A stretch of DNA of 55,813 nt. Source: Chloroflexota bacterium. Lineage in GTDB: Bacteria; Chloroflexota; Dormibacteria; Dormibacterales; Dormibacteraceae. Shown here in pieces: positions 1 to 55,813 of the stretch (position 1 is its first letter; each line of letters opens with the position of its first letter). Below the pieces are notes generated by a model that was not told the DNA's origin, ran no database searches, and saw only the letters and a program-made list of their open reading frames with translations. The translations under genes and the position numbers were made by a program. The DNA lies in NCBI GenBank assembly GCA_005881275.1, contig VBEF01000019.1:1-55813 (forward strand). The letters are read 5' to 3'.

Positions 1-459
1 GTTTGCATTCCAGAGAATGACGGCGCGGTCGCGGATCCCACGGTAGTACAGGGCGTCGGAAATGAGCCTCATCGACCATGAGGTATGCCACTCCTCGCCC
101 AAGATCACCACGTATTGGCCAGCCTTGACGGCCGGCTCGATCACATTCCCGATCAGGCTCGACGGCAGACTGTAGTTCCAGTCCCGGATCTTGCCTTCTT
201 CACCGTCGTAGACACCGCCGCGATGCTGAGCGGAGATCCACTGGCACCACCGCCGCAGGTGCAGGCGGCCGCCCTCGACGTCCTCCTCCCCGGGAAGGTC
301 GGGGTCGCCACAGAAATAGAGGTATGTGGAGTACCCGAGTCGGGCGAGCGCCCGGGTGAGCCCTCTAACCCTCACGCCGAGACCTCCCGCCTGGCTGTAG
401 GCGTCGGGTCCCTCGAAGCTGAGGACAACAAAGGTGGTGGCGCGTGGATCGAGGTTCAC
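1..459 (-). CDS. Glycosyltransferase, N-terminal part (truncated by window edge)
   Basis: The reading frame runs from a GTG at 459 to the window edge, giving 153 residues with no stop. The N-terminus carries a SQAGGLGV motif followed by a helix and a second strand (GYSTYLYF). This is the usual beginning of GT4/GT5 glycosyltransferases and starch/glycogen-synthase-like enzymes, where the Gly-rich loop contacts the sugar nucleotide. A later segment reads VVILGEEWHTS, like the acceptor-side part of such N-terminal domains. The GTG overlaps the TGA of the upstream phosphatase gene (GTGA), so the two are translationally coupled. Family membership is fairly secure; donor and acceptor cannot be told because the C-terminal domain is missing. 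Confidence 0.7.
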   Translation of the reverse strand, partial: MNLDPRATTFVVLSFEGPDAYSQAGGLGVRVRGLTRALARLGYSTYLYFCGDPDLPGEEDVEGGRLHLRRWCQWISAQHRGGVYDGEEGKIRDWNYSLPSSLIGNVIEPAVKAGQYVVILGEEWHTSWSMRLISDALYYRGIRDRAVILWNAN

Positions 460-1292
460 CGAACCTGTCCGAGGATCTCCATAGCCTCGCCGTGAAGCTC
501 CCGCGTCGGCGCGCAGAGGAGCGTGGATCGCGTCTCGAGGTTGCAGCGCAATCGGCCGAGCGGTTCGCCAACCAGAGTCGTTGCCACGCCGCCTGACTCG
601 CGCAGCAGCAAGAGGCTCGCCGCCATGTCGAAGACCCGGACCGGGAGCGGAGCGCAAAAAGCGTCGAATCCGCCCGCGCTCGTCAACGCGATGGAGAGCG
701 CCATCGAGCCCAGTATGCGTACCTTGGAGGCACGCTCGATGAGAGGCTGGGCGGCCTTGAGGGCGCGGGGCGTGCTCTCGAGGCCGAGCAGCTCGATCCG
801 CCCGCGCTCCGAGCGCTTGATTGCCGCCAGTGGTTTGCCGCCACGCCGTGCGCCGTGCTTACGGATGGCAGTCCACTCCTCACCGGTGTTGAGGTTCAGG
901 ACAAGCCCCGCGTCCGTGTCGTCGACGGTCGGGCCGTCGAGCACAGCCAGCATGAGACCGAAAAGCGGAACGCCTTGTTTCGCATTGAGGCTCCCGTCGA
1001 CGGGATCGACCAGGATCAACGGGTAATCGGCGCCGAAGGCGCGGTGGCCCGCCTCCTCCGAAAGCACGGAAAACTTCTGGCCCCGCTCGGCCAGCGCAGC
1101 CATCTCCTCGAAGACCGCGGCCTCGGCGGCGCGGTCGAGCTCCATCGTCGTATCGCCCCCCGCGCCTACGCTGAGGGCCGCGCGACCCTCCTCCGTGCCG
1201 GACAGCGGCAGCACCACGCTGCGCACGCGTGCGCCGATGCGCGAGAAAACGTCGAGCCAGCCGGCGCTGCTCAGGGGCCCCCGCGAACTCAC
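456..1292 (-). CDS. Inositol monophosphatase family protein
   Basis: 278 residues from a GTG start. Motifs of the Mg-dependent IMPase/FBPase superfamily are present: SEEAG near residue 100, DPVDGS near residue 117 (the DPIDGT metal site), and VRVFDMAA near residue 220 in place of WDxAAG. Enzymes of this family remove phosphate from myo-inositol phosphate, fructose-1,6-bisphosphate or PAP. The variant C-terminal motif (FDMAA rather than WDIAA) means the substrate should not be assumed. The gene lies between a small unknown gene and a coupled glycosyltransferase, so a role in sugar-phosphate or glycolipid metabolism is a reasonable inference. Confidence 0.8.
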   Translation of the reverse strand: MSSRGPLSSAGWLDVFSRIGARVRSVVLPLSGTEEGRAALSVGAGGDTTMELDRAAEAAVFEEMAALAERGQKFSVLSEEAGHRAFGADYPLILVDPVDGSLNAKQGVPLFGLMLAVLDGPTVDDTDAGLVLNLNTGEEWTAIRKHGARRGGKPLAAIKRSERGRIELLGLESTPRALKAAQPLIERASKVRILGSMALSIALTSAGGFDAFCAPLPVRVFDMAASLLLLRESGGVATTLVGEPLGRLRCNLETRSTLLCAPTRELHGEAMEILGQVR

Positions 1293-1323
1293 GGCCGCGC
1301 CCCTGAGTCGGTGGGGATTTGTC

Positions 1324-1614
1324 TCAGTGCGTTTGGTCGGGCAGCGTGGGTTCGGTCGTCACCTTGCGCCGGCGGCGGCGTCTGCGCTCGACGACGATGG
1401 TGATCAGATACGGCTGCTGCATCGCCCACACGCGCTCGATCAGCTGCGGGATGGGAATCGAGTGCGGCTGCTCGATGCCGAGCATCACGAGCGCCTCGGC
1501 TACGTGGTCGGGTAGCTCTGTCTTGTCGTGAAGATTGAGCTGCTCGAGACTTTCCAGAATGTCATCGAGGCGGCGTAATCCGCCCCGCCTCTCCGATTCG
1601 CCGGGCCGCAGCAT
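1324..1614 (-). CDS. Hypothetical small protein with basic C-terminal stretch
   Basis: About 96 residues if started at the ATG at 1614, which lies 11 bases past the upstream hydrolase stop. An in-frame start at 1659 would overlap the hydrolase by 35 bases and seems less likely. The middle is amphipathic (two helices around DDILESLEQLNL and HVAEALVMLG). The end has a beta-like segment (YLITIVV) followed by eight consecutive Arg/Lys residues. I do not recognise a family. Its position in a tight co-directional run makes it probably a real gene. Confidence 0.5.
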   Translation of the reverse strand: MLRPGESERRGGLRRLDDILESLEQLNLHDKTELPDHVAEALVMLGIEQPHSIPIPQLIERVWAMQQPYLITIVVERRRRRRRKVTTEPTLPDQTH

Positions 1615-1624
1615 CGGTGACAGC

Positions 1625-2479
1625 TTACTTGCTGATGGCTTTCCTGAGCGAGAGCCCAACCTCGTCGGGCCGCTCGAACTGCAGCCAGTGTCCGGCGCCT
1701 TCGAGAACCTCGAGTCGATAGTCTCCAGTCATGTATTCGCCGGTCTTCTCAGCTTGCAGACGCCCCAGCGCTGGATCTTGATCTCCCCAAAGCAGCGTTG
1801 TGGGCGCGTTGACCTTCACGTCACGGCGCAAGCCCGCCCACCAGTTGTCGCGAGACAGGTTGGCGCGGTAGTAGTTGAGCCCCGCGGTCAGGCGGCCCGG
1901 CCTCGTCAACGAGCGGACGAAATGCTCGATCGCGCCGCGAGGCACCGCCTCGCCGAACATGCGGCGCAACCGCCTGAAGTCATCCTCGGAGAGCACGTGC
2001 TCGGCTTTACCCTCGAGCAGGAAGAGGCCGACGTAGCGCGACCGTTCCTTCTGATCCTCGTCCTGGTTCGTCGCCTCAGCGAGGGCCGCGGGATGACCAA
2101 CCGAAAGAACTGTTAGCGATTTCGTCATCTCAGGATGCTGGTCGGCGAAGAACCACGCCACCATTGCGCCCCAGTCATGACCCGCCACGTGAGCGCTGGG
2201 ACGTCCGAACGCCCGGACGATTCCGGCGACGTCCTCGACCAGGTGGTCGATGCGGTAATCGTCGACTTCGGACGGTGCATCGCTCAGGCCGTAACCCCTC
2301 ATGTCCGGTGCGACGGCCAACGCGCCCCCGCGCGCGATCGAATCGATCTGTTTCGACCAAGACTCGGCGCCTTCGGGAAAACCGTGGAGGAGGATGACCA
2401 TCTCTCCGCTCGCCGGACCGTCGGCCATCGCTCGAAAGCGCAGACCGTTGGCCTGGACCATGTGCTGGCTGGCGGTCAT
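1625..2479 (-). CDS. Alpha/beta hydrolase, epoxide-hydrolase-like
   Basis: 284 residues. The motifs of the epoxide hydrolase/haloalkane dehalogenase branch are in order: HGFPE (oxyanion loop) near residue 32, the nucleophile elbow GHDWGA near residue 100 with Asp as nucleophile, WGDQDPALG around residue 230 and GAGHW carrying the catalytic His near residue 260. An Asp rather than Ser nucleophile points to hydrolysis of epoxides or related alkyl-enzyme chemistry instead of plain ester hydrolysis. The start overlaps the stop of the upstream hydrolase by four bases (ATGA). Natural substrate unknown. Confidence 0.85.
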   Translation of the reverse strand: MTASQHMVQANGLRFRAMADGPASGEMVILLHGFPEGAESWSKQIDSIARGGALAVAPDMRGYGLSDAPSEVDDYRIDHLVEDVAGIVRAFGRPSAHVAGHDWGAMVAWFFADQHPEMTKSLTVLSVGHPAALAEATNQDEDQKERSRYVGLFLLEGKAEHVLSEDDFRRLRRMFGEAVPRGAIEHFVRSLTRPGRLTAGLNYYRANLSRDNWWAGLRRDVKVNAPTTLLWGDQDPALGRLQAEKTGEYMTGDYRLEVLEGAGHWLQFERPDEVGLSLRKAISK

Positions 2480-2979
2480 CTCACATTCTTTCGGATGAAA
2501 TCCGCTGCAGCGTCAAGCGCCTGGTCGAGAACTGCGAGCAGACCGTGCCCCTGACCCTCGAAAACCTCGAGACGAGCGTTGGGGATCAGCTTGATCTTGT
2601 CCTTCAACAGCTCGATGCGGGCGAACGGATCGCGATCGCCGCTCAGAAATAGAGTCGGGCAGCGGATCTGGCGCCAGTGGTCGGTGCGGAGCTGGTCGGG
2701 GAAGCCCGGACGGTGCAACGGATACGAGAAAAGGATGAGAGCACCGAAGTCCGCCTCGATCGTTGCCATGCTCGCGACCCTTCCACCGAAGGATTGACCA
2801 CCACCGATGACCTCATGACCTCGACCTGACGTCTTGATGAACACCGGCACTGCCTTCTCAGCGTTTCCGCGAGGCAGATCGACCGCGACGGCATCGATTC
2901 CGCGTCGTTTGAAGCCCATCACATACGGTTTCATCGACGCTGCGTTGCCTGATGCGCCATGACCGAGGACGACTCGCAT
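2476..2979 (-). CDS. KANL3/Tex30-type alpha/beta hydrolase
   Basis: A small 167-residue alpha/beta hydrolase. The N-terminus reads VVLGHGASG (oxyanion strand-turn), the nucleophile elbow is GGQSFGGR, GDRDPF supplies the acid residue and GQGHG the His. The short length and absence of a cap domain fit the dienelactone-hydrolase/Tex30 group. It is the first gene of the minus-strand run reaching to the window start; the divergent promoter region lies immediately upstream. Hydrolytic activity is likely, substrate unknown. Confidence 0.75.
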   Translation of the reverse strand: MRVVLGHGASGNAASMKPYVMGFKRRGIDAVAVDLPRGNAEKAVPVFIKTSGRGHEVIGGGQSFGGRVASMATIEADFGALILFSYPLHRPGFPDQLRTDHWRQIRCPTLFLSGDRDPFARIELLKDKIKLIPNARLEVFEGQGHGLLAVLDQALDAAADFIRKNVR

Positions 2980-3081
2980 GCGTCTATCGTCGCAGTTTCA
3001 GAGGTCGCGATTCGTCGTCATCAAGGCCGACCTCCGCAGAAATTTCCACAACCCTCTCGAAAAAAAAATCTTCACGAGGGA

Positions 3082-3111
3082 TTGACGTGAGAGGGGTTCA
3101 TCGAGTATCAC
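3082..3111 (+). promoter_or_regulatory. Candidate sigma-70-type promoter
   Basis: TTGACG and TATCAC hexamers separated by 18 bases, pointing toward the small basic peptide gene. The -35 matches the consensus at five of six positions; the -10 is weaker. Confidence 0.4.
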
Positions 3112-3213
3112 AACACCTTGTATGGCGATGCTGCTCGTGGTTGCCACCACAGAGGCGACGGACCCGACGCGAGAAAGCGAGTCATTTCGTTCAACCGCCA
3201 ACGTCTCGGAGTC

Positions 3214-3227
3214 CTTATACATAAGGG
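3214..3227. repeat. Perfect 6+6 palindrome with 2-base spacer
   Basis: CCTTAT-AC-ATAAGG in the leader of the basic peptide gene. The centre (TATACAT) also resembles a -10 element, so it could be an operator over a second promoter or a small RNA hairpin. Confidence 0.45.
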
Positions 3228-3348
3228 TCCGCGGCGAAGCCCGTGGGGTTGCAGAGGAGGTGCGTGCAGGAGCGAATCCAGACCACGTCTCACCACCACA
3301 TGGAACCCGCCAAACCAATGGAACCTATCGGGTCCATATCTTTAGGAG

Positions 3349-3356
3349 AAGGAGGT
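3349..3356 (+). promoter_or_regulatory. Ideal Shine-Dalgarno sequence
   Basis: AAGGAGGT, a full match to the 16S anti-Shine-Dalgarno complement, six bases before the ATG at 3363 and nine before the ATG at 3366. Preceded by another GGAGA. Almost no other gene here has such a site, implying high translation of the tiny downstream ORF. Confidence 0.8.
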
Positions 3357-3362
3357 AATTGC

Positions 3363-3434
3363 ATGATGGCTAAGAAGAAGGCTGCGAAGAAGCCGGCCAA
3401 GAAGGCCGCCAAGAAGACCTCGAAGAAGAAGTAA
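3363..3434 (+). CDS. 23-residue Lys/Ala-rich histone-H1-tail-like peptide
   Basis: ATG at 3363 (or 3366) to TAA at 3434. Twelve of 23 residues are Lys, arranged as AAKK/PAKK repeats like the C-terminal tails of histone H1 or bacterial Hc1/HupS proteins. There is no globular domain, Cys or hydrophobic segment, so a nucleic-acid-binding role is an inference from charge only. Reality is supported by an ideal Shine-Dalgarno, codon use (AAG only, GCC/GCG mixed) and a strong terminator 38 bases after the stop, which together make a monocistronic unit. Alternatively it could be a leader or a degraded histone-like gene, but no larger frame is visible around it. Confidence 0.75.
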   Translation: MMAKKKAAKKPAKKAAKKTSKKK

Positions 3435-3471
3435 GACACTTCTCTTCAATCGTTTCGTAAGTCCGTTACGC

Positions 3472-3508
3472 GCCGGGGTTCTGTGGAGCCCCGGCCCTTT
3501 CTTTTTTG
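3472..3508 (+). terminator. Rho-independent terminator of the basic peptide gene
   Basis: Stem GCCGGGGTTC / GAGCCCCGGC (one G-T wobble) with loop TGTG, followed by CCTTTCTTTTTT. A ten-pair GC-rich stem plus U-tract, textbook form. Confidence 0.9.
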
Positions 3509-3568
3509 GATGAGAGGAAACCCAAATGGTTTTCTTATGAGAGGAAAGCCAGATGGTTTCCTCTCATC
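3509..3568. repeat. Triple-copy inverted/direct repeat
   Basis: GATGAGAGGAAACC at 3509-3522 is exactly complementary to GGTTTCCTCTCATC at 3555-3568. A third copy (ATGAGAGGAAAGCC at 3537-3550) lies between them in direct orientation and can also pair with the right arm, so two alternative hairpins compete for the same 3' arm. It begins just past the U-tract of the terminator. Confidence 0.75.
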
Positions 3569-3669
3569 GGCCGGTCGCTGCGCGACGGGCCTGCTCTCTT
3601 TCCGGTATACGGTTCGGATTTTTTTAGTAGTCACTCGAAGCAACGCTGGGTGACATCAGAGACAAAGTC

Positions 3670-3692
3670 GCGGCCGGGATAAACCCGGCCGC
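3670..3692. repeat. Perfect 9-bp GC hairpin
   Basis: GCGGCCGGG - ATAAA - CCCGGCCGC. No following U-tract, so not a typical terminator. It lies about 45 bases upstream of the SOS promoter and may insulate it or be bound by a protein. Confidence 0.6.
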
Positions 3693-3734
3693 CAAGCAAT
3701 GCTGGTGAGGTGAACCCGACCGAGAACTGACCTC

Positions 3735-3763
3735 TTGACTCGCGAACATTCGTTCGCTAGAGT
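3735..3763 (+). promoter_or_regulatory. SOS-controlled promoter with LexA box in the spacer
   Basis: TTGACT (3735-3740) and TAGAGT (3758-3763) are separated by exactly 17 bases. The spacer is GCGAACATTCGTTCGC plus one base, a perfect CGAAC-N4-GTTCG LexA box of the Gram-positive/actinobacterial type at 3743-3756. LexA bound here would sit between the two hexamers and block RNA polymerase. It precedes imuA by about 50 bases, so the mutasome operon should be DNA-damage inducible. The binding itself is inference from the consensus. Confidence 0.85.
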
Positions 3764-3814
3764 CATAGTTGCCTCCACTTCTCCCCTGCGTCCTGCTCCG
3801 AGGCCCCTTGAAAG

Positions 3815-4564
3815 ATGCAGGCACAGAACCTTGAACTGGCGATTGATTCAATTCGAATTCGCTTCGGCAGCCAGGCGCTGACGAGGGCGGCTGAGCTGCC
3901 GCCCCCCCGACCATGGCCGAGCGGAACAGCGGTCGATCGCCTCACCGGGATCGGTGGCTTGCCGCGGGGCCGTCTCGCGCTGTTCACCGGAAACGGAACG
4001 TGCGGCAAGCTCTCGCTCGGCCTATCGCTGCTTGCCGGCGCGACGCGCGAGTTTGCTCACGCGATGGTGATCGATGGCGGCGGGTTCGATCCGTGGACGC
4101 TGACTTCCTTCTCCCCTGAGCTCGGCGCGCTGACAGTCGTCCGCGCGCCGGCTCCTGAAATCGCCGGCGAGGCGGCGGCCACGCTTGCGAGGGCCGGCGC
4201 CGGCTTCCTTCTATTGATGTGCGAGATCCCCGAGCATTGGCTCGGCCCGCTCGAGTCTGGCGCCAATCGATCCGGGACCGTGGTCGTAGGTGTGATCGAC
4301 GCACCAAGCCGAGCCCTGGCCCATGCATCGAGCTTCAGCCTCGGGTTCTCACGTAGCGATTGGATCTGGGAGCGCGGCCAGCTCGTCGGACTCCGAGCAT
4401 CGGCGCGATGCGTGAAGAACCGCGTCGCTCCGCCTCTGAGCGAGACGGAGCTGGAGATCCGCTATCCGCTATCCGCTCAACCGCTCACCGATTACACACC
4501 ACGAATCAATGAAGCACCGATCCAGGTCATTGAGATGGAGTCATGCGCGTCTGCTGTGGTCTGA
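3815..4564 (+). CDS. imuA: ImuA-like RecA-fold mutasome accessory protein
   Basis: 249 residues, first gene after the LexA box. It has the RecA/ImuA N-terminal architecture: a short helix, then LTGIGGLPRGRLALFTG leading into a P-loop-like GNGTCGKLS where the usual Thr/Ser after GK is Leu. A Walker-B-like strand AMVIDGG follows near residue 87. In other bacteria ImuA(') links RecA to ImuB and DnaE2 during translesion synthesis. The altered P-loop suggests weak or absent ATP hydrolysis, as in many ImuA proteins. The 3' end overlaps imuB by 22 bases, showing tight coupling. Sequence is divergent, so the name rests mainly on fold motifs plus gene order. Confidence 0.75.
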   Translation: MQAQNLELAIDSIRIRFGSQALTRAAELPPPRPWPSGTAVDRLTGIGGLPRGRLALFTGNGTCGKLSLGLSLLAGATREFAHAMVIDGGGFDPWTLTSFSPELGALTVVRAPAPEIAGEAAATLARAGAGFLLLMCEIPEHWLGPLESGANRSGTVVVGVIDAPSRALAHASSFSLGFSRSDWIWERGQLVGLRASARCVKNRVAPPLSETELEIRYPLSAQPLTDYTPRINEAPIQVIEMESCASAVV

Positions 4565-5643
4565 CCGCGCACCTCGAGCTCGCGCGGCGGCCGGATCTCT
4601 ATGGAACCCCGGTCATCGTCGGGCGATGGGACGAGCACGTCGTCGCGGCATCCGAAGAGACATCGGCGTTCGGAGTACTACACGGCATGGCTCTGCGCCA
4701 GGCTGAGCACCTGTGTCCTCAAGCGACCTTCGTCCTACCGGACGAAGAAGCGGTCGTTCGCATCCGCGAGCTGATCGCGGCGGCGCTCTACGACCTCGCC
4801 CCGGTCGTTGAGGTGCGCGATGAAGGCATCGCATGGCTCGACCTCAGCGGGGTGACGAACCCAGGCCAATCGATCCGCGCCGCCAGGCATCGTTTGTTGA
4901 GGGCGATCGGGCGTGAACCACGACTCGGCCTTGCGCCTGGTCCTTTCTCGGCCCGTCTCGCGGCGGCCCGAGCGAGACCCGGCCGTTTGCTGCGAGTCGC
5001 AGACGCTCGGGAATTCCTCGCCGCTCTTCCCTCCCGCGAGCTGCCGCTCGACGCGGAGCAACGAGAGCGGCTCGACCTGCTCGGTCTGCGCACCCTCGGC
5101 GCGGTGGCGTCGGTCGGTCCGCGCGAGCTCGAAAGCCAGCTCGGTCGCGATGGGCGGCATGCGGTGCTTCTCGCGCGCGGCCTGGAACCGGATCAGCTCG
5201 ATGCCTGGCGCCCACCACTCTTCACGAGCGCTCACCGCCAGTTTGGAGAACCTGTCGAGGACCGCGAAGCGCTCCTGTTCGTCGCGCGCGCGTTGTGCGG
5301 CGATCTGGCCGACGAGCTCGGGCTCCGTGGGGCTGGGGCCAAGCACGTGAGGGTTCGACTCATCTTCGACTCCACCGAATCAGAGAAGCGAGAGTCCATC
5401 GTTCGGCATCCACTCAGCAGCGCGACCGAGCTGTTCGGCCTCATCGGGTCATGGATCAAGGAGTGGCAGCCCCGCGCGCCGATCGCGGAGCTCTGGATCG
5501 ACCTTCCGGTGCTCGAAGCCGCGGGACGGCGTCAGCTGAGGTTGTGGGCCGGCGGCGACGGCTCGAGCGAAGAGGTCACCGCAGCACTGGAGCGGCTGCA
5601 GGAACGCTTCGGCGATGTGATCTGGCAGCCGCTGCCTGCATGA
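4543..5643 (+). CDS. imuB: ImuB, catalytically degenerate Y-family polymerase-like protein
   Basis: 366 residues. It follows the Y-family plan (palm start RVCCGLTAHLELARRP, a VRDEGIAWLDLSG segment, HhH-like region LDLLGLRTLGAVASVG near residue 180, little-finger domain after residue 230). The first catalytic Asp of true DinB polymerases (in the HxDMDAF region) is replaced, as expected of ImuB. The C-terminal QLRLWAGG resembles the QLPLWG beta-clamp-binding motif of ImuB. ImuB is the hub that binds the sliding clamp, ImuA and DnaE2. The stop overlaps the next start (ATGA). Confidence 0.85.
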   Translation: MRVCCGLTAHLELARRPDLYGTPVIVGRWDEHVVAASEETSAFGVLHGMALRQAEHLCPQATFVLPDEEAVVRIRELIAAALYDLAPVVEVRDEGIAWLDLSGVTNPGQSIRAARHRLLRAIGREPRLGLAPGPFSARLAAARARPGRLLRVADAREFLAALPSRELPLDAEQRERLDLLGLRTLGAVASVGPRELESQLGRDGRHAVLLARGLEPDQLDAWRPPLFTSAHRQFGEPVEDREALLFVARALCGDLADELGLRGAGAKHVRVRLIFDSTESEKRESIVRHPLSSATELFGLIGSWIKEWQPRAPIAELWIDLPVLEAAGRRQLRLWAGGDGSSEEVTAALERLQERFGDVIWQPLPA

Positions 5644-5888
5644 CGAGGCTCATCAGCCCGCCAGCGGCGATTGATGTCATCCTCGGCCCCGGCGGCGCGC
5701 CGGAGTCAATCTCAGGCGCGTTCACCGGTTCGATCGAACCCATAGCTCGCTGGAAGGTCGAGACGTCGTGGTGGGATAAGCCGGTCGTCCGCGAGTACTG
5801 GAAAGCCGTGCTCAACAACACTCTCCTTTGCGAGCTCTACCACGACACCTTCCGCAATGAGTGGTTCGTGGAACGCATATATGACTGA
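5640..5888 (+). CDS. DUF6504 family protein
   Basis: 82 residues, start overlapping the imuB stop by four bases. The C-terminal half has the DUF6504 pattern: SWWDKPVVREYWKAVL followed by a two-strand stretch and FRNEWFVERIYD at the very end. This little domain is found next to, or fused behind, ImuB/DNA polymerase Y family proteins in actinobacteria and relatives. No enzyme motif is visible. Its constant pairing with ImuB suggests a structural part of the mutasome, which is an inference. Confidence 0.75.
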   Translation: MTRLISPPAAIDVILGPGGAPESISGAFTGSIEPIARWKVETSWWDKPVVREYWKAVLNNTLLCELYHDTFRNEWFVERIYD

Positions 5889-6396
5889 GATGACCGCCTC
5901 GGCCGTCCTCGACTTCATCGACTTGATGGAGGCTCGTGGCATTCGAATCTGGCTGGATGGAGGCTGGGCTGTCGATGCCTGCCTCGGCAGTCAGACCCGA
6001 AGCCATGCCGACCTCGACATCGTCATCGAGGCCCGCCACCTCGATCTCGCCGTCTCAACCTTGCGCGCACTGGGCTATCGACCTGCTCCACGTGACGACA
6101 CGCGGCTCTGGAACTTCGCGATGGGCGACCCAGAAGGCCATGAGATCGACTTCCACGTCATCGTGCTCGACGAGTCAGGCCGGGGAATCTATGGCCCCCC
6201 CGAGGACGGCGATTTGTATCCCGCCGAAGCGCTTGCGGGCACAGGCACAGTCGAAGGACGTGCCGTGGTCTGCATCTCTCCCGAGTACCTGGTGAAGTTC
6301 CACACTGGTTACGCGCTGCACGAGACCGATCGGGCGGATGTTTCCGCCCTTTGTGAGAAGTTCGGCATCCCCCTGCCGGCCGAGTACCAGACCTGA
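5881..6396 (+). CDS. Lincosamide nucleotidyltransferase (LnuA)-like protein
   Basis: 171 residues from the ATG at 5881 (or 168 from 5890), overlapping the DUF6504 stop by eight bases. The nucleotidyltransferase core is clear: IWLDGGWAVDACLG, then HADLDIVIE with the two metal-binding Asp residues, and later HEIDFHVI as third acidic strand. The C-terminal CISPEYLVKFHTGYALHETDRADV matches the LnuA pattern (CISKE..LLFHSGYDLTETDHFD). LnuA-type enzymes adenylylate lincomycin/clindamycin; related ones modify aminoglycosides. Its place inside the SOS mutasome operon is unusual. Actual substrate unknown; it could be a housekeeping nucleotidyltransferase. Confidence 0.8.
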   Translation: MTEMTASAVLDFIDLMEARGIRIWLDGGWAVDACLGSQTRSHADLDIVIEARHLDLAVSTLRALGYRPAPRDDTRLWNFAMGDPEGHEIDFHVIVLDESGRGIYGPPEDGDLYPAEALAGTGTVEGRAVVCISPEYLVKFHTGYALHETDRADVSALCEKFGIPLPAEYQT

Positions 6397-6403
6397 TCCA
6401 GCA

Positions 6404-9400
6404 TTGAGGACGACGCCCTACGTCGAGCTTCACAGCCACTCGAACTTCTCATTCCTTGACGGCGGCTCACATCCCTACGAGCTGGCAATGCGTGCCGCTG
6501 AGCTCGAGATGCCGGCACTCGCGATCACGGACCGGGGCGGCGTCTACGGCGCGGTGCGCCACCTCCAGGCTTGCCGCAAGCTCGGCGTCAAGCCGATCAT
6601 CGGCACCGCCCTCGAGGTCGATGGCGAGGAGCTCATCCTCATCGCCCGCAATCTCCGTGGCTATTCGAATCTCTGCCGGCTCCTGAGTCACGCCCACGCA
6701 GACCAGCCAAAAGGTGAAGCGCGGACGACGTTGGAGAAGGTTGCCGAGCATCGCGGCGATCTCTTCTATCTGAGCGCGACCGACAGCGAGTCGCGCTTGC
6801 GGGATCTCCTCGAGGCGCTAGGCACGGAGAACGTATTCAGCGAGCTCCACCACCACCTGCGGCCGCAGGACCAGTGGGTGCTGGAAGGTCGAGCCGCCAT
6901 GGCGAAGCGCTGTGGCGCTCGCGTGGTCGCCACAAACCAGGTTCACTACCACGTATCCGCGCGCCGGCGGCTGCACGACGTGATGGTCGCCATCCGCCAC
7001 CGCGCCACGCTGGAGGAGGCGAGGCCTCACCTCTTCCTCAACTCCGAGCACCACCTCAAAGACGGTGCAGCCCTGCGTCCGTTGTTTGCCGGCCACGCTG
7101 AGGCCCTGGCCACACCGTGGGAGATAGCGCAGGAGTGCGATGTCGACCTCGACTTCCGCAAGGTGCGATTTCCGGGCTATCCGGTGCCAGACGGCGAGAC
7201 GCCCTTCTCATTTCTCTACAACCTCTGCTTCGAAGGCGTCCGCGAGCGCTACAGACCGATCACTCCGGCAGTCGCCCACCGCCTTCAGCACGAGCTGGAG
7301 GTGATCGAGAAGACCGGCCTCGCAGAGTTCTTCCTCATCAACTGGGACCTCATGCGTTTCGCCCGCGACCACGGCGTGCCGGGGCAGGGCCGTGGATCGG
7401 CCGCCGACTCGATCGTCGCGTACGTGCTCGGGATCACCCGCGTCGACCCCATCGAGCACAACCTGCTGTTCGAGCGCTTCCTCCACGAGGAGATGACCAG
7501 CACGCCGGACATCGACATCGATTTCTCCACGGAGCACCGGGAGCAGGTCATCCAGTACATCTACGAGAAGTACGGCTGGGAGCGAACCGGGATGGTCTGC
7601 AACGTGGTCACCTTCCAGCCTCGGATGGCGATCCGGCAGGTCGGCAAGGCGCTCGGGTTCTCAGCCGAGCTGCTGGACCGCCTCGCCAAAGGCGTCGACC
7701 GATGGTTCACAGAGGACGTCGAGGACTCGATGCTGAGCTCGGTTCCGCCGCCGGCAATGCGGCCGCAGAGCTGGCAGCAGTTCCTCGAGCTGTGCCGCGA
7801 GGTCATCGAGTTCCCTCGCCACCTCTCGATTCACAACGGCGGCATGCTGGTCACAGGCGAGCCCCTTGTCGACATCGCTCCTGTCGAGCCGGCCGCGATG
7901 GAAGGGCGGCGCGTCGTCCAGTTCAACAAGGACGACGTCGAGGACCTCGGCCTGATCAAGATGGACATGCTCGGCCTCCGGACCCTGTCGGTTGTGGCGG
8001 AAGCGCTCGAGCTGATCAAGGACACGACCGGCGTGCGGCCGGACCTCGACCAGCTGGCGCTGAAGGACCGTGAAGTGTTCGAGATGTGCAGCCAGGCGGA
8101 CACCATCGGCGTCTTCCAGATCGAGTCGCGTGCGCAGATGCAGACCCTGCCACGAACGCGGCCTCAGACCTTCAACGACCTCGTGGTCGAGGTGGCCATC
8201 ATCCGGCCTGGACCGATCCAGGGCAACGCCGTCCATCCCTACATCCGGCGCAAGCAGGGACGTGAGCAGGTCACCTATGCGCATCCGCTGCTCGAGCCCA
8301 TCCTCAAAGACACGCTGGGCGTGATCCTGTATCAGGAACAGATCATCGAGATCGCGATGTTTGTCGCCGGCATGAGGCCCGGGCGCGCCGACGGATTCCG
8401 CCGAGCCATGACCCGCCACCTCAATCGAGTCGAGATGTCATCACTCGAGGACGAGTTCATCAGCGGCTGCCTCGCCAACGATGTTCCGCGCGAGTTGGCG
8501 GACCAGCTGTTCGCCGCGGTGCAGGGATTCGCTGTTTACGGGTTCTGCCGCTCGCACGCCGCCGCCTTCGCACGCACCGCATACGAGACGGCGTGGATGA
8601 AGCTGCATCACCCGGTCGAGTTCGGTTGCGGGCTGCTCAACAATCAACCGATGGGCTTCTACCACCCGAGTGTGCTGGTTGAAGACCTGAAGCGGCACGG
8701 CGTAAAAGCGCTGCCGGTCGACATCAATCGCTCAGACGTCCGCTGCTTGCCTGAACGTCTCGAATCCGGCCTCGCCATGCGTATCGGGTTCAACTACGTC
8801 CGCGATCTCGGCGAGGAGGGCCGCAAAGCGATTGTCGGCGAGCGCGATCGCGGCGGACCTTACCGAACTTTCGATGATTACCTGAGCCGGCTCCGCGGCG
8901 GACCGATCGGTCCTCGTGCGGTCCGCAACCTCGTCATGGTCGGCGCCTTCGACCGGCTCGGACAGCCCCGTCGCGAGCTGCTGTGGGGCTGGCAGGAGAG
9001 GTGGCACGGCAAAGGACTCAGGCGCGGCATCGACAAACAATCCGAGCTGCGCCTCAACGGCACAGCCCCCGCGCTGCCGAACATCGACGCCTTCGATGTC
9101 AACCATCTCGAATACCGGATCTCAGACCTCTCGACCGGCCACCACCTGATCCACTTCTGCCGGGACCGATTGAGGGCGCTGGGCGCGCTCGAAAGCAACA
9201 AGCTCTCCTCGATCGGCAACAACAAGAAGGTCCGTGTCGCGGGACTTGTCATCACCCGCCAGGCACCGAGCACGGCCAAGAAGATTCGTTTCTTCACCCT
9301 CGAGGACGAGTTCGGCCAGGTCAACGTGACCATCAAACCCGACATTTACGATCGTTACCGCCAGGTGGCCAACCGTCAGCCCATCCTGATCATCGACGGC

Positions 9401-9502
9401 GTGATGCAGCGCCAGGACGGTGTGCATTCCGTGCTCGCAAGCCACATCCAGGCACTCGACGGCGTGCCCCGACCGGCCCAGCGCTCGCACGACTACCGAT
9501 AA
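6404..9502 (+). CDS. dnaE2: Error-prone DNA polymerase III alpha, DnaE2/ImuC
   Basis: About 1,032 residues from a TTG at 6404, which puts the PHP motif YVELHSHSNFSFLDG at the expected N-terminus. An ATG at 6338 is in frame but would overlap the nucleotidyltransferase by 59 bases. The PHP domain spans residues 1-270. The polymerase core has GRGSAADS and the catalytic PDIDIDF near residue 365; an OB-fold (VRVAGLVITRQ) lies near the C-terminus. The length and lack of the tau-binding tail match DnaE2 rather than replicative DnaE. It is the active translesion polymerase partnered by ImuA and ImuB and should be damage-induced via the LexA promoter upstream. Confidence 0.93.
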   Translation: MRTTPYVELHSHSNFSFLDGGSHPYELAMRAAELEMPALAITDRGGVYGAVRHLQACRKLGVKPIIGTALEVDGEELILIARNLRGYSNLCRLLSHAHADQPKGEARTTLEKVAEHRGDLFYLSATDSESRLRDLLEALGTENVFSELHHHLRPQDQWVLEGRAAMAKRCGARVVATNQVHYHVSARRRLHDVMVAIRHRATLEEARPHLFLNSEHHLKDGAALRPLFAGHAEALATPWEIAQECDVDLDFRKVRFPGYPVPDGETPFSFLYNLCFEGVRERYRPITPAVAHRLQHELEVIEKTGLAEFFLINWDLMRFARDHGVPGQGRGSAADSIVAYVLGITRVDPIEHNLLFERFLHEEMTSTPDIDIDFSTEHREQVIQYIYEKYGWERTGMVCNVVTFQPRMAIRQVGKALGFSAELLDRLAKGVDRWFTEDVEDSMLSSVPPPAMRPQSWQQFLELCREVIEFPRHLSIHNGGMLVTGEPLVDIAPVEPAAMEGRRVVQFNKDDVEDLGLIKMDMLGLRTLSVVAEALELIKDTTGVRPDLDQLALKDREVFEMCSQADTIGVFQIESRAQMQTLPRTRPQTFNDLVVEVAIIRPGPIQGNAVHPYIRRKQGREQVTYAHPLLEPILKDTLGVILYQEQIIEIAMFVAGMRPGRADGFRRAMTRHLNRVEMSSLEDEFISGCLANDVPRELADQLFAAVQGFAVYGFCRSHAAAFARTAYETAWMKLHHPVEFGCGLLNNQPMGFYHPSVLVEDLKRHGVKALPVDINRSDVRCLPERLESGLAMRIGFNYVRDLGEEGRKAIVGERDRGGPYRTFDDYLSRLRGGPIGPRAVRNLVMVGAFDRLGQPRRELLWGWQERWHGKGLRRGIDKQSELRLNGTAPALPNIDAFDVNHLEYRISDLSTGHHLIHFCRDRLRALGALESNKLSSIGNNKKVRVAGLVITRQAPSTAKKIRFFTLEDEFGQVNVTIKPDIYDRYRQVANRQPILIIDGVMQRQDGVHSVLASHIQALDGVPRPAQRSHDYR

Positions 9503-9519
9503 GACATGATTCTGTGCCG

Positions 9520-10221
9520 ATGTCCCGCGAACATTGGGAAAAGCAGGCGTCGAACTGGGCAGCCTGGGCGCGTACTCCTGACTTCGACGCCTACTGGAAA
9601 TACTCACCCGCCTTCTTTGAGCTCGTCCCTCCACCGCGAGGCCGCACGCTGGAAGTCGGTTGCGGCGAAGGGAGGGTCACACGAGACCTGGCGAAACGAG
9701 GCCATCGCGTCGTGGGGGTCGACGCCACAGCCGACTTGATACGCCTCGCCCGCGACGCGGACCCCGCTAATACGTACCTGAGATGCGATGCCGCCGCACT
9801 TCCCTTCGCGGACGGATCCTTCGACCTCGCCGTGTTCTACAACTCACTAATGGATGTCGACGATATGGAAGCTGCCCTGCAGGAAGCCACCCGGGTGCTC
9901 CGCCCCGATGGCGTGCTGTGCGCCTGCGTCACCCATCCGATCGCCGACGCCGGACGCTTCGAGTCGAGCGACGCCAACGCCAGATTCCTGGTCGAGGGCA
10001 ATTACCTCGGGCCGAGACGCTGGCTCCAGCTCCCGACCGTTGATCGCGACGGTCTGAGCATGGACTTTTCAGGTTGGGCGTACCCAATGGAAGCCTATTT
10101 CCGAGCCCTGGAGGGTGCTGGCTTCATGGTCCACGCGTTGCGCGAGCCGGCAGCCGATGACGACCAGCGTTGGCACCGCCTGCCGCTCTTCCTGATGTGG
10201 CGCGCCGTCAAAATCGCCTAG
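9520..10221 (+). CDS. Class I SAM-dependent methyltransferase
   Basis: 233 residues from ATG 9520, 17 bases after dnaE2. SAM-binding motif I is LEVGCGEGRVTRDL near residue 44, the acidic residue ending strand 2 is GVDAT, motif II/III is CDAAALPFADGSFDLAV and RVLRPDGVL follows, all typical of the Methyltransf_11 family. The N-terminal half is preceded by HWEKQASNWAAWAR, common in small-molecule methyltransferases. Its close spacing to dnaE2 means it may be co-transcribed in the SOS operon. Substrate unknown. Confidence 0.85.
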   Translation: MSREHWEKQASNWAAWARTPDFDAYWKYSPAFFELVPPPRGRTLEVGCGEGRVTRDLAKRGHRVVGVDATADLIRLARDADPANTYLRCDAAALPFADGSFDLAVFYNSLMDVDDMEAALQEATRVLRPDGVLCACVTHPIADAGRFESSDANARFLVEGNYLGPRRWLQLPTVDRDGLSMDFSGWAYPMEAYFRALEGAGFMVHALREPAADDDQRWHRLPLFLMWRAVKIA

Positions 10222-10321
10222 GACAATTCCTTACTTTCTGTAGCCAGCGGCGGGCCTTTTGCCCCAAGCTATGGGCCTACACCCGAATTCGTCCTAGCAA
10301 CCCCCAAAGGAAAACACCGAA

Positions 10322-10900
10322 ATGTCGACCGCTCGAGAACTCGAAGACATCGCCCGCGACCTGATCAAGCACCAGCACGACCATCCCCCGGTGCGTGACT
10401 TGAACCGCGAGATCGAACGCCGTCTCACATTCCCCGACCGCGTCGCCGACGACTTCTCGCGTCTGGTCGGGAGCTGGGTGTTCGTGCTCGTCCAGGTGGG
10501 AATCATGGTCGTCTGGATCGGACTCAACGTGTTCAACCTGATCCGCCCGTGGGACCGCTACCCGTTCTTCTTCCTCAACTTCATCCTCAGCCTCGAGGCA
10601 GCCATCTGGGTCTCAGTCGTGCTGATGGCCCTCAACAGGCTCTCCGACCGCGATCGGCTGCGCGCCCAGCAGGACTACGAGCTCAACGTCAAGGCCGAGG
10701 AGGAGCTCAAGGCTTTGATGAATCACCTGATGCACCAGGACGAGATCCTCCTCCAGATCGTCAACCGGCTCGACCGCGGCGACCGCGAGATGAAGCGTCT
10801 GGCACGGCGTCTGGAGGACGCTATCGCCTCCAACAGCGAAACCCCGGCGCCGAAGCTCGCCGGCCCGGACCGTCCACCGGTGGGCGTCCCGGCCCCGTAA
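10322..10900 (+). CDS. DUF1003 membrane protein
   Basis: 192 residues with AAAGGA upstream of the ATG. Two membrane helices (around residues 46-66 and 82-103) frame the DUF1003 signature WDRYPFFFLNFILSLEAA and end in LMALNRLSDRDRLRAQQDYE. The C-terminus is a charged coiled-coil-like helix and a Pro-rich tail. DUF1003 proteins are widespread small inner-membrane proteins of unknown function. The gene follows the methyltransferase by 100 bases and ends 13 bases from a convergent gene. Confidence 0.85.
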   Translation: MSTARELEDIARDLIKHQHDHPPVRDLNREIERRLTFPDRVADDFSRLVGSWVFVLVQVGIMVVWIGLNVFNLIRPWDRYPFFFLNFILSLEAAIWVSVVLMALNRLSDRDRLRAQQDYELNVKAEEELKALMNHLMHQDEILLQIVNRLDRGDREMKRLARRLEDAIASNSETPAPKLAGPDRPPVGVPAP

Positions 10901-10913
10901 ATCAGGCCGTCGC

Positions 10914-12860
10914 CTAGCCGACGCGGTAGACCGCGTACTCGCCGTCGTCGTAGACCACGGTGCCGTGCTGCTCCCAGTAGGCGCGGTTGCCCCCGCGCGA
11001 TATTTCCTGCGGGCCGATCATCACGTAGCCGATGCCGTACTTACGCACGAGCTCCTCGGCGGACGCGTCGCCCTGGAGGATCTTGCTGTCGTCATCCGTC
11101 TTCTGGATGTAGTCGGCGAGCCCGTATGTCCACAACCAGCCTGGATAGCCGATGAGCTCGCGGCGACCGGCGAGCGTCGGGATCGGACTGTTGTGTTCGC
11201 CTGCGACGGCAAAGATGGCGGTCGGGTTGGTGTTGTGCCGGACCCAATCCGCGACCTTGAGGCCGCCCGGATCGGTGAAGAGCACCCTGCTCTGAGTGAA
11301 ATCGGACGCCCGCGTCAGGTCAAGCACTCCTGACAGCCCCAACAGGACCATCATCGCAACCGCCGCCGTCACGGCGACGCGTCCAGCGCGCAGCAGTCCG
11401 GCCAGCGCACCGCCGACCAGCACGCTGCCGAGCAGCGCCCAGAAAATGAAGAACTTGGTGTTATCCCAGGGCCAGGGCTGGAGAACGATGATGTTCGGAA
11501 CCACAAACCACAGCCACATCGGCGCAAACCACTTTGGAAAGGCGGTCGGAAACCATCGGACCAGAGCCTGACCCGCAATCACCAACGGCAGCAGCAGCGA
11601 TGTGTTCCAGATCCAGAATCCGCCGAAGTCGAGGGGAAACAACCAGATCCCGTCGCGCTGCCAGTCGGTGAAGGAAAGCCATCCCGGCTGAAGGCAGTAG
11701 CCGTTGATCGACGCAAGATCACCGCAGACGCTCGTGTTGTCGGGTGGCAACATCCACAGGACCACCGGCACTCCCATCACGAGCGCGGGAGCGAAGAAGC
11801 CCAACCACTCGCGGCGGCGATAGGAGAGGGCCCAGAAGACTGGGAGCGCCACAACGGTGCCGTAAGCGTGAACGTGAAACAGCGGGAGCAGCCCCGCCAC
11901 GACGCCGGCGAAGATGAACGGCCGCCAACCCAGCCGGTTCCGCACTGCGATCCAGAGAACGACAAACAGGATCAGCGCCAGGCTGAACCCGAACAGCGTC
12001 GAGCGCTGCGGCACGAGGTAAGCAAGCACCGGGTTCAGCCACTGCAGGTTTACGTCGCGGTTGAGCGTGTACTCGCGCGGAAGATGTTCGAGCGCGGCCA
12101 GCCCGCCATGTTGCAGGTCGGACAAGAGGTACACAAAACCGAGGCCGCCGCTCAGGAGGAACACGAACACCGCCACGGCCGCCACAACCCGACTCGCAGC
12201 GAAGCGAAGCGCCGCGAGATAGAGGACGCCCGGAAACGCAAGGCCAAGCATCGCGCTCGTCGCTGTGATCGACTCGGTGAGCGAAAGGCCCACACGAACG
12301 AGATCGGCGGCGAGAAAGTCGATCATGAAGGGGTAGCCCATGCGGTGTCCCGCATCGATCGGATACTCGGGCGGAAAGTTGTGGCCGTAAGCGAATGAAC
12401 CGGCGAAGCTCAGGTGCACCGCCCAGTCGCCCCAGACGTTGATGTAGCCGGCATACAGACCCGCCGGCGTGTACACGTACGCCTGGTGCAGAAAGTGGAT
12501 GGTCCAGGCGCCGCAGACGACCATCACCGCAAGCAAAGGCCATGGATGACCGCTGGCCCCCACTGGCATGGACCATCGGCCCCGGGCCTCGCGCCAATCG
12601 GCGCGAAGCCGGGTGCGGCCAACCACAAAACCGAATGCACCCAACGCAATGGCGATCGCAAACCCGAGGGCAACGGTGGGCAATGTGACGTCCCGGACGA
12701 CTAGCGAGGGGACGAACGTGGCCGCCGCCGTGGCCATCGCACCGAGCACGGAGCCGAACAGAACGCGCTCCTCGAGCCCGAGTGGGACACCGGACAGGTA
12801 CGTGACACCGAATCCCGCCGCCGCGGAAGCGGCCAGGAAAACGGCGGGGGCTAGTTCCAA
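10914..12860 (-). CDS. Large polytopic membrane protein, GT-C-like
   Basis: About 648 residues if started at the TTG at 12860, ten bases inside the upstream PMT gene. The longer frame reaching 13283 would simply overlap PMT and its extra N-terminus looks like shadow sequence. There are roughly a dozen hydrophobic helices, with an early luminal-type loop (residues ~105-165, DAGHRMGYPF) and a C-terminal extracytoplasmic domain (DWVRHNTNPTAIFAVAGEH). This layout is that of GT-C glycosyltransferases using polyprenyl-phosphate sugars. No family-specific motif is certain. The neighbouring PMT gene supports a role in cell-envelope or protein glycosylation. Confidence 0.6.
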   Translation of the reverse strand: MELAPAVFLAASAAAGFGVTYLSGVPLGLEERVLFGSVLGAMATAAATFVPSLVVRDVTLPTVALGFAIAIALGAFGFVVGRTRLRADWREARGRWSMPVGASGHPWPLLAVMVVCGAWTIHFLHQAYVYTPAGLYAGYINVWGDWAVHLSFAGSFAYGHNFPPEYPIDAGHRMGYPFMIDFLAADLVRVGLSLTESITATSAMLGLAFPGVLYLAALRFAASRVVAAVAVFVFLLSGGLGFVYLLSDLQHGGLAALEHLPREYTLNRDVNLQWLNPVLAYLVPQRSTLFGFSLALILFVVLWIAVRNRLGWRPFIFAGVVAGLLPLFHVHAYGTVVALPVFWALSYRRREWLGFFAPALVMGVPVVLWMLPPDNTSVCGDLASINGYCLQPGWLSFTDWQRDGIWLFPLDFGGFWIWNTSLLLPLVIAGQALVRWFPTAFPKWFAPMWLWFVVPNIIVLQPWPWDNTKFFIFWALLGSVLVGGALAGLLRAGRVAVTAAVAMMVLLGLSGVLDLTRASDFTQSRVLFTDPGGLKVADWVRHNTNPTAIFAVAGEHNSPIPTLAGRRELIGYPGWLWTYGLADYIQKTDDDSKILQGDASAEELVRKYGIGYVMIGPQEISRGGNRAYWEQHGTVVYDDGEYAVYRVG

Positions 12861-14512
12861 CAGAACAGCTGAGGCTGGGAAGGCGGAAGGTTCGGCTTGC
12901 AGTTGACCAGCCAGAGCTTCGGCCCCCAGATCGGCGTGCCGGAGCTCAAGTAATACGCGGGCTGGGAAAGCGGCAGCGCCGTCCAGTTCGGATAGAAATA
13001 TCCGAAGAACAGGGCCGCGATGCCGAGGTATCCCGCGACGAGGAGCTCGCGCCTCGGTCGCCTCACCGTTTCGGCCACATGCGCGAGGACAAAAGCAAGC
13101 GCGAGGACCATGAAGATCAGGCCGCCGAACATGTGGTACATGAACAGCACGCGCGTGATCGGAAACCACGGCGCGTATTGCGTGATGAATCCGAGCAGGA
13201 TCAATGCGGCCGCGAAGCTTCGGCGCCGAACGATGAAATACGGCAGTGCCGCGACGCAGGGAAGGCTCGTCCACCAGATCCACGGGTTGCCGAGGTTCGA
13301 CATGCGGGCGATGAGCGGCTGCCCCGTGAAGTGGTCAATGCCGAGATTGGTGTATTCGGCGTAGTAGAGAACCGGCCGCGCGAGTAACGGCCATGACCAC
13401 GCGGGCGAACCATATGGATGCGTGGCGTTCAGGTTGCGGTGGTAGTTGAACGACTCGACCTGGTATTTGACGAGATCCGAGATGCTCTGGAACTGGCCGC
13501 GAGCAAAGAACGGATACCAGGCCACGACGTAGATCCCGAGCGGAATGATGACGAGCGCGATGATCGCCACCGAGAGGTACGCCGGCCAGTACACACTGGA
13601 GATCGCCGTTCGTTCACCGCTGCGCGACGAGAGGAAGGGCCAGCCCGACGGTCCAAACTCGACCTTGAGGCTGCGCAGCGCGATACGCAAAACGAGAAGG
13701 AAGACGATGCTGGCCCACGCGGCGAGGACGATCCATTTCGCGGCGATGCCGATGCCGAGCACGGTGCCGAGTGCGAGCAGAGACAGCATCGACGCGTTGA
13801 ACGAGCGGCTCTGGATATGGACCAGGAACAAGAAGTACGAGGCGAGGATGAAAAAGATCGGAAAGATGTCGATCATGCCGATGCGCGACTGGATGAAGAA
13901 CATGCCGTCGAAGCACGCCAGAGTCGCCGCCGCGATGGCGAAGATCCGGTTCGGCCATAAGCGCTTCGCGAGCAGATACATCATCGGGATGCACAGCGTT
14001 CCGAAGAGGCATGCCGCGATCCGCCATCCAAAAGTGTTGAAGCCGAGATCGATGTAGTCGCCGCGGGCGCCCTGGAATGTAGCTCGGTACCATCCGTAGC
14101 CCCACTCCCCGGCGGCGATCAGCTCCTTCGCAAGCGGCGGCTCTGGGTCGAAGTACGAGTACTGGCAGTCCTTGGTGGTCGGGTGGCACTGCTCGATTCC
14201 CTTGACGTCCCTGCGGGCATCGTCCGGAAAGTAGACCTCGTCGAAGACCTGCCCATTGGGCGGCGAGAGCTGGCCGTTGGCGTCCGCATAGCCGCGGTTG
14301 AACGGGTAGGCCAGGCCGCAGAGAGTGCCAGGGTCGCCCTGGGGATTGATCGGCGTGCTCGAGACGCAGTCGGTGATCCAGGGGCCCTGGAGCGGGTGGA
14401 CGAAGAAATCCGGGAGGATTGGGCTGAAGAAGCGCAGGACGAAGGCCACCGCTGTGAGACTGAGCAAGGCGACGAGGTCGTATCGGTCGAAGTAGGTGTG
14501 GGACCCCCTCAC
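12851..14512 (-). CDS. PMT-family protein O-mannosyltransferase
   Basis: 553 residues. The first extracytoplasmic loop contains VFDEVYFPDDA with the conserved Asp-Glu pair used by PMT/GT39 enzymes. It is followed by YFDPEPPLAKELIA (the hPPLgK motif) and FDGMFFIQSRIGMIDI, a hallmark membrane segment of the family. About ten further helices follow, then a soluble C-terminal tail with YYLSSG. These enzymes transfer mannose from polyprenyl-phosphate-mannose to Ser/Thr of secreted proteins. The start overlaps the stop of the PH-like gene by four bases. Family assignment is strong; protein substrates are unknown. Confidence 0.85.
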   Translation of the reverse strand: MRGSHTYFDRYDLVALLSLTAVAFVLRFFSPILPDFFVHPLQGPWITDCVSSTPINPQGDPGTLCGLAYPFNRGYADANGQLSPPNGQVFDEVYFPDDARRDVKGIEQCHPTTKDCQYSYFDPEPPLAKELIAAGEWGYGWYRATFQGARGDYIDLGFNTFGWRIAACLFGTLCIPMMYLLAKRLWPNRIFAIAAATLACFDGMFFIQSRIGMIDIFPIFFILASYFLFLVHIQSRSFNASMLSLLALGTVLGIGIAAKWIVLAAWASIVFLLVLRIALRSLKVEFGPSGWPFLSSRSGERTAISSVYWPAYLSVAIIALVIIPLGIYVVAWYPFFARGQFQSISDLVKYQVESFNYHRNLNATHPYGSPAWSWPLLARPVLYYAEYTNLGIDHFTGQPLIARMSNLGNPWIWWTSLPCVAALPYFIVRRRSFAAALILLGFITQYAPWFPITRVLFMYHMFGGLIFMVLALAFVLAHVAETVRRPRRELLVAGYLGIAALFFGYFYPNWTALPLSQPAYYLSSGTPIWGPKLWLVNCKPNLPPSQPQLFCWN

Positions 14513-15117
14513 CGGTGCCGTTTGCGTCGCTTGGCCCCACCCTGGTTCTGTCCGATTCGCTCGGGCAGGTGCGAGCTGATCTCCCAGACGACCGCGTCAG
14601 CGTCCGGCACTGGAATCGCGATCGTGTCCTCGAACATCAATCTCGCCTTGAACAGCCCGAGGCGTCTCTTGATCGCGGCCAGCTGGGTATCGTCACCGCG
14701 CACCCTGATGAACACCGCCGGTTTGTCGATGTGCTGCTTCATGATCGGGGCGATCATGCGGCTGCGCCGGTCCTGGAAGTGCTGCCTGAGCGGGAGCGCC
14801 CTCACCGACTTGATCGAGTCGTAGTCGATCGTGACGCTCGTCAACATGCTCGAGATCTGTACGCCCTCGTCCAGGACCTTGAGGTTGCTGCGCCAGCGGT
14901 ACAGAAGAATGGCGCCGCCCAGCAAAAGACCCGTTGGGATGTAGACAAGCCAGACCGCAAACGCCGGTGAGAACAGCTGCCGCTGGTAGATCGCGATGCC
15001 GGTCGCGACAACACCCGCTAGCAACAACAAGCCGGCGAAAAAGCGCTGCTGCATCCAGAGGTGGTGCGCGTACAGGTTCTGGTGCCGGGAGGTGCGGGAC
15101 GGGGCTGCGGTGCTCAA
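14509..15117 (-). CDS. Two-helix membrane protein with PH-like cytoplasmic domain
   Basis: 202 residues from a TTG start. Residues 25-45 and 52-74 form two membrane helices, followed by LKVLDEGVQISSMLTSVTIDYDSIKSV, a pattern of bacterial PH domains, and a beta-rich part ending in a basic Lys/Arg tail. It lies six bases after the glycerol kinase stop and is coupled to the PMT gene, so it probably belongs to the envelope-glycosylation part of the operon. No enzymatic motif; function unknown. Confidence 0.6.
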   Translation of the reverse strand: MSTAAPSRTSRHQNLYAHHLWMQQRFFAGLLLLAGVVATGIAIYQRQLFSPAFAVWLVYIPTGLLLGGAILLYRWRSNLKVLDEGVQISSMLTSVTIDYDSIKSVRALPLRQHFQDRRSRMIAPIMKQHIDKPAVFIRVRGDDTQLAAIKRRLGLFKARLMFEDTIAIPVPDADAVVWEISSHLPERIGQNQGGAKRRKRHR

Positions 15118-15123
15118 GAGGAA

Positions 15124-16608
15124 CTACTGATTATCGGGGAGGGCCCAGTGGAGGCTCCGGTCTACTGCTTGCCGCCACCGCGCCTGGAGGTCGTCGGCCT
15201 GGTCGCGCGACATCACCGGCTCGAACTCGCGGTCCAGCTTCCACAGTCGAGCCAGGTCCCGGTCCGTCCAGACGCCGGCGCCGAGTCCCGCCAGAAACGC
15301 GGCTCCCAGAGCGGTGGTCTCAGTCTGGCGCGGCCTCCGCACTGGGATGCCGAGCAGGTCCGCCTGGAGCTGGCACAGCACGTCCATCACCGATGCGCCG
15401 CCGTCGACCCGCAGCTCGGTGAGTGGGCGCCCGGTGTCACGCTCCATCGCCTCGACCACGTCCCGGGTCTGGAACGCCATGGCCTCGACGGCGGCGCGCA
15501 CCAGGTGAGCCCGCGTGGTGCCTCGGGTCAGGCCGACGATCGTGCCTCGCGCATATGGATCCCAGTGGGGCGCGCCGAGGCCAACAAACGCCGGAACCAG
15601 AAACACTCCGTCGGCGTCGGGTACGGAGGAAGCCACGGGACCCGCCTCGCCTGCGCTGCCGATGATTCCGAGGCCGTCACGGAGCCACTGCAGCGCTGCA
15701 CCGGTGACGAAGATGGAACCCTCGAGCGCATAGCTGAGGACGGCGTCTCGCCGCCACGCGACGGTTGTCAGCATGCCGGAGCCCGACGCGACGCGGCGCC
15801 CGCCGGTCTGCATCAGCACGAATGAGCCTGTGCCGTATGTGTTCTTCGCCATCCCATCGGTGGTGCACGCCTGTCCAAACAGGGCGGCCTGTTGATCGCC
15901 GGCCACGCCGGTGATCGGCGCCTCGATCCGGTCCAGCCCACCCTTTCCCGCATCGGAGATGTGACCGCTCGAGTCGACGACTCGCGGCAGGTTGCTCAGC
16001 GAGACGCCGAACAGCTCCGCCATCTCTTCGCTCCATGCGCCGCGCTCGATGTCGAAGAGGAGGGTTCGGGAGGCGTTCGACGCGTCCGTGACGTGGTCGC
16101 GACCCGCCGACAAGCGGGCGATCAGCCACGAGTCGACAGTGCCGGCCGCGGCATCCGCAGCCCCTTCGATGTTCTTCAGCGCCCAGGCCAGCTTCGTGGC
16201 GGTGAAGTAGGGATCAAGAACCAGCCCGGTGGTCTTGTGGACCAGCTGCTCGTGGCCGGCTTCTCGAAGGCGTGCGCATTCCCCGGCTGTTCGGCGGTCC
16301 TGCCAGACGATGGCCGGTGCGATCGGCGCAAGCGTGCGTCGGTCCCACAGGACGAGCGTCTCGCGCTGGTTGGTGATGCCGATCGCTTTCACGTCGCGGG
16401 GTTTGGCGCTCGCCGATTCCAGCGCGCGGCGCGCGCTGACCTGGACGGCGGACCAGATTTCGTTGGGATCGTGCTCGACCCATCCCGGATGCGGGTAGTG
16501 CTGGGCGATCTCCTCGTAACCCTTGCCCCGCACCTCACCGTCGAGGCCAACGGCGACTGCCGTCGCCCCGGTCGTGCCCTCGTCCAGACTCAGGACGATT
16601 TCGCTGAT
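15124..16608 (-). CDS. glpK: Glycerol kinase (no canonical start codon for full N-terminus)
   Basis: FGGY-family kinase: TDASNASRTLLFD, QQAALFGQ, TYGTGSFVL and the VDGGAS signature are all present, giving ATP-dependent phosphorylation of glycerol to glycerol-3-phosphate. The first ATG/GTG/TTG in frame is a GTG at 16533, but that would delete the essential N-terminal phosphate-binding strand. Upstream codons in the same frame read IVLSLDEGTTGATAVAVG, the conserved N-terminus (usual DQGTT). I therefore place the start at an ATC at 16608; a CTG at 16620 is the alternative. Length then is 494-498 residues, normal for GlpK. The beginning overlaps the larE tail. A sequence error cannot be excluded. 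Confidence 0.8.
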   Translation of the reverse strand: MSEIVLSLDEGTTGATAVAVGLDGEVRGKGYEEIAQHYPHPGWVEHDPNEIWSAVQVSARRALESASAKPRDVKAIGITNQRETLVLWDRRTLAPIAPAIVWQDRRTAGECARLREAGHEQLVHKTTGLVLDPYFTATKLAWALKNIEGAADAAAGTVDSWLIARLSAGRDHVTDASNASRTLLFDIERGAWSEEMAELFGVSLSNLPRVVDSSGHISDAGKGGLDRIEAPITGVAGDQQAALFGQACTTDGMAKNTYGTGSFVLMQTGGRRVASGSGMLTTVAWRRDAVLSYALEGSIFVTGAALQWLRDGLGIIGSAGEAGPVASSVPDADGVFLVPAFVGLGAPHWDPYARGTIVGLTRGTTRAHLVRAAVEAMAFQTRDVVEAMERDTGRPLTELRVDGGASVMDVLCQLQADLLGIPVRRPRQTETTALGAAFLAGLGAGVWTDRDLARLWKLDREFEPVMSRDQADDLQARWRQAVDRSLHWALPDNQ

Positions 16609-17426
16609 GTCGGCTTCCAGGTGCGGTTGAGGCTGCCGGTCGAGTAACCCTCGAGGTCGGCCGAGACGAACTTGTAACCCGCCTCGCGCACCGCCGCGGT
16701 CACACGCTCACGCTCGGTGATGAGCCGCGGAATCTCGGCGCCGTCGACTTCGATCCGGGCTACGTCGCCGTGATGACGGACACGGACCTGGCGGAAGCCC
16801 AGCGCCCTCAGCGCTGCTTCCGCTGCTTCGATCTGGCGGAGCGCGGCCACCGTGACTTGCGTGCCGTGCGGGATGCGCGACGAGAGGCACGCAAATGACG
16901 GCTTGTTCCAGTTGGAAAGTCCGAGGGTCCGGGCGGCGGCTCGGATCTCCGGTTTCGGCATGCCGGCCTCGAGGAGCGGAAAGCGGACGCCGCGGCGGAC
17001 GGCCGACGCGTGGCCTGGCCGGTGGTCGCCGGCGTCGTCTGCGGTCGCGCCATATGCAAGGTGTGCCAGCCCGAGCTCGTGCTGCACCGGCCCAAGCGAG
17101 TCGAACAGCTCTTCCTTGCAGTGAAAACAACGGTCCGGGTTGTTGCGCGCATACGCTTCGAGCTCTACCTCGCTGGTGTTCACCTCGACCAGCCGGGCGC
17201 CCATCGACCGCGCCAGGGTCCGCGCCTCTTCCTGCTCCGACTCGGGATATGCGGGAGAGCTTGCGAGCACGGCCACGGCACCGTCGCCCAGCTCATCCAT
17301 GGCGAGCTTCAACAGAAGCGTGGAGTCGACCCCGCCGGAGTAGGCGACGAGCACCGACCCGAGATCGCGCACGATCTCGCGCGCGGCATTCAGCCGATTT
17401 GCGTCGAACGAGTCGAGCTGGATCAC
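16590..17426 (-). CDS. larE: LarE-type ATP-dependent sacrificial sulfur transferase
   Basis: 278 residues. The N-type ATP pyrophosphatase P-loop SGGVDST lies near residue 30, followed by NPDRCFHCKEELFD (CxxC) near residue 97 and KPSFACLSSRIPHG near residue 175, which carries the Cys expected to donate sulfur. LarE inserts sulfur into pyridinium bis-carboxylate during nickel-pincer cofactor synthesis for lactate racemase-like enzymes. larB, larC and larA are not nearby. It sits 12 bases after a MoeB/ThiF-like gene, so a broader sulfur-transfer role is also possible. Family call strong, pathway uncertain. Confidence 0.85.
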   Translation of the reverse strand: MIQLDSFDANRLNAAREIVRDLGSVLVAYSGGVDSTLLLKLAMDELGDGAVAVLASSPAYPESEQEEARTLARSMGARLVEVNTSEVELEAYARNNPDRCFHCKEELFDSLGPVQHELGLAHLAYGATADDAGDHRPGHASAVRRGVRFPLLEAGMPKPEIRAAARTLGLSNWNKPSFACLSSRIPHGTQVTVAALRQIEAAEAALRALGFRQVRVRHHGDVARIEVDGAEIPRLITERERVTAAVREAGYKFVSADLEGYSTGSLNRTWKPTSAKSS

Positions 17427-17438
17427 TCCAAGACGAGA

Positions 17439-18284
17439 TTAGCTGGCGCGGGCTTCGGAAGGCTCCATCGCGGGAGTGCCGCACCAGGCCTCGTAGTCGA
17501 TCAGTGAATCGACCGTCGGGTTCTCTCCGCACAGCGGGCAAGCCTTGTTCTGGCGCAGCTTCAGCTCGCGGAAGCTCATGTCCTCGCCCTCGAACAGCAG
17601 GTACCGCCCGACCATCGGCCGGCCGATGTTCAGCAGGTACTTGATCGTCTCGAAGGCCATCATGCTGCCGATGATCCCAGGCAGCACCCCGAACACACCT
17701 GCCTCGGCGCAGCTCTGCACGCTGCCCGGAGGCGGCGGCTCTGGGAAGAGACAGCGGTAGCAGCCCGTCCCCTTGGCCGAATCGAACAGCGCAAGCCGTC
17801 CCTCGAATCGAAAGATGCTCCCATGCACCAAGGGCTTGGCGAGGAAGTGCGCGGCATCGTTCGCGAGGTAGCGGGTCGGGAAGTTGTCCGTGCCGTCGAC
17901 CACGACGTCATACGGGGAGAAAATGCGCAGCGCCGTCTCTGAGTTGAGGTGCTCGTTGATCGCCACCACATCCACATCCGGGTTCAGGCTGCGCAGCGTC
18001 TCCGCCGCCGATTCAACCTTGGGCCGGCCGATATCGTCGTGGCCGTGCAGGAGCTGGCGCTGTAGGTTGGAGGCATCCACAACGTCGAAGTCGACGATTC
18101 CGATCTTGCCGACGCCCGCCGCGGCCAGGTACATCGCGGCCGGCGAACCGAGCCCCCCGGCGCCAAGCAGCAGCACGCTCGAGTTGAGCAGCTTGCGCTG
18201 CCCCGCGCCGCCCACCTCGGGCAGGATCAGGTGTCGGGCGTAGCGGGCGACCTGGTCCGGGGTGAAGCTTCGTGTCTGCGACAT
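17439..18284 (-). CDS. MoeB/ThiF-family E1-like adenylyltransferase
   Basis: 281 residues from the ATG at 18284; the open frame extends further upstream but the extra sequence shows no homology. RYARHLILPEVGGAGQ opens the protein, LLGAGGLGSPAAMYLAAAGVG is the ATP-binding motif, DFDVVDASNLQRQ contains the catalytic Arg/Asp region, and GCYRCLF plus CPLCG are two pairs of zinc Cys. SCAEAGVFGVLPG includes the MoeB active-site Cys region. It adenylates the C-terminus of a ubiquitin-like sulfur carrier (MoaD, ThiS or CysO). There is no rhodanese domain. The neighbour larE suggests a sulfur-transfer operon. Confidence 0.85.
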   Translation of the reverse strand: MSQTRSFTPDQVARYARHLILPEVGGAGQRKLLNSSVLLLGAGGLGSPAAMYLAAAGVGKIGIVDFDVVDASNLQRQLLHGHDDIGRPKVESAAETLRSLNPDVDVVAINEHLNSETALRIFSPYDVVVDGTDNFPTRYLANDAAHFLAKPLVHGSIFRFEGRLALFDSAKGTGCYRCLFPEPPPPGSVQSCAEAGVFGVLPGIIGSMMAFETIKYLLNIGRPMVGRYLLFEGEDMSFRELKLRQNKACPLCGENPTVDSLIDYEAWCGTPAMEPSEARAS

Positions 18285-18330
18285 CTCTGCATGGACTATA
18301 CCCAGGGTGCTTTGGCGGTTATTCCTATAG

Positions 18331-19230
18331 TTGGATGGCGCCATGGAAACTGAATACCTCGACGAAGAGCAGGTCATCGCCCTGTACAACAAGGTGCGCA
18401 CGGGCAAGCGGACCTGGCCCACAGGGATCTGGAGCTCCCCCGCCGCGCTGCAGTACGCGGTCACGGTGTTCGACTACTGGATCCACAACGTTATGGGCTG
18501 GAAGGGCTGGCCAGACGCCCGTGGCAAGGTCACCCCAGCGCTGCTCGAAGAGCACCGCCTGGCCGACCTCGTCGAGTCGGTTTTCGTGCCCGAGTTCGGC
18601 GATGACTGGCTGGACTTCGAGGTTGTGCTCAACGAGAGCATGCGGCTCTCCGAAGACGAAGGCTGGGCGCCGGATGTTGCCGACCGCCAGGAGCGGGTCG
18701 AAGCCGCGTTCGAGCATGCATTCGAGAAGCTCATCGGCTCACCCAAACAGCAGCCCAAGCTGCTGCCCACTTATCACCGGTTTCGCAACCACCTGCTGCG
18801 CATGTGGAGCGCGTTCCAGGAGGCGCAGGCCGAGCACGACAAGGCCGAGCGCGAGTCGGCCGAGCGCTTCTGGGCGCAGCTGCGCCTGGTTAGGAGCAGC
18901 CGGGGACAGGCCGCCGAGGCGTGGTCGATCGTCAACGCAGACGATGAGCGGCGCGGTGAGGTGGTCGTGGTTTGGGGCGAACCTCACCCCTACTGCGTCG
19001 TCGTGCTCGACGACGACATTGAGGTTGGCGGTTGGGAGCAAGTCATCTACCGCCTGGAGCAGGAGATCCTGGTCGAGGAGCCGGGTGTCGTCAGCTACGC
19101 GGTATGGCACAAGGGATTTGTTGGGGAGTACTACAGGTGCGCCGACTGCGGCGAGCTTCACAGCCAGTTCGACGAGGACTCGAGCAATGGGCTCCGACTC
19201 GACGACCTGGAGCCGCCCGAGGAGCGCTAG
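18331..19230 (+). CDS. Hypothetical protein with C-terminal CxxC
   Basis: 299 residues from ATG 18331, or 295 from ATG 18343 (METEYLDE). It is acidic and helical, with many Trp residues. Near the C-terminus YYRCADCGELHSQF could bind zinc. I recognise no family. It is divergent from the moeB-like gene with only 46 bases between the starts, and ends ten bases from the convergent GH15 gene. Codon use and length fit a genuine cytoplasmic protein. Confidence 0.6.
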   Translation: MDGAMETEYLDEEQVIALYNKVRTGKRTWPTGIWSSPAALQYAVTVFDYWIHNVMGWKGWPDARGKVTPALLEEHRLADLVESVFVPEFGDDWLDFEVVLNESMRLSEDEGWAPDVADRQERVEAAFEHAFEKLIGSPKQQPKLLPTYHRFRNHLLRMWSAFQEAQAEHDKAERESAERFWAQLRLVRSSRGQAAEAWSIVNADDERRGEVVVVWGEPHPYCVVVLDDDIEVGGWEQVIYRLEQEILVEEPGVVSYAVWHKGFVGEYYRCADCGELHSQFDEDSSNGLRLDDLEPPEER

Positions 19231-19240
19231 CCGGCAGGGT

Positions 19241-21484
19241 TCACTCGACGGTGAGCGAGAAGTTCTTTCCCTCCCAGCCTGTCATGTAGTGCGCCGTCCA
19301 CGCGAACTCGGACCCCGGTTCCAGCTCGTGGCACGGGATCTCCGCCACCCACACCCCGAGCGTCGTATCCACCAGGTCGATCTCCTTGTGCGACGCCCAA
19401 TTGTCGAACGTGTAATGCACCGCGCCCGGCCGCGCCAGCTGCACGCGAAGGCGACGGCCCGGCGCGATGCGCGTGATCTGATGCTTGTGCGACCAGATGA
19501 AAGCCGGCTCGAGTGCCATCCCTTCGGTGTAACGGCGTCGGGCCGGCATGACGATGTCAGGAAAACCCGCCAGTGCGATCGTCACGAGCAGCTCCAGATA
19601 TTCGGCGTGCGCCCAGCCAAGCGGGCAAGCGGAACCGTTGGGGCGGCCGAACTGCACACGGCGGCTGGGAATGTCGGGGCCATCCCACAGCTGCTCGGCC
19701 AAGGCAAGTCCCTGGCCGGCGAATCCCTCGAGCGTCCGCACCAGCTCGGCGGCCGGGAGTCCCATCGAAAAGAAATGCCTCGCCCGCTCACCGGTCAGAA
19801 CCGGCCACGCGCGCCCTCGACCGGTGCCGTCCCACGGCGCGCCGTCCTCGTGCTCCCCGTACTGGTCGCCGACGAAACGCCGCCAGCTCGGGCCGGCCGG
19901 AAGGCTGACCTTCAGCGACGTGTCGACTCCCTGCAGGCTCCGAAGCACGCGGTCGTCTTTAGGCCTGCGCAGCCCGTAGCGCACCAGCTCGAGGAACTCG
20001 GGGGCGATCGCGCCCTCTTCGGGCCGAACGTCGGGGTCCGATCCGAGCCGCACGTACTGGCCCGAGGGCAACGAGCACCACGCCTCAACACGGTCGTTCC
20101 AGTAATCGGCCACGCCGCGGAAGTAGTTCGCAGCCACGTGCTCACCGGCGTCGGATGCGAACTCCGCCGCGACGATCAACGCAGCGATGCACGCCGCGAG
20201 CGTCGACGGCGAGAGTCCACCGGCGTCTTCCCAGCGGTCGAGGGTCGTCAGCGGTCCGTCACGGATGATGAACTGCGCCGCCGGGCGCACCATCGTCGGA
20301 TAGGGATCGTGGTCCAGGCAGCCGGCCACACCCAGGCGCCATGCAAGGAGTATCGGGAGGGCAACCTGGTCGAGCTCGGTCGATTGCCAGTGGGGTGTGC
20401 CATCGAGCTTCCAGTTCTGGTACCAGCTGCCATCCGGTCGCTGGTGCGATTGAAGGTGCCGGAACGCGCGAAGTGCCGCGTCGGTGTCGCCGCCATCGAG
20501 CAGAGCGGTTGCAATCCGGCAGAGGTCTCTTGGCCAGACGAGGTGGTAGACGTGGTTGCCGTCATGGTTGAACTCGCCCCAAGGCGCCGCGGGTGCCGCT
20601 ATGAAAGCGCCTGCGTGTGACTTGTCTTCCAGGCAGTGGAGCAGCGCGAACGACGCCCGCGCGAGCATCCCCTCGTCGCCGCTGACCTTGCCGAGCGCCT
20701 GAGGGATCTCGGGCTGGGCGCGCCAGGCTCGTTCGAACGCCTGGCGCACCGCTCCCGCGCCCTTCTGCAGCGCGTTGCGCGCGACCTCTTCCGCGTCGGC
20801 CCGCGAGTGCGCGAAACCGATCGCAAGCTGGAACGTGCCGGCGCGGACGCCAAGCTCCGCCCCGACCGCCACGTTGCCTGGACCCGCGCTGTCATAGATG
20901 TACGTCAGCCTTCCGTCGGCGTCGCTCAGGTCGATGTGCACGTCCGAGCTGCGGAAATAGCCGACCGTGCCGCGGCTGAATGGACCGACGATGCCGATCC
21001 AGATGTCCTGCTGCTGAAGCAGAAGCGCCGGTGGATGCGTGTCGATCACGCTGCCAAAGTTCCCCTCGGTGCCAGGCTCCCAATGGGCCGAAGCCTGAAG
21101 GTACAGGCGCAGGTCCGGAAGCTCGGGCGTAAACGTCCCCGCGATGAGCATCGCGTTCTCCTCCGGGTCCGAAAAGAACTCTTTGGTCAGCCGGTACTCG
21201 TGATGAGTGGTGTCGACGCGAAATGCCGGCACGCCGGGGCTGATCCAGTTGACGTTGTGCTGCCCGTCCGGCGCGTCGTCGACCGGCGGCGCGCCCCCCG
21301 CCGAGACGAAGAAACGAAGCTCGTGGAGCGCAACGTGGTCGAGGAAGGGAAAAAAGACCTCGCTCAGGGTGCCGTCGGCGAGTGTGTACCAGACCTTGCT
21401 CCTGGATCCGGGCGCCGCTCCGAACGCCATCTTGCGTCCAGTGCCCCACATCGGGGGCGCGCCTGGACCGCCGGGTGCTTCCAT
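19241..21484 (-). CDS. GH15 family glucan 1,4-alpha-glucosidase/glucodextranase
   Basis: 747 residues. The N-terminal beta domain (1-~260; KVWYTLADGTLSEVFFP) is of the prokaryotic glucoamylase/glucodextranase type. It is followed by the (alpha/alpha)6 barrel: YHLVWPRDLCRIA near residue 318 (substrate-binding Trp-Pro-Arg-Asp), DRWEDAGGLSPST with the general acid Glu near residue 425, and PLGWAHAEYLELL with the second catalytic Glu near residue 635. There is no secretion signal, so it probably acts on intracellular alpha-glucans such as glycogen or trehalose-like oligosaccharides. A C-terminal beta module follows. Confidence 0.9.
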   Translation of the reverse strand: MEAPGGPGAPPMWGTGRKMAFGAAPGSRSKVWYTLADGTLSEVFFPFLDHVALHELRFFVSAGGAPPVDDAPDGQHNVNWISPGVPAFRVDTTHHEYRLTKEFFSDPEENAMLIAGTFTPELPDLRLYLQASAHWEPGTEGNFGSVIDTHPPALLLQQQDIWIGIVGPFSRGTVGYFRSSDVHIDLSDADGRLTYIYDSAGPGNVAVGAELGVRAGTFQLAIGFAHSRADAEEVARNALQKGAGAVRQAFERAWRAQPEIPQALGKVSGDEGMLARASFALLHCLEDKSHAGAFIAAPAAPWGEFNHDGNHVYHLVWPRDLCRIATALLDGGDTDAALRAFRHLQSHQRPDGSWYQNWKLDGTPHWQSTELDQVALPILLAWRLGVAGCLDHDPYPTMVRPAAQFIIRDGPLTTLDRWEDAGGLSPSTLAACIAALIVAAEFASDAGEHVAANYFRGVADYWNDRVEAWCSLPSGQYVRLGSDPDVRPEEGAIAPEFLELVRYGLRRPKDDRVLRSLQGVDTSLKVSLPAGPSWRRFVGDQYGEHEDGAPWDGTGRGRAWPVLTGERARHFFSMGLPAAELVRTLEGFAGQGLALAEQLWDGPDIPSRRVQFGRPNGSACPLGWAHAEYLELLVTIALAGFPDIVMPARRRYTEGMALEPAFIWSHKHQITRIAPGRRLRVQLARPGAVHYTFDNWASHKEIDLVDTTLGVWVAEIPCHELEPGSEFAWTAHYMTGWEGKNFSLTVE

Positions 21485-21546
21485 CGGCTGCTAAGTATGG
21501 AGAGAGCATGGGGTCGAATAGAATCGATCGACGGCCCCGCTTCGTC

Positions 21547-21636
21547 GGGGAGGTGGCTGAGTGGCCGAAAGCACCCGCCTGCTAAGCGGGTAGGGGGTGT
21601 AAAGCTCCCTCGAGGGTTCGAATCCCTCCCTTCCCG
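21547..21636 (+). tRNA. tRNA-Ser (GCT anticodon)
   Basis: Acceptor GGGGAGG pairs with CCTTCCC (one G-T), discriminator G at 21636. Anticodon stem CCCGC/GCGGG with loop CTGCTAA gives GCT, reading AGC/AGU. A long variable arm (tagggggtgtaaagctccct) and T-arm GAGGG-TTCGAAT-CCCTC complete a class II Ser tRNA. CCA is not encoded. Confidence 0.95.
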
Positions 21637-21736
21637 CTTACCTGACCTCCGTTGGGAAGCTGTCACGCCCAGACTGCGATTGGCCCAGATCGACCGCTAC
21701 AAACTGCCTATTCGGGCCGCTCGGAAAGGGCCGACG

Positions 21737-22159
21737 ATGGAACACCAAGACTTTGCCGCAATACCTCCCCAAGCAGACCTCGACGCGCAGCCTCTGGAGA
21801 GTGTCATGACACTTCACGAGCTGCTGGCCCATCGCCGCGTACGTGGCCTGTCTGTGGGCCAATGCGTCGATGGTTCCCCGCTGCCAACAGGGGTCTACGC
21901 GCACGCCCACCAGTACCCCAAGGATTCGAACCGGGGATGGGTCTGCATCCGATCGCCGCGGGACATCCTCCGGCGAGGCAGCCGAGAGATCTCGACAACT
22001 GTCATGCACGAGTTCGCCCACCTCCTCGCCGCGGCCGGCCACGACGACGACTGGCGGAGGACGATGCGCGAGCTGGGGCAGCCCATCCCGGCCGCGTATC
22101 GAAAACGCAACAGGCCGAGCAAGCTGAGTACCCAAAGGGTTTCTAAGCGTCGGCGCTGA
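21737..22159 (+). CDS. SprT-like zinc metalloprotein
   Basis: 140 residues from ATG 21737 (GGAAAGGG upstream); longer frames run through the tRNA and are not real. Residues ~93-120 read TVMHEFAHLLAAAGHDDDWRRTM: HEFAH supplies two zinc ligands and the catalytic Glu, and GHDDDW the third His, which is the SprT/Spartan-type spacing. The basic tail (KRNRPSKLSTQRVSKRRR) may contact DNA. SprT-like proteases cut DNA-protein crosslinks, but small bacterial members are uncharacterised. It lies just after the tRNA gene. Confidence 0.65.
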   Translation: MEHQDFAAIPPQADLDAQPLESVMTLHELLAHRRVRGLSVGQCVDGSPLPTGVYAHAHQYPKDSNRGWVCIRSPRDILRRGSREISTTVMHEFAHLLAAAGHDDDWRRTMRELGQPIPAAYRKRNRPSKLSTQRVSKRRR

Positions 22160-22699
22160 CCGACGCACCCCGGCGGCACCGATGGGCCGCCGTCAACCGG
22201 CGGCCGATCGAATGGTGCCTCGAATCCGGATCAGGGCGCCCTGAGTCGATTGTCACGCCAAGCGCATCCAGTCCCTGCTGTCTGGGCGACAGTCCGATTG
22301 CGGCCCCCGCCTCGACCGAGTAAACCCCTTCCCACAGAGGTTGATGAGATGAACGTCTTGGACAGGATCGTTGCGTTCTTCGTTCGTGCGGTCGATCGCC
22401 GGCGTAACCGCTGGGTTGAGATCTCGCTGGACCGGGCCTGGAGCCGGGACCTGCCTCCCCGCCTGTTTGACATCTGAATGTCAAGGGTTTTGGTCCGCAG
22501 GGGCGTCGTCGTGGCGCTGTCGCGGTCTGGGCGCGCCGCAGCTACTCGTGATCGCAACAACGGTGAACCACCCCGTTCGCAGGGCGAGACGCTCAGGCGT
22601 CTCCGCGCCGGCAATGACTTACGCGTTGCAGCCGGCGGGACCCGGCCACAAGGATTAGCATCCGCGCCGCCCTAGCGACCTAGACGTGCCCGCAGCGTG
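22160..22699. other. Sparse region between SprT-like gene and PlsC fusion gene
   Basis: 540 bases with only one plausible small ORF (22349-22477). Several GC-rich inverted segments (GCCGCC...GGCGGC near 22190) are present. I see no recognisable gene remnants on either strand. Confidence 0.4.
22349..22477 (+). CDS. Possible 42-residue small protein
   Basis: ATG preceded at eight bases by AGAGG. The product starts with an amphipathic helix (LDRIVAFFVRAVDRRRNRW) and ends LPPRLFDI, the kind of sequence that binds a membrane surface. No homologue recognised; may be spurious. Confidence 0.35.
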   Translation: MNVLDRIVAFFVRAVDRRRNRWVEISLDRAWSRDLPPRLFDI

Positions 22700-23755
22700 T
22701 CAGAAGAGTCCCGTCAGCCAGCGACGCAGCGGCTTGGGGCCCGCAGGTTCGACGTAATCGGGCACCAACGCGCCCACCGCCTTCTCCCCCGCCTCGAGCA
22801 CCTGCTCCACCGTCTGGCCGGCGGCCGGAATCGGCTCGCCGATTCGCACAACGAGACGCTTGCCGAGCCATAGGTCCCTCATGCCCGAGAGCCCGACCGG
22901 CACGACTGGCACGTTGGCGTCGACGGCGAAGTGGGCGAAGCCCTTTTTGAACGGCAGAAGCTCCCCCTCGCGCGGACCGAAGTCGCCCTCCGGAAACAGC
23001 GCGATGGCTCCTCCTTGCGCCAGGCATCGCTCCACATGGCCGAAGAGCCGGCGGTCGCCGTGCTTCGCCCGATCCACCGGCACGATGCCGCCGGTCGCGC
23101 GGACCAGTGCCCACAGCGGACGGTTGCGCATCATCGACGTCGGGTCGGCGAGGAAGTGAACTCGTGGCTCGGCGGGGAACAGCAGGAGCAGGCTGATCGC
23201 ATCCATCCAACCGAGATGGTTGGCGACCACGATGAATGCGCTGTCAGGAATTCGCTCGCGACCGCTGACCTCGAGCCGAAACAACAGATGAAAGAGCGCC
23301 CGTGCGACAGATCGCACGACTCGAAAAATCGGAGTCGCGCTACGGCCGACCGGCAGCATGTCGGCCGGCGGAATCGCAGCTTGCGGCACCTCCTCAGCCG
23401 GCCGGAAGAGCGTCGCATCCCACCGTTCGTCCAGGTTGATGTTCGTCGTCGCGACGAAACCGGCTTTGTTCAAAGCGCCCCCGCCGTGGTTGCGGTTCAG
23501 GTCTGATCGCCCGACCGCCTCACTCGGATACGCGATCCAGAGAGAGCCTCGCGGCTTCAACGCGTTGAGCGCCGCGGCCGCGCTGTCGTCCAACTGGGCC
23601 CGGTTGGAGGCGAACAGCAGGACGAGGTCAGCAGGTCGGTCAGCACTCTCGCCCCGCGGCGTCTGCCCATCGACGTAGCCGGCGGGCGCATTAAGCACCA
23701 GGAAGGTGGACCCTGACTCGAGCCCCAATTTGCGAGCGAGCAACGATTCGTGCAA
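22700..23755 (-). CDS. DUF3052-PlsC fusion: putative 1-acyl-glycerol-3-phosphate acyltransferase
   Basis: 351 residues from a TTG start. Residues 1-~125 match the DUF3052 pattern (LARKLGL, FLVLNAPAGYVDG, PADLVLLFASNRAQL). From ~145 on is an acyltransferase: VVANHLGWMDAISL contains the NHx4D catalytic motif, LFPEGDFGP replaces the FPEGTRS block, and VPVVPVGLSG is the last PlsC block. PlsC makes phosphatidic acid from lysophosphatidic acid. The two domains are normally separate proteins; no stop or frameshift separates them here. Domain calls are good; specificity is unknown. Confidence 0.8.
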   Translation of the reverse strand: MHESLLARKLGLESGSTFLVLNAPAGYVDGQTPRGESADRPADLVLLFASNRAQLDDSAAAALNALKPRGSLWIAYPSEAVGRSDLNRNHGGGALNKAGFVATTNINLDERWDATLFRPAEEVPQAAIPPADMLPVGRSATPIFRVVRSVARALFHLLFRLEVSGRERIPDSAFIVVANHLGWMDAISLLLLFPAEPRVHFLADPTSMMRNRPLWALVRATGGIVPVDRAKHGDRRLFGHVERCLAQGGAIALFPEGDFGPREGELLPFKKGFAHFAVDANVPVVPVGLSGMRDLWLGKRLVVRIGEPIPAAGQTVEQVLEAGEKAVGALVPDYVEPAGPKPLRRWLTGLF

Positions 23756-23826
23756 GGGCTCGTATTGTGCGCCGAGGTCCGTCTGCCGGCCAGGAGGCCT
23801 GGCTTCGAGTCGCTAGACTGCGATAA

Positions 23827-25295
23827 GTGACGGGTCGCGTTGCAAAGGTCATGGTGCTCGTCGCGATCTTTCTCGTTGCGTGCACGCGGAACGCGCCGAC
23901 CGCAACCCACAGCCCAACCCCCTCGCCCAGTGCAGGCGTCATCGCCTGGACCGATTGCGGTGCGGGGTTCCAGTGCGGAACGCTGCAGGTTCCCCTTGAT
24001 TATTCTCGTCCAGAAGGTCGCACGATCAGCCTTGCTGTGGTCCGCACACAGGCCAAGGACAAGGCAGCTCGGGTCGGCTCGTTGCTCGTGAATCCGGGCG
24101 GCCCGGGTGAGTCGGGCATCGAGTATCTGCGGGCAGACATCTCATCGCTCAAGAACCTCAACCAGCGTTTCGATCTCGTGGCTTGGGATCCACGCGGAGT
24201 CGCCGGCAGCACACCCGTAACGTGCGTCGACGGGCCTCAGCTGGATGCATACCTCTCGATCGACTCGGTCCTCGACGACCCGCAGGAAAAACAGGACGCG
24301 ATGCAGGCCGACAAGGACTTCGCCGCCGGGTGTCAGCGGCGGAGCGGAGACCTGCTGCCGTTCATGGACTCGGCGAGCACGGCGCGCGACATGGACCAGA
24401 TCCGCGCCTCGTTGGGCGACGCCAAGCTGACCTATCTCGGGTTCTCGTACGGCACCTACATCGGGCAGTGGTACGCGCACCTGTTCCCCAGTCATGTGCG
24501 CGCGCTGTCACTCGACGGTGTAGTTGATCCGACGGTCTCGGCCAACGACAGCCTGCTCAGTCAGGTTGTCGGCTTCGAGCAAAACCTTCAGGCGTTCCTG
24601 GCCGATTGCAAGGCAAGGTCGACCTGCCTCTTCGGTCAAAACGGGGATCCTGGAACCAAGCTGACATCACTCATGAGCCGCCTCGACACGGCGCCCTTGA
24701 AGGTTGGCGCCCGACAGCTAACTCGTTCGTTGGCGATGACCGCGGTGCTCCAGGCTCTGTACAGCCAGAGTCTTTGGCGACCGCTCGATCAGGGACTCAC
24801 AGGGGCCGACGGTGGTGATGGACGGATCCTTCTGCTGATCGCCGACCTCTACAACCAGCGAAATTCAGACGGCACCTACAAGAACCTCTTCAACGGCGCG
24901 TACCACTCCGCGTTCTGTCTCGACTTTCCCGCACCATCGGACATCGCGGCGTACGACAAGCTTGGGCCCCAGTTTGCGCAGGCCTCTCCGTTTTTCGGAC
25001 CCTGGAGCCAGTACGCCAATCTGCAGTGCGGTTACTGGCCGGCAAAATCGAAAACTACCCAAGGACCGCTGACCGTGACGGGAGCGCCTCCCATCCTGCT
25101 CGTCGGGGGTACGAACGACCCAGCGACTCCCTACGCGGAGTCCCTTTCGGTCAACAAGCAGATCGACGGATCGATTCTGCTGACGCGCCGCGGTAACGGC
25201 CACACGTCATACGACTCGAGCGCTTGCGCCCATGCGGCCGAGGACGCCTATCTCATCGATCTCAAGCTCCCGGCCGCGGGGACCGTCTGCAGCAG

Positions 25296-25299
<4 letters not shown>
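23827..25299 (+). CDS. Secreted S33 family peptidase lipoprotein (tripeptidyl aminopeptidase type)
   Basis: 490 residues from a GTG. A signal peptide ends in the lipobox LVAC at residues 16-19, followed by a Ser/Thr/Pro linker. The alpha/beta hydrolase motifs are [10 protein letters not shown] (oxyanion loop), GFSYGTYIG (Ser nucleophile), GGTNDPATP (acid Asp in the TAP-like C-terminal domain) and NGHTS (His). This is the layout of actinobacterial tripeptidyl aminopeptidases and related exported hydrolases. The stop shares a TTAG with the convergent clpB stop, leaving no room for a separate terminator. Confidence 0.85.
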
Positions 25300-27887
<2,588 letters not shown>

Positions 27888-27949
27888 GTAAGGAGGTCTT
27901 CCACCCGCCCGCGGGGGCGAAACAGCTTTTTGTGCGTATTTTTGGCGGC

Positions 27950-28777
27950 ATGCCAGAGCTGCCAGAGCTGGAGGCACTGCGCCTCCGGATCGCCCCTCGC
28001 GTCGAGGGCAAGCTGATCACCGCGGCCACGGTCAACCCGAAAAAGGCGCACCTGCTGAGGTACCCGGTCGACAACTTTGCCCTGGAGCTGCCGGCCCGGC
28101 GCATCACGTCCCTGACCCGGCGCGGCAAGCACATGGTGTTCGCGACGGAACTCGGCGGCGGAGGCTCCCCGCGATGGCTGGTCATAAACCCGATGCTCGG
28201 GGGCAGATTCCAGATCACCGGCGCTGACACGCCCGTCCCGGCGACCGAAGTCTTCACTTTGCGCATCGAGGGCAAGCAGGAGCTGCGCTATCTCGACTTT
28301 CGGGACATGGGACGGATCTACTGGGTGTCGGACTGCTCGCGGGAGGTTCCCGCATGGGACCCGCAAGGTCCGGAGGCGGATTCGGTCGCCTCGATGGGGC
28401 TGGACATGTTCCGGAAACGGTTGCGGCGATTCCGCGACGAGCTCAAGGACCTGCTGCGCAACCAGGAATTCCTGGCCGGCATCGGCAACGCGTACTCCGA
28501 CGAGATCCTGTTCGAGGCGCGCCTTTTGCCGCTGCGTCGCCGTGCGTCGCTGAAGCCAGAGGAGGAGGAGGCGCTGTACAACGCCATCCCCCTCGTCCTG
28601 TCACGCGCCGTGGAGGCGATCCTGGCCAACCCGAACTACGAAGAGTCGAAGCAGGACCGCTCCTTCATGGCCGTGCATATGAAGGGGGGCAAGATGTGCC
28701 CACGGTGCGGGCACCGGATCAGCCAGCTCGGCTCCAACCGCGAGCCATTGAACTTCTGCCGGGGCTGCCAGCTCTAG
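27950..28777 (+). CDS. Fpg/Nei family DNA glycosylase
   Basis: 275 residues from the ATG giving MPELPELE, with Pro2 as catalytic amine after Met removal and Glu3. [10 protein letters not shown] replaces the usual HLGMTG loop, [19 protein letters not shown] is the H2TH helix, and a CPRCG-...-CRGC zinc finger ends the protein. It excises oxidised bases (8-oxoG, formamidopyrimidines or oxidised pyrimidines) and nicks the abasic site. The altered void-filling loop makes the exact substrate uncertain. Divergent from clpB; stop overlaps DUF2277 (shared CTAG). Confidence 0.9.
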
Positions 28778-28998
28778 GCGTGGTGACCGGCGCCGGCCAG
28801 GTTGCTGGCGATGCTCCCCAACAGCCGCTGCGAGGCGACCGTTATCTCGTCGACGGCCTCCTGGAATGCAGCCTCATGGCGGCTGGACGGTTTCGTGAAC
28901 CCGCTCACCTTGCGCACGAACTGACGCGCGGCTTCGCGGATCTCCTCGTCGGTCGCGACTACGTCCGCGCGGCGCAGGGTCTTGATGCTTCTACACAT
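28774..28998 (-). CDS. DUF2277 family protein
   Basis: 74 residues: MCRSIKTLRR at the start, ATDEEIREAARQFVRKVSGFTKPS in the middle and AAFQEAVDEIT later are the family consensus almost residue for residue. A small helical protein, function unknown, common in actinobacteria and Chloroflexi. It ends in a four-base overlap with the convergent glycosylase. Confidence 0.9.
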   Translation of the reverse strand: MCRSIKTLRRADVVATDEEIREAARQFVRKVSGFTKPSSRHEAAFQEAVDEITVASQRLLGSIASNLAGAGHHA

Positions 28999-29023
28999 GG
29001 CTCACAACGATAGAGAAGGCGGG

Positions 29024-29719
29024 TCACCCGCCGCGATGCGGCGGCAGCTCCGGGAGCTCGGGCGGGGCGAGTCTTGACGGATCGAGGCCGGCCCGTTTCA
29101 ACATCGCGCCGGCCAGGCGCTCGTACCGGTGCTCCACGAGGTCTCCCACCGGGTCCGCGCTCGCGCTCATCAGCTGGCGAAAGCTCAGGGTCGAGACCGC
29201 GCGGTAGGCAAGCACAGCACGGGCGGCGTCGGCTCTGCCGGTCATCGAGGCGATCCGCACAAACGCCAGCGCCGCGCCGATCTCTCGCATATCGCGCCAG
29301 CGCCACCCGCCGTAGGGAAGTAGGACGAGAAGGATCGGAGGCAGAGCCACGAGAAGGGCCAACACGATCGCGACCCGAATGATGGCGTCGTGGATGTTTT
29401 GTCCCGCCACAACGAGCTGGTCGCCCGAGTAATGGCGTAGCCCGTCAGCGACGTCCTGCAAGAACTTGGTCAGGAGCGGAATCCCGCCTGGGATTCCGGC
29501 CCGAAACGCGGCTATCCACTGATTGAATGTGGCGCCGGTGTTCTTGATCCCGTCGGCGATGACTTCCAGGCCCATCACGGTCTGGTAGATCAGCCAGCCC
29601 AGGTAGGCCCAGACCACGGTCCAGAACGAGACGATGCTGTCGGCCAACACGCGCAGGAAGGCGGGCCAGCGCCGGTCGGGATAGATCTTGAGCATCATGT
29701 CCCGCGCACGATAATTCAC
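29024..29719 (-). CDS. Hypothetical membrane protein
   Basis: 231 residues. Hydrophobic segments lie at about 25-50 and 110-135 (IIRVAIVLALLVALPPILLVLLP), with an extracytoplasmic loop between them and a charged cytoplasmic C-terminus containing LMSASADPVGDLVEHRYERLA and a Pro-rich end. I recognise no family. In the same direction as DUF2277 and the SIMPL gene. Confidence 0.6.
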   Translation of the reverse strand: MNYRARDMMLKIYPDRRWPAFLRVLADSIVSFWTVVWAYLGWLIYQTVMGLEVIADGIKNTGATFNQWIAAFRAGIPGGIPLLTKFLQDVADGLRHYSGDQLVVAGQNIHDAIIRVAIVLALLVALPPILLVLLPYGGWRWRDMREIGAALAFVRIASMTGRADAARAVLAYRAVSTLSFRQLMSASADPVGDLVEHRYERLAGAMLKRAGLDPSRLAPPELPELPPHRGG

Positions 29720-29757
29720 CGGAAAGGAAAACCGCGCCTCGGCGGCTGCGTCAGACC

Positions 29758-30495
29758 TCAGCCGATCGCGTAATCGACCTCGACGCTGACCTGTACGTCC
29801 ACTTGTCCCACCGGGACTTGAGCGTCCTCCTTGACCGCCGCGCCGAGGCTCAAGGGCATCGGCGGCCTGGTCGACGTCGCCAGATCGCTGATCCGGATCA
29901 CCTGCCCCAGCTTCACGCCCGCGGCCGACGCCATCGCCTGAGCCTTGGCGCGCGCATCCGCGATGGCCAGGGATCGCGCCTCGGCCTGCGCTGACTTGGG
30001 GTCCCCAAAACCAAAGCTGACCGTGACGTTGGTCGCTCCGCCCTCCTGCACGATCGCGTCGAGCGCCTTGCCGACCGTGTCGACGTTATGCCACCTGATC
30101 TGGAGCTGGTGGCTGGCGCGGTAGCCGGTGATTGTCTGCCCGGTCGAGCTGTAAACAGGTCCGACCCAGTAACCGGTCGTGCCCAGATCCTTGTCGGCGA
30201 CGCCGAGCGCTTTGATTCGGCTGATCAACTTGGCGGTCTTGGTCTCAAGGTCGGCCTGTGCCGCCGCAGCAGTGCTCTGCTGGGATTCGATTCCGGAACT
30301 CACGACGGCGAGATCCGGCTTTCTCGAGACGATCGCGTCCCCGCTGGTGAGAATCGCGGGTTCGATGGTCGCGGACGATATGGTCGCGGATGGAATGGCG
30401 AACAACGTCGAGGGCCTGGTGCCGGCGATGACAATCGCCGCCACCGCCAGGGCGCAAGCGATGGCGATCGCAACAGGAGCCGCGGAGACCCGCAT
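29758..30495 (-). CDS. SIMPL domain (DUF541) exported protein
   Basis: 245 residues from ATG 30495. A signal peptide/anchor (VAIAIACALAVAAIVIAG) is followed by the SIMPL pattern: GDAIVSRKPDLAVVSSGIE, then TTGYWVGPVYS, ITGYRASHQLQI and the C-terminal AIADARAKAQAMASAAGVKLGQVIRI. SIMPL/BP26-like proteins are periplasmic or cell-surface proteins that form channel-like oligomers, role unclear. The start codon lies only three bases from the divergent phosphatidyltransferase start. Confidence 0.85.
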   Translation of the reverse strand: MRVSAAPVAIAIACALAVAAIVIAGTRPSTLFAIPSATISSATIEPAILTSGDAIVSRKPDLAVVSSGIESQQSTAAAAQADLETKTAKLISRIKALGVADKDLGTTGYWVGPVYSSTGQTITGYRASHQLQIRWHNVDTVGKALDAIVQEGGATNVTVSFGFGDPKSAQAEARSLAIADARAKAQAMASAAGVKLGQVIRISDLATSTRPPMPLSLGAAVKEDAQVPVGQVDVQVSVEVDYAIG

Positions 30496-30498
30496 GCC

Positions 30499-31200
30499 AT
30501 GAACAACGACCGGCCTGAGCGGGAGGTAACAAAAGCTCGCACGGTGTCCCTGGCGGATGCTTTGACGTGCCTGCGACTGCTCCTCGTGCTGTTGATCTGG
30601 CCTCTTTCCCTCCAGGGCCATGGACGGCTGGTCGGACTTGGGCTGATCGGCGCCGGCGTCACTGATTTTCTTGACGGGTATGTCGCCCGTCGCCTCGGTC
30701 AGTCTTCCCCTCGAGGCGCACGTCTGGATGGGATAGCGGACATCGTGCTCCTCCTGTCAGCGGCGGCGTGGCTCGAGGTGCTTCACCCCGAGATCGTGCG
30801 CGAGAACGTGGGGCTTCTGGTAGCGGCCGCCGCGCTCTATGCGGGCGGCGTGGCGGCCGGCTGGATCGCCTTTCGCCGCGTAGTCGATCCGCGGCAGCTT
30901 GCTTCGAAGATCGCAGGCGGCCTTCTTTACCTGTTTGCCATCACCTCACTCCTGACCGGCGCCTACGAGCCGCTTCTGCTGAGGATTGCGGTGTTGGCGC
31001 TGATGATCTCCTCTGTGGAGGGGATCATCGCCGCCGTCGGGCGAAGGCTGGCCGAGAGCAGGACCATCCAGGCCAAAGGTATCGCCAGCAACACGCGCTC
31101 CCACGCCCCCCACGCGTCGAACGGTGTTGCGAGCAACGCGAGTCCGATCACGAGCATCCCGAGCTCGCCGATACCCACGACCAACGACAGCGAGCCGTAA
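30499..31200 (+). CDS. CDP-alcohol phosphatidyltransferase
   Basis: 233 residues from ATG 30499; a GTG at 30544 is a possible alternative start. The full catalytic signature D-x2-DG-x2-AR-x8-G-x3-D-x3-D is present (TDFLDGYVARR ... GARLDGIAD near residues 53-79). Six hydrophobic helices are visible, the last around residues 155-175. The enzyme joins a CDP-diacylglycerol to an alcohol such as glycerol-phosphate or inositol-phosphate; the acceptor is not evident. The Ser/Thr-rich tail after the last helix is encoded opposite the DUF998 gene (238-base overlap). Confidence 0.85.
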   Translation: MNNDRPEREVTKARTVSLADALTCLRLLLVLLIWPLSLQGHGRLVGLGLIGAGVTDFLDGYVARRLGQSSPRGARLDGIADIVLLLSAAAWLEVLHPEIVRENVGLLVAAAALYAGGVAAGWIAFRRVVDPRQLASKIAGGLLYLFAITSLLTGAYEPLLLRIAVLALMISSVEGIIAAVGRRLAESRTIQAKGIASNTRSHAPHASNGVASNASPITSIPSSPIPTTNDSEP

Positions 31201-31592
31201 ACGCGCGCGAGGGTCAGCGGCGCGGCGGTCAGCCCGAGCACGGCGATCGCGGAGAACAAGCGATGCAACGCCGTTGCGCCTGCCGACCCAGGATCCAGGC
31301 GGACCATCGCGGCACCTCCCAACGCCACTCCCGAGACAGTCAGCGCGACACGGCCGGCCAACACATTCGGGCTGAGAGTGAGGGCAAGCGCGAAGCACGT
31401 CAGGGCGATGAGGGAGATCGACACGTCAACGACGGCCGCGGCCCAAACGCCCGGCACAGCAAGCCTGCTGACCGTGCGCGACATCGCGTCATAACCTGGC
31501 GTCAACGCCCCCGCGACGATCACCGCCGCCACAGCGGCCAGAGGGGAAGCGATTCCGATGACGCGGCAGATTCGAATCACTCGTCCGGCCAC
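30963..31592 (-). CDS. DUF998 family membrane protein
   Basis: 209 residues with six hydrophobic segments. The start (IASPLAAVAAVIVAGALTPGYDAMSRTVSRLA) is the DUF998 consensus (G...a...l..pgY....n.iS.L). Function unknown. The start overlaps the DUF2087 stop by 16 bases, and the 3' half lies antisense to the end of the CDP-alcohol phosphatidyltransferase gene. Confidence 0.75.
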   Translation of the reverse strand: MAGRVIRICRVIGIASPLAAVAAVIVAGALTPGYDAMSRTVSRLAVPGVWAAAVVDVSISLIALTCFALALTLSPNVLAGRVALTVSGVALGGAAMVRLDPGSAGATALHRLFSAIAVLGLTAAPLTLARVYGSLSLVVGIGELGMLVIGLALLATPFDAWGAWERVLLAIPLAWMVLLSASLRPTAAMIPSTEEIISANTAILSRSGS

Positions 31593-31891
31593 GCCGGCGG
31601 GTCGTAACCGACGTTGGCCACACTCCCGGTTCGCCAGTACACGCCTCGCCTGCGCTGCATCAGCTCCTCGTCGACGAGATACCGGCGCAGAGCTGCGAAA
31701 TCGGGATGACGCCGCGAAATTATCCGGTTCACCTCGGCCTCAGGGTAGAGACGGCCCGGCTGAAAATCTTCGACCATCCAGCGCAGCACGGCCAGCCGCT
31801 TCTTGCGCTGGACCGGAATCGCGATCAGCCGGCCGGCTACATCGATGAAAGTCTCGAGAACGCGGTCGTCATCGCCAGGGACTCGGGACAT
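31577..31891 (-). CDS. DUF2087 domain protein
   Basis: 104 residues. IPVQRKKRLAVLRWMVEDF, then YPEAEVNRIISRRHPDFAALRRYLVDEELMQR and GVYWR form the DUF2087 pattern, a winged-helix-like small domain often found in regulators. It probably forms a two-gene unit with DUF998. Whether it binds DNA is not known. Confidence 0.85.
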   Translation of the reverse strand: MSRVPGDDDRVLETFIDVAGRLIAIPVQRKKRLAVLRWMVEDFQPGRLYPEAEVNRIISRRHPDFAALRRYLVDEELMQRRRGVYWRTGSVANVGYDPPAWPDE

Positions 31892-32015
31892 CCGCCGCTA
31901 GCACAAACAGCTCGTCATCGAGAAGCTTGCTCAGCTCGATGCGCCGAAGCGTTCGGCGATTGTGGCCGGCGTCACTGGACCATATGTTGGCAGAGCCGCG
32001 CGTCCGGCCGCGATC

Positions 32016-33545
32016 TCAGCAGCCCGTGCGGCGGGCGGCGGCGGCCTGCGCGTCTGACCAGTTGAACGCCGCGACGGGCGGTGAATAAGTCCGGGTTCCG
32101 GCACACGCGACCCGGTCTATCTGTCCCCGCAGCGTCGTGTCGACCGAGGACCGCGAGGCGAGGAGAGCCGGTGTGGCATCGCTCGACAGCTGCGACAGAT
32201 ACTCGCCGTCAATCTTGTGAGCCGTCTGCGCGTGGCTCGTGTTGAGTGACACGATCAGCGCTTCAGGGTTGACGAAATTGAGGCCGAGAAGCACGGCTGT
32301 GGCCGTTGTCAGCATCGCGCCGACAAACCACCGACGTCGCGACCAGACACCTAGAAAATCGACTGCGAGCAGCAGGAAGACGACCGCAACCCAGACGGCA
32401 AAGACATGGCTGTAGAGGCGGAGCATCGTGAAGCCATAGGCCTCTTCGTAGAGGCTCAGGCGGCGGAAGGCGACCACATCGATCATCAATGTCAGCGCGA
32501 TCGCGCACTGGGCGAGGACCATGAACGCACGTGCGCCTCGGCGGTCAGAGAACTTGCTTATCCGGCTGAACAGGAACAGCACGGCGAGTGTGATGCCGCT
32601 CACCCACAGCAGCTGAAAGAAGCCCGAGCGCGCGTAGTCCGAGTAGGTGACGCCCGCCGATCTCAACGTATCGGCCGCGCCGCCCGTCGCCGCCAGAACC
32701 TGGGCCACGGCAAACGCCGCGAAGATCGCGTCGAGAACCGCCAGGACCACGAGGGCCTCGGTGGCGCCGAGTCGCCAGAGCGGGCCGTTCACCCTCTCCA
32801 GCGGTTCCGACGCGGCCAGGCGGAGCAAGCCCGCAACACCGAGCGCGCCAAGGACCACGAATACGGCGTCCAGGATGAGCTGGCCGGCGTCGATGTTGAG
32901 ATTGAAGAAGGACGCGAACACCGGATCGGCTGAGGCGAGGAGCCCGGCGATAACAGCCGCGATGGGGAGCGCGATGGCCACACCGCGGATGACCGGTGCA
33001 GCCGAGCGCAGGCGAAATCGTGCCCGGAGGGCCGGTCGGGCGACAAACCCGGCGCCGGCGGTGAGCTGAACCAGTCCCTGGAAGGCGCGAGCCGCAAGCT
33101 CGGAGACGCCAAGGTCGAACGTCGAGCCGCGAACAGCGAGCGACGCGGCCAGGCCCAGGAGTCCGATCGCGACCAAGAGGTCTGGCACCAAGAGCCAGGG
33201 GCTGGCGCGCATCGTGAACCAGCACGCGAACAGAGCGGCGAGCGCCACAAGAAGACGAGATTCGAACCGCGCCAGACCGCCTACTCGAACCACCGCCAGC
33301 GCCGCCACCACGAAGGTCAGCGACGCGGCCAGGCCAAAGGTGCCCGTGCGCAGCCACTGGTCGGCGACAATCCCAACGAGCAGGGCGGAACCCAGAGCGG
33401 CGAGGGTGGCGCTGGATCGAACGCGGGCCGTGGCCCAGACGGGAGGCGGTGCCGAGGCAGCCACGGGGAGCCACTGACTTCCGTCCCAACGCCAACGCCC
33501 GTCCGGAGACAGTTGACCGACGCGAGCAGGAGTGACGTCCGCCAC
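32016..33545 (-). CDS. DUF4173/DUF4153 polytopic membrane protein
   Basis: 509 residues. The N-terminus has a short cytoplasmic WW-like motif SPDGRWRWDGSQWLPV, seen ahead of membrane domains in actinobacterial proteins. About twelve helices follow; TYSDYARSGFFQLLWVS near residue 300 is the DUF4153/4173 hallmark. The last ~90 residues are extracytoplasmic. Function unknown. Confidence 0.75.
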   Translation of the reverse strand: MADVTPARVGQLSPDGRWRWDGSQWLPVAASAPPPVWATARVRSSATLAALGSALLVGIVADQWLRTGTFGLAASLTFVVAALAVVRVGGLARFESRLLVALAALFACWFTMRASPWLLVPDLLVAIGLLGLAASLAVRGSTFDLGVSELAARAFQGLVQLTAGAGFVARPALRARFRLRSAAPVIRGVAIALPIAAVIAGLLASADPVFASFFNLNIDAGQLILDAVFVVLGALGVAGLLRLAASEPLERVNGPLWRLGATEALVVLAVLDAIFAAFAVAQVLAATGGAADTLRSAGVTYSDYARSGFFQLLWVSGITLAVLFLFSRISKFSDRRGARAFMVLAQCAIALTLMIDVVAFRRLSLYEEAYGFTMLRLYSHVFAVWVAVVFLLLAVDFLGVWSRRRWFVGAMLTTATAVLLGLNFVNPEALIVSLNTSHAQTAHKIDGEYLSQLSSDATPALLASRSSVDTTLRGQIDRVACAGTRTYSPPVAAFNWSDAQAAAARRTGC

Positions 33546-33669
33546 CTCTGGCTGGAACGGTTGAAACGGGCCGGATGGTTACGGTTGCCCGCCGAACACC
33601 CGGTCAGGTTCGCCCGTTCGACCGAGAATAGCCCCGCACACTGTCTGCTGTTTGAAGTGGGAGGCGGCG

Positions 33670-34377
33670 ATGAGTTTCGAAACGCGCGGACAAGAGCGGC
33701 CGGCTGGAGGCCCTGGCTCGGCCACGGCCGAAGGCGTGAGCATGCAGATTCTGTCGACCGAGCACTGGAGCCTGCTCGCGACTCGATCGCTGGGCTACAC
33801 CGAATTCTTCAGCCGCGCAAACATGTTCTTTTCCGTGCTGTCGGGAGCGGTCATCGCGCTGGCCCTCATCGCCCAGGCGGGTCGTTTTGAAACGTTCATC
33901 GCCGCGGCCATCTTGCTACTGGCGATCACGTTCTTCGTCGGCCTGGCGACGATCGCTCGGATTGCGCAGCTCAACTACGAAGATACCCTCTGGGTGACGG
34001 GGATGAACCGCATCAGGCACGCCTACCTGGAGCTGCACCCTGAGCTGACGCAGTACTTCGTCACTTCCAAGCACGACGACATGCTCGGCATCTTCACGAC
34101 TCTTGGCCTGGCCCAAGTGCTCCCCGGCCGGCGCCTCCTAACCGATCTGGGACATAGCCTTACAACCCTTCCAGGGATGCTGACGATCATCGTGGCCGTC
34201 GTGGCCGGGGCCTGGGGGGCAGTCGTATCCGTAGCCTTGGGCTTCCCTCAACTGTTGGCCGTCGCAGCAGGTGTGGGGTGTTTCCTCATCACGATGGTTG
34301 GAAGCTCCATCTGGGGCCAACGAGTGGTCCGGAGGTTCGCGAAGGGGACGGCAGCGCAGTTTCCCTCACCCAGTTGA
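33670..34377 (+). CDS. Hypothetical four-helix membrane protein
   Basis: 235 residues from ATG 33670 with GGGAGGCG just upstream; a start at 33652 lacks a site. After a disordered N-terminus, STEHWSLLATRSLGYTEFFSRANMFFSVLSGAVIALALIA leads into a helical pair, a soluble segment (NYEDTLWVTGMNRIRHAYLE) and two more helices. The layout resembles small signalling membrane domains (SLATT-like), but I do not claim membership. Confidence 0.6.
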   Translation: MSFETRGQERPAGGPGSATAEGVSMQILSTEHWSLLATRSLGYTEFFSRANMFFSVLSGAVIALALIAQAGRFETFIAAAILLLAITFFVGLATIARIAQLNYEDTLWVTGMNRIRHAYLELHPELTQYFVTSKHDDMLGIFTTLGLAQVLPGRRLLTDLGHSLTTLPGMLTIIVAVVAGAWGAVVSVALGFPQLLAVAAGVGCFLITMVGSSIWGQRVVRRFAKGTAAQFPSPS

Positions 34378-34416
34378 GGAGCGCGCCTCGCAGACTCGCC
34401 GGAGCGGCGAAGTTGG

Positions 34417-34505
34417 CGGAGGGGCTGGGATTTGAACCCAGGATAGGCTTGCACCTATAACAGTTTTCAAGACTGTCGCCATCAACCGGACTCGGCCACC
34501 CCTCC
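34417..34505 (-). tRNA. tRNA-Ser (TGA anticodon)
   Basis: On the minus strand, acceptor GGAGGGG (34505-34499) pairs with CCCCTCC (34424-34418), discriminator G at 34417. Anticodon stem ACAGT/ACTGT with loop CTTGAAA gives TGA, reading UCA. Class II variable arm and T-arm CTGGG-TTCAAAT-CCCAG are present. CCA is not encoded. It lies 13 bases downstream of serS, the gene for its own synthetase. Confidence 0.95.
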
Positions 34506-34518
34506 GGGGCACACGCGA

Positions 34519-35781
34519 TTATCGCGCCCCGATCAGTTCTACCCCGCCCATGTACGGCTTCAACACCTCAGGCACCGAGATCATGCCGTCTGTCCGCTGA
34601 TAGGTCTCCATGATTGCGTCGATCGTGCGCGTGAGGGCGAGGCCCGAGCCGTTGATGGTGTGGGCGAACCTCGGCGGCGCCCCGCGTTCCGGCCGGTAGC
34701 GGATGTTGGCTCGCATCGCCTGGAAGTCGTTGAAGGTCGAGCACGACGACACCTCGAGATGGCGATCGAGGCCCGGCGCCCAGGCCTCGAGGTCATATTT
34801 CTTGTACTGCGCGAATCCCATGTCGCCCGTGCACATTGCCAACACCCGGTAGTGCAGACCGAGACGCTGGAGAATGTCCTCGGCATCGCGCGTCAGCTGC
34901 TCGAACTCATCCAGCGAGGTCTCTGCGCTCGTCACCTTGACGAGCTCCACCTTTGAAAACTGGTGCAGGCGGATCAAACCGCGGGTGTCCTTGCCCGCGG
35001 CGCCCGCCTCCGTACGCCAGGAAGGCGCGTAGGCGACGTATTTCAGAGGAAGCCGGTCGGGTTCCAGGATTTCGTCGCGATGAAAGTTCGTGAGAGGCAC
35101 TTCCGCTGTGGGGATGAGCCAGAGATCGCGGCCTTCGACCTTGAAGGCGGCGTCGGCAAACTTGGGCAGGTTCGCCGTGCCCACCATGGATGCGGAGTTC
35201 ACCAACATCGGTGGCCAGACTTCCTTGTAGCCGTGCTCGCGCGTGTGCACGTCGAGCATGAACTGGACCATCGCGCGCTCGAGCCGCGCTCCGTCGCCTA
35301 GCAGGAAGGCAAAACGCGAACCCGCGACACGCGCCGCGTGCTCGAAGTCCATGATGCCAAGCGCCTCACCGAGGTCGTAATGCGTACGCGGGGCAAAGCC
35401 GAGGTCAGGCTTGCTCCCCCACTCCCGGACGACCACGTTTTCGGCCTCGGTCTTCCCGATCGGCACCGAGTCATGAAAGATGTTTGGCACGCGCAGCAGC
35501 AGATCGTCAAGCTCGCGTTTCACCGACTCCGCGACAGCAAGCTCGCGCTTGCCGGTATCGGCCATCTGGCGCAGACGTTCCTTGAGTACCTCGTCGCGCG
35601 TCCTGGCGAACTCCTTGGAGAGCTTGTTCTGCTCCTCCTTGATTTTTTCGGCCGCGGTGAGGTGTTCGCGCCACGTAGTGTCCAGCCGCAGGATCTCGTC
35701 GACGGGCGCCGGTTCGGCCTTGAGCTCGGCGGCGCGCCGGACGACATCTGGGTTCTTGCGGATGAAGGCCAGCGACAGCAT
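34519..35781 (-). CDS. serS: Seryl-tRNA synthetase
   Basis: 420 residues. The N-terminal tRNA-binding coiled coil (~30-100, EEQNKLSKEFARTRDE) is followed by the class II core: PTAEVPLTNFHRDE near residue 225 (Ser site), motif 2 SWRTEAGAAGKDTRGLIRLHQF, SSCSTFNDFQAMR and motif 3 GSGLALTRTIDAIMET. Its ATG overlaps the lysS stop by one base (TGATG). A tRNA-Ser follows in the same direction. Confidence 0.97.
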   Translation of the reverse strand: MLSLAFIRKNPDVVRRAAELKAEPAPVDEILRLDTTWREHLTAAEKIKEEQNKLSKEFARTRDEVLKERLRQMADTGKRELAVAESVKRELDDLLLRVPNIFHDSVPIGKTEAENVVVREWGSKPDLGFAPRTHYDLGEALGIMDFEHAARVAGSRFAFLLGDGARLERAMVQFMLDVHTREHGYKEVWPPMLVNSASMVGTANLPKFADAAFKVEGRDLWLIPTAEVPLTNFHRDEILEPDRLPLKYVAYAPSWRTEAGAAGKDTRGLIRLHQFSKVELVKVTSAETSLDEFEQLTRDAEDILQRLGLHYRVLAMCTGDMGFAQYKKYDLEAWAPGLDRHLEVSSCSTFNDFQAMRANIRYRPERGAPPRFAHTINGSGLALTRTIDAIMETYQRTDGMISVPEVLKPYMGGVELIGAR

Positions 35782-37184
35782 CAGCTCTCGGCTTTCATGA
35801 CCGGAAACAGGATCACGTCACGCACCGACGGCTGATCGTTCAGGAGCATCACCAGCCGATCGATTCCTACTCCCAGACCACCGCACGGCGGCAATCCGTA
35901 TTCCACTGCGCGCAGAAAGTCTTCGTCCATGGGATGCGCTTCGACGTTGCCGGCCGCACGCTTGGCGGCCTGCGCTTCGAAGCGAGCGCGTTGATCGATT
36001 GGATCGGTCAGCTCGGTGAAGGCGTTGGCATACTCGCGGCCGAGGATGATCAGTTCAAAGCGCTCCACGAATCGCGGATCGTCCTCTCGCGGTCGCGCCA
36101 GGGGCGAGACTTCGACCGGATAGTCGAGCACGAAGGTCGGCTGACGGAGCCGCGCCTGCACGTGTTCCTCGAACAGGTCGTTCAGCTCCTCACCGACCGC
36201 ATGCCTACCGGTGTGTTCCAGGACAAGGTCAGCCATTCGTTCGCGGCGAAATGGCGGCGTCAGATTGACCGACTCGCCCTCGTAGGCCGTTTCCAGCGGC
36301 CGCCCGGCGGCCATCGCGGAGACCACTATCAGATCCTCGGTGAGCTGCATCATGTCCTCGTAGTCTGCGTAAGCCTGGTAACACTCGAGCAGCGTGAACT
36401 CAGGATTGTGGCGCGGCGACAGGCCCTCGTTGCGAAAGACGCGGCCGACCTCGTAGACGCGCTCGAACCCGCCTACGAGCAGCCGTTTCAGGTGCAGCTC
36501 CAACGCGATGCGGAGAAAGAGGTCGCGATCCAGCGAGTTGTGATGCGTCAGGAATGGCCGCGCGTGGCCGCCGCCGGGAATTTCCTGCAGCACCGGTGTC
36601 TCGACGTCGATGAACCCACGCTCGTCGAGCAAGCCTCGGATCGAGGTGATGATCTTGCTCCGTGCGCGAAACACCTCGCGCACCTGCGGGTTGGCGATCA
36701 GGTCTACGTACCGCTGCCGGTAGCGGATCTCGACGTCCTTCAAGCCGTGCCATTTCTCAGGCAAGGGCCGCAGTGACTTCGTCAGCAGCTGGAACGAATG
36801 CACCTCGAGCGTGATCTCACCACGCCTGGTCTTGAAGATAGGCCCTGTCACGCCGACGATATCGCCCACGTCGAGGTCGGCGAAGCGCGCGAAATTTTCA
36901 TCTCCAAGGACGTTGCGGTTGGCCATGAGTTGAATTCGGCCACGGGCGTCCTGAAGGTCGGCGAAGACGAGCCCTCCCTGAAGGCGCTTCACCATCAGCC
37001 GTCCCGCCAACGTCACCGGATTGGTGCGCTCGGCGTCTCCCAGCAGCGCCTTCGCCGTCTCGGACGTGTGGGTTGGCTTGAATCCCCGCGAATAGGGGTC
37101 GACGCCCGCCGCGCGAAGCCGCTCCAACTTCTCGCGGCGATCGCGCATGACAGCAGGCAGATCGAGCTCTTTCTCTTCCGTCAC
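35781..37184 (-). CDS. lysS: Lysyl-tRNA synthetase, class II
   Basis: 467 residues. The OB-fold anticodon-binding domain (~55-150, VTLAGRLMVKRLQGGLVFADLQD) precedes the class II core: motif 2 with GRVFRNEGLSPRHNPEFTLLE near residue 235 and motif 3 GLGVGIDRLVMLL near residue 435. It charges tRNA-Lys. The gene lies between the MBL hydrolase (19 bases) and serS (one-base overlap), forming a translation pair. Confidence 0.97.
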   Translation of the reverse strand: MTEEKELDLPAVMRDRREKLERLRAAGVDPYSRGFKPTHTSETAKALLGDAERTNPVTLAGRLMVKRLQGGLVFADLQDARGRIQLMANRNVLGDENFARFADLDVGDIVGVTGPIFKTRRGEITLEVHSFQLLTKSLRPLPEKWHGLKDVEIRYRQRYVDLIANPQVREVFRARSKIITSIRGLLDERGFIDVETPVLQEIPGGGHARPFLTHHNSLDRDLFLRIALELHLKRLLVGGFERVYEVGRVFRNEGLSPRHNPEFTLLECYQAYADYEDMMQLTEDLIVVSAMAAGRPLETAYEGESVNLTPPFRRERMADLVLEHTGRHAVGEELNDLFEEHVQARLRQPTFVLDYPVEVSPLARPREDDPRFVERFELIILGREYANAFTELTDPIDQRARFEAQAAKRAAGNVEAHPMDEDFLRAVEYGLPPCGGLGVGIDRLVMLLNDQPSVRDVILFPVMKAES

Positions 37185-37203
37185 GATCGAAAAAGAGTAG
37201 CGG

Positions 37204-38052
37204 CTAGACGGTGAGCTCCTGTTCCTCCGCGGCGGGAAACGAGTTCACATCGGCGCCTCCGGCGGCGCGGTGGTTGCCAAGCGCTTGCTCGATCAGCGCA
37301 TCGACGTCCGTGTCTGAATGCAGAGGGTCATGATGGAAAAACGCCAGCTCCTTGACTCCTGCCTGCTCGGCCAGCGCCAGCGACTGCTCATATGTCGAAT
37401 GACCGAAGCCGGCATGGGTCTTGTACTCCTCGGCGCTGTACTGCGCGTCGTGGACCAGCAGGTCCGAGTCGCGACACCAGTTGGCCAGGTCCTTCAGCGT
37501 TCCGTTGGAGCCGTTGGCGAACAGCGCGATCTCGTTGTCGGTCGCAAATGTGAAGCGCGAGGTGCCCTCATCGATCCGGTAGCCGAACGTCGGAATTGGA
37601 TGCATCAAAAGATGCGGCGTGATGCGCAGCGCACCGACGTCGAAGGTCTCTCCGGGGTTCCGCTCGATGAATTCCATCTCGGCCGGCATGTGGCTCAAAC
37701 GAACCGGAAAGTAGGCGGGATCGGTCTGGTCTGCGAATGCGGCCTGCAGCGACTTTGCGGAACCGGCCGGCCCGACGATGGTGAGGTGCGTCCCCGGCAC
37801 GAAGGCCGGAAGAAAAAACGGAAAACCCTGGATGTGATCGAGGTGCGTGTGGGTGATCAACAGATGGGCCTGCAGCGGCTCAGTCGGGCTGAACGTGCTC
37901 CCCAGCTCGGCGATGCCGGACCCGGAATCGATCACCAGCAGGTTGTCTTCCTTGTCCCGGACCTCGATGCAGGTCGTGTTGCCGCCGTAGCGAAGGGTGC
38001 GGCGCCCAGGGGTGGGGCGGGTGCCTCGCGTGCCCCAGAACTTGATCCTCAT
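37204..38052 (-). CDS. MBL-fold metallo-hydrolase
   Basis: 282 residues of the metallo-beta-lactamase fold: [12 protein letters not shown] at the start, [14 protein letters not shown] (HxHxDH zinc motif) near residue 67, [19 protein letters not shown] and [23 protein letters not shown]. This branch resembles cyclic-nucleotide phosphodiesterase and RNase-Z-like hydrolases. The start overlaps the stop of the upstream HD-GYP fragment (ATGA), hinting at a shared signalling-nucleotide role, which is inference only. Confidence 0.8.
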
Positions 38053-38393
38053 CTCGCGGCCATGGGTTGGTAGATCCTCTTCTCGACGAAGATTTCAAGT
38101 AGGTCCTGGTCGAGCTTTCCCTGCTTGGCCTCTTCATGGAGGATGTCCAGCGCGGTGGCCGGCGGAACCGCCCTCTTGTATGGCCGGTCCTGCGCGGTCA
38201 ACGCATCGTAGATGTCGGAGATCGTCATCATTCGAGCCTGCAGCGGGATCTGATCACCGGCCAATCCACGCGGATAACCGGATCCGTCCAGCTTTTCGTG
38301 ATGACCGTACGCGATCTCTGGAATGCCTTTCATCACGGGTGTCCACGGGATCTTGGTGAGGAAGTGGAAGCTGTGCGTGACGTGTGACTCCAT
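38049..38393 (-). CDS. HD-GYP phosphodiesterase, C-terminal half (split gene)
   Basis: 114 residues beginning with the ATG directly after the TAG of the upstream frame and in the same frame. It contains [16 protein letters not shown], then the HD-GYP signature [19 protein letters not shown] and [18 protein letters not shown]. These supply the second part of the metal site; the first part (HDFGKVGV) is in the preceding ORF. AGGAG nine bases before the ATG could start this half independently. The stop is coupled to the MBL gene. Either a nonsense-interrupted gene, a readthrough product or a genuine two-chain enzyme. Confidence 0.75.
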
Positions 38394-39893
38394 CTAGAGA
38401 CGCTCCTGCGGGTCGAGAGTGCCCTTGCGGATGCTCAGGAAACGAAACTCTTGCGGCTCGAGCATCGGATGCGGATTGCCACTGATGTCGTAATAGGTTT
38501 GCTGCGAGAGGAATTCGAGCATCGACGCCTTGTCTTCGGGCATAACCGTCGGCTCGTTCGCCGCGGCGATGCTGTTCACCCATTCGTTGAGCTGGGCCAG
38601 CTCCGCTGTCAGGCGGCGATCGATCTCGTCGATGGTGGACCCGTTGCGATCGGCCTTCATCGCTTCGAGCTTCTCCGTCGCGTACTTGACCTGAACTGAC
38701 CGCTCGATGAACTCAAAACGGGCCCGGATGACCTCGAGCTGGCCCGGGACCAGCTTTTTGGCCTTGATGAGGATGTGTTCGCGCACGCCGACCTTGCCGA
38801 AGTCGTGCAAGAGACATGCATACCGAAGCTCCTTGAGCTGGTCCTCACCGAGATGGACGTTGCGATAGGTCCCTGTCGCGATCTCGTTGATGGCGCGAGC
38901 CAACCTGGTGGTCAGACCCTCCACGCGACCCGAGTGACCGGCGGTGCTCGGGTCTCTCTGCTCGATCGCGGTCACGCTCGCCTGGACGAAACCGTCGAAC
39001 AGGGCCTGGATCGAATCGAGCAAGCTCTTGTTGTCCAGCGCGACCGCAGCCTGGCTGGCGATCGATTCGATCATCTCGACGTCATCGGGCTGGAAGCTGA
39101 CCACCTCGGTCCCGACGTTGTCGATCGTCAACTTGGTCTCATATCGCTTCTTGGCGTTGATCAGCTGGACTGCACCCACGACATCGTTGTGGTAGTCGCG
39201 CATAGGGACCGTGAGCATCGACTTGGTCCGGTAGCCGAACTGGGCGTCGAAGCTCTTGCCGCCGACGGGCTTGCCCGGCGGCGGGTTGTAGGCATCGTCG
39301 TAAATCTGGCTCTTGCCTACCGACACCGTGTAACCCACAACCGACTTCTCGTTCACCGGGACCTTGAATGCCTGATAGGTGCTCTTGTCGAGCGAATGGT
39401 TCTGGCTCGACGCCAGGAACAGCTTTGGGCCGCTGTCCTCATCCATCTTCAGCCACAGGCTGGCGCCGTCCGCGTGCGTCAGCTGGCGCATCGTCGTGAG
39501 GATGAACGACTGCAGGCGTTCTATGTCCTTCTCGGCAGAAAGGGCAACGCCGATCCGGTTCAGCTCGCGAAACTGGCGGTGGCGGCGATGCGCTTCGGCC
39601 TCCAGCTGCGTCATCTGCTGCTTGAGGACAACGTTTTCCATCCCGATACGGATGAGCTCGCGCACGGCCGACGGGGACGCGTCGGCAGGCAACTCGATCG
39701 CCATCAGATCAAGCTGCTCTGGCGCCTTCTGGCCGGGGGCTAGGAGGACGAGCGCCGGGCGTTCGATCTGCTCCATGCCTGGCAGGTCCTGTACGTCCAG
39801 GCCCGTCGCCGCCAGGCTGGGCAGCCGGACTGCGTCGAGCACGTAAAGGTGGAATTTCGGCGCCGTCTTCATAGACGGGCTACGTTCTAGCAC
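38394..39893 (-). CDS. GAF + HD-GYP phosphodiesterase, N-terminal part (split gene)
   Basis: 499 residues from a GTG at 39893, or 492 from ATG 39872, which avoids overlapping coaX. Residues 1-90 resemble a degenerate receiver-like domain, ~110-292 is a GAF sensor (DGASLWLKM, KSMLTVPMRDYHNDVVGAVQLINAK), and from ~310 the HD-GYP domain begins (GHSGRVEGLT, then HDFGKVGVREHIL at 363-375). An insertion of ~80 residues rich in charged helices follows. The frame then ends in TAG just before the second half of the domain. HD-GYP proteins hydrolyse cyclic di-GMP or related dinucleotides. Confidence 0.8.
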   Translation of the reverse strand: MLERSPSMKTAPKFHLYVLDAVRLPSLAATGLDVQDLPGMEQIERPALVLLAPGQKAPEQLDLMAIELPADASPSAVRELIRIGMENVVLKQQMTQLEAEAHRRHRQFRELNRIGVALSAEKDIERLQSFILTTMRQLTHADGASLWLKMDEDSGPKLFLASSQNHSLDKSTYQAFKVPVNEKSVVGYTVSVGKSQIYDDAYNPPPGKPVGGKSFDAQFGYRTKSMLTVPMRDYHNDVVGAVQLINAKKRYETKLTIDNVGTEVVSFQPDDVEMIESIASQAAVALDNKSLLDSIQALFDGFVQASVTAIEQRDPSTAGHSGRVEGLTTRLARAINEIATGTYRNVHLGEDQLKELRYACLLHDFGKVGVREHILIKAKKLVPGQLEVIRARFEFIERSVQVKYATEKLEAMKADRNGSTIDEIDRRLTAELAQLNEWVNSIAAANEPTVMPEDKASMLEFLSQQTYYDISGNPHPMLEPQEFRFLSIRKGTLDPQERL

Positions 39894-40662
39894 CCCCGTC
39901 CGAGTTTTGAGCGTAGATAAGGCGTAAACCGTCGAGAGTCAGCAGCGGGTCGGTCGTTTCTATGACGTGGGTCAGTCCCGCGACGAGTGAGGCCTGGCCG
40001 CCGGTGGCCACGACCCTCGCCTTGCCGCCGAGCTCGTCGACCATCCGCTTGACCATGCCCTCGACCTGGGCCACGAAGCCCCAGACCAGGCCGGACTGGA
40101 TCGAGGCCACGGTGTTGCGGCCGATCACCGAGTCGGGCGCGATCGGCTCGACCCGGCGAAGCATCGCCGTATGGGAGACCAGGGCGTCCAGGGAGATCTC
40201 GACCCCGGGCGCGATCGCTCCGCCCAGGTAGTCGCCATCGGCGTTGATCGCGTCGTAGGTGACCGCCGTTCCGAAGTCGATCACCACCACCGGGCCGCCG
40301 TACTTGGAGTACGCGGCGAGCGCGTTCGCGATCCGGTCGGCGCCAACATCCTTCGGGTTGTCGTAGCGGATTCGGACGCTGGTCTTGATCCCGGGGCCAA
40401 CCATCACCGGCTCGCACTTGAGGTACCGGCGCGAAGCCTCAACCAGGGCGGCATTGATGGTTGGGACGACGCTCGAGATGACGACGCCAGTGACGACGTC
40501 CAGCTCGAAACCGCGGAGCTCGAACAGCTGGCGCAGCTCTACGGCCATCTCGTCGGCGGTCTGTTCCCGGTGCGACGTGACGCGCCAGTCCGCGGCGAGG
40601 CGGTCCCCGTCGAATAGGGCGAGGGTCACGTTGGTGTTGCCGACGTCGACCGCGAGCAGCAT
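39880..40662 (-). CDS. coaX: Type III pantothenate kinase
   Basis: 260 residues. The ASKHA phosphate-1 loop LLAVDVGNTNVTLALFDG, YDNPKDVGADRIANALAA (pantothenate-site Asp/Arg), VVVIDFGTAVTYDAI and GGAIAPGVEIS are all standard CoaX motifs. It performs the first step of coenzyme A synthesis and is not inhibited by CoA. Fourteen bases separate it from argH. Confidence 0.96.
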   Translation of the reverse strand: MLLAVDVGNTNVTLALFDGDRLAADWRVTSHREQTADEMAVELRQLFELRGFELDVVTGVVISSVVPTINAALVEASRRYLKCEPVMVGPGIKTSVRIRYDNPKDVGADRIANALAAYSKYGGPVVVIDFGTAVTYDAINADGDYLGGAIAPGVEISLDALVSHTAMLRRVEPIAPDSVIGRNTVASIQSGLVWGFVAQVEGMVKRMVDELGGKARVVATGGQASLVAGLTHVIETTDPLLTLDGLRLIYAQNSDGGART

Positions 40663-40676
40663 GGGCGGCCCGAACT

Positions 40677-42047
40677 CTACCTTGGAAGAGGAGGCGGGTG
40701 ACCTTCGCCCCAGAGGAGCAGGTCGGCGGCCTCACGACGTATGGCCCTGGCTCTGGCGGCCACACGGCGCGGATGCGGCCCGCCGGGGAGATCGCGCTTT
40801 GCCACGGACGCTTTGGCGTCCCAGGGAGCCGTGAAGCTGCCGTCGCGAACCTGTCGCCCGACCTGGTCGTGCGCGTTCCGGAACGGAGTGCCCCGGCGGA
40901 CCAGCTCCTCCGCCACGTCTGTGGCGACCAGTCCGACATCCCCCGCGGCGGCCTCGAGGCGCTCGCGGTCGAACTCGAGATGCTCGACCAGAAGCGCCGC
41001 CGCCTCCAGGCAGTCGAACATGTTGTCGACCGTCGCGAAGAGCGGCGGCTTGTCTTCCTGCAGATCGCGGTCGTAAGCGAGAGGAAGCCCCTTGAGGGTC
41101 GTGGCCAACGCGACGAAGCTGCCCACCGCCCGGCCAGAACGTCCCCGAAGAAGCTCGGCCACATCCGGATTCCTCTTCTGAGGCATCAAGCTCGACCCCG
41201 TGGCGATCTCGTCCGCAAGCTTGACGAAGCCAAACTCGGTCGTGGCCCACAAAACGACGTCTTCGCCAAACCGGCTCAGATGGATCGCAGCAACTGTGCA
41301 GGCATATGCGAGGTCAAGCGCGAAGTCTCGGTCGGAGACGGCATCGATGCTGTTCTTGGTCAGTCGATCGAAACCAAGCTCGCGCGCGAGGACGTCTCGC
41401 TCGAGGGGCAGCGTCGATGCGGCCAGCGCTCCCGAACCGAGCGGCATCTCATCGGCCGCGTCGTACGCGTGCCGAAATCGTGTCGCGTCGCGACGCAGGG
41501 GCTCGGCGTGGGCGAGCAAGTGATGGCCCAGCGTCACCGGCTGGGCTCGCTGCAGATGGGTGTATCCGGGCATGATCCAGCCGGCGTGCGCTTCTGCCTG
41601 GTCCGCGAGCGCGTTCACGAGGTTGGCCAGGCCGACGGTGGCTTCCACCGCGGCATCCCGACAGAAAAGGCGCAGGTCGAGCGCGACCTGGTCGTTGCGC
41701 GATCGCCCCGCGTGCAGCGCCGCGCCCGCCGGCGTGATCTCGATGAGGCGCCGTTCGATCGCGGTGTGGATGTCCTCGTCCTCGAGCTTGAAATCGAACT
41801 TGTCGCCGTCGAGCTCGCGCTGGATCTGTCTCAGGCCACGTTCTATCGCCGCGACCTGCCGGGCCGAGAGGACGCCCGACGCGGCCAGGCCGCGCGCGTG
41901 CGCGAGGCTGCCTGCGATGTCGTACGGATACAGCTCGAAGTCGACCGCGAGCGAAGATGAGAAGCGCTCCAGCTCAGGCAGCAGGGCTCGGTTGAAACGG
42001 CCGCCCCATAGCTTGCCGGCTTTCCTCTTAGGTGTCTTGCTGGCTAT
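40677..42047 (-). CDS. argH: Argininosuccinate lyase (probable ATA start)
   Basis: 456 residues if started at the ATA at 42047. The first in-frame ATG/GTG/TTG is a GTG at 41648, inside the conserved core. Upstream in the same frame lie LWGGRF, EDEDIHTAIERRL and HAGRSRNDQVALDLRL, all essential ArgH blocks. The signature GSSLMPQKRNPD with the catalytic Ser is intact. The N-terminus from the ATA reads (M)ASKTPKRKAGKLWGGRF, and ATA overlaps the argG TAG as ATAG, mirroring the ATGA overlaps elsewhere; AAAAGG lies eight bases before it. It splits argininosuccinate into arginine and fumarate. A sequencing error is the alternative. Confidence 0.88.
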   Translation of the reverse strand: MASKTPKRKAGKLWGGRFNRALLPELERFSSSLAVDFELYPYDIAGSLAHARGLAASGVLSARQVAAIERGLRQIQRELDGDKFDFKLEDEDIHTAIERRLIEITPAGAALHAGRSRNDQVALDLRLFCRDAAVEATVGLANLVNALADQAEAHAGWIMPGYTHLQRAQPVTLGHHLLAHAEPLRRDATRFRHAYDAADEMPLGSGALAASTLPLERDVLARELGFDRLTKNSIDAVSDRDFALDLAYACTVAAIHLSRFGEDVVLWATTEFGFVKLADEIATGSSLMPQKRNPDVAELLRGRSGRAVGSFVALATTLKGLPLAYDRDLQEDKPPLFATVDNMFDCLEAAALLVEHLEFDRERLEAAAGDVGLVATDVAEELVRRGTPFRNAHDQVGRQVRDGSFTAPWDAKASVAKRDLPGGPHPRRVAARARAIRREAADLLLWGEGHPPPLPR

Positions 42048-43309
42048 GGTGCGAGCCTTTTCGGGTCTCCCAGCAGCTTGCCCAGCTCGCGCGCATGGAG
42101 CTGTCCCTGGACCCGCGCCGCCGTGCGCAGACCCATCCCCCAGAGCTTGATGAACCCGGCGGATGCGGACTGGTCGAACTCGTCGCCCTTGCCATAGGTG
42201 GCAAGCCCGTGCTGGTAGAGCTGGTGCGGCCCCTTCCGGCCCACAACCTGGGCTGAACCTTTGTAGAGCTTGAGCCGCACGTCACCGGTGACGTGTCGCT
42301 GCGTCTCCGCCACGAAGGCGTAGAGGGCATCGCGGAGCGGGCTGAACCACAGCCCGTCGTACACCATCTGCGCCCACTGCTGTGCGACCAGGTCCTTGAA
42401 CCTGGCGACCTCTTTGGGCATGGTGATGTCCTCGAGCGCCTGGTGCGCTTGAAGCAAAAGCACGGCCGCGGGCGCCTCATAGATCTCGCGCGACTTGATG
42501 CCGATGAGCCGGTTCTCGAGATGGTCGATCCGGCCCACGCCGTTCTCGCCCCCGATCCGATTCAAAGCAGAAACGAGGTCCAAACCCGACACGGGCTTGC
42601 CGTCGAGCGCGACGGGGAGGCCGTCTTTGAATCCGACCTCGACATAGGTCGGCTCATCCGGGCACTGTCGCGGATCTCGCGTCCATTGATACACGTCCTT
42701 GGGCGGCTCCGCCCACGGATCCTCGAGCACGCCGGCTTCGATCGAGCGTCCCCACAGGTTCTCATCGGTGGAGTAAGGGGAACGTGTCGTGGCGGGCACC
42801 TCGATGCCATGCTTGGTCGCGTACGCGATCTCGTCATCGCGGTTCATGCCCCATTCCCGGACCGGCGCGACGACCTCGAGGTCTGGGGCGAGAGCCGCCG
42901 TGGTCACGTCGAACCGCACCTGGTCGTTGCCCTTTCCGGTGCAGCCATGTGCCACCGCCTGCGCGCCCTCGCGGCGCGCGACCTCCACCATCATCGCCGC
43001 GATCAGGGGCCGGCCCAACGCAGTCGCGAGCGGGTACTCCTTTTCGTACACCGCGCCCGCCTGGAGAGACGGCCACACAAAAAGCTGGAGGAAAGGAAGC
43101 CTTCCGTCGGCGACGTAGGCCGCCGACGCGCCTGTTTTCAAGGCGCGCGCCTGGATCGCGTCGAGATCCTTTTTCTCGCCCAGGTCGACCGTGAACGCGA
43201 TTACGTCCCAGCCCTGGTCTTTCAACCATCGAATCGCGACCGAGGTGTCGAGCCCACCTGAATAGGCCAAAACCACTTTCTTGCCGTTGTCGAGTTTCTT
43301 ATCCGGCAT
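42044..43309 (-). CDS. argG: Argininosuccinate synthase
   Basis: 421 residues. LAYSGGLDTSVAIRWL is the PP-loop ATP site, HGCTGKGNDQVRF the citrulline/aspartate-binding block, and TRSPYSTDENLWGRS the third signature. It joins citrulline and aspartate using ATP. Its start overlaps the argR stop by 11 bases. Confidence 0.97.
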   Translation of the reverse strand: MPDKKLDNGKKVVLAYSGGLDTSVAIRWLKDQGWDVIAFTVDLGEKKDLDAIQARALKTGASAAYVADGRLPFLQLFVWPSLQAGAVYEKEYPLATALGRPLIAAMMVEVARREGAQAVAHGCTGKGNDQVRFDVTTAALAPDLEVVAPVREWGMNRDDEIAYATKHGIEVPATTRSPYSTDENLWGRSIEAGVLEDPWAEPPKDVYQWTRDPRQCPDEPTYVEVGFKDGLPVALDGKPVSGLDLVSALNRIGGENGVGRIDHLENRLIGIKSREIYEAPAAVLLLQAHQALEDITMPKEVARFKDLVAQQWAQMVYDGLWFSPLRDALYAFVAETQRHVTGDVRLKLYKGSAQVVGRKGPHQLYQHGLATYGKGDEFDQSASAGFIKLWGMGLRTAARVQGQLHARELGKLLGDPKRLAP

Positions 43310-43706
43310 CGGCGAGCAGGTTCTTCAAAGCCCGAACCGCCCCGCGCTGGCGCAGCACGGCGATGATCGTGTCGTCACCCGCGACGGTGCCGGCGATGCC
43401 CGGGAGCGCGGCCTCGTCGATGCGGCGCGCGACCAGGTTGGCGGTCCCCGGCGGCGTCCTGATCACCGCCATGGGTTCCACCACCTCGACCGAGAGGACG
43501 AGCTCGCGGACCAGGCCGGCCGAGCTGCGGTAGCCGGCGCCGGATCGGACCAGGCCGAGCTCCTGAATGTCACGCGAGATCGTCGCCTGGGTCGTCCGCA
43601 TGCCGCGTTTGGCCAGAGCCTCCGCGATTTCCTGCTGCGTGTGCACCGAACCGCGATTGACGAGGTTGAGGATCGCGCTGTGACGTTCTGCCTTCGTTGC
43701 GGTCAT
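43299..43706 (-). CDS. argR: Arginine repressor ArgR
   Basis: 135 residues from ATG 43706 (coupled to argD by ATGA). The N-terminal winged helix has VHTQQEIAEALAKRGMRTTQATISRDIQELGL, the classic ArgR DNA-binding signature. The C-terminal oligomerisation/arginine-binding part contains GTANLVARRIDEAALPGIAGTVAGDDTIIAV. It should bind the ARG-box-like palindrome before argC, so the operon encodes its own repressor. Confidence 0.95.
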   Translation of the reverse strand: MTATKAERHSAILNLVNRGSVHTQQEIAEALAKRGMRTTQATISRDIQELGLVRSGAGYRSSAGLVRELVLSVEVVEPMAVIRTPPGTANLVARRIDEAALPGIAGTVAGDDTIIAVLRQRGAVRALKNLLADAG

Positions 43707-44875
43707 CCGGCGACCTTGCGCATGACGGATTGGGCGCGGTCGATCTCGTTCGCGCCGATGATCAGGGGCGGGACCAGCCGGACCGAGTGATCGTCGACCG
43801 CGTTGACGATCAGCCCCGCTTCCAGACACGCATTCTGAAACGGTTTCGCCTTCGGTTCTTCGAACTCGAAGGCCTGCATCAGGCCGACGCCGCGCACGTC
43901 CTTGGCGCCAAGGTCCCCAAGGGTCGATCGAAGAAGGTCGCCCATCTCGGCCGCGTGGCCGACCAGCCCATCGCGTTCGATCACGTGCAGCACGGCCGTG
44001 GCCGCGGCGCAAGCGAGCGGATTCCCACCAAAGGTCGAGCCGTGGTCGCCCGGCTCGAAGATGTCCGCGCGCGGACTGGCCAGACAGGCCCCGATGGGAA
44101 GGCCGCCGCCCAGGCCCTTCGCCAGGGTCATGACGTCGGGCGCGATGCTCGCGTGCTGGTACGCGAACCACCTGCCGGTGCGACCCAGCCCGGTCTGAAC
44201 CTCGTCGAGGATGAGCAGCAGGTTTTTCCTGTCGCACCATACGCGGACGCGCTCGAGGTAGCCGGCAGCGGCGGGAATGACGCCGATCTCGCCCATCACC
44301 GGCTCGAGCATCACGGCGACCGTCTTTTCCGTGGTCGCCGCTTCGATCGCCTCCGCGTCGTTGTAGGCCACGTGCACGAAACCGTCGGGCAGCGGCTGGA
44401 ACGGGTCCGAGTACTTGTGCTGCCCGCCGGCCGTAACAGTCGCGAGCGTGCGGCCGTGGAAGGAGCCTGTCGTGGTGATGATCTCGAACGCCCCGTCGCG
44501 GTTGCGGGTGCCCCACTTGCGGGCGAGCTTGATCGCGGCCTCGTTTGCCTCCGCGCCGGAATTACAGAAGAAGACGCGCGAGGGGAAGGAAAGATCGACC
44601 AGGCGCCGCGCAAGCTCGACCTGGGGTTGGGTGAAGTAGAGGTTCGAGGTGTGAATCAGCTCGGCCGACTGCTTGGTGACGGCCGCCACGACTTCTGGAT
44701 GCGCGTGGCCGAGGAGATTGACGGCGATGCCAGCCACCAGGTCGAGGTACTCACGGCCCGCGTCGTCGTACAGCAGGCAGCCGCGCCCGCGGACGAAGGT
44801 GACGGGCAGGCGGCGGCCTGTCTGCATCAGGTAGCGGTCGGCCAGCTCGGGGATGCTCTTGGTCACAGAGCTCAC
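43703..44875 (-). CDS. argD: Acetylornithine aminotransferase
   Basis: 390 residues from the GTG at 44875, overlapping the argB stop (GTGA). Class III PLP aminotransferase: FFCNSGAEANEAAIKLAR, GSFHGRT, LILDEVQTGLGRTG, and the PLP Lys in TLAKGLGGGLPIGA. Converts N-acetylglutamate semialdehyde to N-acetylornithine, and often serves in lysine synthesis too. Confidence 0.95.
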   Translation of the reverse strand: MSSVTKSIPELADRYLMQTGRRLPVTFVRGRGCLLYDDAGREYLDLVAGIAVNLLGHAHPEVVAAVTKQSAELIHTSNLYFTQPQVELARRLVDLSFPSRVFFCNSGAEANEAAIKLARKWGTRNRDGAFEIITTTGSFHGRTLATVTAGGQHKYSDPFQPLPDGFVHVAYNDAEAIEAATTEKTVAVMLEPVMGEIGVIPAAAGYLERVRVWCDRKNLLLILDEVQTGLGRTGRWFAYQHASIAPDVMTLAKGLGGGLPIGACLASPRADIFEPGDHGSTFGGNPLACAAATAVLHVIERDGLVGHAAEMGDLLRSTLGDLGAKDVRGVGLMQAFEFEEPKAKPFQNACLEAGLIVNAVDDHSVRLVPPLIIGANEIDRAQSVMRKVAG

Positions 44876-45708
44876 GGCGTGACCATCGTTCCGATGCCAG
44901 ACTCGGTGAACAGCTCCAGGAGCAGGGCGTGCTTGGTCCGGCCGTCGACGATGTGAGCGAGCGGCACGCCGTCCAGTGCGCGCAGGCAGGCCTCCAGCTT
45001 CGGAATCATGCCCCCGGTGACCTCGCCCTTGTCGATGCGCTGACGCGCGTCCTCCTTGGACAGAACGGCGACGACTTGCCCGTCGACGCCCTGAACGCCG
45101 GGCACGTCGGTCAGCAAGATGACCTTCGCGGCCTTGAGAGCGACCGCGATCTCGGCCGCCACCGTGTCGGCATTGATGTTGTAGGCATGACCGTCGTAGC
45201 CCAGCCCGATCGAGGCAATGACCGGGATGTACCCGCGAGTGAGCAGCGCGGTGATCGGCTCCTTGTTGACCTGCGTCACCTTGCCGACGAATCCCATCGC
45301 CTCGTCGAGCGGCTCCGCGATGATCGTTGGGCCGTCTTCCCCGCTCATGCCCACCGCCTGTCCACCCAGCCGGTGGATCGCAGCGACGAGGTCGGGGCTG
45401 ACCTTGCCCGTCAGCACCATCTTCACGACCTCCATCGTCTTCTCGTCCGTGATGCGCAGCCCGTTCTTGAACTCGGGCTTGAGCCCGAGGCGTTCGCTCA
45501 TCGCGCTGATCTCGGGACCGCCGCCATGCACCAGGACCGGCTGCATGCCGACGTAGCGCAGCAGGACGACGTCGAGCAGAGTTTCGTCGCGCGCGTGGTC
45601 GATCGCGTTCCCGCCGACCTTGATCACGACGATCTGGCCATGAAATCGCTTGATGTAAGGCAGCGCCTCGACCAGGACCTTGGCGCGCTCTTCGACGGTG
45701 AGCGTCAT
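44872..45708 (-). CDS. argB: Acetylglutamate kinase
   Basis: 278 residues from ATG 45708, which overlaps the argJ TGA (ATGA). IVVIKVGGNAI is the amino-acid-kinase Lys-Gly-Gly motif, VLVHGGGPEIS the substrate loop, YNINADTVAAEIA the nucleotide site and GGMIPKLEACLRAL the C-terminal block. Phosphorylates N-acetylglutamate, usually the feedback-controlled step. Confidence 0.96.
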   Translation of the reverse strand: MTLTVEERAKVLVEALPYIKRFHGQIVVIKVGGNAIDHARDETLLDVVLLRYVGMQPVLVHGGGPEISAMSERLGLKPEFKNGLRITDEKTMEVVKMVLTGKVSPDLVAAIHRLGGQAVGMSGEDGPTIIAEPLDEAMGFVGKVTQVNKEPITALLTRGYIPVIASIGLGYDGHAYNINADTVAAEIAVALKAAKVILLTDVPGVQGVDGQVVAVLSKEDARQRIDKGEVTGGMIPKLEACLRALDGVPLAHIVDGRTKHALLLELFTESGIGTMVTP

Positions 45709-46916
45709 GTCGTGTAGTCGGCGTTGATTCGCACGTACTCCTCCGATAGATCGCAGCCCCACGCCTCGGCGGCCCCATCCCCCAGGCCGAGCCTGGCCAC
45801 GATCTCAATTTCTGGCTGCTCGAAAGCCCGCCGGACACCCGACAGGTCCACGTCGACACCGGCACCGCGCTCGAAGACGACGAGGCCGCCGACGGTCAGA
45901 TGAAGCGTGTCAAGGGCGAGCTCCGCGCCACTGTAGCCCAGCGCGCACACGATCCGGCCCCAGTTCGGATCGCCGCCATGCACGGCGGTCTTGACCAGAC
46001 TCGACGACGCGACCGCACGGGCGGCAGTCCGGGCATCCTTATCCGACGCCGCGGTCAGCACCTTGACCGTGATCAACTTCGTCGCACCCTCGCCGTCCCG
46101 CGCGATCGCCCGCGAAAGCTCCCTCGCCACCTGGACGAGGCCCGCCTGAAGCTGCTCGGCTTGCGAGGTGCCGGCCCGGATCGGTTCGTTGCCCGCGGCG
46201 CCATTGGCAAGGATCAGGAAGCTGTCGTTGGTCGAGCTGTCGCCGTCGATTGTGACCTGGTTGAAGCTTCGGTCGGCGACCGACCGGACAAGCCTGGCGA
46301 TCAGACCGGGCTCCACCGCCGCGTCGGTGGTGACGTAAGCCAACAGGGTCGCCATGTTCGGGTGGATCATGCCCGAGCCCTTGCTCATCCCTCCGATGCG
46401 CACGGTCGTGCCGGCGATTTCGAGCTCTGTTTGCGCCGTTTTCGGCTGCGTGTCGGTTGTCATGATCGCCCGCGCCGCCGCAGCACCCGCATCTGGGCTC
46501 AGCTGGCTGCACGCTTCGGTGATGCCGGACTTGATCGCGTCCATCGGCAGGTAGCGGCCGATCACGCCTGTGGAGCTCACCAGCACCTGATCAGGGTCGA
46601 GGTCGAGCCGGTCGGCGGACAGCTTCGCCATGAGGAGGGCGTCGCGAAAACCCTGCGCTCCAGTGCACGCGTTTGCGTTGCCCGAGTTGATCGTCAGCGC
46701 TTGCACACGGTTGCGCTGCAGGTGAAGCTGGTCGATCACGACCGAAGCGGACTTCACTTTGTTCGTCGTGAATACGCCGCCGGTGTCGCACGGAGACGCG
46801 GAGTGGATCACGCAAAGGTCGTCCCTCTGGTCGCCTGGGATGGCAGACGCCCCGGTCGTGAACGCCTTGATGCCACACGCCGCCGTGCCAGCCCGAAATC
46901 CTCGGGCGTAGGTCAC
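45705..46916 (-). CDS. argJ: Glutamate N-acetyltransferase / amino-acid acetyltransferase
   Basis: 403 residues from GTG 46916, overlapping the argC stop (GTGA). NSGNANACTG, STGVIGRYLPMD and the self-cleavage site GEGATKLITV (between Ala and Thr) identify ArgJ. It recycles the acetyl group from acetylornithine to glutamate; bifunctional forms also use acetyl-CoA. No argA or argE is seen here, in line with the cyclic pathway. Confidence 0.95.
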   Translation of the reverse strand: MTYARGFRAGTAACGIKAFTTGASAIPGDQRDDLCVIHSASPCDTGGVFTTNKVKSASVVIDQLHLQRNRVQALTINSGNANACTGAQGFRDALLMAKLSADRLDLDPDQVLVSSTGVIGRYLPMDAIKSGITEACSQLSPDAGAAAARAIMTTDTQPKTAQTELEIAGTTVRIGGMSKGSGMIHPNMATLLAYVTTDAAVEPGLIARLVRSVADRSFNQVTIDGDSSTNDSFLILANGAAGNEPIRAGTSQAEQLQAGLVQVARELSRAIARDGEGATKLITVKVLTAASDKDARTAARAVASSSLVKTAVHGGDPNWGRIVCALGYSGAELALDTLHLTVGGLVVFERGAGVDVDLSGVRRAFEQPEIEIVARLGLGDGAAEAWGCDLSEEYVRINADYTT

Positions 46917-47911
46917 GGCCACTGGAGCGGGCCCGTGAGCGCCGTCGTGCGGTCGAATCCGAACGCGATGTTGAAGCACTCGACGCCTTGGCCGGACGCG
47001 CCCTTGATCAGGTTGTCGAGGGCAGCCGTGACGACCGCCTTGCGGCCTTGAGCCGCGACGTTGACCAGGCACAGGTTCGAGTGGCTGGCGAGCTTGGTGG
47101 TCGGCGTCTTGTCGGTGACCCTGGTGAAGGGCTGGCCGGCATAGAACTCGCGATACGCGTCCTGGAGCTCGCCGACCGACCCTTTGAGGTCGAAGTAGCA
47201 GGTGGCGAGGATGCCTCGCGTCATCGGAACCAGGTGAGGCACGAAAGTGACGGCGAGACCGTCCAGCTCCTGGACGATCTCGGGGAGATGGCGATGACCT
47301 TCGATCGCGTACGCGCCGAGGGTTTCGTTGACCTCGCTGAAATGGACGCCCAGCCCTGGCGACCTGCCGGCGCCGCTGACCCCCGACTTCGCGTCCACGA
47401 TCACGTCCGAGCCAACCAGGCCGGCCGAGACCGCGGGCGCCAAGGCCAGAATGCTCGCCGTCGAATAGCACCCCGGGACTGCGATCAGCTGGGCATCTTT
47501 CAAGTCTTCCGCATGCAGCTCAGGCAGACCGAGCACCGCGCGTTCGAGGAGTGCGGGTGAAGGATGCGGCTGCTGATACCAGGTCGGGTATTGCGACGCG
47601 TCGCGCAACCTGAAATCCGCGCTCATGTCGATCACGCGCAGTCCCGCATCGAGCCAGGTCTCGACCCTGGCGGCGCCGACGTTGTGGGGCAGGCAGCTGA
47701 AGATGACGTCGAGCCCGTTGGGGGACGGCTCCGGCACGAACTCGCCGGTCAGGTCGAGGAGGGGAAAGAGCTCGGAGTAAGGCTTACCGGCGTATGACCG
47801 CGACGTCAGCTGGGTTAGCTCGACGGCGGGATGGCGCGCCAGCAGGTTTACGGCTGTCATGCCCGCGTACCCGTTCGCCCCCGCCACGGCGGCTTTCACC
47901 TTCCGGGTCAT
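46913..47911 (-). CDS. argC: N-acetyl-gamma-glutamyl-phosphate reductase
   Basis: 332 residues. AAVAGANGYAGMTAVNLL is the NADP-binding loop, VPGCYSTASILALAP contains the catalytic Cys, and FSEVNETLGAYAIEGHRHLPEI the His region. Reduces acetylglutamyl phosphate. It is the first gene of the arginine block. The -10 element TATACT ends nine bases before its ATG, so the message would start almost at the start codon. Confidence 0.96.
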   Translation of the reverse strand: MTRKVKAAVAGANGYAGMTAVNLLARHPAVELTQLTSRSYAGKPYSELFPLLDLTGEFVPEPSPNGLDVIFSCLPHNVGAARVETWLDAGLRVIDMSADFRLRDASQYPTWYQQPHPSPALLERAVLGLPELHAEDLKDAQLIAVPGCYSTASILALAPAVSAGLVGSDVIVDAKSGVSGAGRSPGLGVHFSEVNETLGAYAIEGHRHLPEIVQELDGLAVTFVPHLVPMTRGILATCYFDLKGSVGELQDAYREFYAGQPFTRVTDKTPTTKLASHSNLCLVNVAAQGRKAVVTAALDNLIKGASGQGVECFNIAFGFDRTTALTGPLQWP

Positions 47912-47920
47912 GAGCGCATG

Positions 47921-47926
47921 AGTATA
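47921..47926 (-). promoter_or_regulatory. Candidate -10 element of the arginine promoter
   Basis: TATACT on the minus strand, in the context CAGTCGTATACTCA. A nearly identical string precedes the TPR gene at 54321-54326. No good -35 is visible because that stretch is the ARG-box-like palindrome. Confidence 0.5.
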
Positions 47927-47934
47927 CGACTGGC

Positions 47935-47948
47935 TGCATAAACATGCA
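47935..47948. promoter_or_regulatory. ARG-box-like ArgR operator
   Basis: TGCAT-AAAC-ATGCA: both half-sites fit the ARG-box pattern TGNAT-N4-ATNCA with an AT-rich core. It begins eight bases upstream of the -10 element, so bound ArgR would cover the -35 zone. It lies in the 39 bases between hisI and argC, the only clear intergenic gap in the his-arg array. Confidence 0.7.
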
Positions 47949-47950
47949 TC

Positions 47951-48253
47951 CTAGGCGAGAGCGTTGAAAAAGCATGACTCCGCCCCTGTATGGCAGGCAG
48001 GACCGGCCGGGTTCACCCTCAGGAGCACGGCGTCGAGATCACAGTCGAGGCGCACCTCGACGACCTCCATGGTGTTGCCAGACGTCGCGCCTTTCTCCCA
48101 CAGCCCGCGCTCCCTGGAATGGAACCATGCCCGGCCGGTCGCACGGGTCTTCGTCCATGACTCCTCATCCATGTAGGCCAGCATCAGAACCTTGCCCGTC
48201 TCCGCGTTCTGCACGACCACCGGGACGAGGCCCTTCGAAAAGTCCGGGCTCAT
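47951..48253 (-). CDS. hisI: Phosphoribosyl-AMP cyclohydrolase
   Basis: 100 residues, the cyclohydrolase domain only (no HisE fusion). [41 protein letters not shown] (metal Asp/Cys) and [11 protein letters not shown] are the family blocks. Opens the adenine ring of PR-AMP. Coupled to hisF by ATGA. Confidence 0.96.
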
Positions 48254-49011
48254 CGCCTCACCTCCAGGCCCATCTCGGCCAGCTCTTGTTTCACGTCGGG
48301 TATCGACAGCTCACCGAAATGAAAGATCGACGCGGCCAGGGCGGCGTCGGCGCCCCCTTCAGTGAGCGCGTCGTACATGTGGCGGGCCGACCCGGCTCCG
48401 CCGGACGCGATCACCGGGAGGCGCACGGCGTCGCTGATCGCCCGCGTCAGCTCGATGTCATAGCCGGCGTGCGTCCCGTCGTAATCCATCGAGGTGAGCA
48501 GGATCTCCCCCGCTCCCATCTGCTCGCCCAGCATCGCCCACTCCACGGCATCGCGGCCCGTGGCGCGCCTACCCCCGTGGCTGAACACCTCCCATCCTTC
48601 CGCGTTGCGGCGCCTCCTGGCGTCGATCGCGAGCACGACGCATTGCGTGCCGAAGACTTCGGCGCAGCGGGTCATCAGGTGGGGGTCCGCGAGCGCCGCC
48701 GTGTTCACCGAAACCTTGTCAGCGCCGTGCGTGAGCAGCTCGGCCATGTCATCCACGCTCCTCACGCCACCGCCGACCGCCAGCGGAATGAATACCTGGT
48801 CCGCAGTGCGCTCGACCGATTCAAGCAGGATGCTTCGCGCATCGGACGACGCGGTGATGTCGAGGAAGATGATCTCGTCGGCACCCTCTCGGTCATAGGC
48901 AGCCGCCAGCTCAGCGGGGTCGCCTGCGTCGCGCAAGTCGACAAACCGCACGCCTTTCACCACGCGTCCCTCGGCTACGTCGAGGCAGGGGATGACTCTC
49001 TTCGCGGGCAT
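48250..49011 (-). CDS. hisF: Imidazole glycerol phosphate synthase, cyclase subunit
   Basis: 253 residues from ATG 49011. [15 protein letters not shown] has the first catalytic Asp, [11 protein letters not shown] the strand-2 block, [15 protein letters not shown] the second catalytic Asp, and VIASGGAG the C-terminal phosphate loop. This is HisF rather than HisA. It follows hisH after one base; both form the IGP synthase complex. Confidence 0.95.
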
Positions 49012-49012
49012 A

Positions 49013-49606
49013 TCAGGAGCACATGGCGAGGAAGTTGGCGTACAGGCGCAGGCCGTCGGCGCCGCTCTTCTCCGGGTGAAACTGCGTGCCCATGACATTG
49101 CCCAACGCCGAAGCCGCAGCCGGCGCGTGGTCGGCGCATCCGATCCTATGACTCGACTCCGCAGGCGTGAAGGAATGCACGTAATAGAAGTAGGAGCGGT
49201 CGCCGATGCCCTCCCAGAGTCGGGAGGGGCCGGTTTGCGCCGTCCGGCACCATCCGATCACTGGAAGGCGATCGCTGGTCGTGATCTCGACCACGCGTCC
49301 CGGGAGCAACCCGAGTCCTTCGTGCCGGCCGTGTTCGGTCGACTCCTCGAAGAGCAGCTGATACCCGAGGCAGACGCCTAGCACCGGCTTGCCGCGGCGC
49401 GCCAGCTCGACCACTCGCCGGCCGAGACCGTGCTCTGAAAGCTTGGCGAGAGCGGGGGCGAACGCTCCGACCCCGGGCAGGACGATGCCGCGCGCTGCTT
49501 CCAGCTCGACGGGATCCGCGGTCAGGCGCGCCTCCGCACCCACCATGACCAGCGCGCGCTCGACGGAGCGGACGTTGCCGACGCCGTAGTCGACGATCGC
49601 GATCAT
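49013..49606 (-). CDS. hisH: Imidazole glycerol phosphate synthase, glutaminase subunit
   Basis: 197 residues, class I glutamine amidotransferase: [13 protein letters not shown] with the nucleophile Cys (Tyr in place of the common Met) and GTQFHPEKS with His/Glu of the triad. Supplies ammonia to HisF. Start overlaps the hisB stop (ATGA). Confidence 0.95.
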
Positions 49607-50169
49607 CCCAACACGCCTTTCGAGGAGGGCACTCCCGTCCGACCCGTGGGGGCCATCGCGGCCCGCAGGGCGAGACCGAGGGCTTTGAAAGTAGCCTCGG
49701 CCATGTGATGACGATTGCGGCCGCGAATCAGATCGACGTGGATCGTCGCCCCAAGATGAATCGAAAATGCGCGCCAGAACTCTTCGACGACCTCGGACTC
49801 GAGCGTCCCGATGCGACCGCGCAACGCTACGTTGTAGGAGAGAAACGGCCTCTGCCCAAGATCTATGACGACGCGTGCGAGAGATTCGTCCAGCGGCGCG
49901 TAGGCGGATGCGAAACGGGTGATGCCGTCACGGTCGCCCATCGCCTGCGACAGCGCCTGGCCCAGCACGATGCCCGCGTCCTCGACCAGGTGATGAGGAT
50001 CGACCTGCAGATCGCCCGTGCCGCGGAGCCGCAAGTCGAATCCGCCGTAGCGAGACACCTGCTCCAGCATGTGGTCGAGGAAATCGAGGCCGGTCGAAAC
50101 CTCGGCCCGGCCGCGGCCTTCCAGGTCGACCCCGGCCGCGAGCTGCGTCTCCCGGCTCTTGCGGGTCAC
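49603..50169 (-). CDS. hisB: Imidazoleglycerol-phosphate dehydratase
   Basis: 188 residues from a GTG at 50169 with AAAGGG just upstream; a TTG at 50187 is possible. GLDFLDHMLEQVSRYGGFDL, DPHHLVEDAGIVLGQAL and RGRNRHHMAEATFKALG carry the Mn-binding His/Glu residues. Monofunctional, without the phosphatase domain of enteric HisB. Confidence 0.95.
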   Translation of the reverse strand: MTRKSRETQLAAGVDLEGRGRAEVSTGLDFLDHMLEQVSRYGGFDLRLRGTGDLQVDPHHLVEDAGIVLGQALSQAMGDRDGITRFASAYAPLDESLARVVIDLGQRPFLSYNVALRGRIGTLESEVVEEFWRAFSIHLGATIHVDLIRGRNRHHMAEATFKALGLALRAAMAPTGRTGVPSSKGVLG

Positions 50170-50179
50170 GCGTCCCTTT

Positions 50180-51451
50180 CTATTCAAGACGCACCTCGAT
50201 TGCGTGAGCATGCGCGCCCAGGCCCTCCATCTCCGCCAGCCGCACCGAGGCATCGCGCAGCGCCTCGAGGTCGTTGCGGTTGAGGCTGAGCACGCTGGTT
50301 CTCTTGAGGAACGTATGCACGCCGAGCGGCGACGAGAAGCGAGCCGCTCCCGACGTCGGGAGCGTGTGGTTCGGTCCTGCCGAGTAGTCGCCGAGAGGCA
50401 CGGTGGCGTAGGCGCCCACGAACACCGCGCCTGCGTTCTGGACCTTGGCCGCGAGGCGAGCGGCGTCGCCGGCCACGATCAGAAGGTGCTCGGGAGCGAA
50501 GTCATTGGCCACCTGCATCGCCTCCTCCATGTTTTGAGCCACGATGACGCAGCAGTTGGCCTGGCGGATGATGTCCGCGCGCTCCAGTCCACGCAAAAGA
50601 CTCTCGAGCTCCTCCTCGACCCGATCGGCGAGCTGGGCCGAATCGGTGATCAGGACGCCCCACGCAAGGGGATCGTGCTCGAGCTGTGCGGCAAGGTCGG
50701 CGGCGACGAAGTCCGGCCGTGCCTCGGCATCTGCGACCACAACCACCTCGGTAGGACCCGCGATCCCGTCCACACCCACCGACCCGAAAACCTCTTTCTT
50801 GGCCAGGGTCACGTAGATATTGCCGGGACCCGCGACGACATCCACGCGCGGGATGCTTTGCGTTCCGTAGGCGAGCGCCGCGATGGCCTGCGCCCCTCCC
50901 ATCCTGTACACGGAATCGACGCCCGCGATGTGCGCGGCGGCGAGGATCGACGAGGGCACGCCACCGTCGGGTCGCGGGGGCGTGGCCAGGACCACCTCGG
51001 CAACCTTCGCCACCCGGGCAGGGATCACCGTCATGAGCACGGTCGACGGATAGGCCGCGCGGCCGCCCGGCGCGTAGACCCCGGCGCGTCCGACGGGTCG
51101 CGACACAAGCTTCAGACCGGGCAACCCTACGGAAGCCGGCTCGGACTGGCGCTCGTGGAAGTCGCGGATGCGCCCTGCCGCGAACTCGAGGGCGGCCCGG
51201 TCTGCCGGTGGCAAACGGTCGGCCGCCGCCGCCACATCGTGGTTCGGCACCTCGAACGACTCACCAGGCTCCGGCGCCCACCCATCGAATCGACGGCCGA
51301 GCTCGCGCAGCGCCTCGTCGCCCTCGGCCAGCACCCGAGCGCAGATTTCGGCCACGGCCTCGCGTTCTTTCGCGAACTGCGTCAGGTCGAGCCGCCGCCG
51401 CGACAGAGGCGAGTCCAGCCAAGAGCCGACGTCGAACCTTCTAACCGGCAC
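50180..51451 (-). CDS. hisD: Histidinol dehydrogenase
   Basis: 423 residues. GVYAPGGRAAYPSTVLM, VVAGPGNIYVTLAKKEVFG, GIAGPTEVVVVAD, EHDPLAWG and DFAPEHLLI are standard HisD blocks with zinc-binding residues. Oxidises histidinol to histidine in two NAD steps. Start overlaps hisG by 11 bases. Confidence 0.97.
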   Translation of the reverse strand: MPVRRFDVGSWLDSPLSRRRLDLTQFAKEREAVAEICARVLAEGDEALRELGRRFDGWAPEPGESFEVPNHDVAAAADRLPPADRAALEFAAGRIRDFHERQSEPASVGLPGLKLVSRPVGRAGVYAPGGRAAYPSTVLMTVIPARVAKVAEVVLATPPRPDGGVPSSILAAAHIAGVDSVYRMGGAQAIAALAYGTQSIPRVDVVAGPGNIYVTLAKKEVFGSVGVDGIAGPTEVVVVADAEARPDFVAADLAAQLEHDPLAWGVLITDSAQLADRVEEELESLLRGLERADIIRQANCCVIVAQNMEEAMQVANDFAPEHLLIVAGDAARLAAKVQNAGAVFVGAYATVPLGDYSAGPNHTLPTSGAARFSSPLGVHTFLKRTSVLSLNRNDLEALRDASVRLAEMEGLGAHAHAIEVRLE

Positions 51452-52091
51452 TGGCAGATGCCTCTCGCATTTTTGCCACCACTGACTGCACCGCCGCGGT
51501 ACGCGTTTTGAGGCTCGCCTGGTTGGCGATCAGCCTCGCGGTCGAGCTGCCCAGAACGGCCGCGATGCGCAGCCGGTTGTCACGAAGCGTCCGGCCCGTC
51601 GCGGTAAGGTCCACGATGCCATCGACCAGCCCGACCTGCGGAGCCAGCTCGACCGAACCATGCAGCTGCACGACCTCGACCGATTGCCCATGCGCTTCGA
51701 ACCATGCGGTCGCGGTACGCGGGTACTTCGTCGCGACTCGGATCATCGGCGGCCAGGTCTCGGGCCCGTCGAGGCTCGAGCCGTCAGGCACGGCGAGCAC
51801 AAGCTTGCACCCGCCGAAGCGGAGGTCGATCAGCTCGTAGTGCGAGCCCGGTGTCTCCCAAAGGATGTCCTTGCCGACGATGCCCAGGTCCGCAGCGCCG
51901 TGGTCGACGTAGGCCGGCACGTCGCTGGGCCGGACCAGGATCACCCGCAGCCCCCCGCGCTCGACAAGGAGCTGGCGGCCAATCTCGTCCGCGTTGAGCC
52001 GAGCAAGTCGAGAGCGCGCGAGCAGCGAGAGGGCTCCGCCGTGGAGCACGCCCGTCGGGATCGCGATGGAGACCTTCTCGCCAGATGTCAC
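51441..52091 (-). CDS. hisG: ATP phosphoribosyltransferase, short form
   Basis: 216 residues from the GTG at 52091 (overlap GTGA with hisZ). VSIAIPTGVL, DVPAYVDHGAADLGIVGKDIL, VATKYPRTATAWFEAHG and the PRPP loop GIVDLTATGRTLRDN identify HisG. The C-terminal regulatory domain of long HisG is absent, so it needs the adjacent HisZ for activity and histidine feedback. Confidence 0.95.
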   Translation of the reverse strand: MTSGEKVSIAIPTGVLHGGALSLLARSRLARLNADEIGRQLLVERGGLRVILVRPSDVPAYVDHGAADLGIVGKDILWETPGSHYELIDLRFGGCKLVLAVPDGSSLDGPETWPPMIRVATKYPRTATAWFEAHGQSVEVVQLHGSVELAPQVGLVDGIVDLTATGRTLRDNRLRIAAVLGSSTARLIANQASLKTRTAAVQSVVAKMREASASAG

Positions 52092-53335
52092 TTGACGCCT
52101 CCTGCCAGGCGCGCCGCCACCTGCTCGGGTGGAAGCCGTCGCGTCCGTTGGCCTTTCGCCGACCACGCGACCTTCGTCTCGCCAAGGCAATGCACCAGGT
52201 TCGTCGCCCCGACGGCGCGCCACCACGCCCTGGCTTCAACCTCGCCGCGGGACTGCGTGTCCACGACCGCGCGCATTCCGAACAAACGAAGGGTGGACCC
52301 CAATCGCAGCGCGGTGTTCAGCCCGGCCCCGTTCCATGCGAGCGCAGCGTCGAGGCGCGGCAGCGCCGGCGGCCGCGCCGCGCGAGTGAGCATCTCCGAG
52401 ACGAGATCGAGCTGGACCATGAAGCCGGTCGCCGGCGCGGGCCGCCCGAAGCGTGCGAGCAAGGCGTCGTAGCGTCCGCCCTGCGCCACGGGCCTGCCGA
52501 AGTCGGGCCCGTACCCCTCGAAGATGACCCCGGTGTAATAGTCGAAGTCACGGATCGCGCCGAGGTCGAGGTTGACCACTTCGCGAATCCCGTGTGCCAC
52601 GAGCAGGTCGCACACCTGCGCCAACTCGGAAAGGGCAGCCTCAGAACGGCGGTTGCGAACCAAGCCTCCGGCCGCATCGAGGATCTCGGGTCCGCCGCGC
52701 AGGGCTGGAAAGCGCAGCAGAAGCTCATGCTCTGCGGACTTGAGCGGCGTGTCTTCGAGGAGCGCCTCCAACGCGACGAAGTCGCGCGCCGCCAGGGCTG
52801 CGCGCACGGCGGCTTTGACATCGTCGGGCAGCTTGACCGCGTCCATGATGCCGTGGAAGAACTCGGCGTGGCCCACGTCGATCTGATACCGCCGGATGCC
52901 GGTCGCCTCCATGCATCGGGCTGCAAGAGCGATCACCTCGGCATCCGCGACTGGGCCTGATGCGCCGACCAGCTCCGCTCCCACCTGGTAGGTCTCGCGC
53001 CGTTGCTGGAAGCGACCCTCGTCGGTGGAGAGCACCGGGCCTGCGTAGCAAAGCCGGAGCGGAAGCGCCGCGGTCCGCAGCTTGCCCGCGACAAGCCTGG
53101 CGACCGGAATGGTGCGTTCGCCGACCAGGGCGACTACATCACCGCGTCCGTCTGTGAACTTGAACAGCCGCCGCCGCTGCTCGACGCCAAGCCCCAGGTC
53201 GAGCACATCCATGTTCTCGACGAGCGGTGTGATGACGTGGCGGTAACCCCACCGACGCATCTCGCCCAGCAGCGACTCTTGAGCCTCGCGAAGGATCTCC
53301 GCCTCGAGCGGGAGCAGGTCGCGAAAGCCGGGCAC
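52088..53335 (-). CDS. hisZ: ATP phosphoribosyltransferase regulatory subunit HisZ
   Basis: 415 residues of the class II synthetase (HisRS-like) fold: GFRDLLPLEAEIL, ITPLVENMDVLDLGLG, RFQQRRETYQVGAELVG, and FDYYTGVIFEGYGP with VAQGGRYDALLARFG. It lacks the anticodon-binding domain of HisS, and its pairing with short hisG settles the assignment. The GTG start lies one base after AGGAGG, which is too close for ideal initiation, so an upstream non-canonical start is possible. Confidence 0.92.
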   Translation of the reverse strand: MPGFRDLLPLEAEILREAQESLLGEMRRWGYRHVITPLVENMDVLDLGLGVEQRRRLFKFTDGRGDVVALVGERTIPVARLVAGKLRTAALPLRLCYAGPVLSTDEGRFQQRRETYQVGAELVGASGPVADAEVIALAARCMEATGIRRYQIDVGHAEFFHGIMDAVKLPDDVKAAVRAALAARDFVALEALLEDTPLKSAEHELLLRFPALRGGPEILDAAGGLVRNRRSEAALSELAQVCDLLVAHGIREVVNLDLGAIRDFDYYTGVIFEGYGPDFGRPVAQGGRYDALLARFGRPAPATGFMVQLDLVSEMLTRAARPPALPRLDAALAWNGAGLNTALRLGSTLRLFGMRAVVDTQSRGEVEARAWWRAVGATNLVHCLGETKVAWSAKGQRTRRLPPEQVAARLAGGVK

Positions 53336-53367
53336 GCCTCCTAGCTGGGGTGCCGGCGCTGAACTAG

Positions 53368-53387
53368 CGGAGGTGAAGAAACCTCCG
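53368..53387. repeat. 7-bp perfect hairpin before hisZ
   Basis: CGGAGGT-GAAGAA-ACCTCCG in the 71-base gap between the TPR gene and hisZ. No U-tract follows in either direction. It could act as an RNA stabiliser or attenuator-like element for his expression. Confidence 0.45.
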
Positions 53388-53406
53388 GGCCGCGGCCACT
53401 TGAGCG

Positions 53407-54276
53407 TCAGCTTTCGTCTTCATCCTCGTCCTCACCGTCGGCATCTGCCTCCTCCGAAAAGTCGACGGTCTCGCCCTCGTCCTCGACGGCATGCATGCCT
53501 TCTTCCATATCGTCGCTGGCCGGGGCTTCGGACAGGGTCGTTTCGCCTTCCTCGTCCTCGGCGAAGGTCTCCACGTCTCTCGCGAGGAGGCTTCCCTTGG
53601 TGTACGGCCGGAACTCCACCTCTCGCTTGCGCCGCATAGGGAAGCTTGGCTTGCCGGCGAAGCGCGGGTCCTGGTAGGTCTCCCGGACGATCAGCTTGAC
53701 AGTGTTGCCGTCGCAAGAGGTTATGCCTGACTGGTAACGATTTCCGCCGCGCATGAACTTGATCAGCCGGCGGGCGAGCTTGGCTTCGAGCTGACCGAGT
53801 CGCACTCCGCGGGACGTCTCGATCCCAATGGCGTCACCTTCGATCTTCAGCTCGGCGACGTCGCCGGCCGCGACCTTGGAGCAGATGTCCACGTTGGGCG
53901 GGGAATCGACCGTCGTGATCACCGTCTTGCCCATCTCCTCGACGAAGAGGTTGAGGTCGACCCTGGTCCCGCCGACCTTGAGCCCCTCCTTCTGGTGCAG
54001 CAGGGCGTTGATCCGGGCGGCGTTTTTCTTGGCGATGTTGTTCATCGGGTTGAGCTTCAGCGCCGCCTCGTACGAAGCCTTCGCCTCTTTCAGCTTGCCC
54101 AGCTCGGACAGGGCCTTGCCAAGGCGATTCTGAGATTCCTCGTCAGCTCCGAAGTTCTCGATGATGAATCGGTTCAGCTTGGCGGCCTCGTCCCACTTAC
54201 CCGCGATGGCGAGCTGCACGGCGTCCTCGGCGTACTGCGAGCGGGGCTTGAGGTGTTCGCTGGTGTCGGCTTTCAA
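53407..54276 (-). CDS. TPR protein with basic core and acidic tail
   Basis: 289 residues from a TTG preceded by AGGAG at nine bases. Residues ~12-95 form two to three TPR helices (WDEAAKLNRFIIENFG, ESQNRLGKALSELGKLKEAKASYEAALKLNP). A beta-rich middle (~105-225; VDICSKVAAGDVAELKIEG, LIKFMRGGNRYQSGITSCDGN) is of unknown type, and the last ~50 residues are almost wholly Asp/Glu. The acidic tail could mimic DNA or RNA, or bind basic proteins. No name assigned. First gene of the long minus-strand array. Confidence 0.7.
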   Translation of the reverse strand: MKADTSEHLKPRSQYAEDAVQLAIAGKWDEAAKLNRFIIENFGADEESQNRLGKALSELGKLKEAKASYEAALKLNPMNNIAKKNAARINALLHQKEGLKVGGTRVDLNLFVEEMGKTVITTVDSPPNVDICSKVAAGDVAELKIEGDAIGIETSRGVRLGQLEAKLARRLIKFMRGGNRYQSGITSCDGNTVKLIVRETYQDPRFAGKPSFPMRRKREVEFRPYTKGSLLARDVETFAEDEEGETTLSEAPASDDMEEGMHAVEDEGETVDFSEEADADGEDEDEDES

Positions 54277-54320
54277 AGGGGCGCGCTCCTATGGAGTGGC
54301 TGAAGTTGGAGGGAATGCTG

Positions 54321-54326
54321 AGTATA
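54321..54326 (-). promoter_or_regulatory. Candidate -10 element of the TPR/his array
   Basis: TATACT in the context CAGTCCGTATACTCA, nearly the same as the argC promoter string. Located 45 bases before the TPR start codon; the -35 is not clear. Confidence 0.4.
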
Positions 54327-54387
54327 CGGACTGCTCCAAGGGCGAAGCCTGCTCAAAGCCCGAACCGGGTGTCATTCTTCTGCGCAG

Positions 54388-55692
54388 ATGCGTCGCTGGG
54401 GTTCCCTCACGGTATCGGTTCTCCTGGCGTTTGGCGCCGCCTGCGGCTCCCCGACCTCGCCCTCAACGCCACGGCTGTCGCTCATCATCGGCGTCGACCT
54501 TCCTCTGACCGGACGCGAGGCTCGCGCCGCGGTGCCGGCCATGAACGGCATCCGGTTCTTCGTCAAGACCCACCCCGCGCTGGACGGCTTTGACGTCGTC
54601 CTCGCCACGTCGGACGACGCGAGGGACGGGCTGCCGAACGCCGGCGCCGGAGTTTCGAACGTCCGTAAGTTCGTCGCCGACTCGGCCGTCGTGGCCATGA
54701 TCGGGCCATTCGACGCCTGGGTCGCCCGGAAGGAGATCCCGATCGCAAACGCGGCCGGCCTGGCGATGGTCAGTCCCGCCACAAGCAACCCATGCCTGAC
54801 CCGCGACGTCTTCCTCCCGGCGGTGCTCAATCCGGCTCGGACCGACATCACCTGCAAGGACGCGGGACTCCCTGCAGCGTCAGAGCTTCGTCCTTCTCAT
54901 ACCAATAACTACTTCCGGCTGACCACGACCGACGAGCTGCAAGGCTCCGCGGCGGCGGAGTACGCCTACCGCAGGCTCCACGTCCAGCGCGCCGCGGTCA
55001 TCTCCGATCACGAGGCCTACGGGCAGGGCCTCGCCGATTCGTTCAGTGGCCGTTTGACCAACCTCGGGGGCAGCGTCGTCGGCCATCTCGACCTCGAGCC
55101 GGGCAAGGGGGACGCGAACGATTTCCTCAAGGGCATGAAGGACGCGGGCGCGCAGGCGATCTATTACGGCGGGGGCAGCCGCGCCGGGTGTGCCATTCGA
55201 GCTTCGATGAGGTCGCTCTTTCCGGCCGGCGAGCGGACGCCGTTCCTGGGGGGCGACGGCATAGCGCATGACCCCATGTGCATCTCGACCGCCGGCGACA
55301 ACAGCCCGGGAATCTACGCCACGGTTCCCATCGTCGACGCGGCCTCGCTACCGGCCGCGGCCGCCAAGATCCGCGATTTCAAGGCTTCTTTTGGCAGCAC
55401 CTCCGACTACGGGCCCTACACGATGGTCGCGTACGACACCACCGCCGTGCTGTACGCGGCCCTCGACCGCGCCATCCACGCCACTGGTGGCCGCCGCCCG
55501 GCGAGGGCAAGCGTGTCGTCCGAGCTGGCCCGGACGGCAGGGCTGGCAGGGCTGACGGGAAGCCTCGGCTTTGACGCCCAGGGTGACACGACCAACCGCT
55601 TCGTCTCGATCTTCGAGGCCTCCGGGGCCGATCCCCGAGCACCCTGGAAGCTGGTCGACAGCGTCGATTACAGCGCCCACCTCCCTTATTGA
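54388..55692 (+). CDS. ABC-type branched-chain amino acid substrate-binding lipoprotein
   Basis: 434 residues. The signal peptide ends in a lipobox (FGAAC at about 15-19), followed by a Ser/Thr/Pro linker. From ~32 the type 1 periplasmic-binding fold begins: IIGVDLPLTGREARAAVPAMNGIRFFV, VVAMIGPFDAWVARKEIPIANAAGLAMVSP, then RAAVISDHEAYGQGLADSF. This is the LivJ/Peripla_BP_6 layout. The ligand may be an amino acid or other small molecule; permease genes are not in the window. Divergent from the TPR gene. Confidence 0.85.
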   Translation: MRRWGSLTVSVLLAFGAACGSPTSPSTPRLSLIIGVDLPLTGREARAAVPAMNGIRFFVKTHPALDGFDVVLATSDDARDGLPNAGAGVSNVRKFVADSAVVAMIGPFDAWVARKEIPIANAAGLAMVSPATSNPCLTRDVFLPAVLNPARTDITCKDAGLPAASELRPSHTNNYFRLTTTDELQGSAAAEYAYRRLHVQRAAVISDHEAYGQGLADSFSGRLTNLGGSVVGHLDLEPGKGDANDFLKGMKDAGAQAIYYGGGSRAGCAIRASMRSLFPAGERTPFLGGDGIAHDPMCISTAGDNSPGIYATVPIVDAASLPAAAAKIRDFKASFGSTSDYGPYTMVAYDTTAVLYAALDRAIHATGGRRPARASVSSELARTAGLAGLTGSLGFDAQGDTTNRFVSIFEASGADPRAPWKLVDSVDYSAHLPY

Positions 55693-55726
55693 CCGCCCAG
55701 TCGGCTGAGAGCAATCTAGGTTCGAC

Positions 55727-55756
55727 TTGACTTGGGGGGCCCTGCGAGTCGATAGT
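55727..55756 (+). promoter_or_regulatory. Promoter-like sequence at window end
   Basis: TTGACT and GATAGT with an 18-base spacer, after the lipoprotein gene and reading out of the window. It may serve a gene beyond position 55813. No coding sequence is seen in the last 120 bases. Confidence 0.3.
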
Positions 55757-55813
55757 GTGCCTCGGAGTAGCAGTTCGGCCATCCCATGTGGCCGCACTCG
55801 CCGCCGGCGCACT

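Follow-up and report, generated by a model that had tools for sequence, protein, structure and literature searches.

The window examined here is a stretch of 55,813 nt (positions 1 to 55,813 of contig VBEF01000019.1, with coordinates counted from its first letter) and belongs to the 127-contig draft genome of a Chloroflexota bacterium (GCA_005881275.1; 2.94 Mb, 86.44% complete), for whose close relatives the sample names suggest a soil habitat. Four minus-strand genes follow one another in this window: one that we take to be coaX-like (type III pantothenate kinase), a GAF/HD-GYP gene, an MBL-fold gene, and one that is presumably lysS-like (Table 1). The GAF/HD-GYP frame is interrupted by a TAG (38396-38394), and the frame of the C-terminal piece (C piece) continues directly from it at ATG 38393, as the original prediction had described without stating the strand, which is the minus strand. 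The translations place HDFGKVGV in the upstream open reading frame (ORF) and ESHV, together with a further stretch of 11 residues, in the downstream one; the predicted AGGAG nine bases ahead of ATG 38393 and the predicted ATGA junction between the C piece and the MBL gene (38049-38393 overlapping 37204-38052) are likewise present. Two start codons are candidates for the interrupted gene, GTG 39893, which overlaps the end of the upstream gene, and ATG 39872; the latter is preferred because in three relatives (L004, L028 and L029), which have one base fewer, the GTG falls outside the reading frame of the HD-GYP gene.

Table 1. Features of the interrupted GAF/HD-GYP locus (positions in the window).
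Feature	Position	Strand	Remarks
coaX-like ORF, 260 aa	39880-40662	-	Directly upstream; its own stop is TAG
GAF/HD-GYP N piece: GAF domain, HDFGK motif	38394-39872	-	492 aa from ATG 39872
N piece, alternative start GTG 39893	38394-39893	-	499 aa
In-frame TAG	38394-38396	-	Glu codon in 29 of 29 distinct orthologues
AGGAG	38403-38407	-	9 nt before the ATG; encodes part of a conserved P-Q-E-R stretch
C piece: ESH, HHE, GSGYP, alpha10-type Asp	38049-38393	-	114 aa; starts with ATG right after the TAG
MBL-fold gene, Pfam Lactamase_B_2	37204-38052	-	Start overlaps the C-piece stop as ATGA

Pfam assigns the GAF domain and the front of an HD domain to the N-terminal piece (N piece), and positions 79-170 of the 170-position HD_5 profile to the C piece; in the uninterrupted orthologue L004, GAF, HD and HD_5 lie in one protein of 607 aa. 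Orthologues of this type in the family share the domains and gene order of the interrupted gene and likewise overlap the MBL gene by ATGA, GTGA or TTGA, but L004 differs in having one open frame without the stop. For comparison with a characterized enzyme, L004 was aligned to the chain of PmGH, a cyclic-di-GMP phosphodiesterase (PDB 4mcw). According to the part of the PmGH report drawn on here (PMC4159591), its metal ligands are E185, H189, H221, D222, H250 (on helix alpha8), H276, H277 and D305; apart from E185 and D305, alanine substitution of any ligand essentially abolished activity, and both groups of the HD-GYP family share seven of the eight, E185 being the exception. The alignment places the equivalents of H189, H221, D222 and K225 in the N piece and those of H250, H276, H277 and D305, plus the GYP motif, in the C piece. 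The locus therefore resembles PmGH in its order of GAF then HD-GYP and in matching seven ligands, K225 and the GYP motif, but PmGH is a single chain, whereas here the stop parts three ligands from four; the N piece also has a serine at the position of E185. PmGH has an isoleucine at the junction position where the orthologues have a glutamate, so this glutamate is not a family-wide feature of HD-GYP proteins. Relative to PmGH, approximately 100 additional residues separate the HDFGK...KKL stretch from the H250 region (window 38394-38800), an extension common to the aligned orthologues.

Over both pieces together the HD motif, the paired histidines, the GYP motif and all seven shared metal-ligand positions are present, but no single polypeptide holds them all, as the TAG leaves three ligands in the first ORF and four in the second. 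This agrees with the prediction that both halves are needed for a site, since neither piece alone has the full ligand set. The further claim that the interruption falls exactly between the metal-binding halves holds for the order of the ligands, three before and four after, but not in the sense of a domain boundary, as the TAG stands only four codons ahead of the H250 equivalent. A structure model of uninterrupted L004 from a 23-row alignment was too poor for fold comparison (mean pLDDT 56.6, pTM 0.37, residues 480-511 below 50); in this low-confidence model (local pLDDT below 50) a helix at residues 488-507 holds the H250-equivalent histidine and begins before the cut, which makes a domain boundary at this point improbable.

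Orthologous loci were collected in a first genome-contig scan (24 loci) and a second search (29 more, L028-L056), and these 53 loci comprise 29 distinct sequences. Conservation of the TAG in relatives, which the original prediction had named as a check, was not found: none of the 29 distinct orthologues carries it, and all 29 have glutamate at this position. The first-scan loci have a Glu codon at the junction in 24 of 24 cases (that of L024 prints one codon later, its match ending one residue earlier), and the glutamate is invariant in the 23 of 23 uninterrupted proteins aligned. The raw codon tally over 56 loci is 52 GAG, 2 TTC, 1 AAG and 1 TAG, the last being the window itself; L003 (GAG) and L002 (AAG) are other HD genes of the window's own genome, and the TTC rows, L021 and L039, are misplaced by a downstream 35-base deletion and have glutamate at the true position, as read in L021. 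A search with the C piece in 42 family genomes gave a match at E 1e-30 or better in 34, the window's own included. In 32 of the 33 other genomes the C piece lies within one open frame of 361-873 aa, where the 361-aa frame begins near a contig end and 4 of the 33 genomes (G025, G028, G034 and G038) were judged on frame length alone, with no locus sequence read; the 33rd is G006, which has the deletion. The stop-start arrangement is thus private to this genome among the 34 family genomes with a C piece. The G006 orthologue (G006:C7, L021 / L039) is a separate break, in which the 35-base deletion just past the junction removes the paired-histidine motif and shifts the frame. A second full-length copy able to compensate was not found in the 86% complete genome, where the two further matches, 33% and 32% identical along only part of the query, are other HD genes; a close-match search with the 1845-base stretch gave no plasmid copy.

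Both pieces retain the signature of constraint. Against the nearest relative, with which they share 87% (N piece) and 89% (C piece) protein identity, the N piece (494 codons) has a dN/dS of 0.107 and the C piece (114 codons) one of 0.091; values from 29 comparisons span 0.107-0.533 and 0.042-0.181, respectively. The dS to this relative is 0.65 (N) and 0.73 (C), and therefore the branch carrying the change is long and the age of the change poorly bounded. Among 14 congeners, comprising the window and 13 others with L039 excluded for its deletion, the N piece carries 5 changes private to the window at otherwise invariant columns (0-10 in each of the others) and the C piece none (0-2 in each of the others). 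Neither piece shows the lost constraint or the further lesions of a decaying pseudogene, although a young pseudogene would look alike. Uninterrupted relatives combined with decay of either half in this strain had been named by the original prediction as evidence that would count against it; the relatives are uninterrupted at this point, but dN/dS and private-change counts give no decay. This lack of decay points to a change at the recent end of the branch, or else to an error in the sequence.

The surroundings of the stop have the geometry associated with termination-reinitiation, with the start 0 nt from the stop and AGGAG at 9 nt. Among 18 in-frame ATG codons after the start of the gene, only ATG 38393 is preceded by AGGAG at 4-11 nt, while two others have AGGA. 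Of the 187 single-base changes that could create a stop in the gene, only the observed one puts it immediately ahead of an in-frame start codon that has a Shine-Dalgarno (SD) motif of 4-5 nt 4-11 nt upstream, a figure that is post hoc since the finding was chosen for these features; with starts as far as 12 nt downstream allowed, 7 of the 187 qualify. The placement of the stop is slightly easier to reconcile with a genuine, tolerated change than with a chance error. Conservation of the AGGAG, also proposed as a check, was found only in part: the motif occurs at the same place in 19 of 29 distinct relatives, but there as ordinary coding sequence and without the stop, and the ATG occurs likewise in 26 of 29 (including L039, as shown by its copy L021). 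Because both are ordinary coding sequence in most relatives, the AGGAG and ATG did not evolve for restart.

Termination-reinitiation pairs described in the consulted portions of two studies (PMC6728339; PMC10666635) similarly have stop and start within a few nt and an SD-like motif inside the upstream frame, but they are mostly 4 or 1 nt overlaps between separate proteins, whereas the junction in the window has a 0 nt distance in the same frame, lies inside one ancestral domain and is not conserved. As far as the same portions report, moving the stop to +2 nt in E. coli lowered reinitiation by 5, 20 and 70% in three gene pairs (PMC10666635), and the earlier study found 13 of 14 pairs to be strictly coupled (PMC6728339). 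No AGGAG- or GGAG-like motif stands within 25 nt upstream of the MBL start codon, and the MBL gene probably relies on ribosomes finishing the C piece; a restart at ATG 38393 would for this reason also spare the MBL gene. In relatives in which the end of the C piece was read intact, the HD-GYP stop and the MBL start overlap as ATGA, GTGA or TTGA. The MBL-fold gene itself resembles models of RNase Z and of cyclic-nucleotide phosphodiesterases, but falls far short of every curated NCBIfam cut-off.

Of the three options raised by the original prediction, a recent nonsense mutation is best supported, given a private stop at a residue invariant in all 23 aligned orthologues and two pieces that have not decayed. 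From the sequence comparisons we consider it moderately probable that the stop is a real, recent and lineage-specific nonsense mutation in a single-chain GAF/HD-GYP gene, with probable restart. A gene uninterrupted at this point in all orthologues examined would have gained a private nonsense codon in one lineage, recently enough for both pieces to remain undecayed. To judge from the geometry, ribosomes ending at the TAG may restart at the adjoining ATG, so that the 114-aa C-terminal chain would be produced and translation of the MBL gene, coupled through ATGA, would continue. By itself the N-terminal chain is predicted to be inactive unless paired with the C-terminal chain, because four of the seven conserved metal ligands are missing from it. 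The most likely outcome would be a phosphodiesterase that is damaged or weakened and a downstream gene that is spared; if the stop is real, the inherited AGGAG-ATG probably lets ribosomes restart and so protects the coupled MBL gene.

The main rival to a real mutation is that the TAG arose as a wrong base in the draft assembly, or as a minority variant chosen by the consensus, and that the gene of the organism is uninterrupted; we regard this as possible but less probable. The TAG is known from one draft assembly and one genome of its species, a 127-contig, 86% complete draft, and is a singleton among the 34 family genomes with the C piece; normal constraint on both pieces and lack of decay would be expected from an error too, and another draft genome of the genus (G006, with its 35-base deletion) also carries a broken copy, whether real or artefact. 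Against an error stands the position of the stop directly before the one AGGAG-ATG of the gene, at 1 in 187 for a random change (post hoc), and, by comparison with the syntenic contig of a relative, G013, the contig is not rich in errors. Of 47 conserved ORFs of the G013 contig, 13 drew a flag because their window counterparts contain stops or shift frame, and among the 11 of 13 inspected the HD-GYP gene alone has at least 100 aa at an identity of at least 0.8 to either side of its stop (494 aa at 0.81 and 114 aa at 0.85). The remaining flags inspected resemble stop-to-stop leaders, frames antisense to other ORFs, and short or weak matches, apart from one at window 3722-4107, where a stop has 16 aa at 0.75 identity on one side and 84 aa at 0.69 on the other, with another frame following.

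Several features of these comparisons may be recorded in their own right. A 485-aa ORF of G013 matches window 3500-4107 over its first 129 residues only, with one stop and one frame change, and approximately 1 kb of the G013 contig is without counterpart between window 3500 and 3713. A comparison with a second relative, G004, gave 8 flags among 28 ORFs, the HD-GYP gene included, of which 6 were inspected; the flag at window 54005-54295, where a stop is flanked by 42 aa at 0.86 identity and by 54 aa at 0.76, runs antisense to a minus-strand ORF that is itself conserved. When G013 was searched for breaks in turn, 8 flags arose among 46 ORFs, of which 7 were inspected; in the G013 counterpart of window 43706-45895, stops are surrounded by sequence of 0.64-0.78 identity. 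Seeming breaks of frame at window 27087-28774 were dropped, as a long minus-strand ORF (25296-27977), which we take to be ClpB-like, runs antisense to them.

A maintained two-chain HD-GYP phosphodiesterase, in which stop-start coupling would supply the chains in fixed proportion and the site would be shared between them, appears improbable on the evidence of the sequence. The AGGAG and ATG are suitably spaced right at the stop, the seven shared ligand positions are all retained across both pieces, dN/dS is low in each of them, and termination-reinitiation pairs often encode subunits of one complex, as stated in the portion of PMC10666635 consulted. The split, however, is conserved in no relative examined, and the cut falls within a helix of the low-confidence model, four codons before a metal-ligand histidine. 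The one feature that speaks for this option is the SD-ATG geometry, which is mostly inherited coding sequence, and since the AGGAG and ATG are inherited as such in most relatives, nothing shows selection for the split. Slightly less probable again is a gene fission caught at birth, in which one base change would have produced a co-translated two-chain phosphodiesterase, with the inherited AGGAG-Met serving as ribosome-binding site and start and the active site shared between the chains. The best literature matches on split or nonsense HD-GYP genes and on fission with reinitiation, as far as their consulted text goes, included no split HD-GYP of comparable kind, and a literature search for Dormibacterota and cyclic di-GMP gave nothing. 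Readthrough or recoding of the UAG to give the full-length protein, the remaining option of the original prediction, is very improbable even though the frame is open and the protein conserved on either side of the TAG, as TAG is an ordinary terminator here, ending 14 of 43 conserved window ORFs including the N piece (13 of 42 others, the upstream gene among them), none of the 41 tRNA matches read by ARAGORN in the 86% complete genome has the anticodon CTA (CUA), which leaves no suppressor tRNA among them, and the 120-nt junction RNA is no better folded than its shuffles (z 1.27, with 184 of 200 shuffles at least as stable).

HD-GYP enzymes are not redefined by either outcome, a real stop or an error, and a surprise would arise only if an active two-chain enzyme were proven. 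If the TAG is an error, it would illustrate again that reads should be consulted before a mechanism is built on a stop seen in only one draft genome. If the nonsense mutation is real, this locus would be a small natural case in which an in-frame SD-like motif and Met codon soften the effect of a nonsense mutation and protect a coupled downstream gene.
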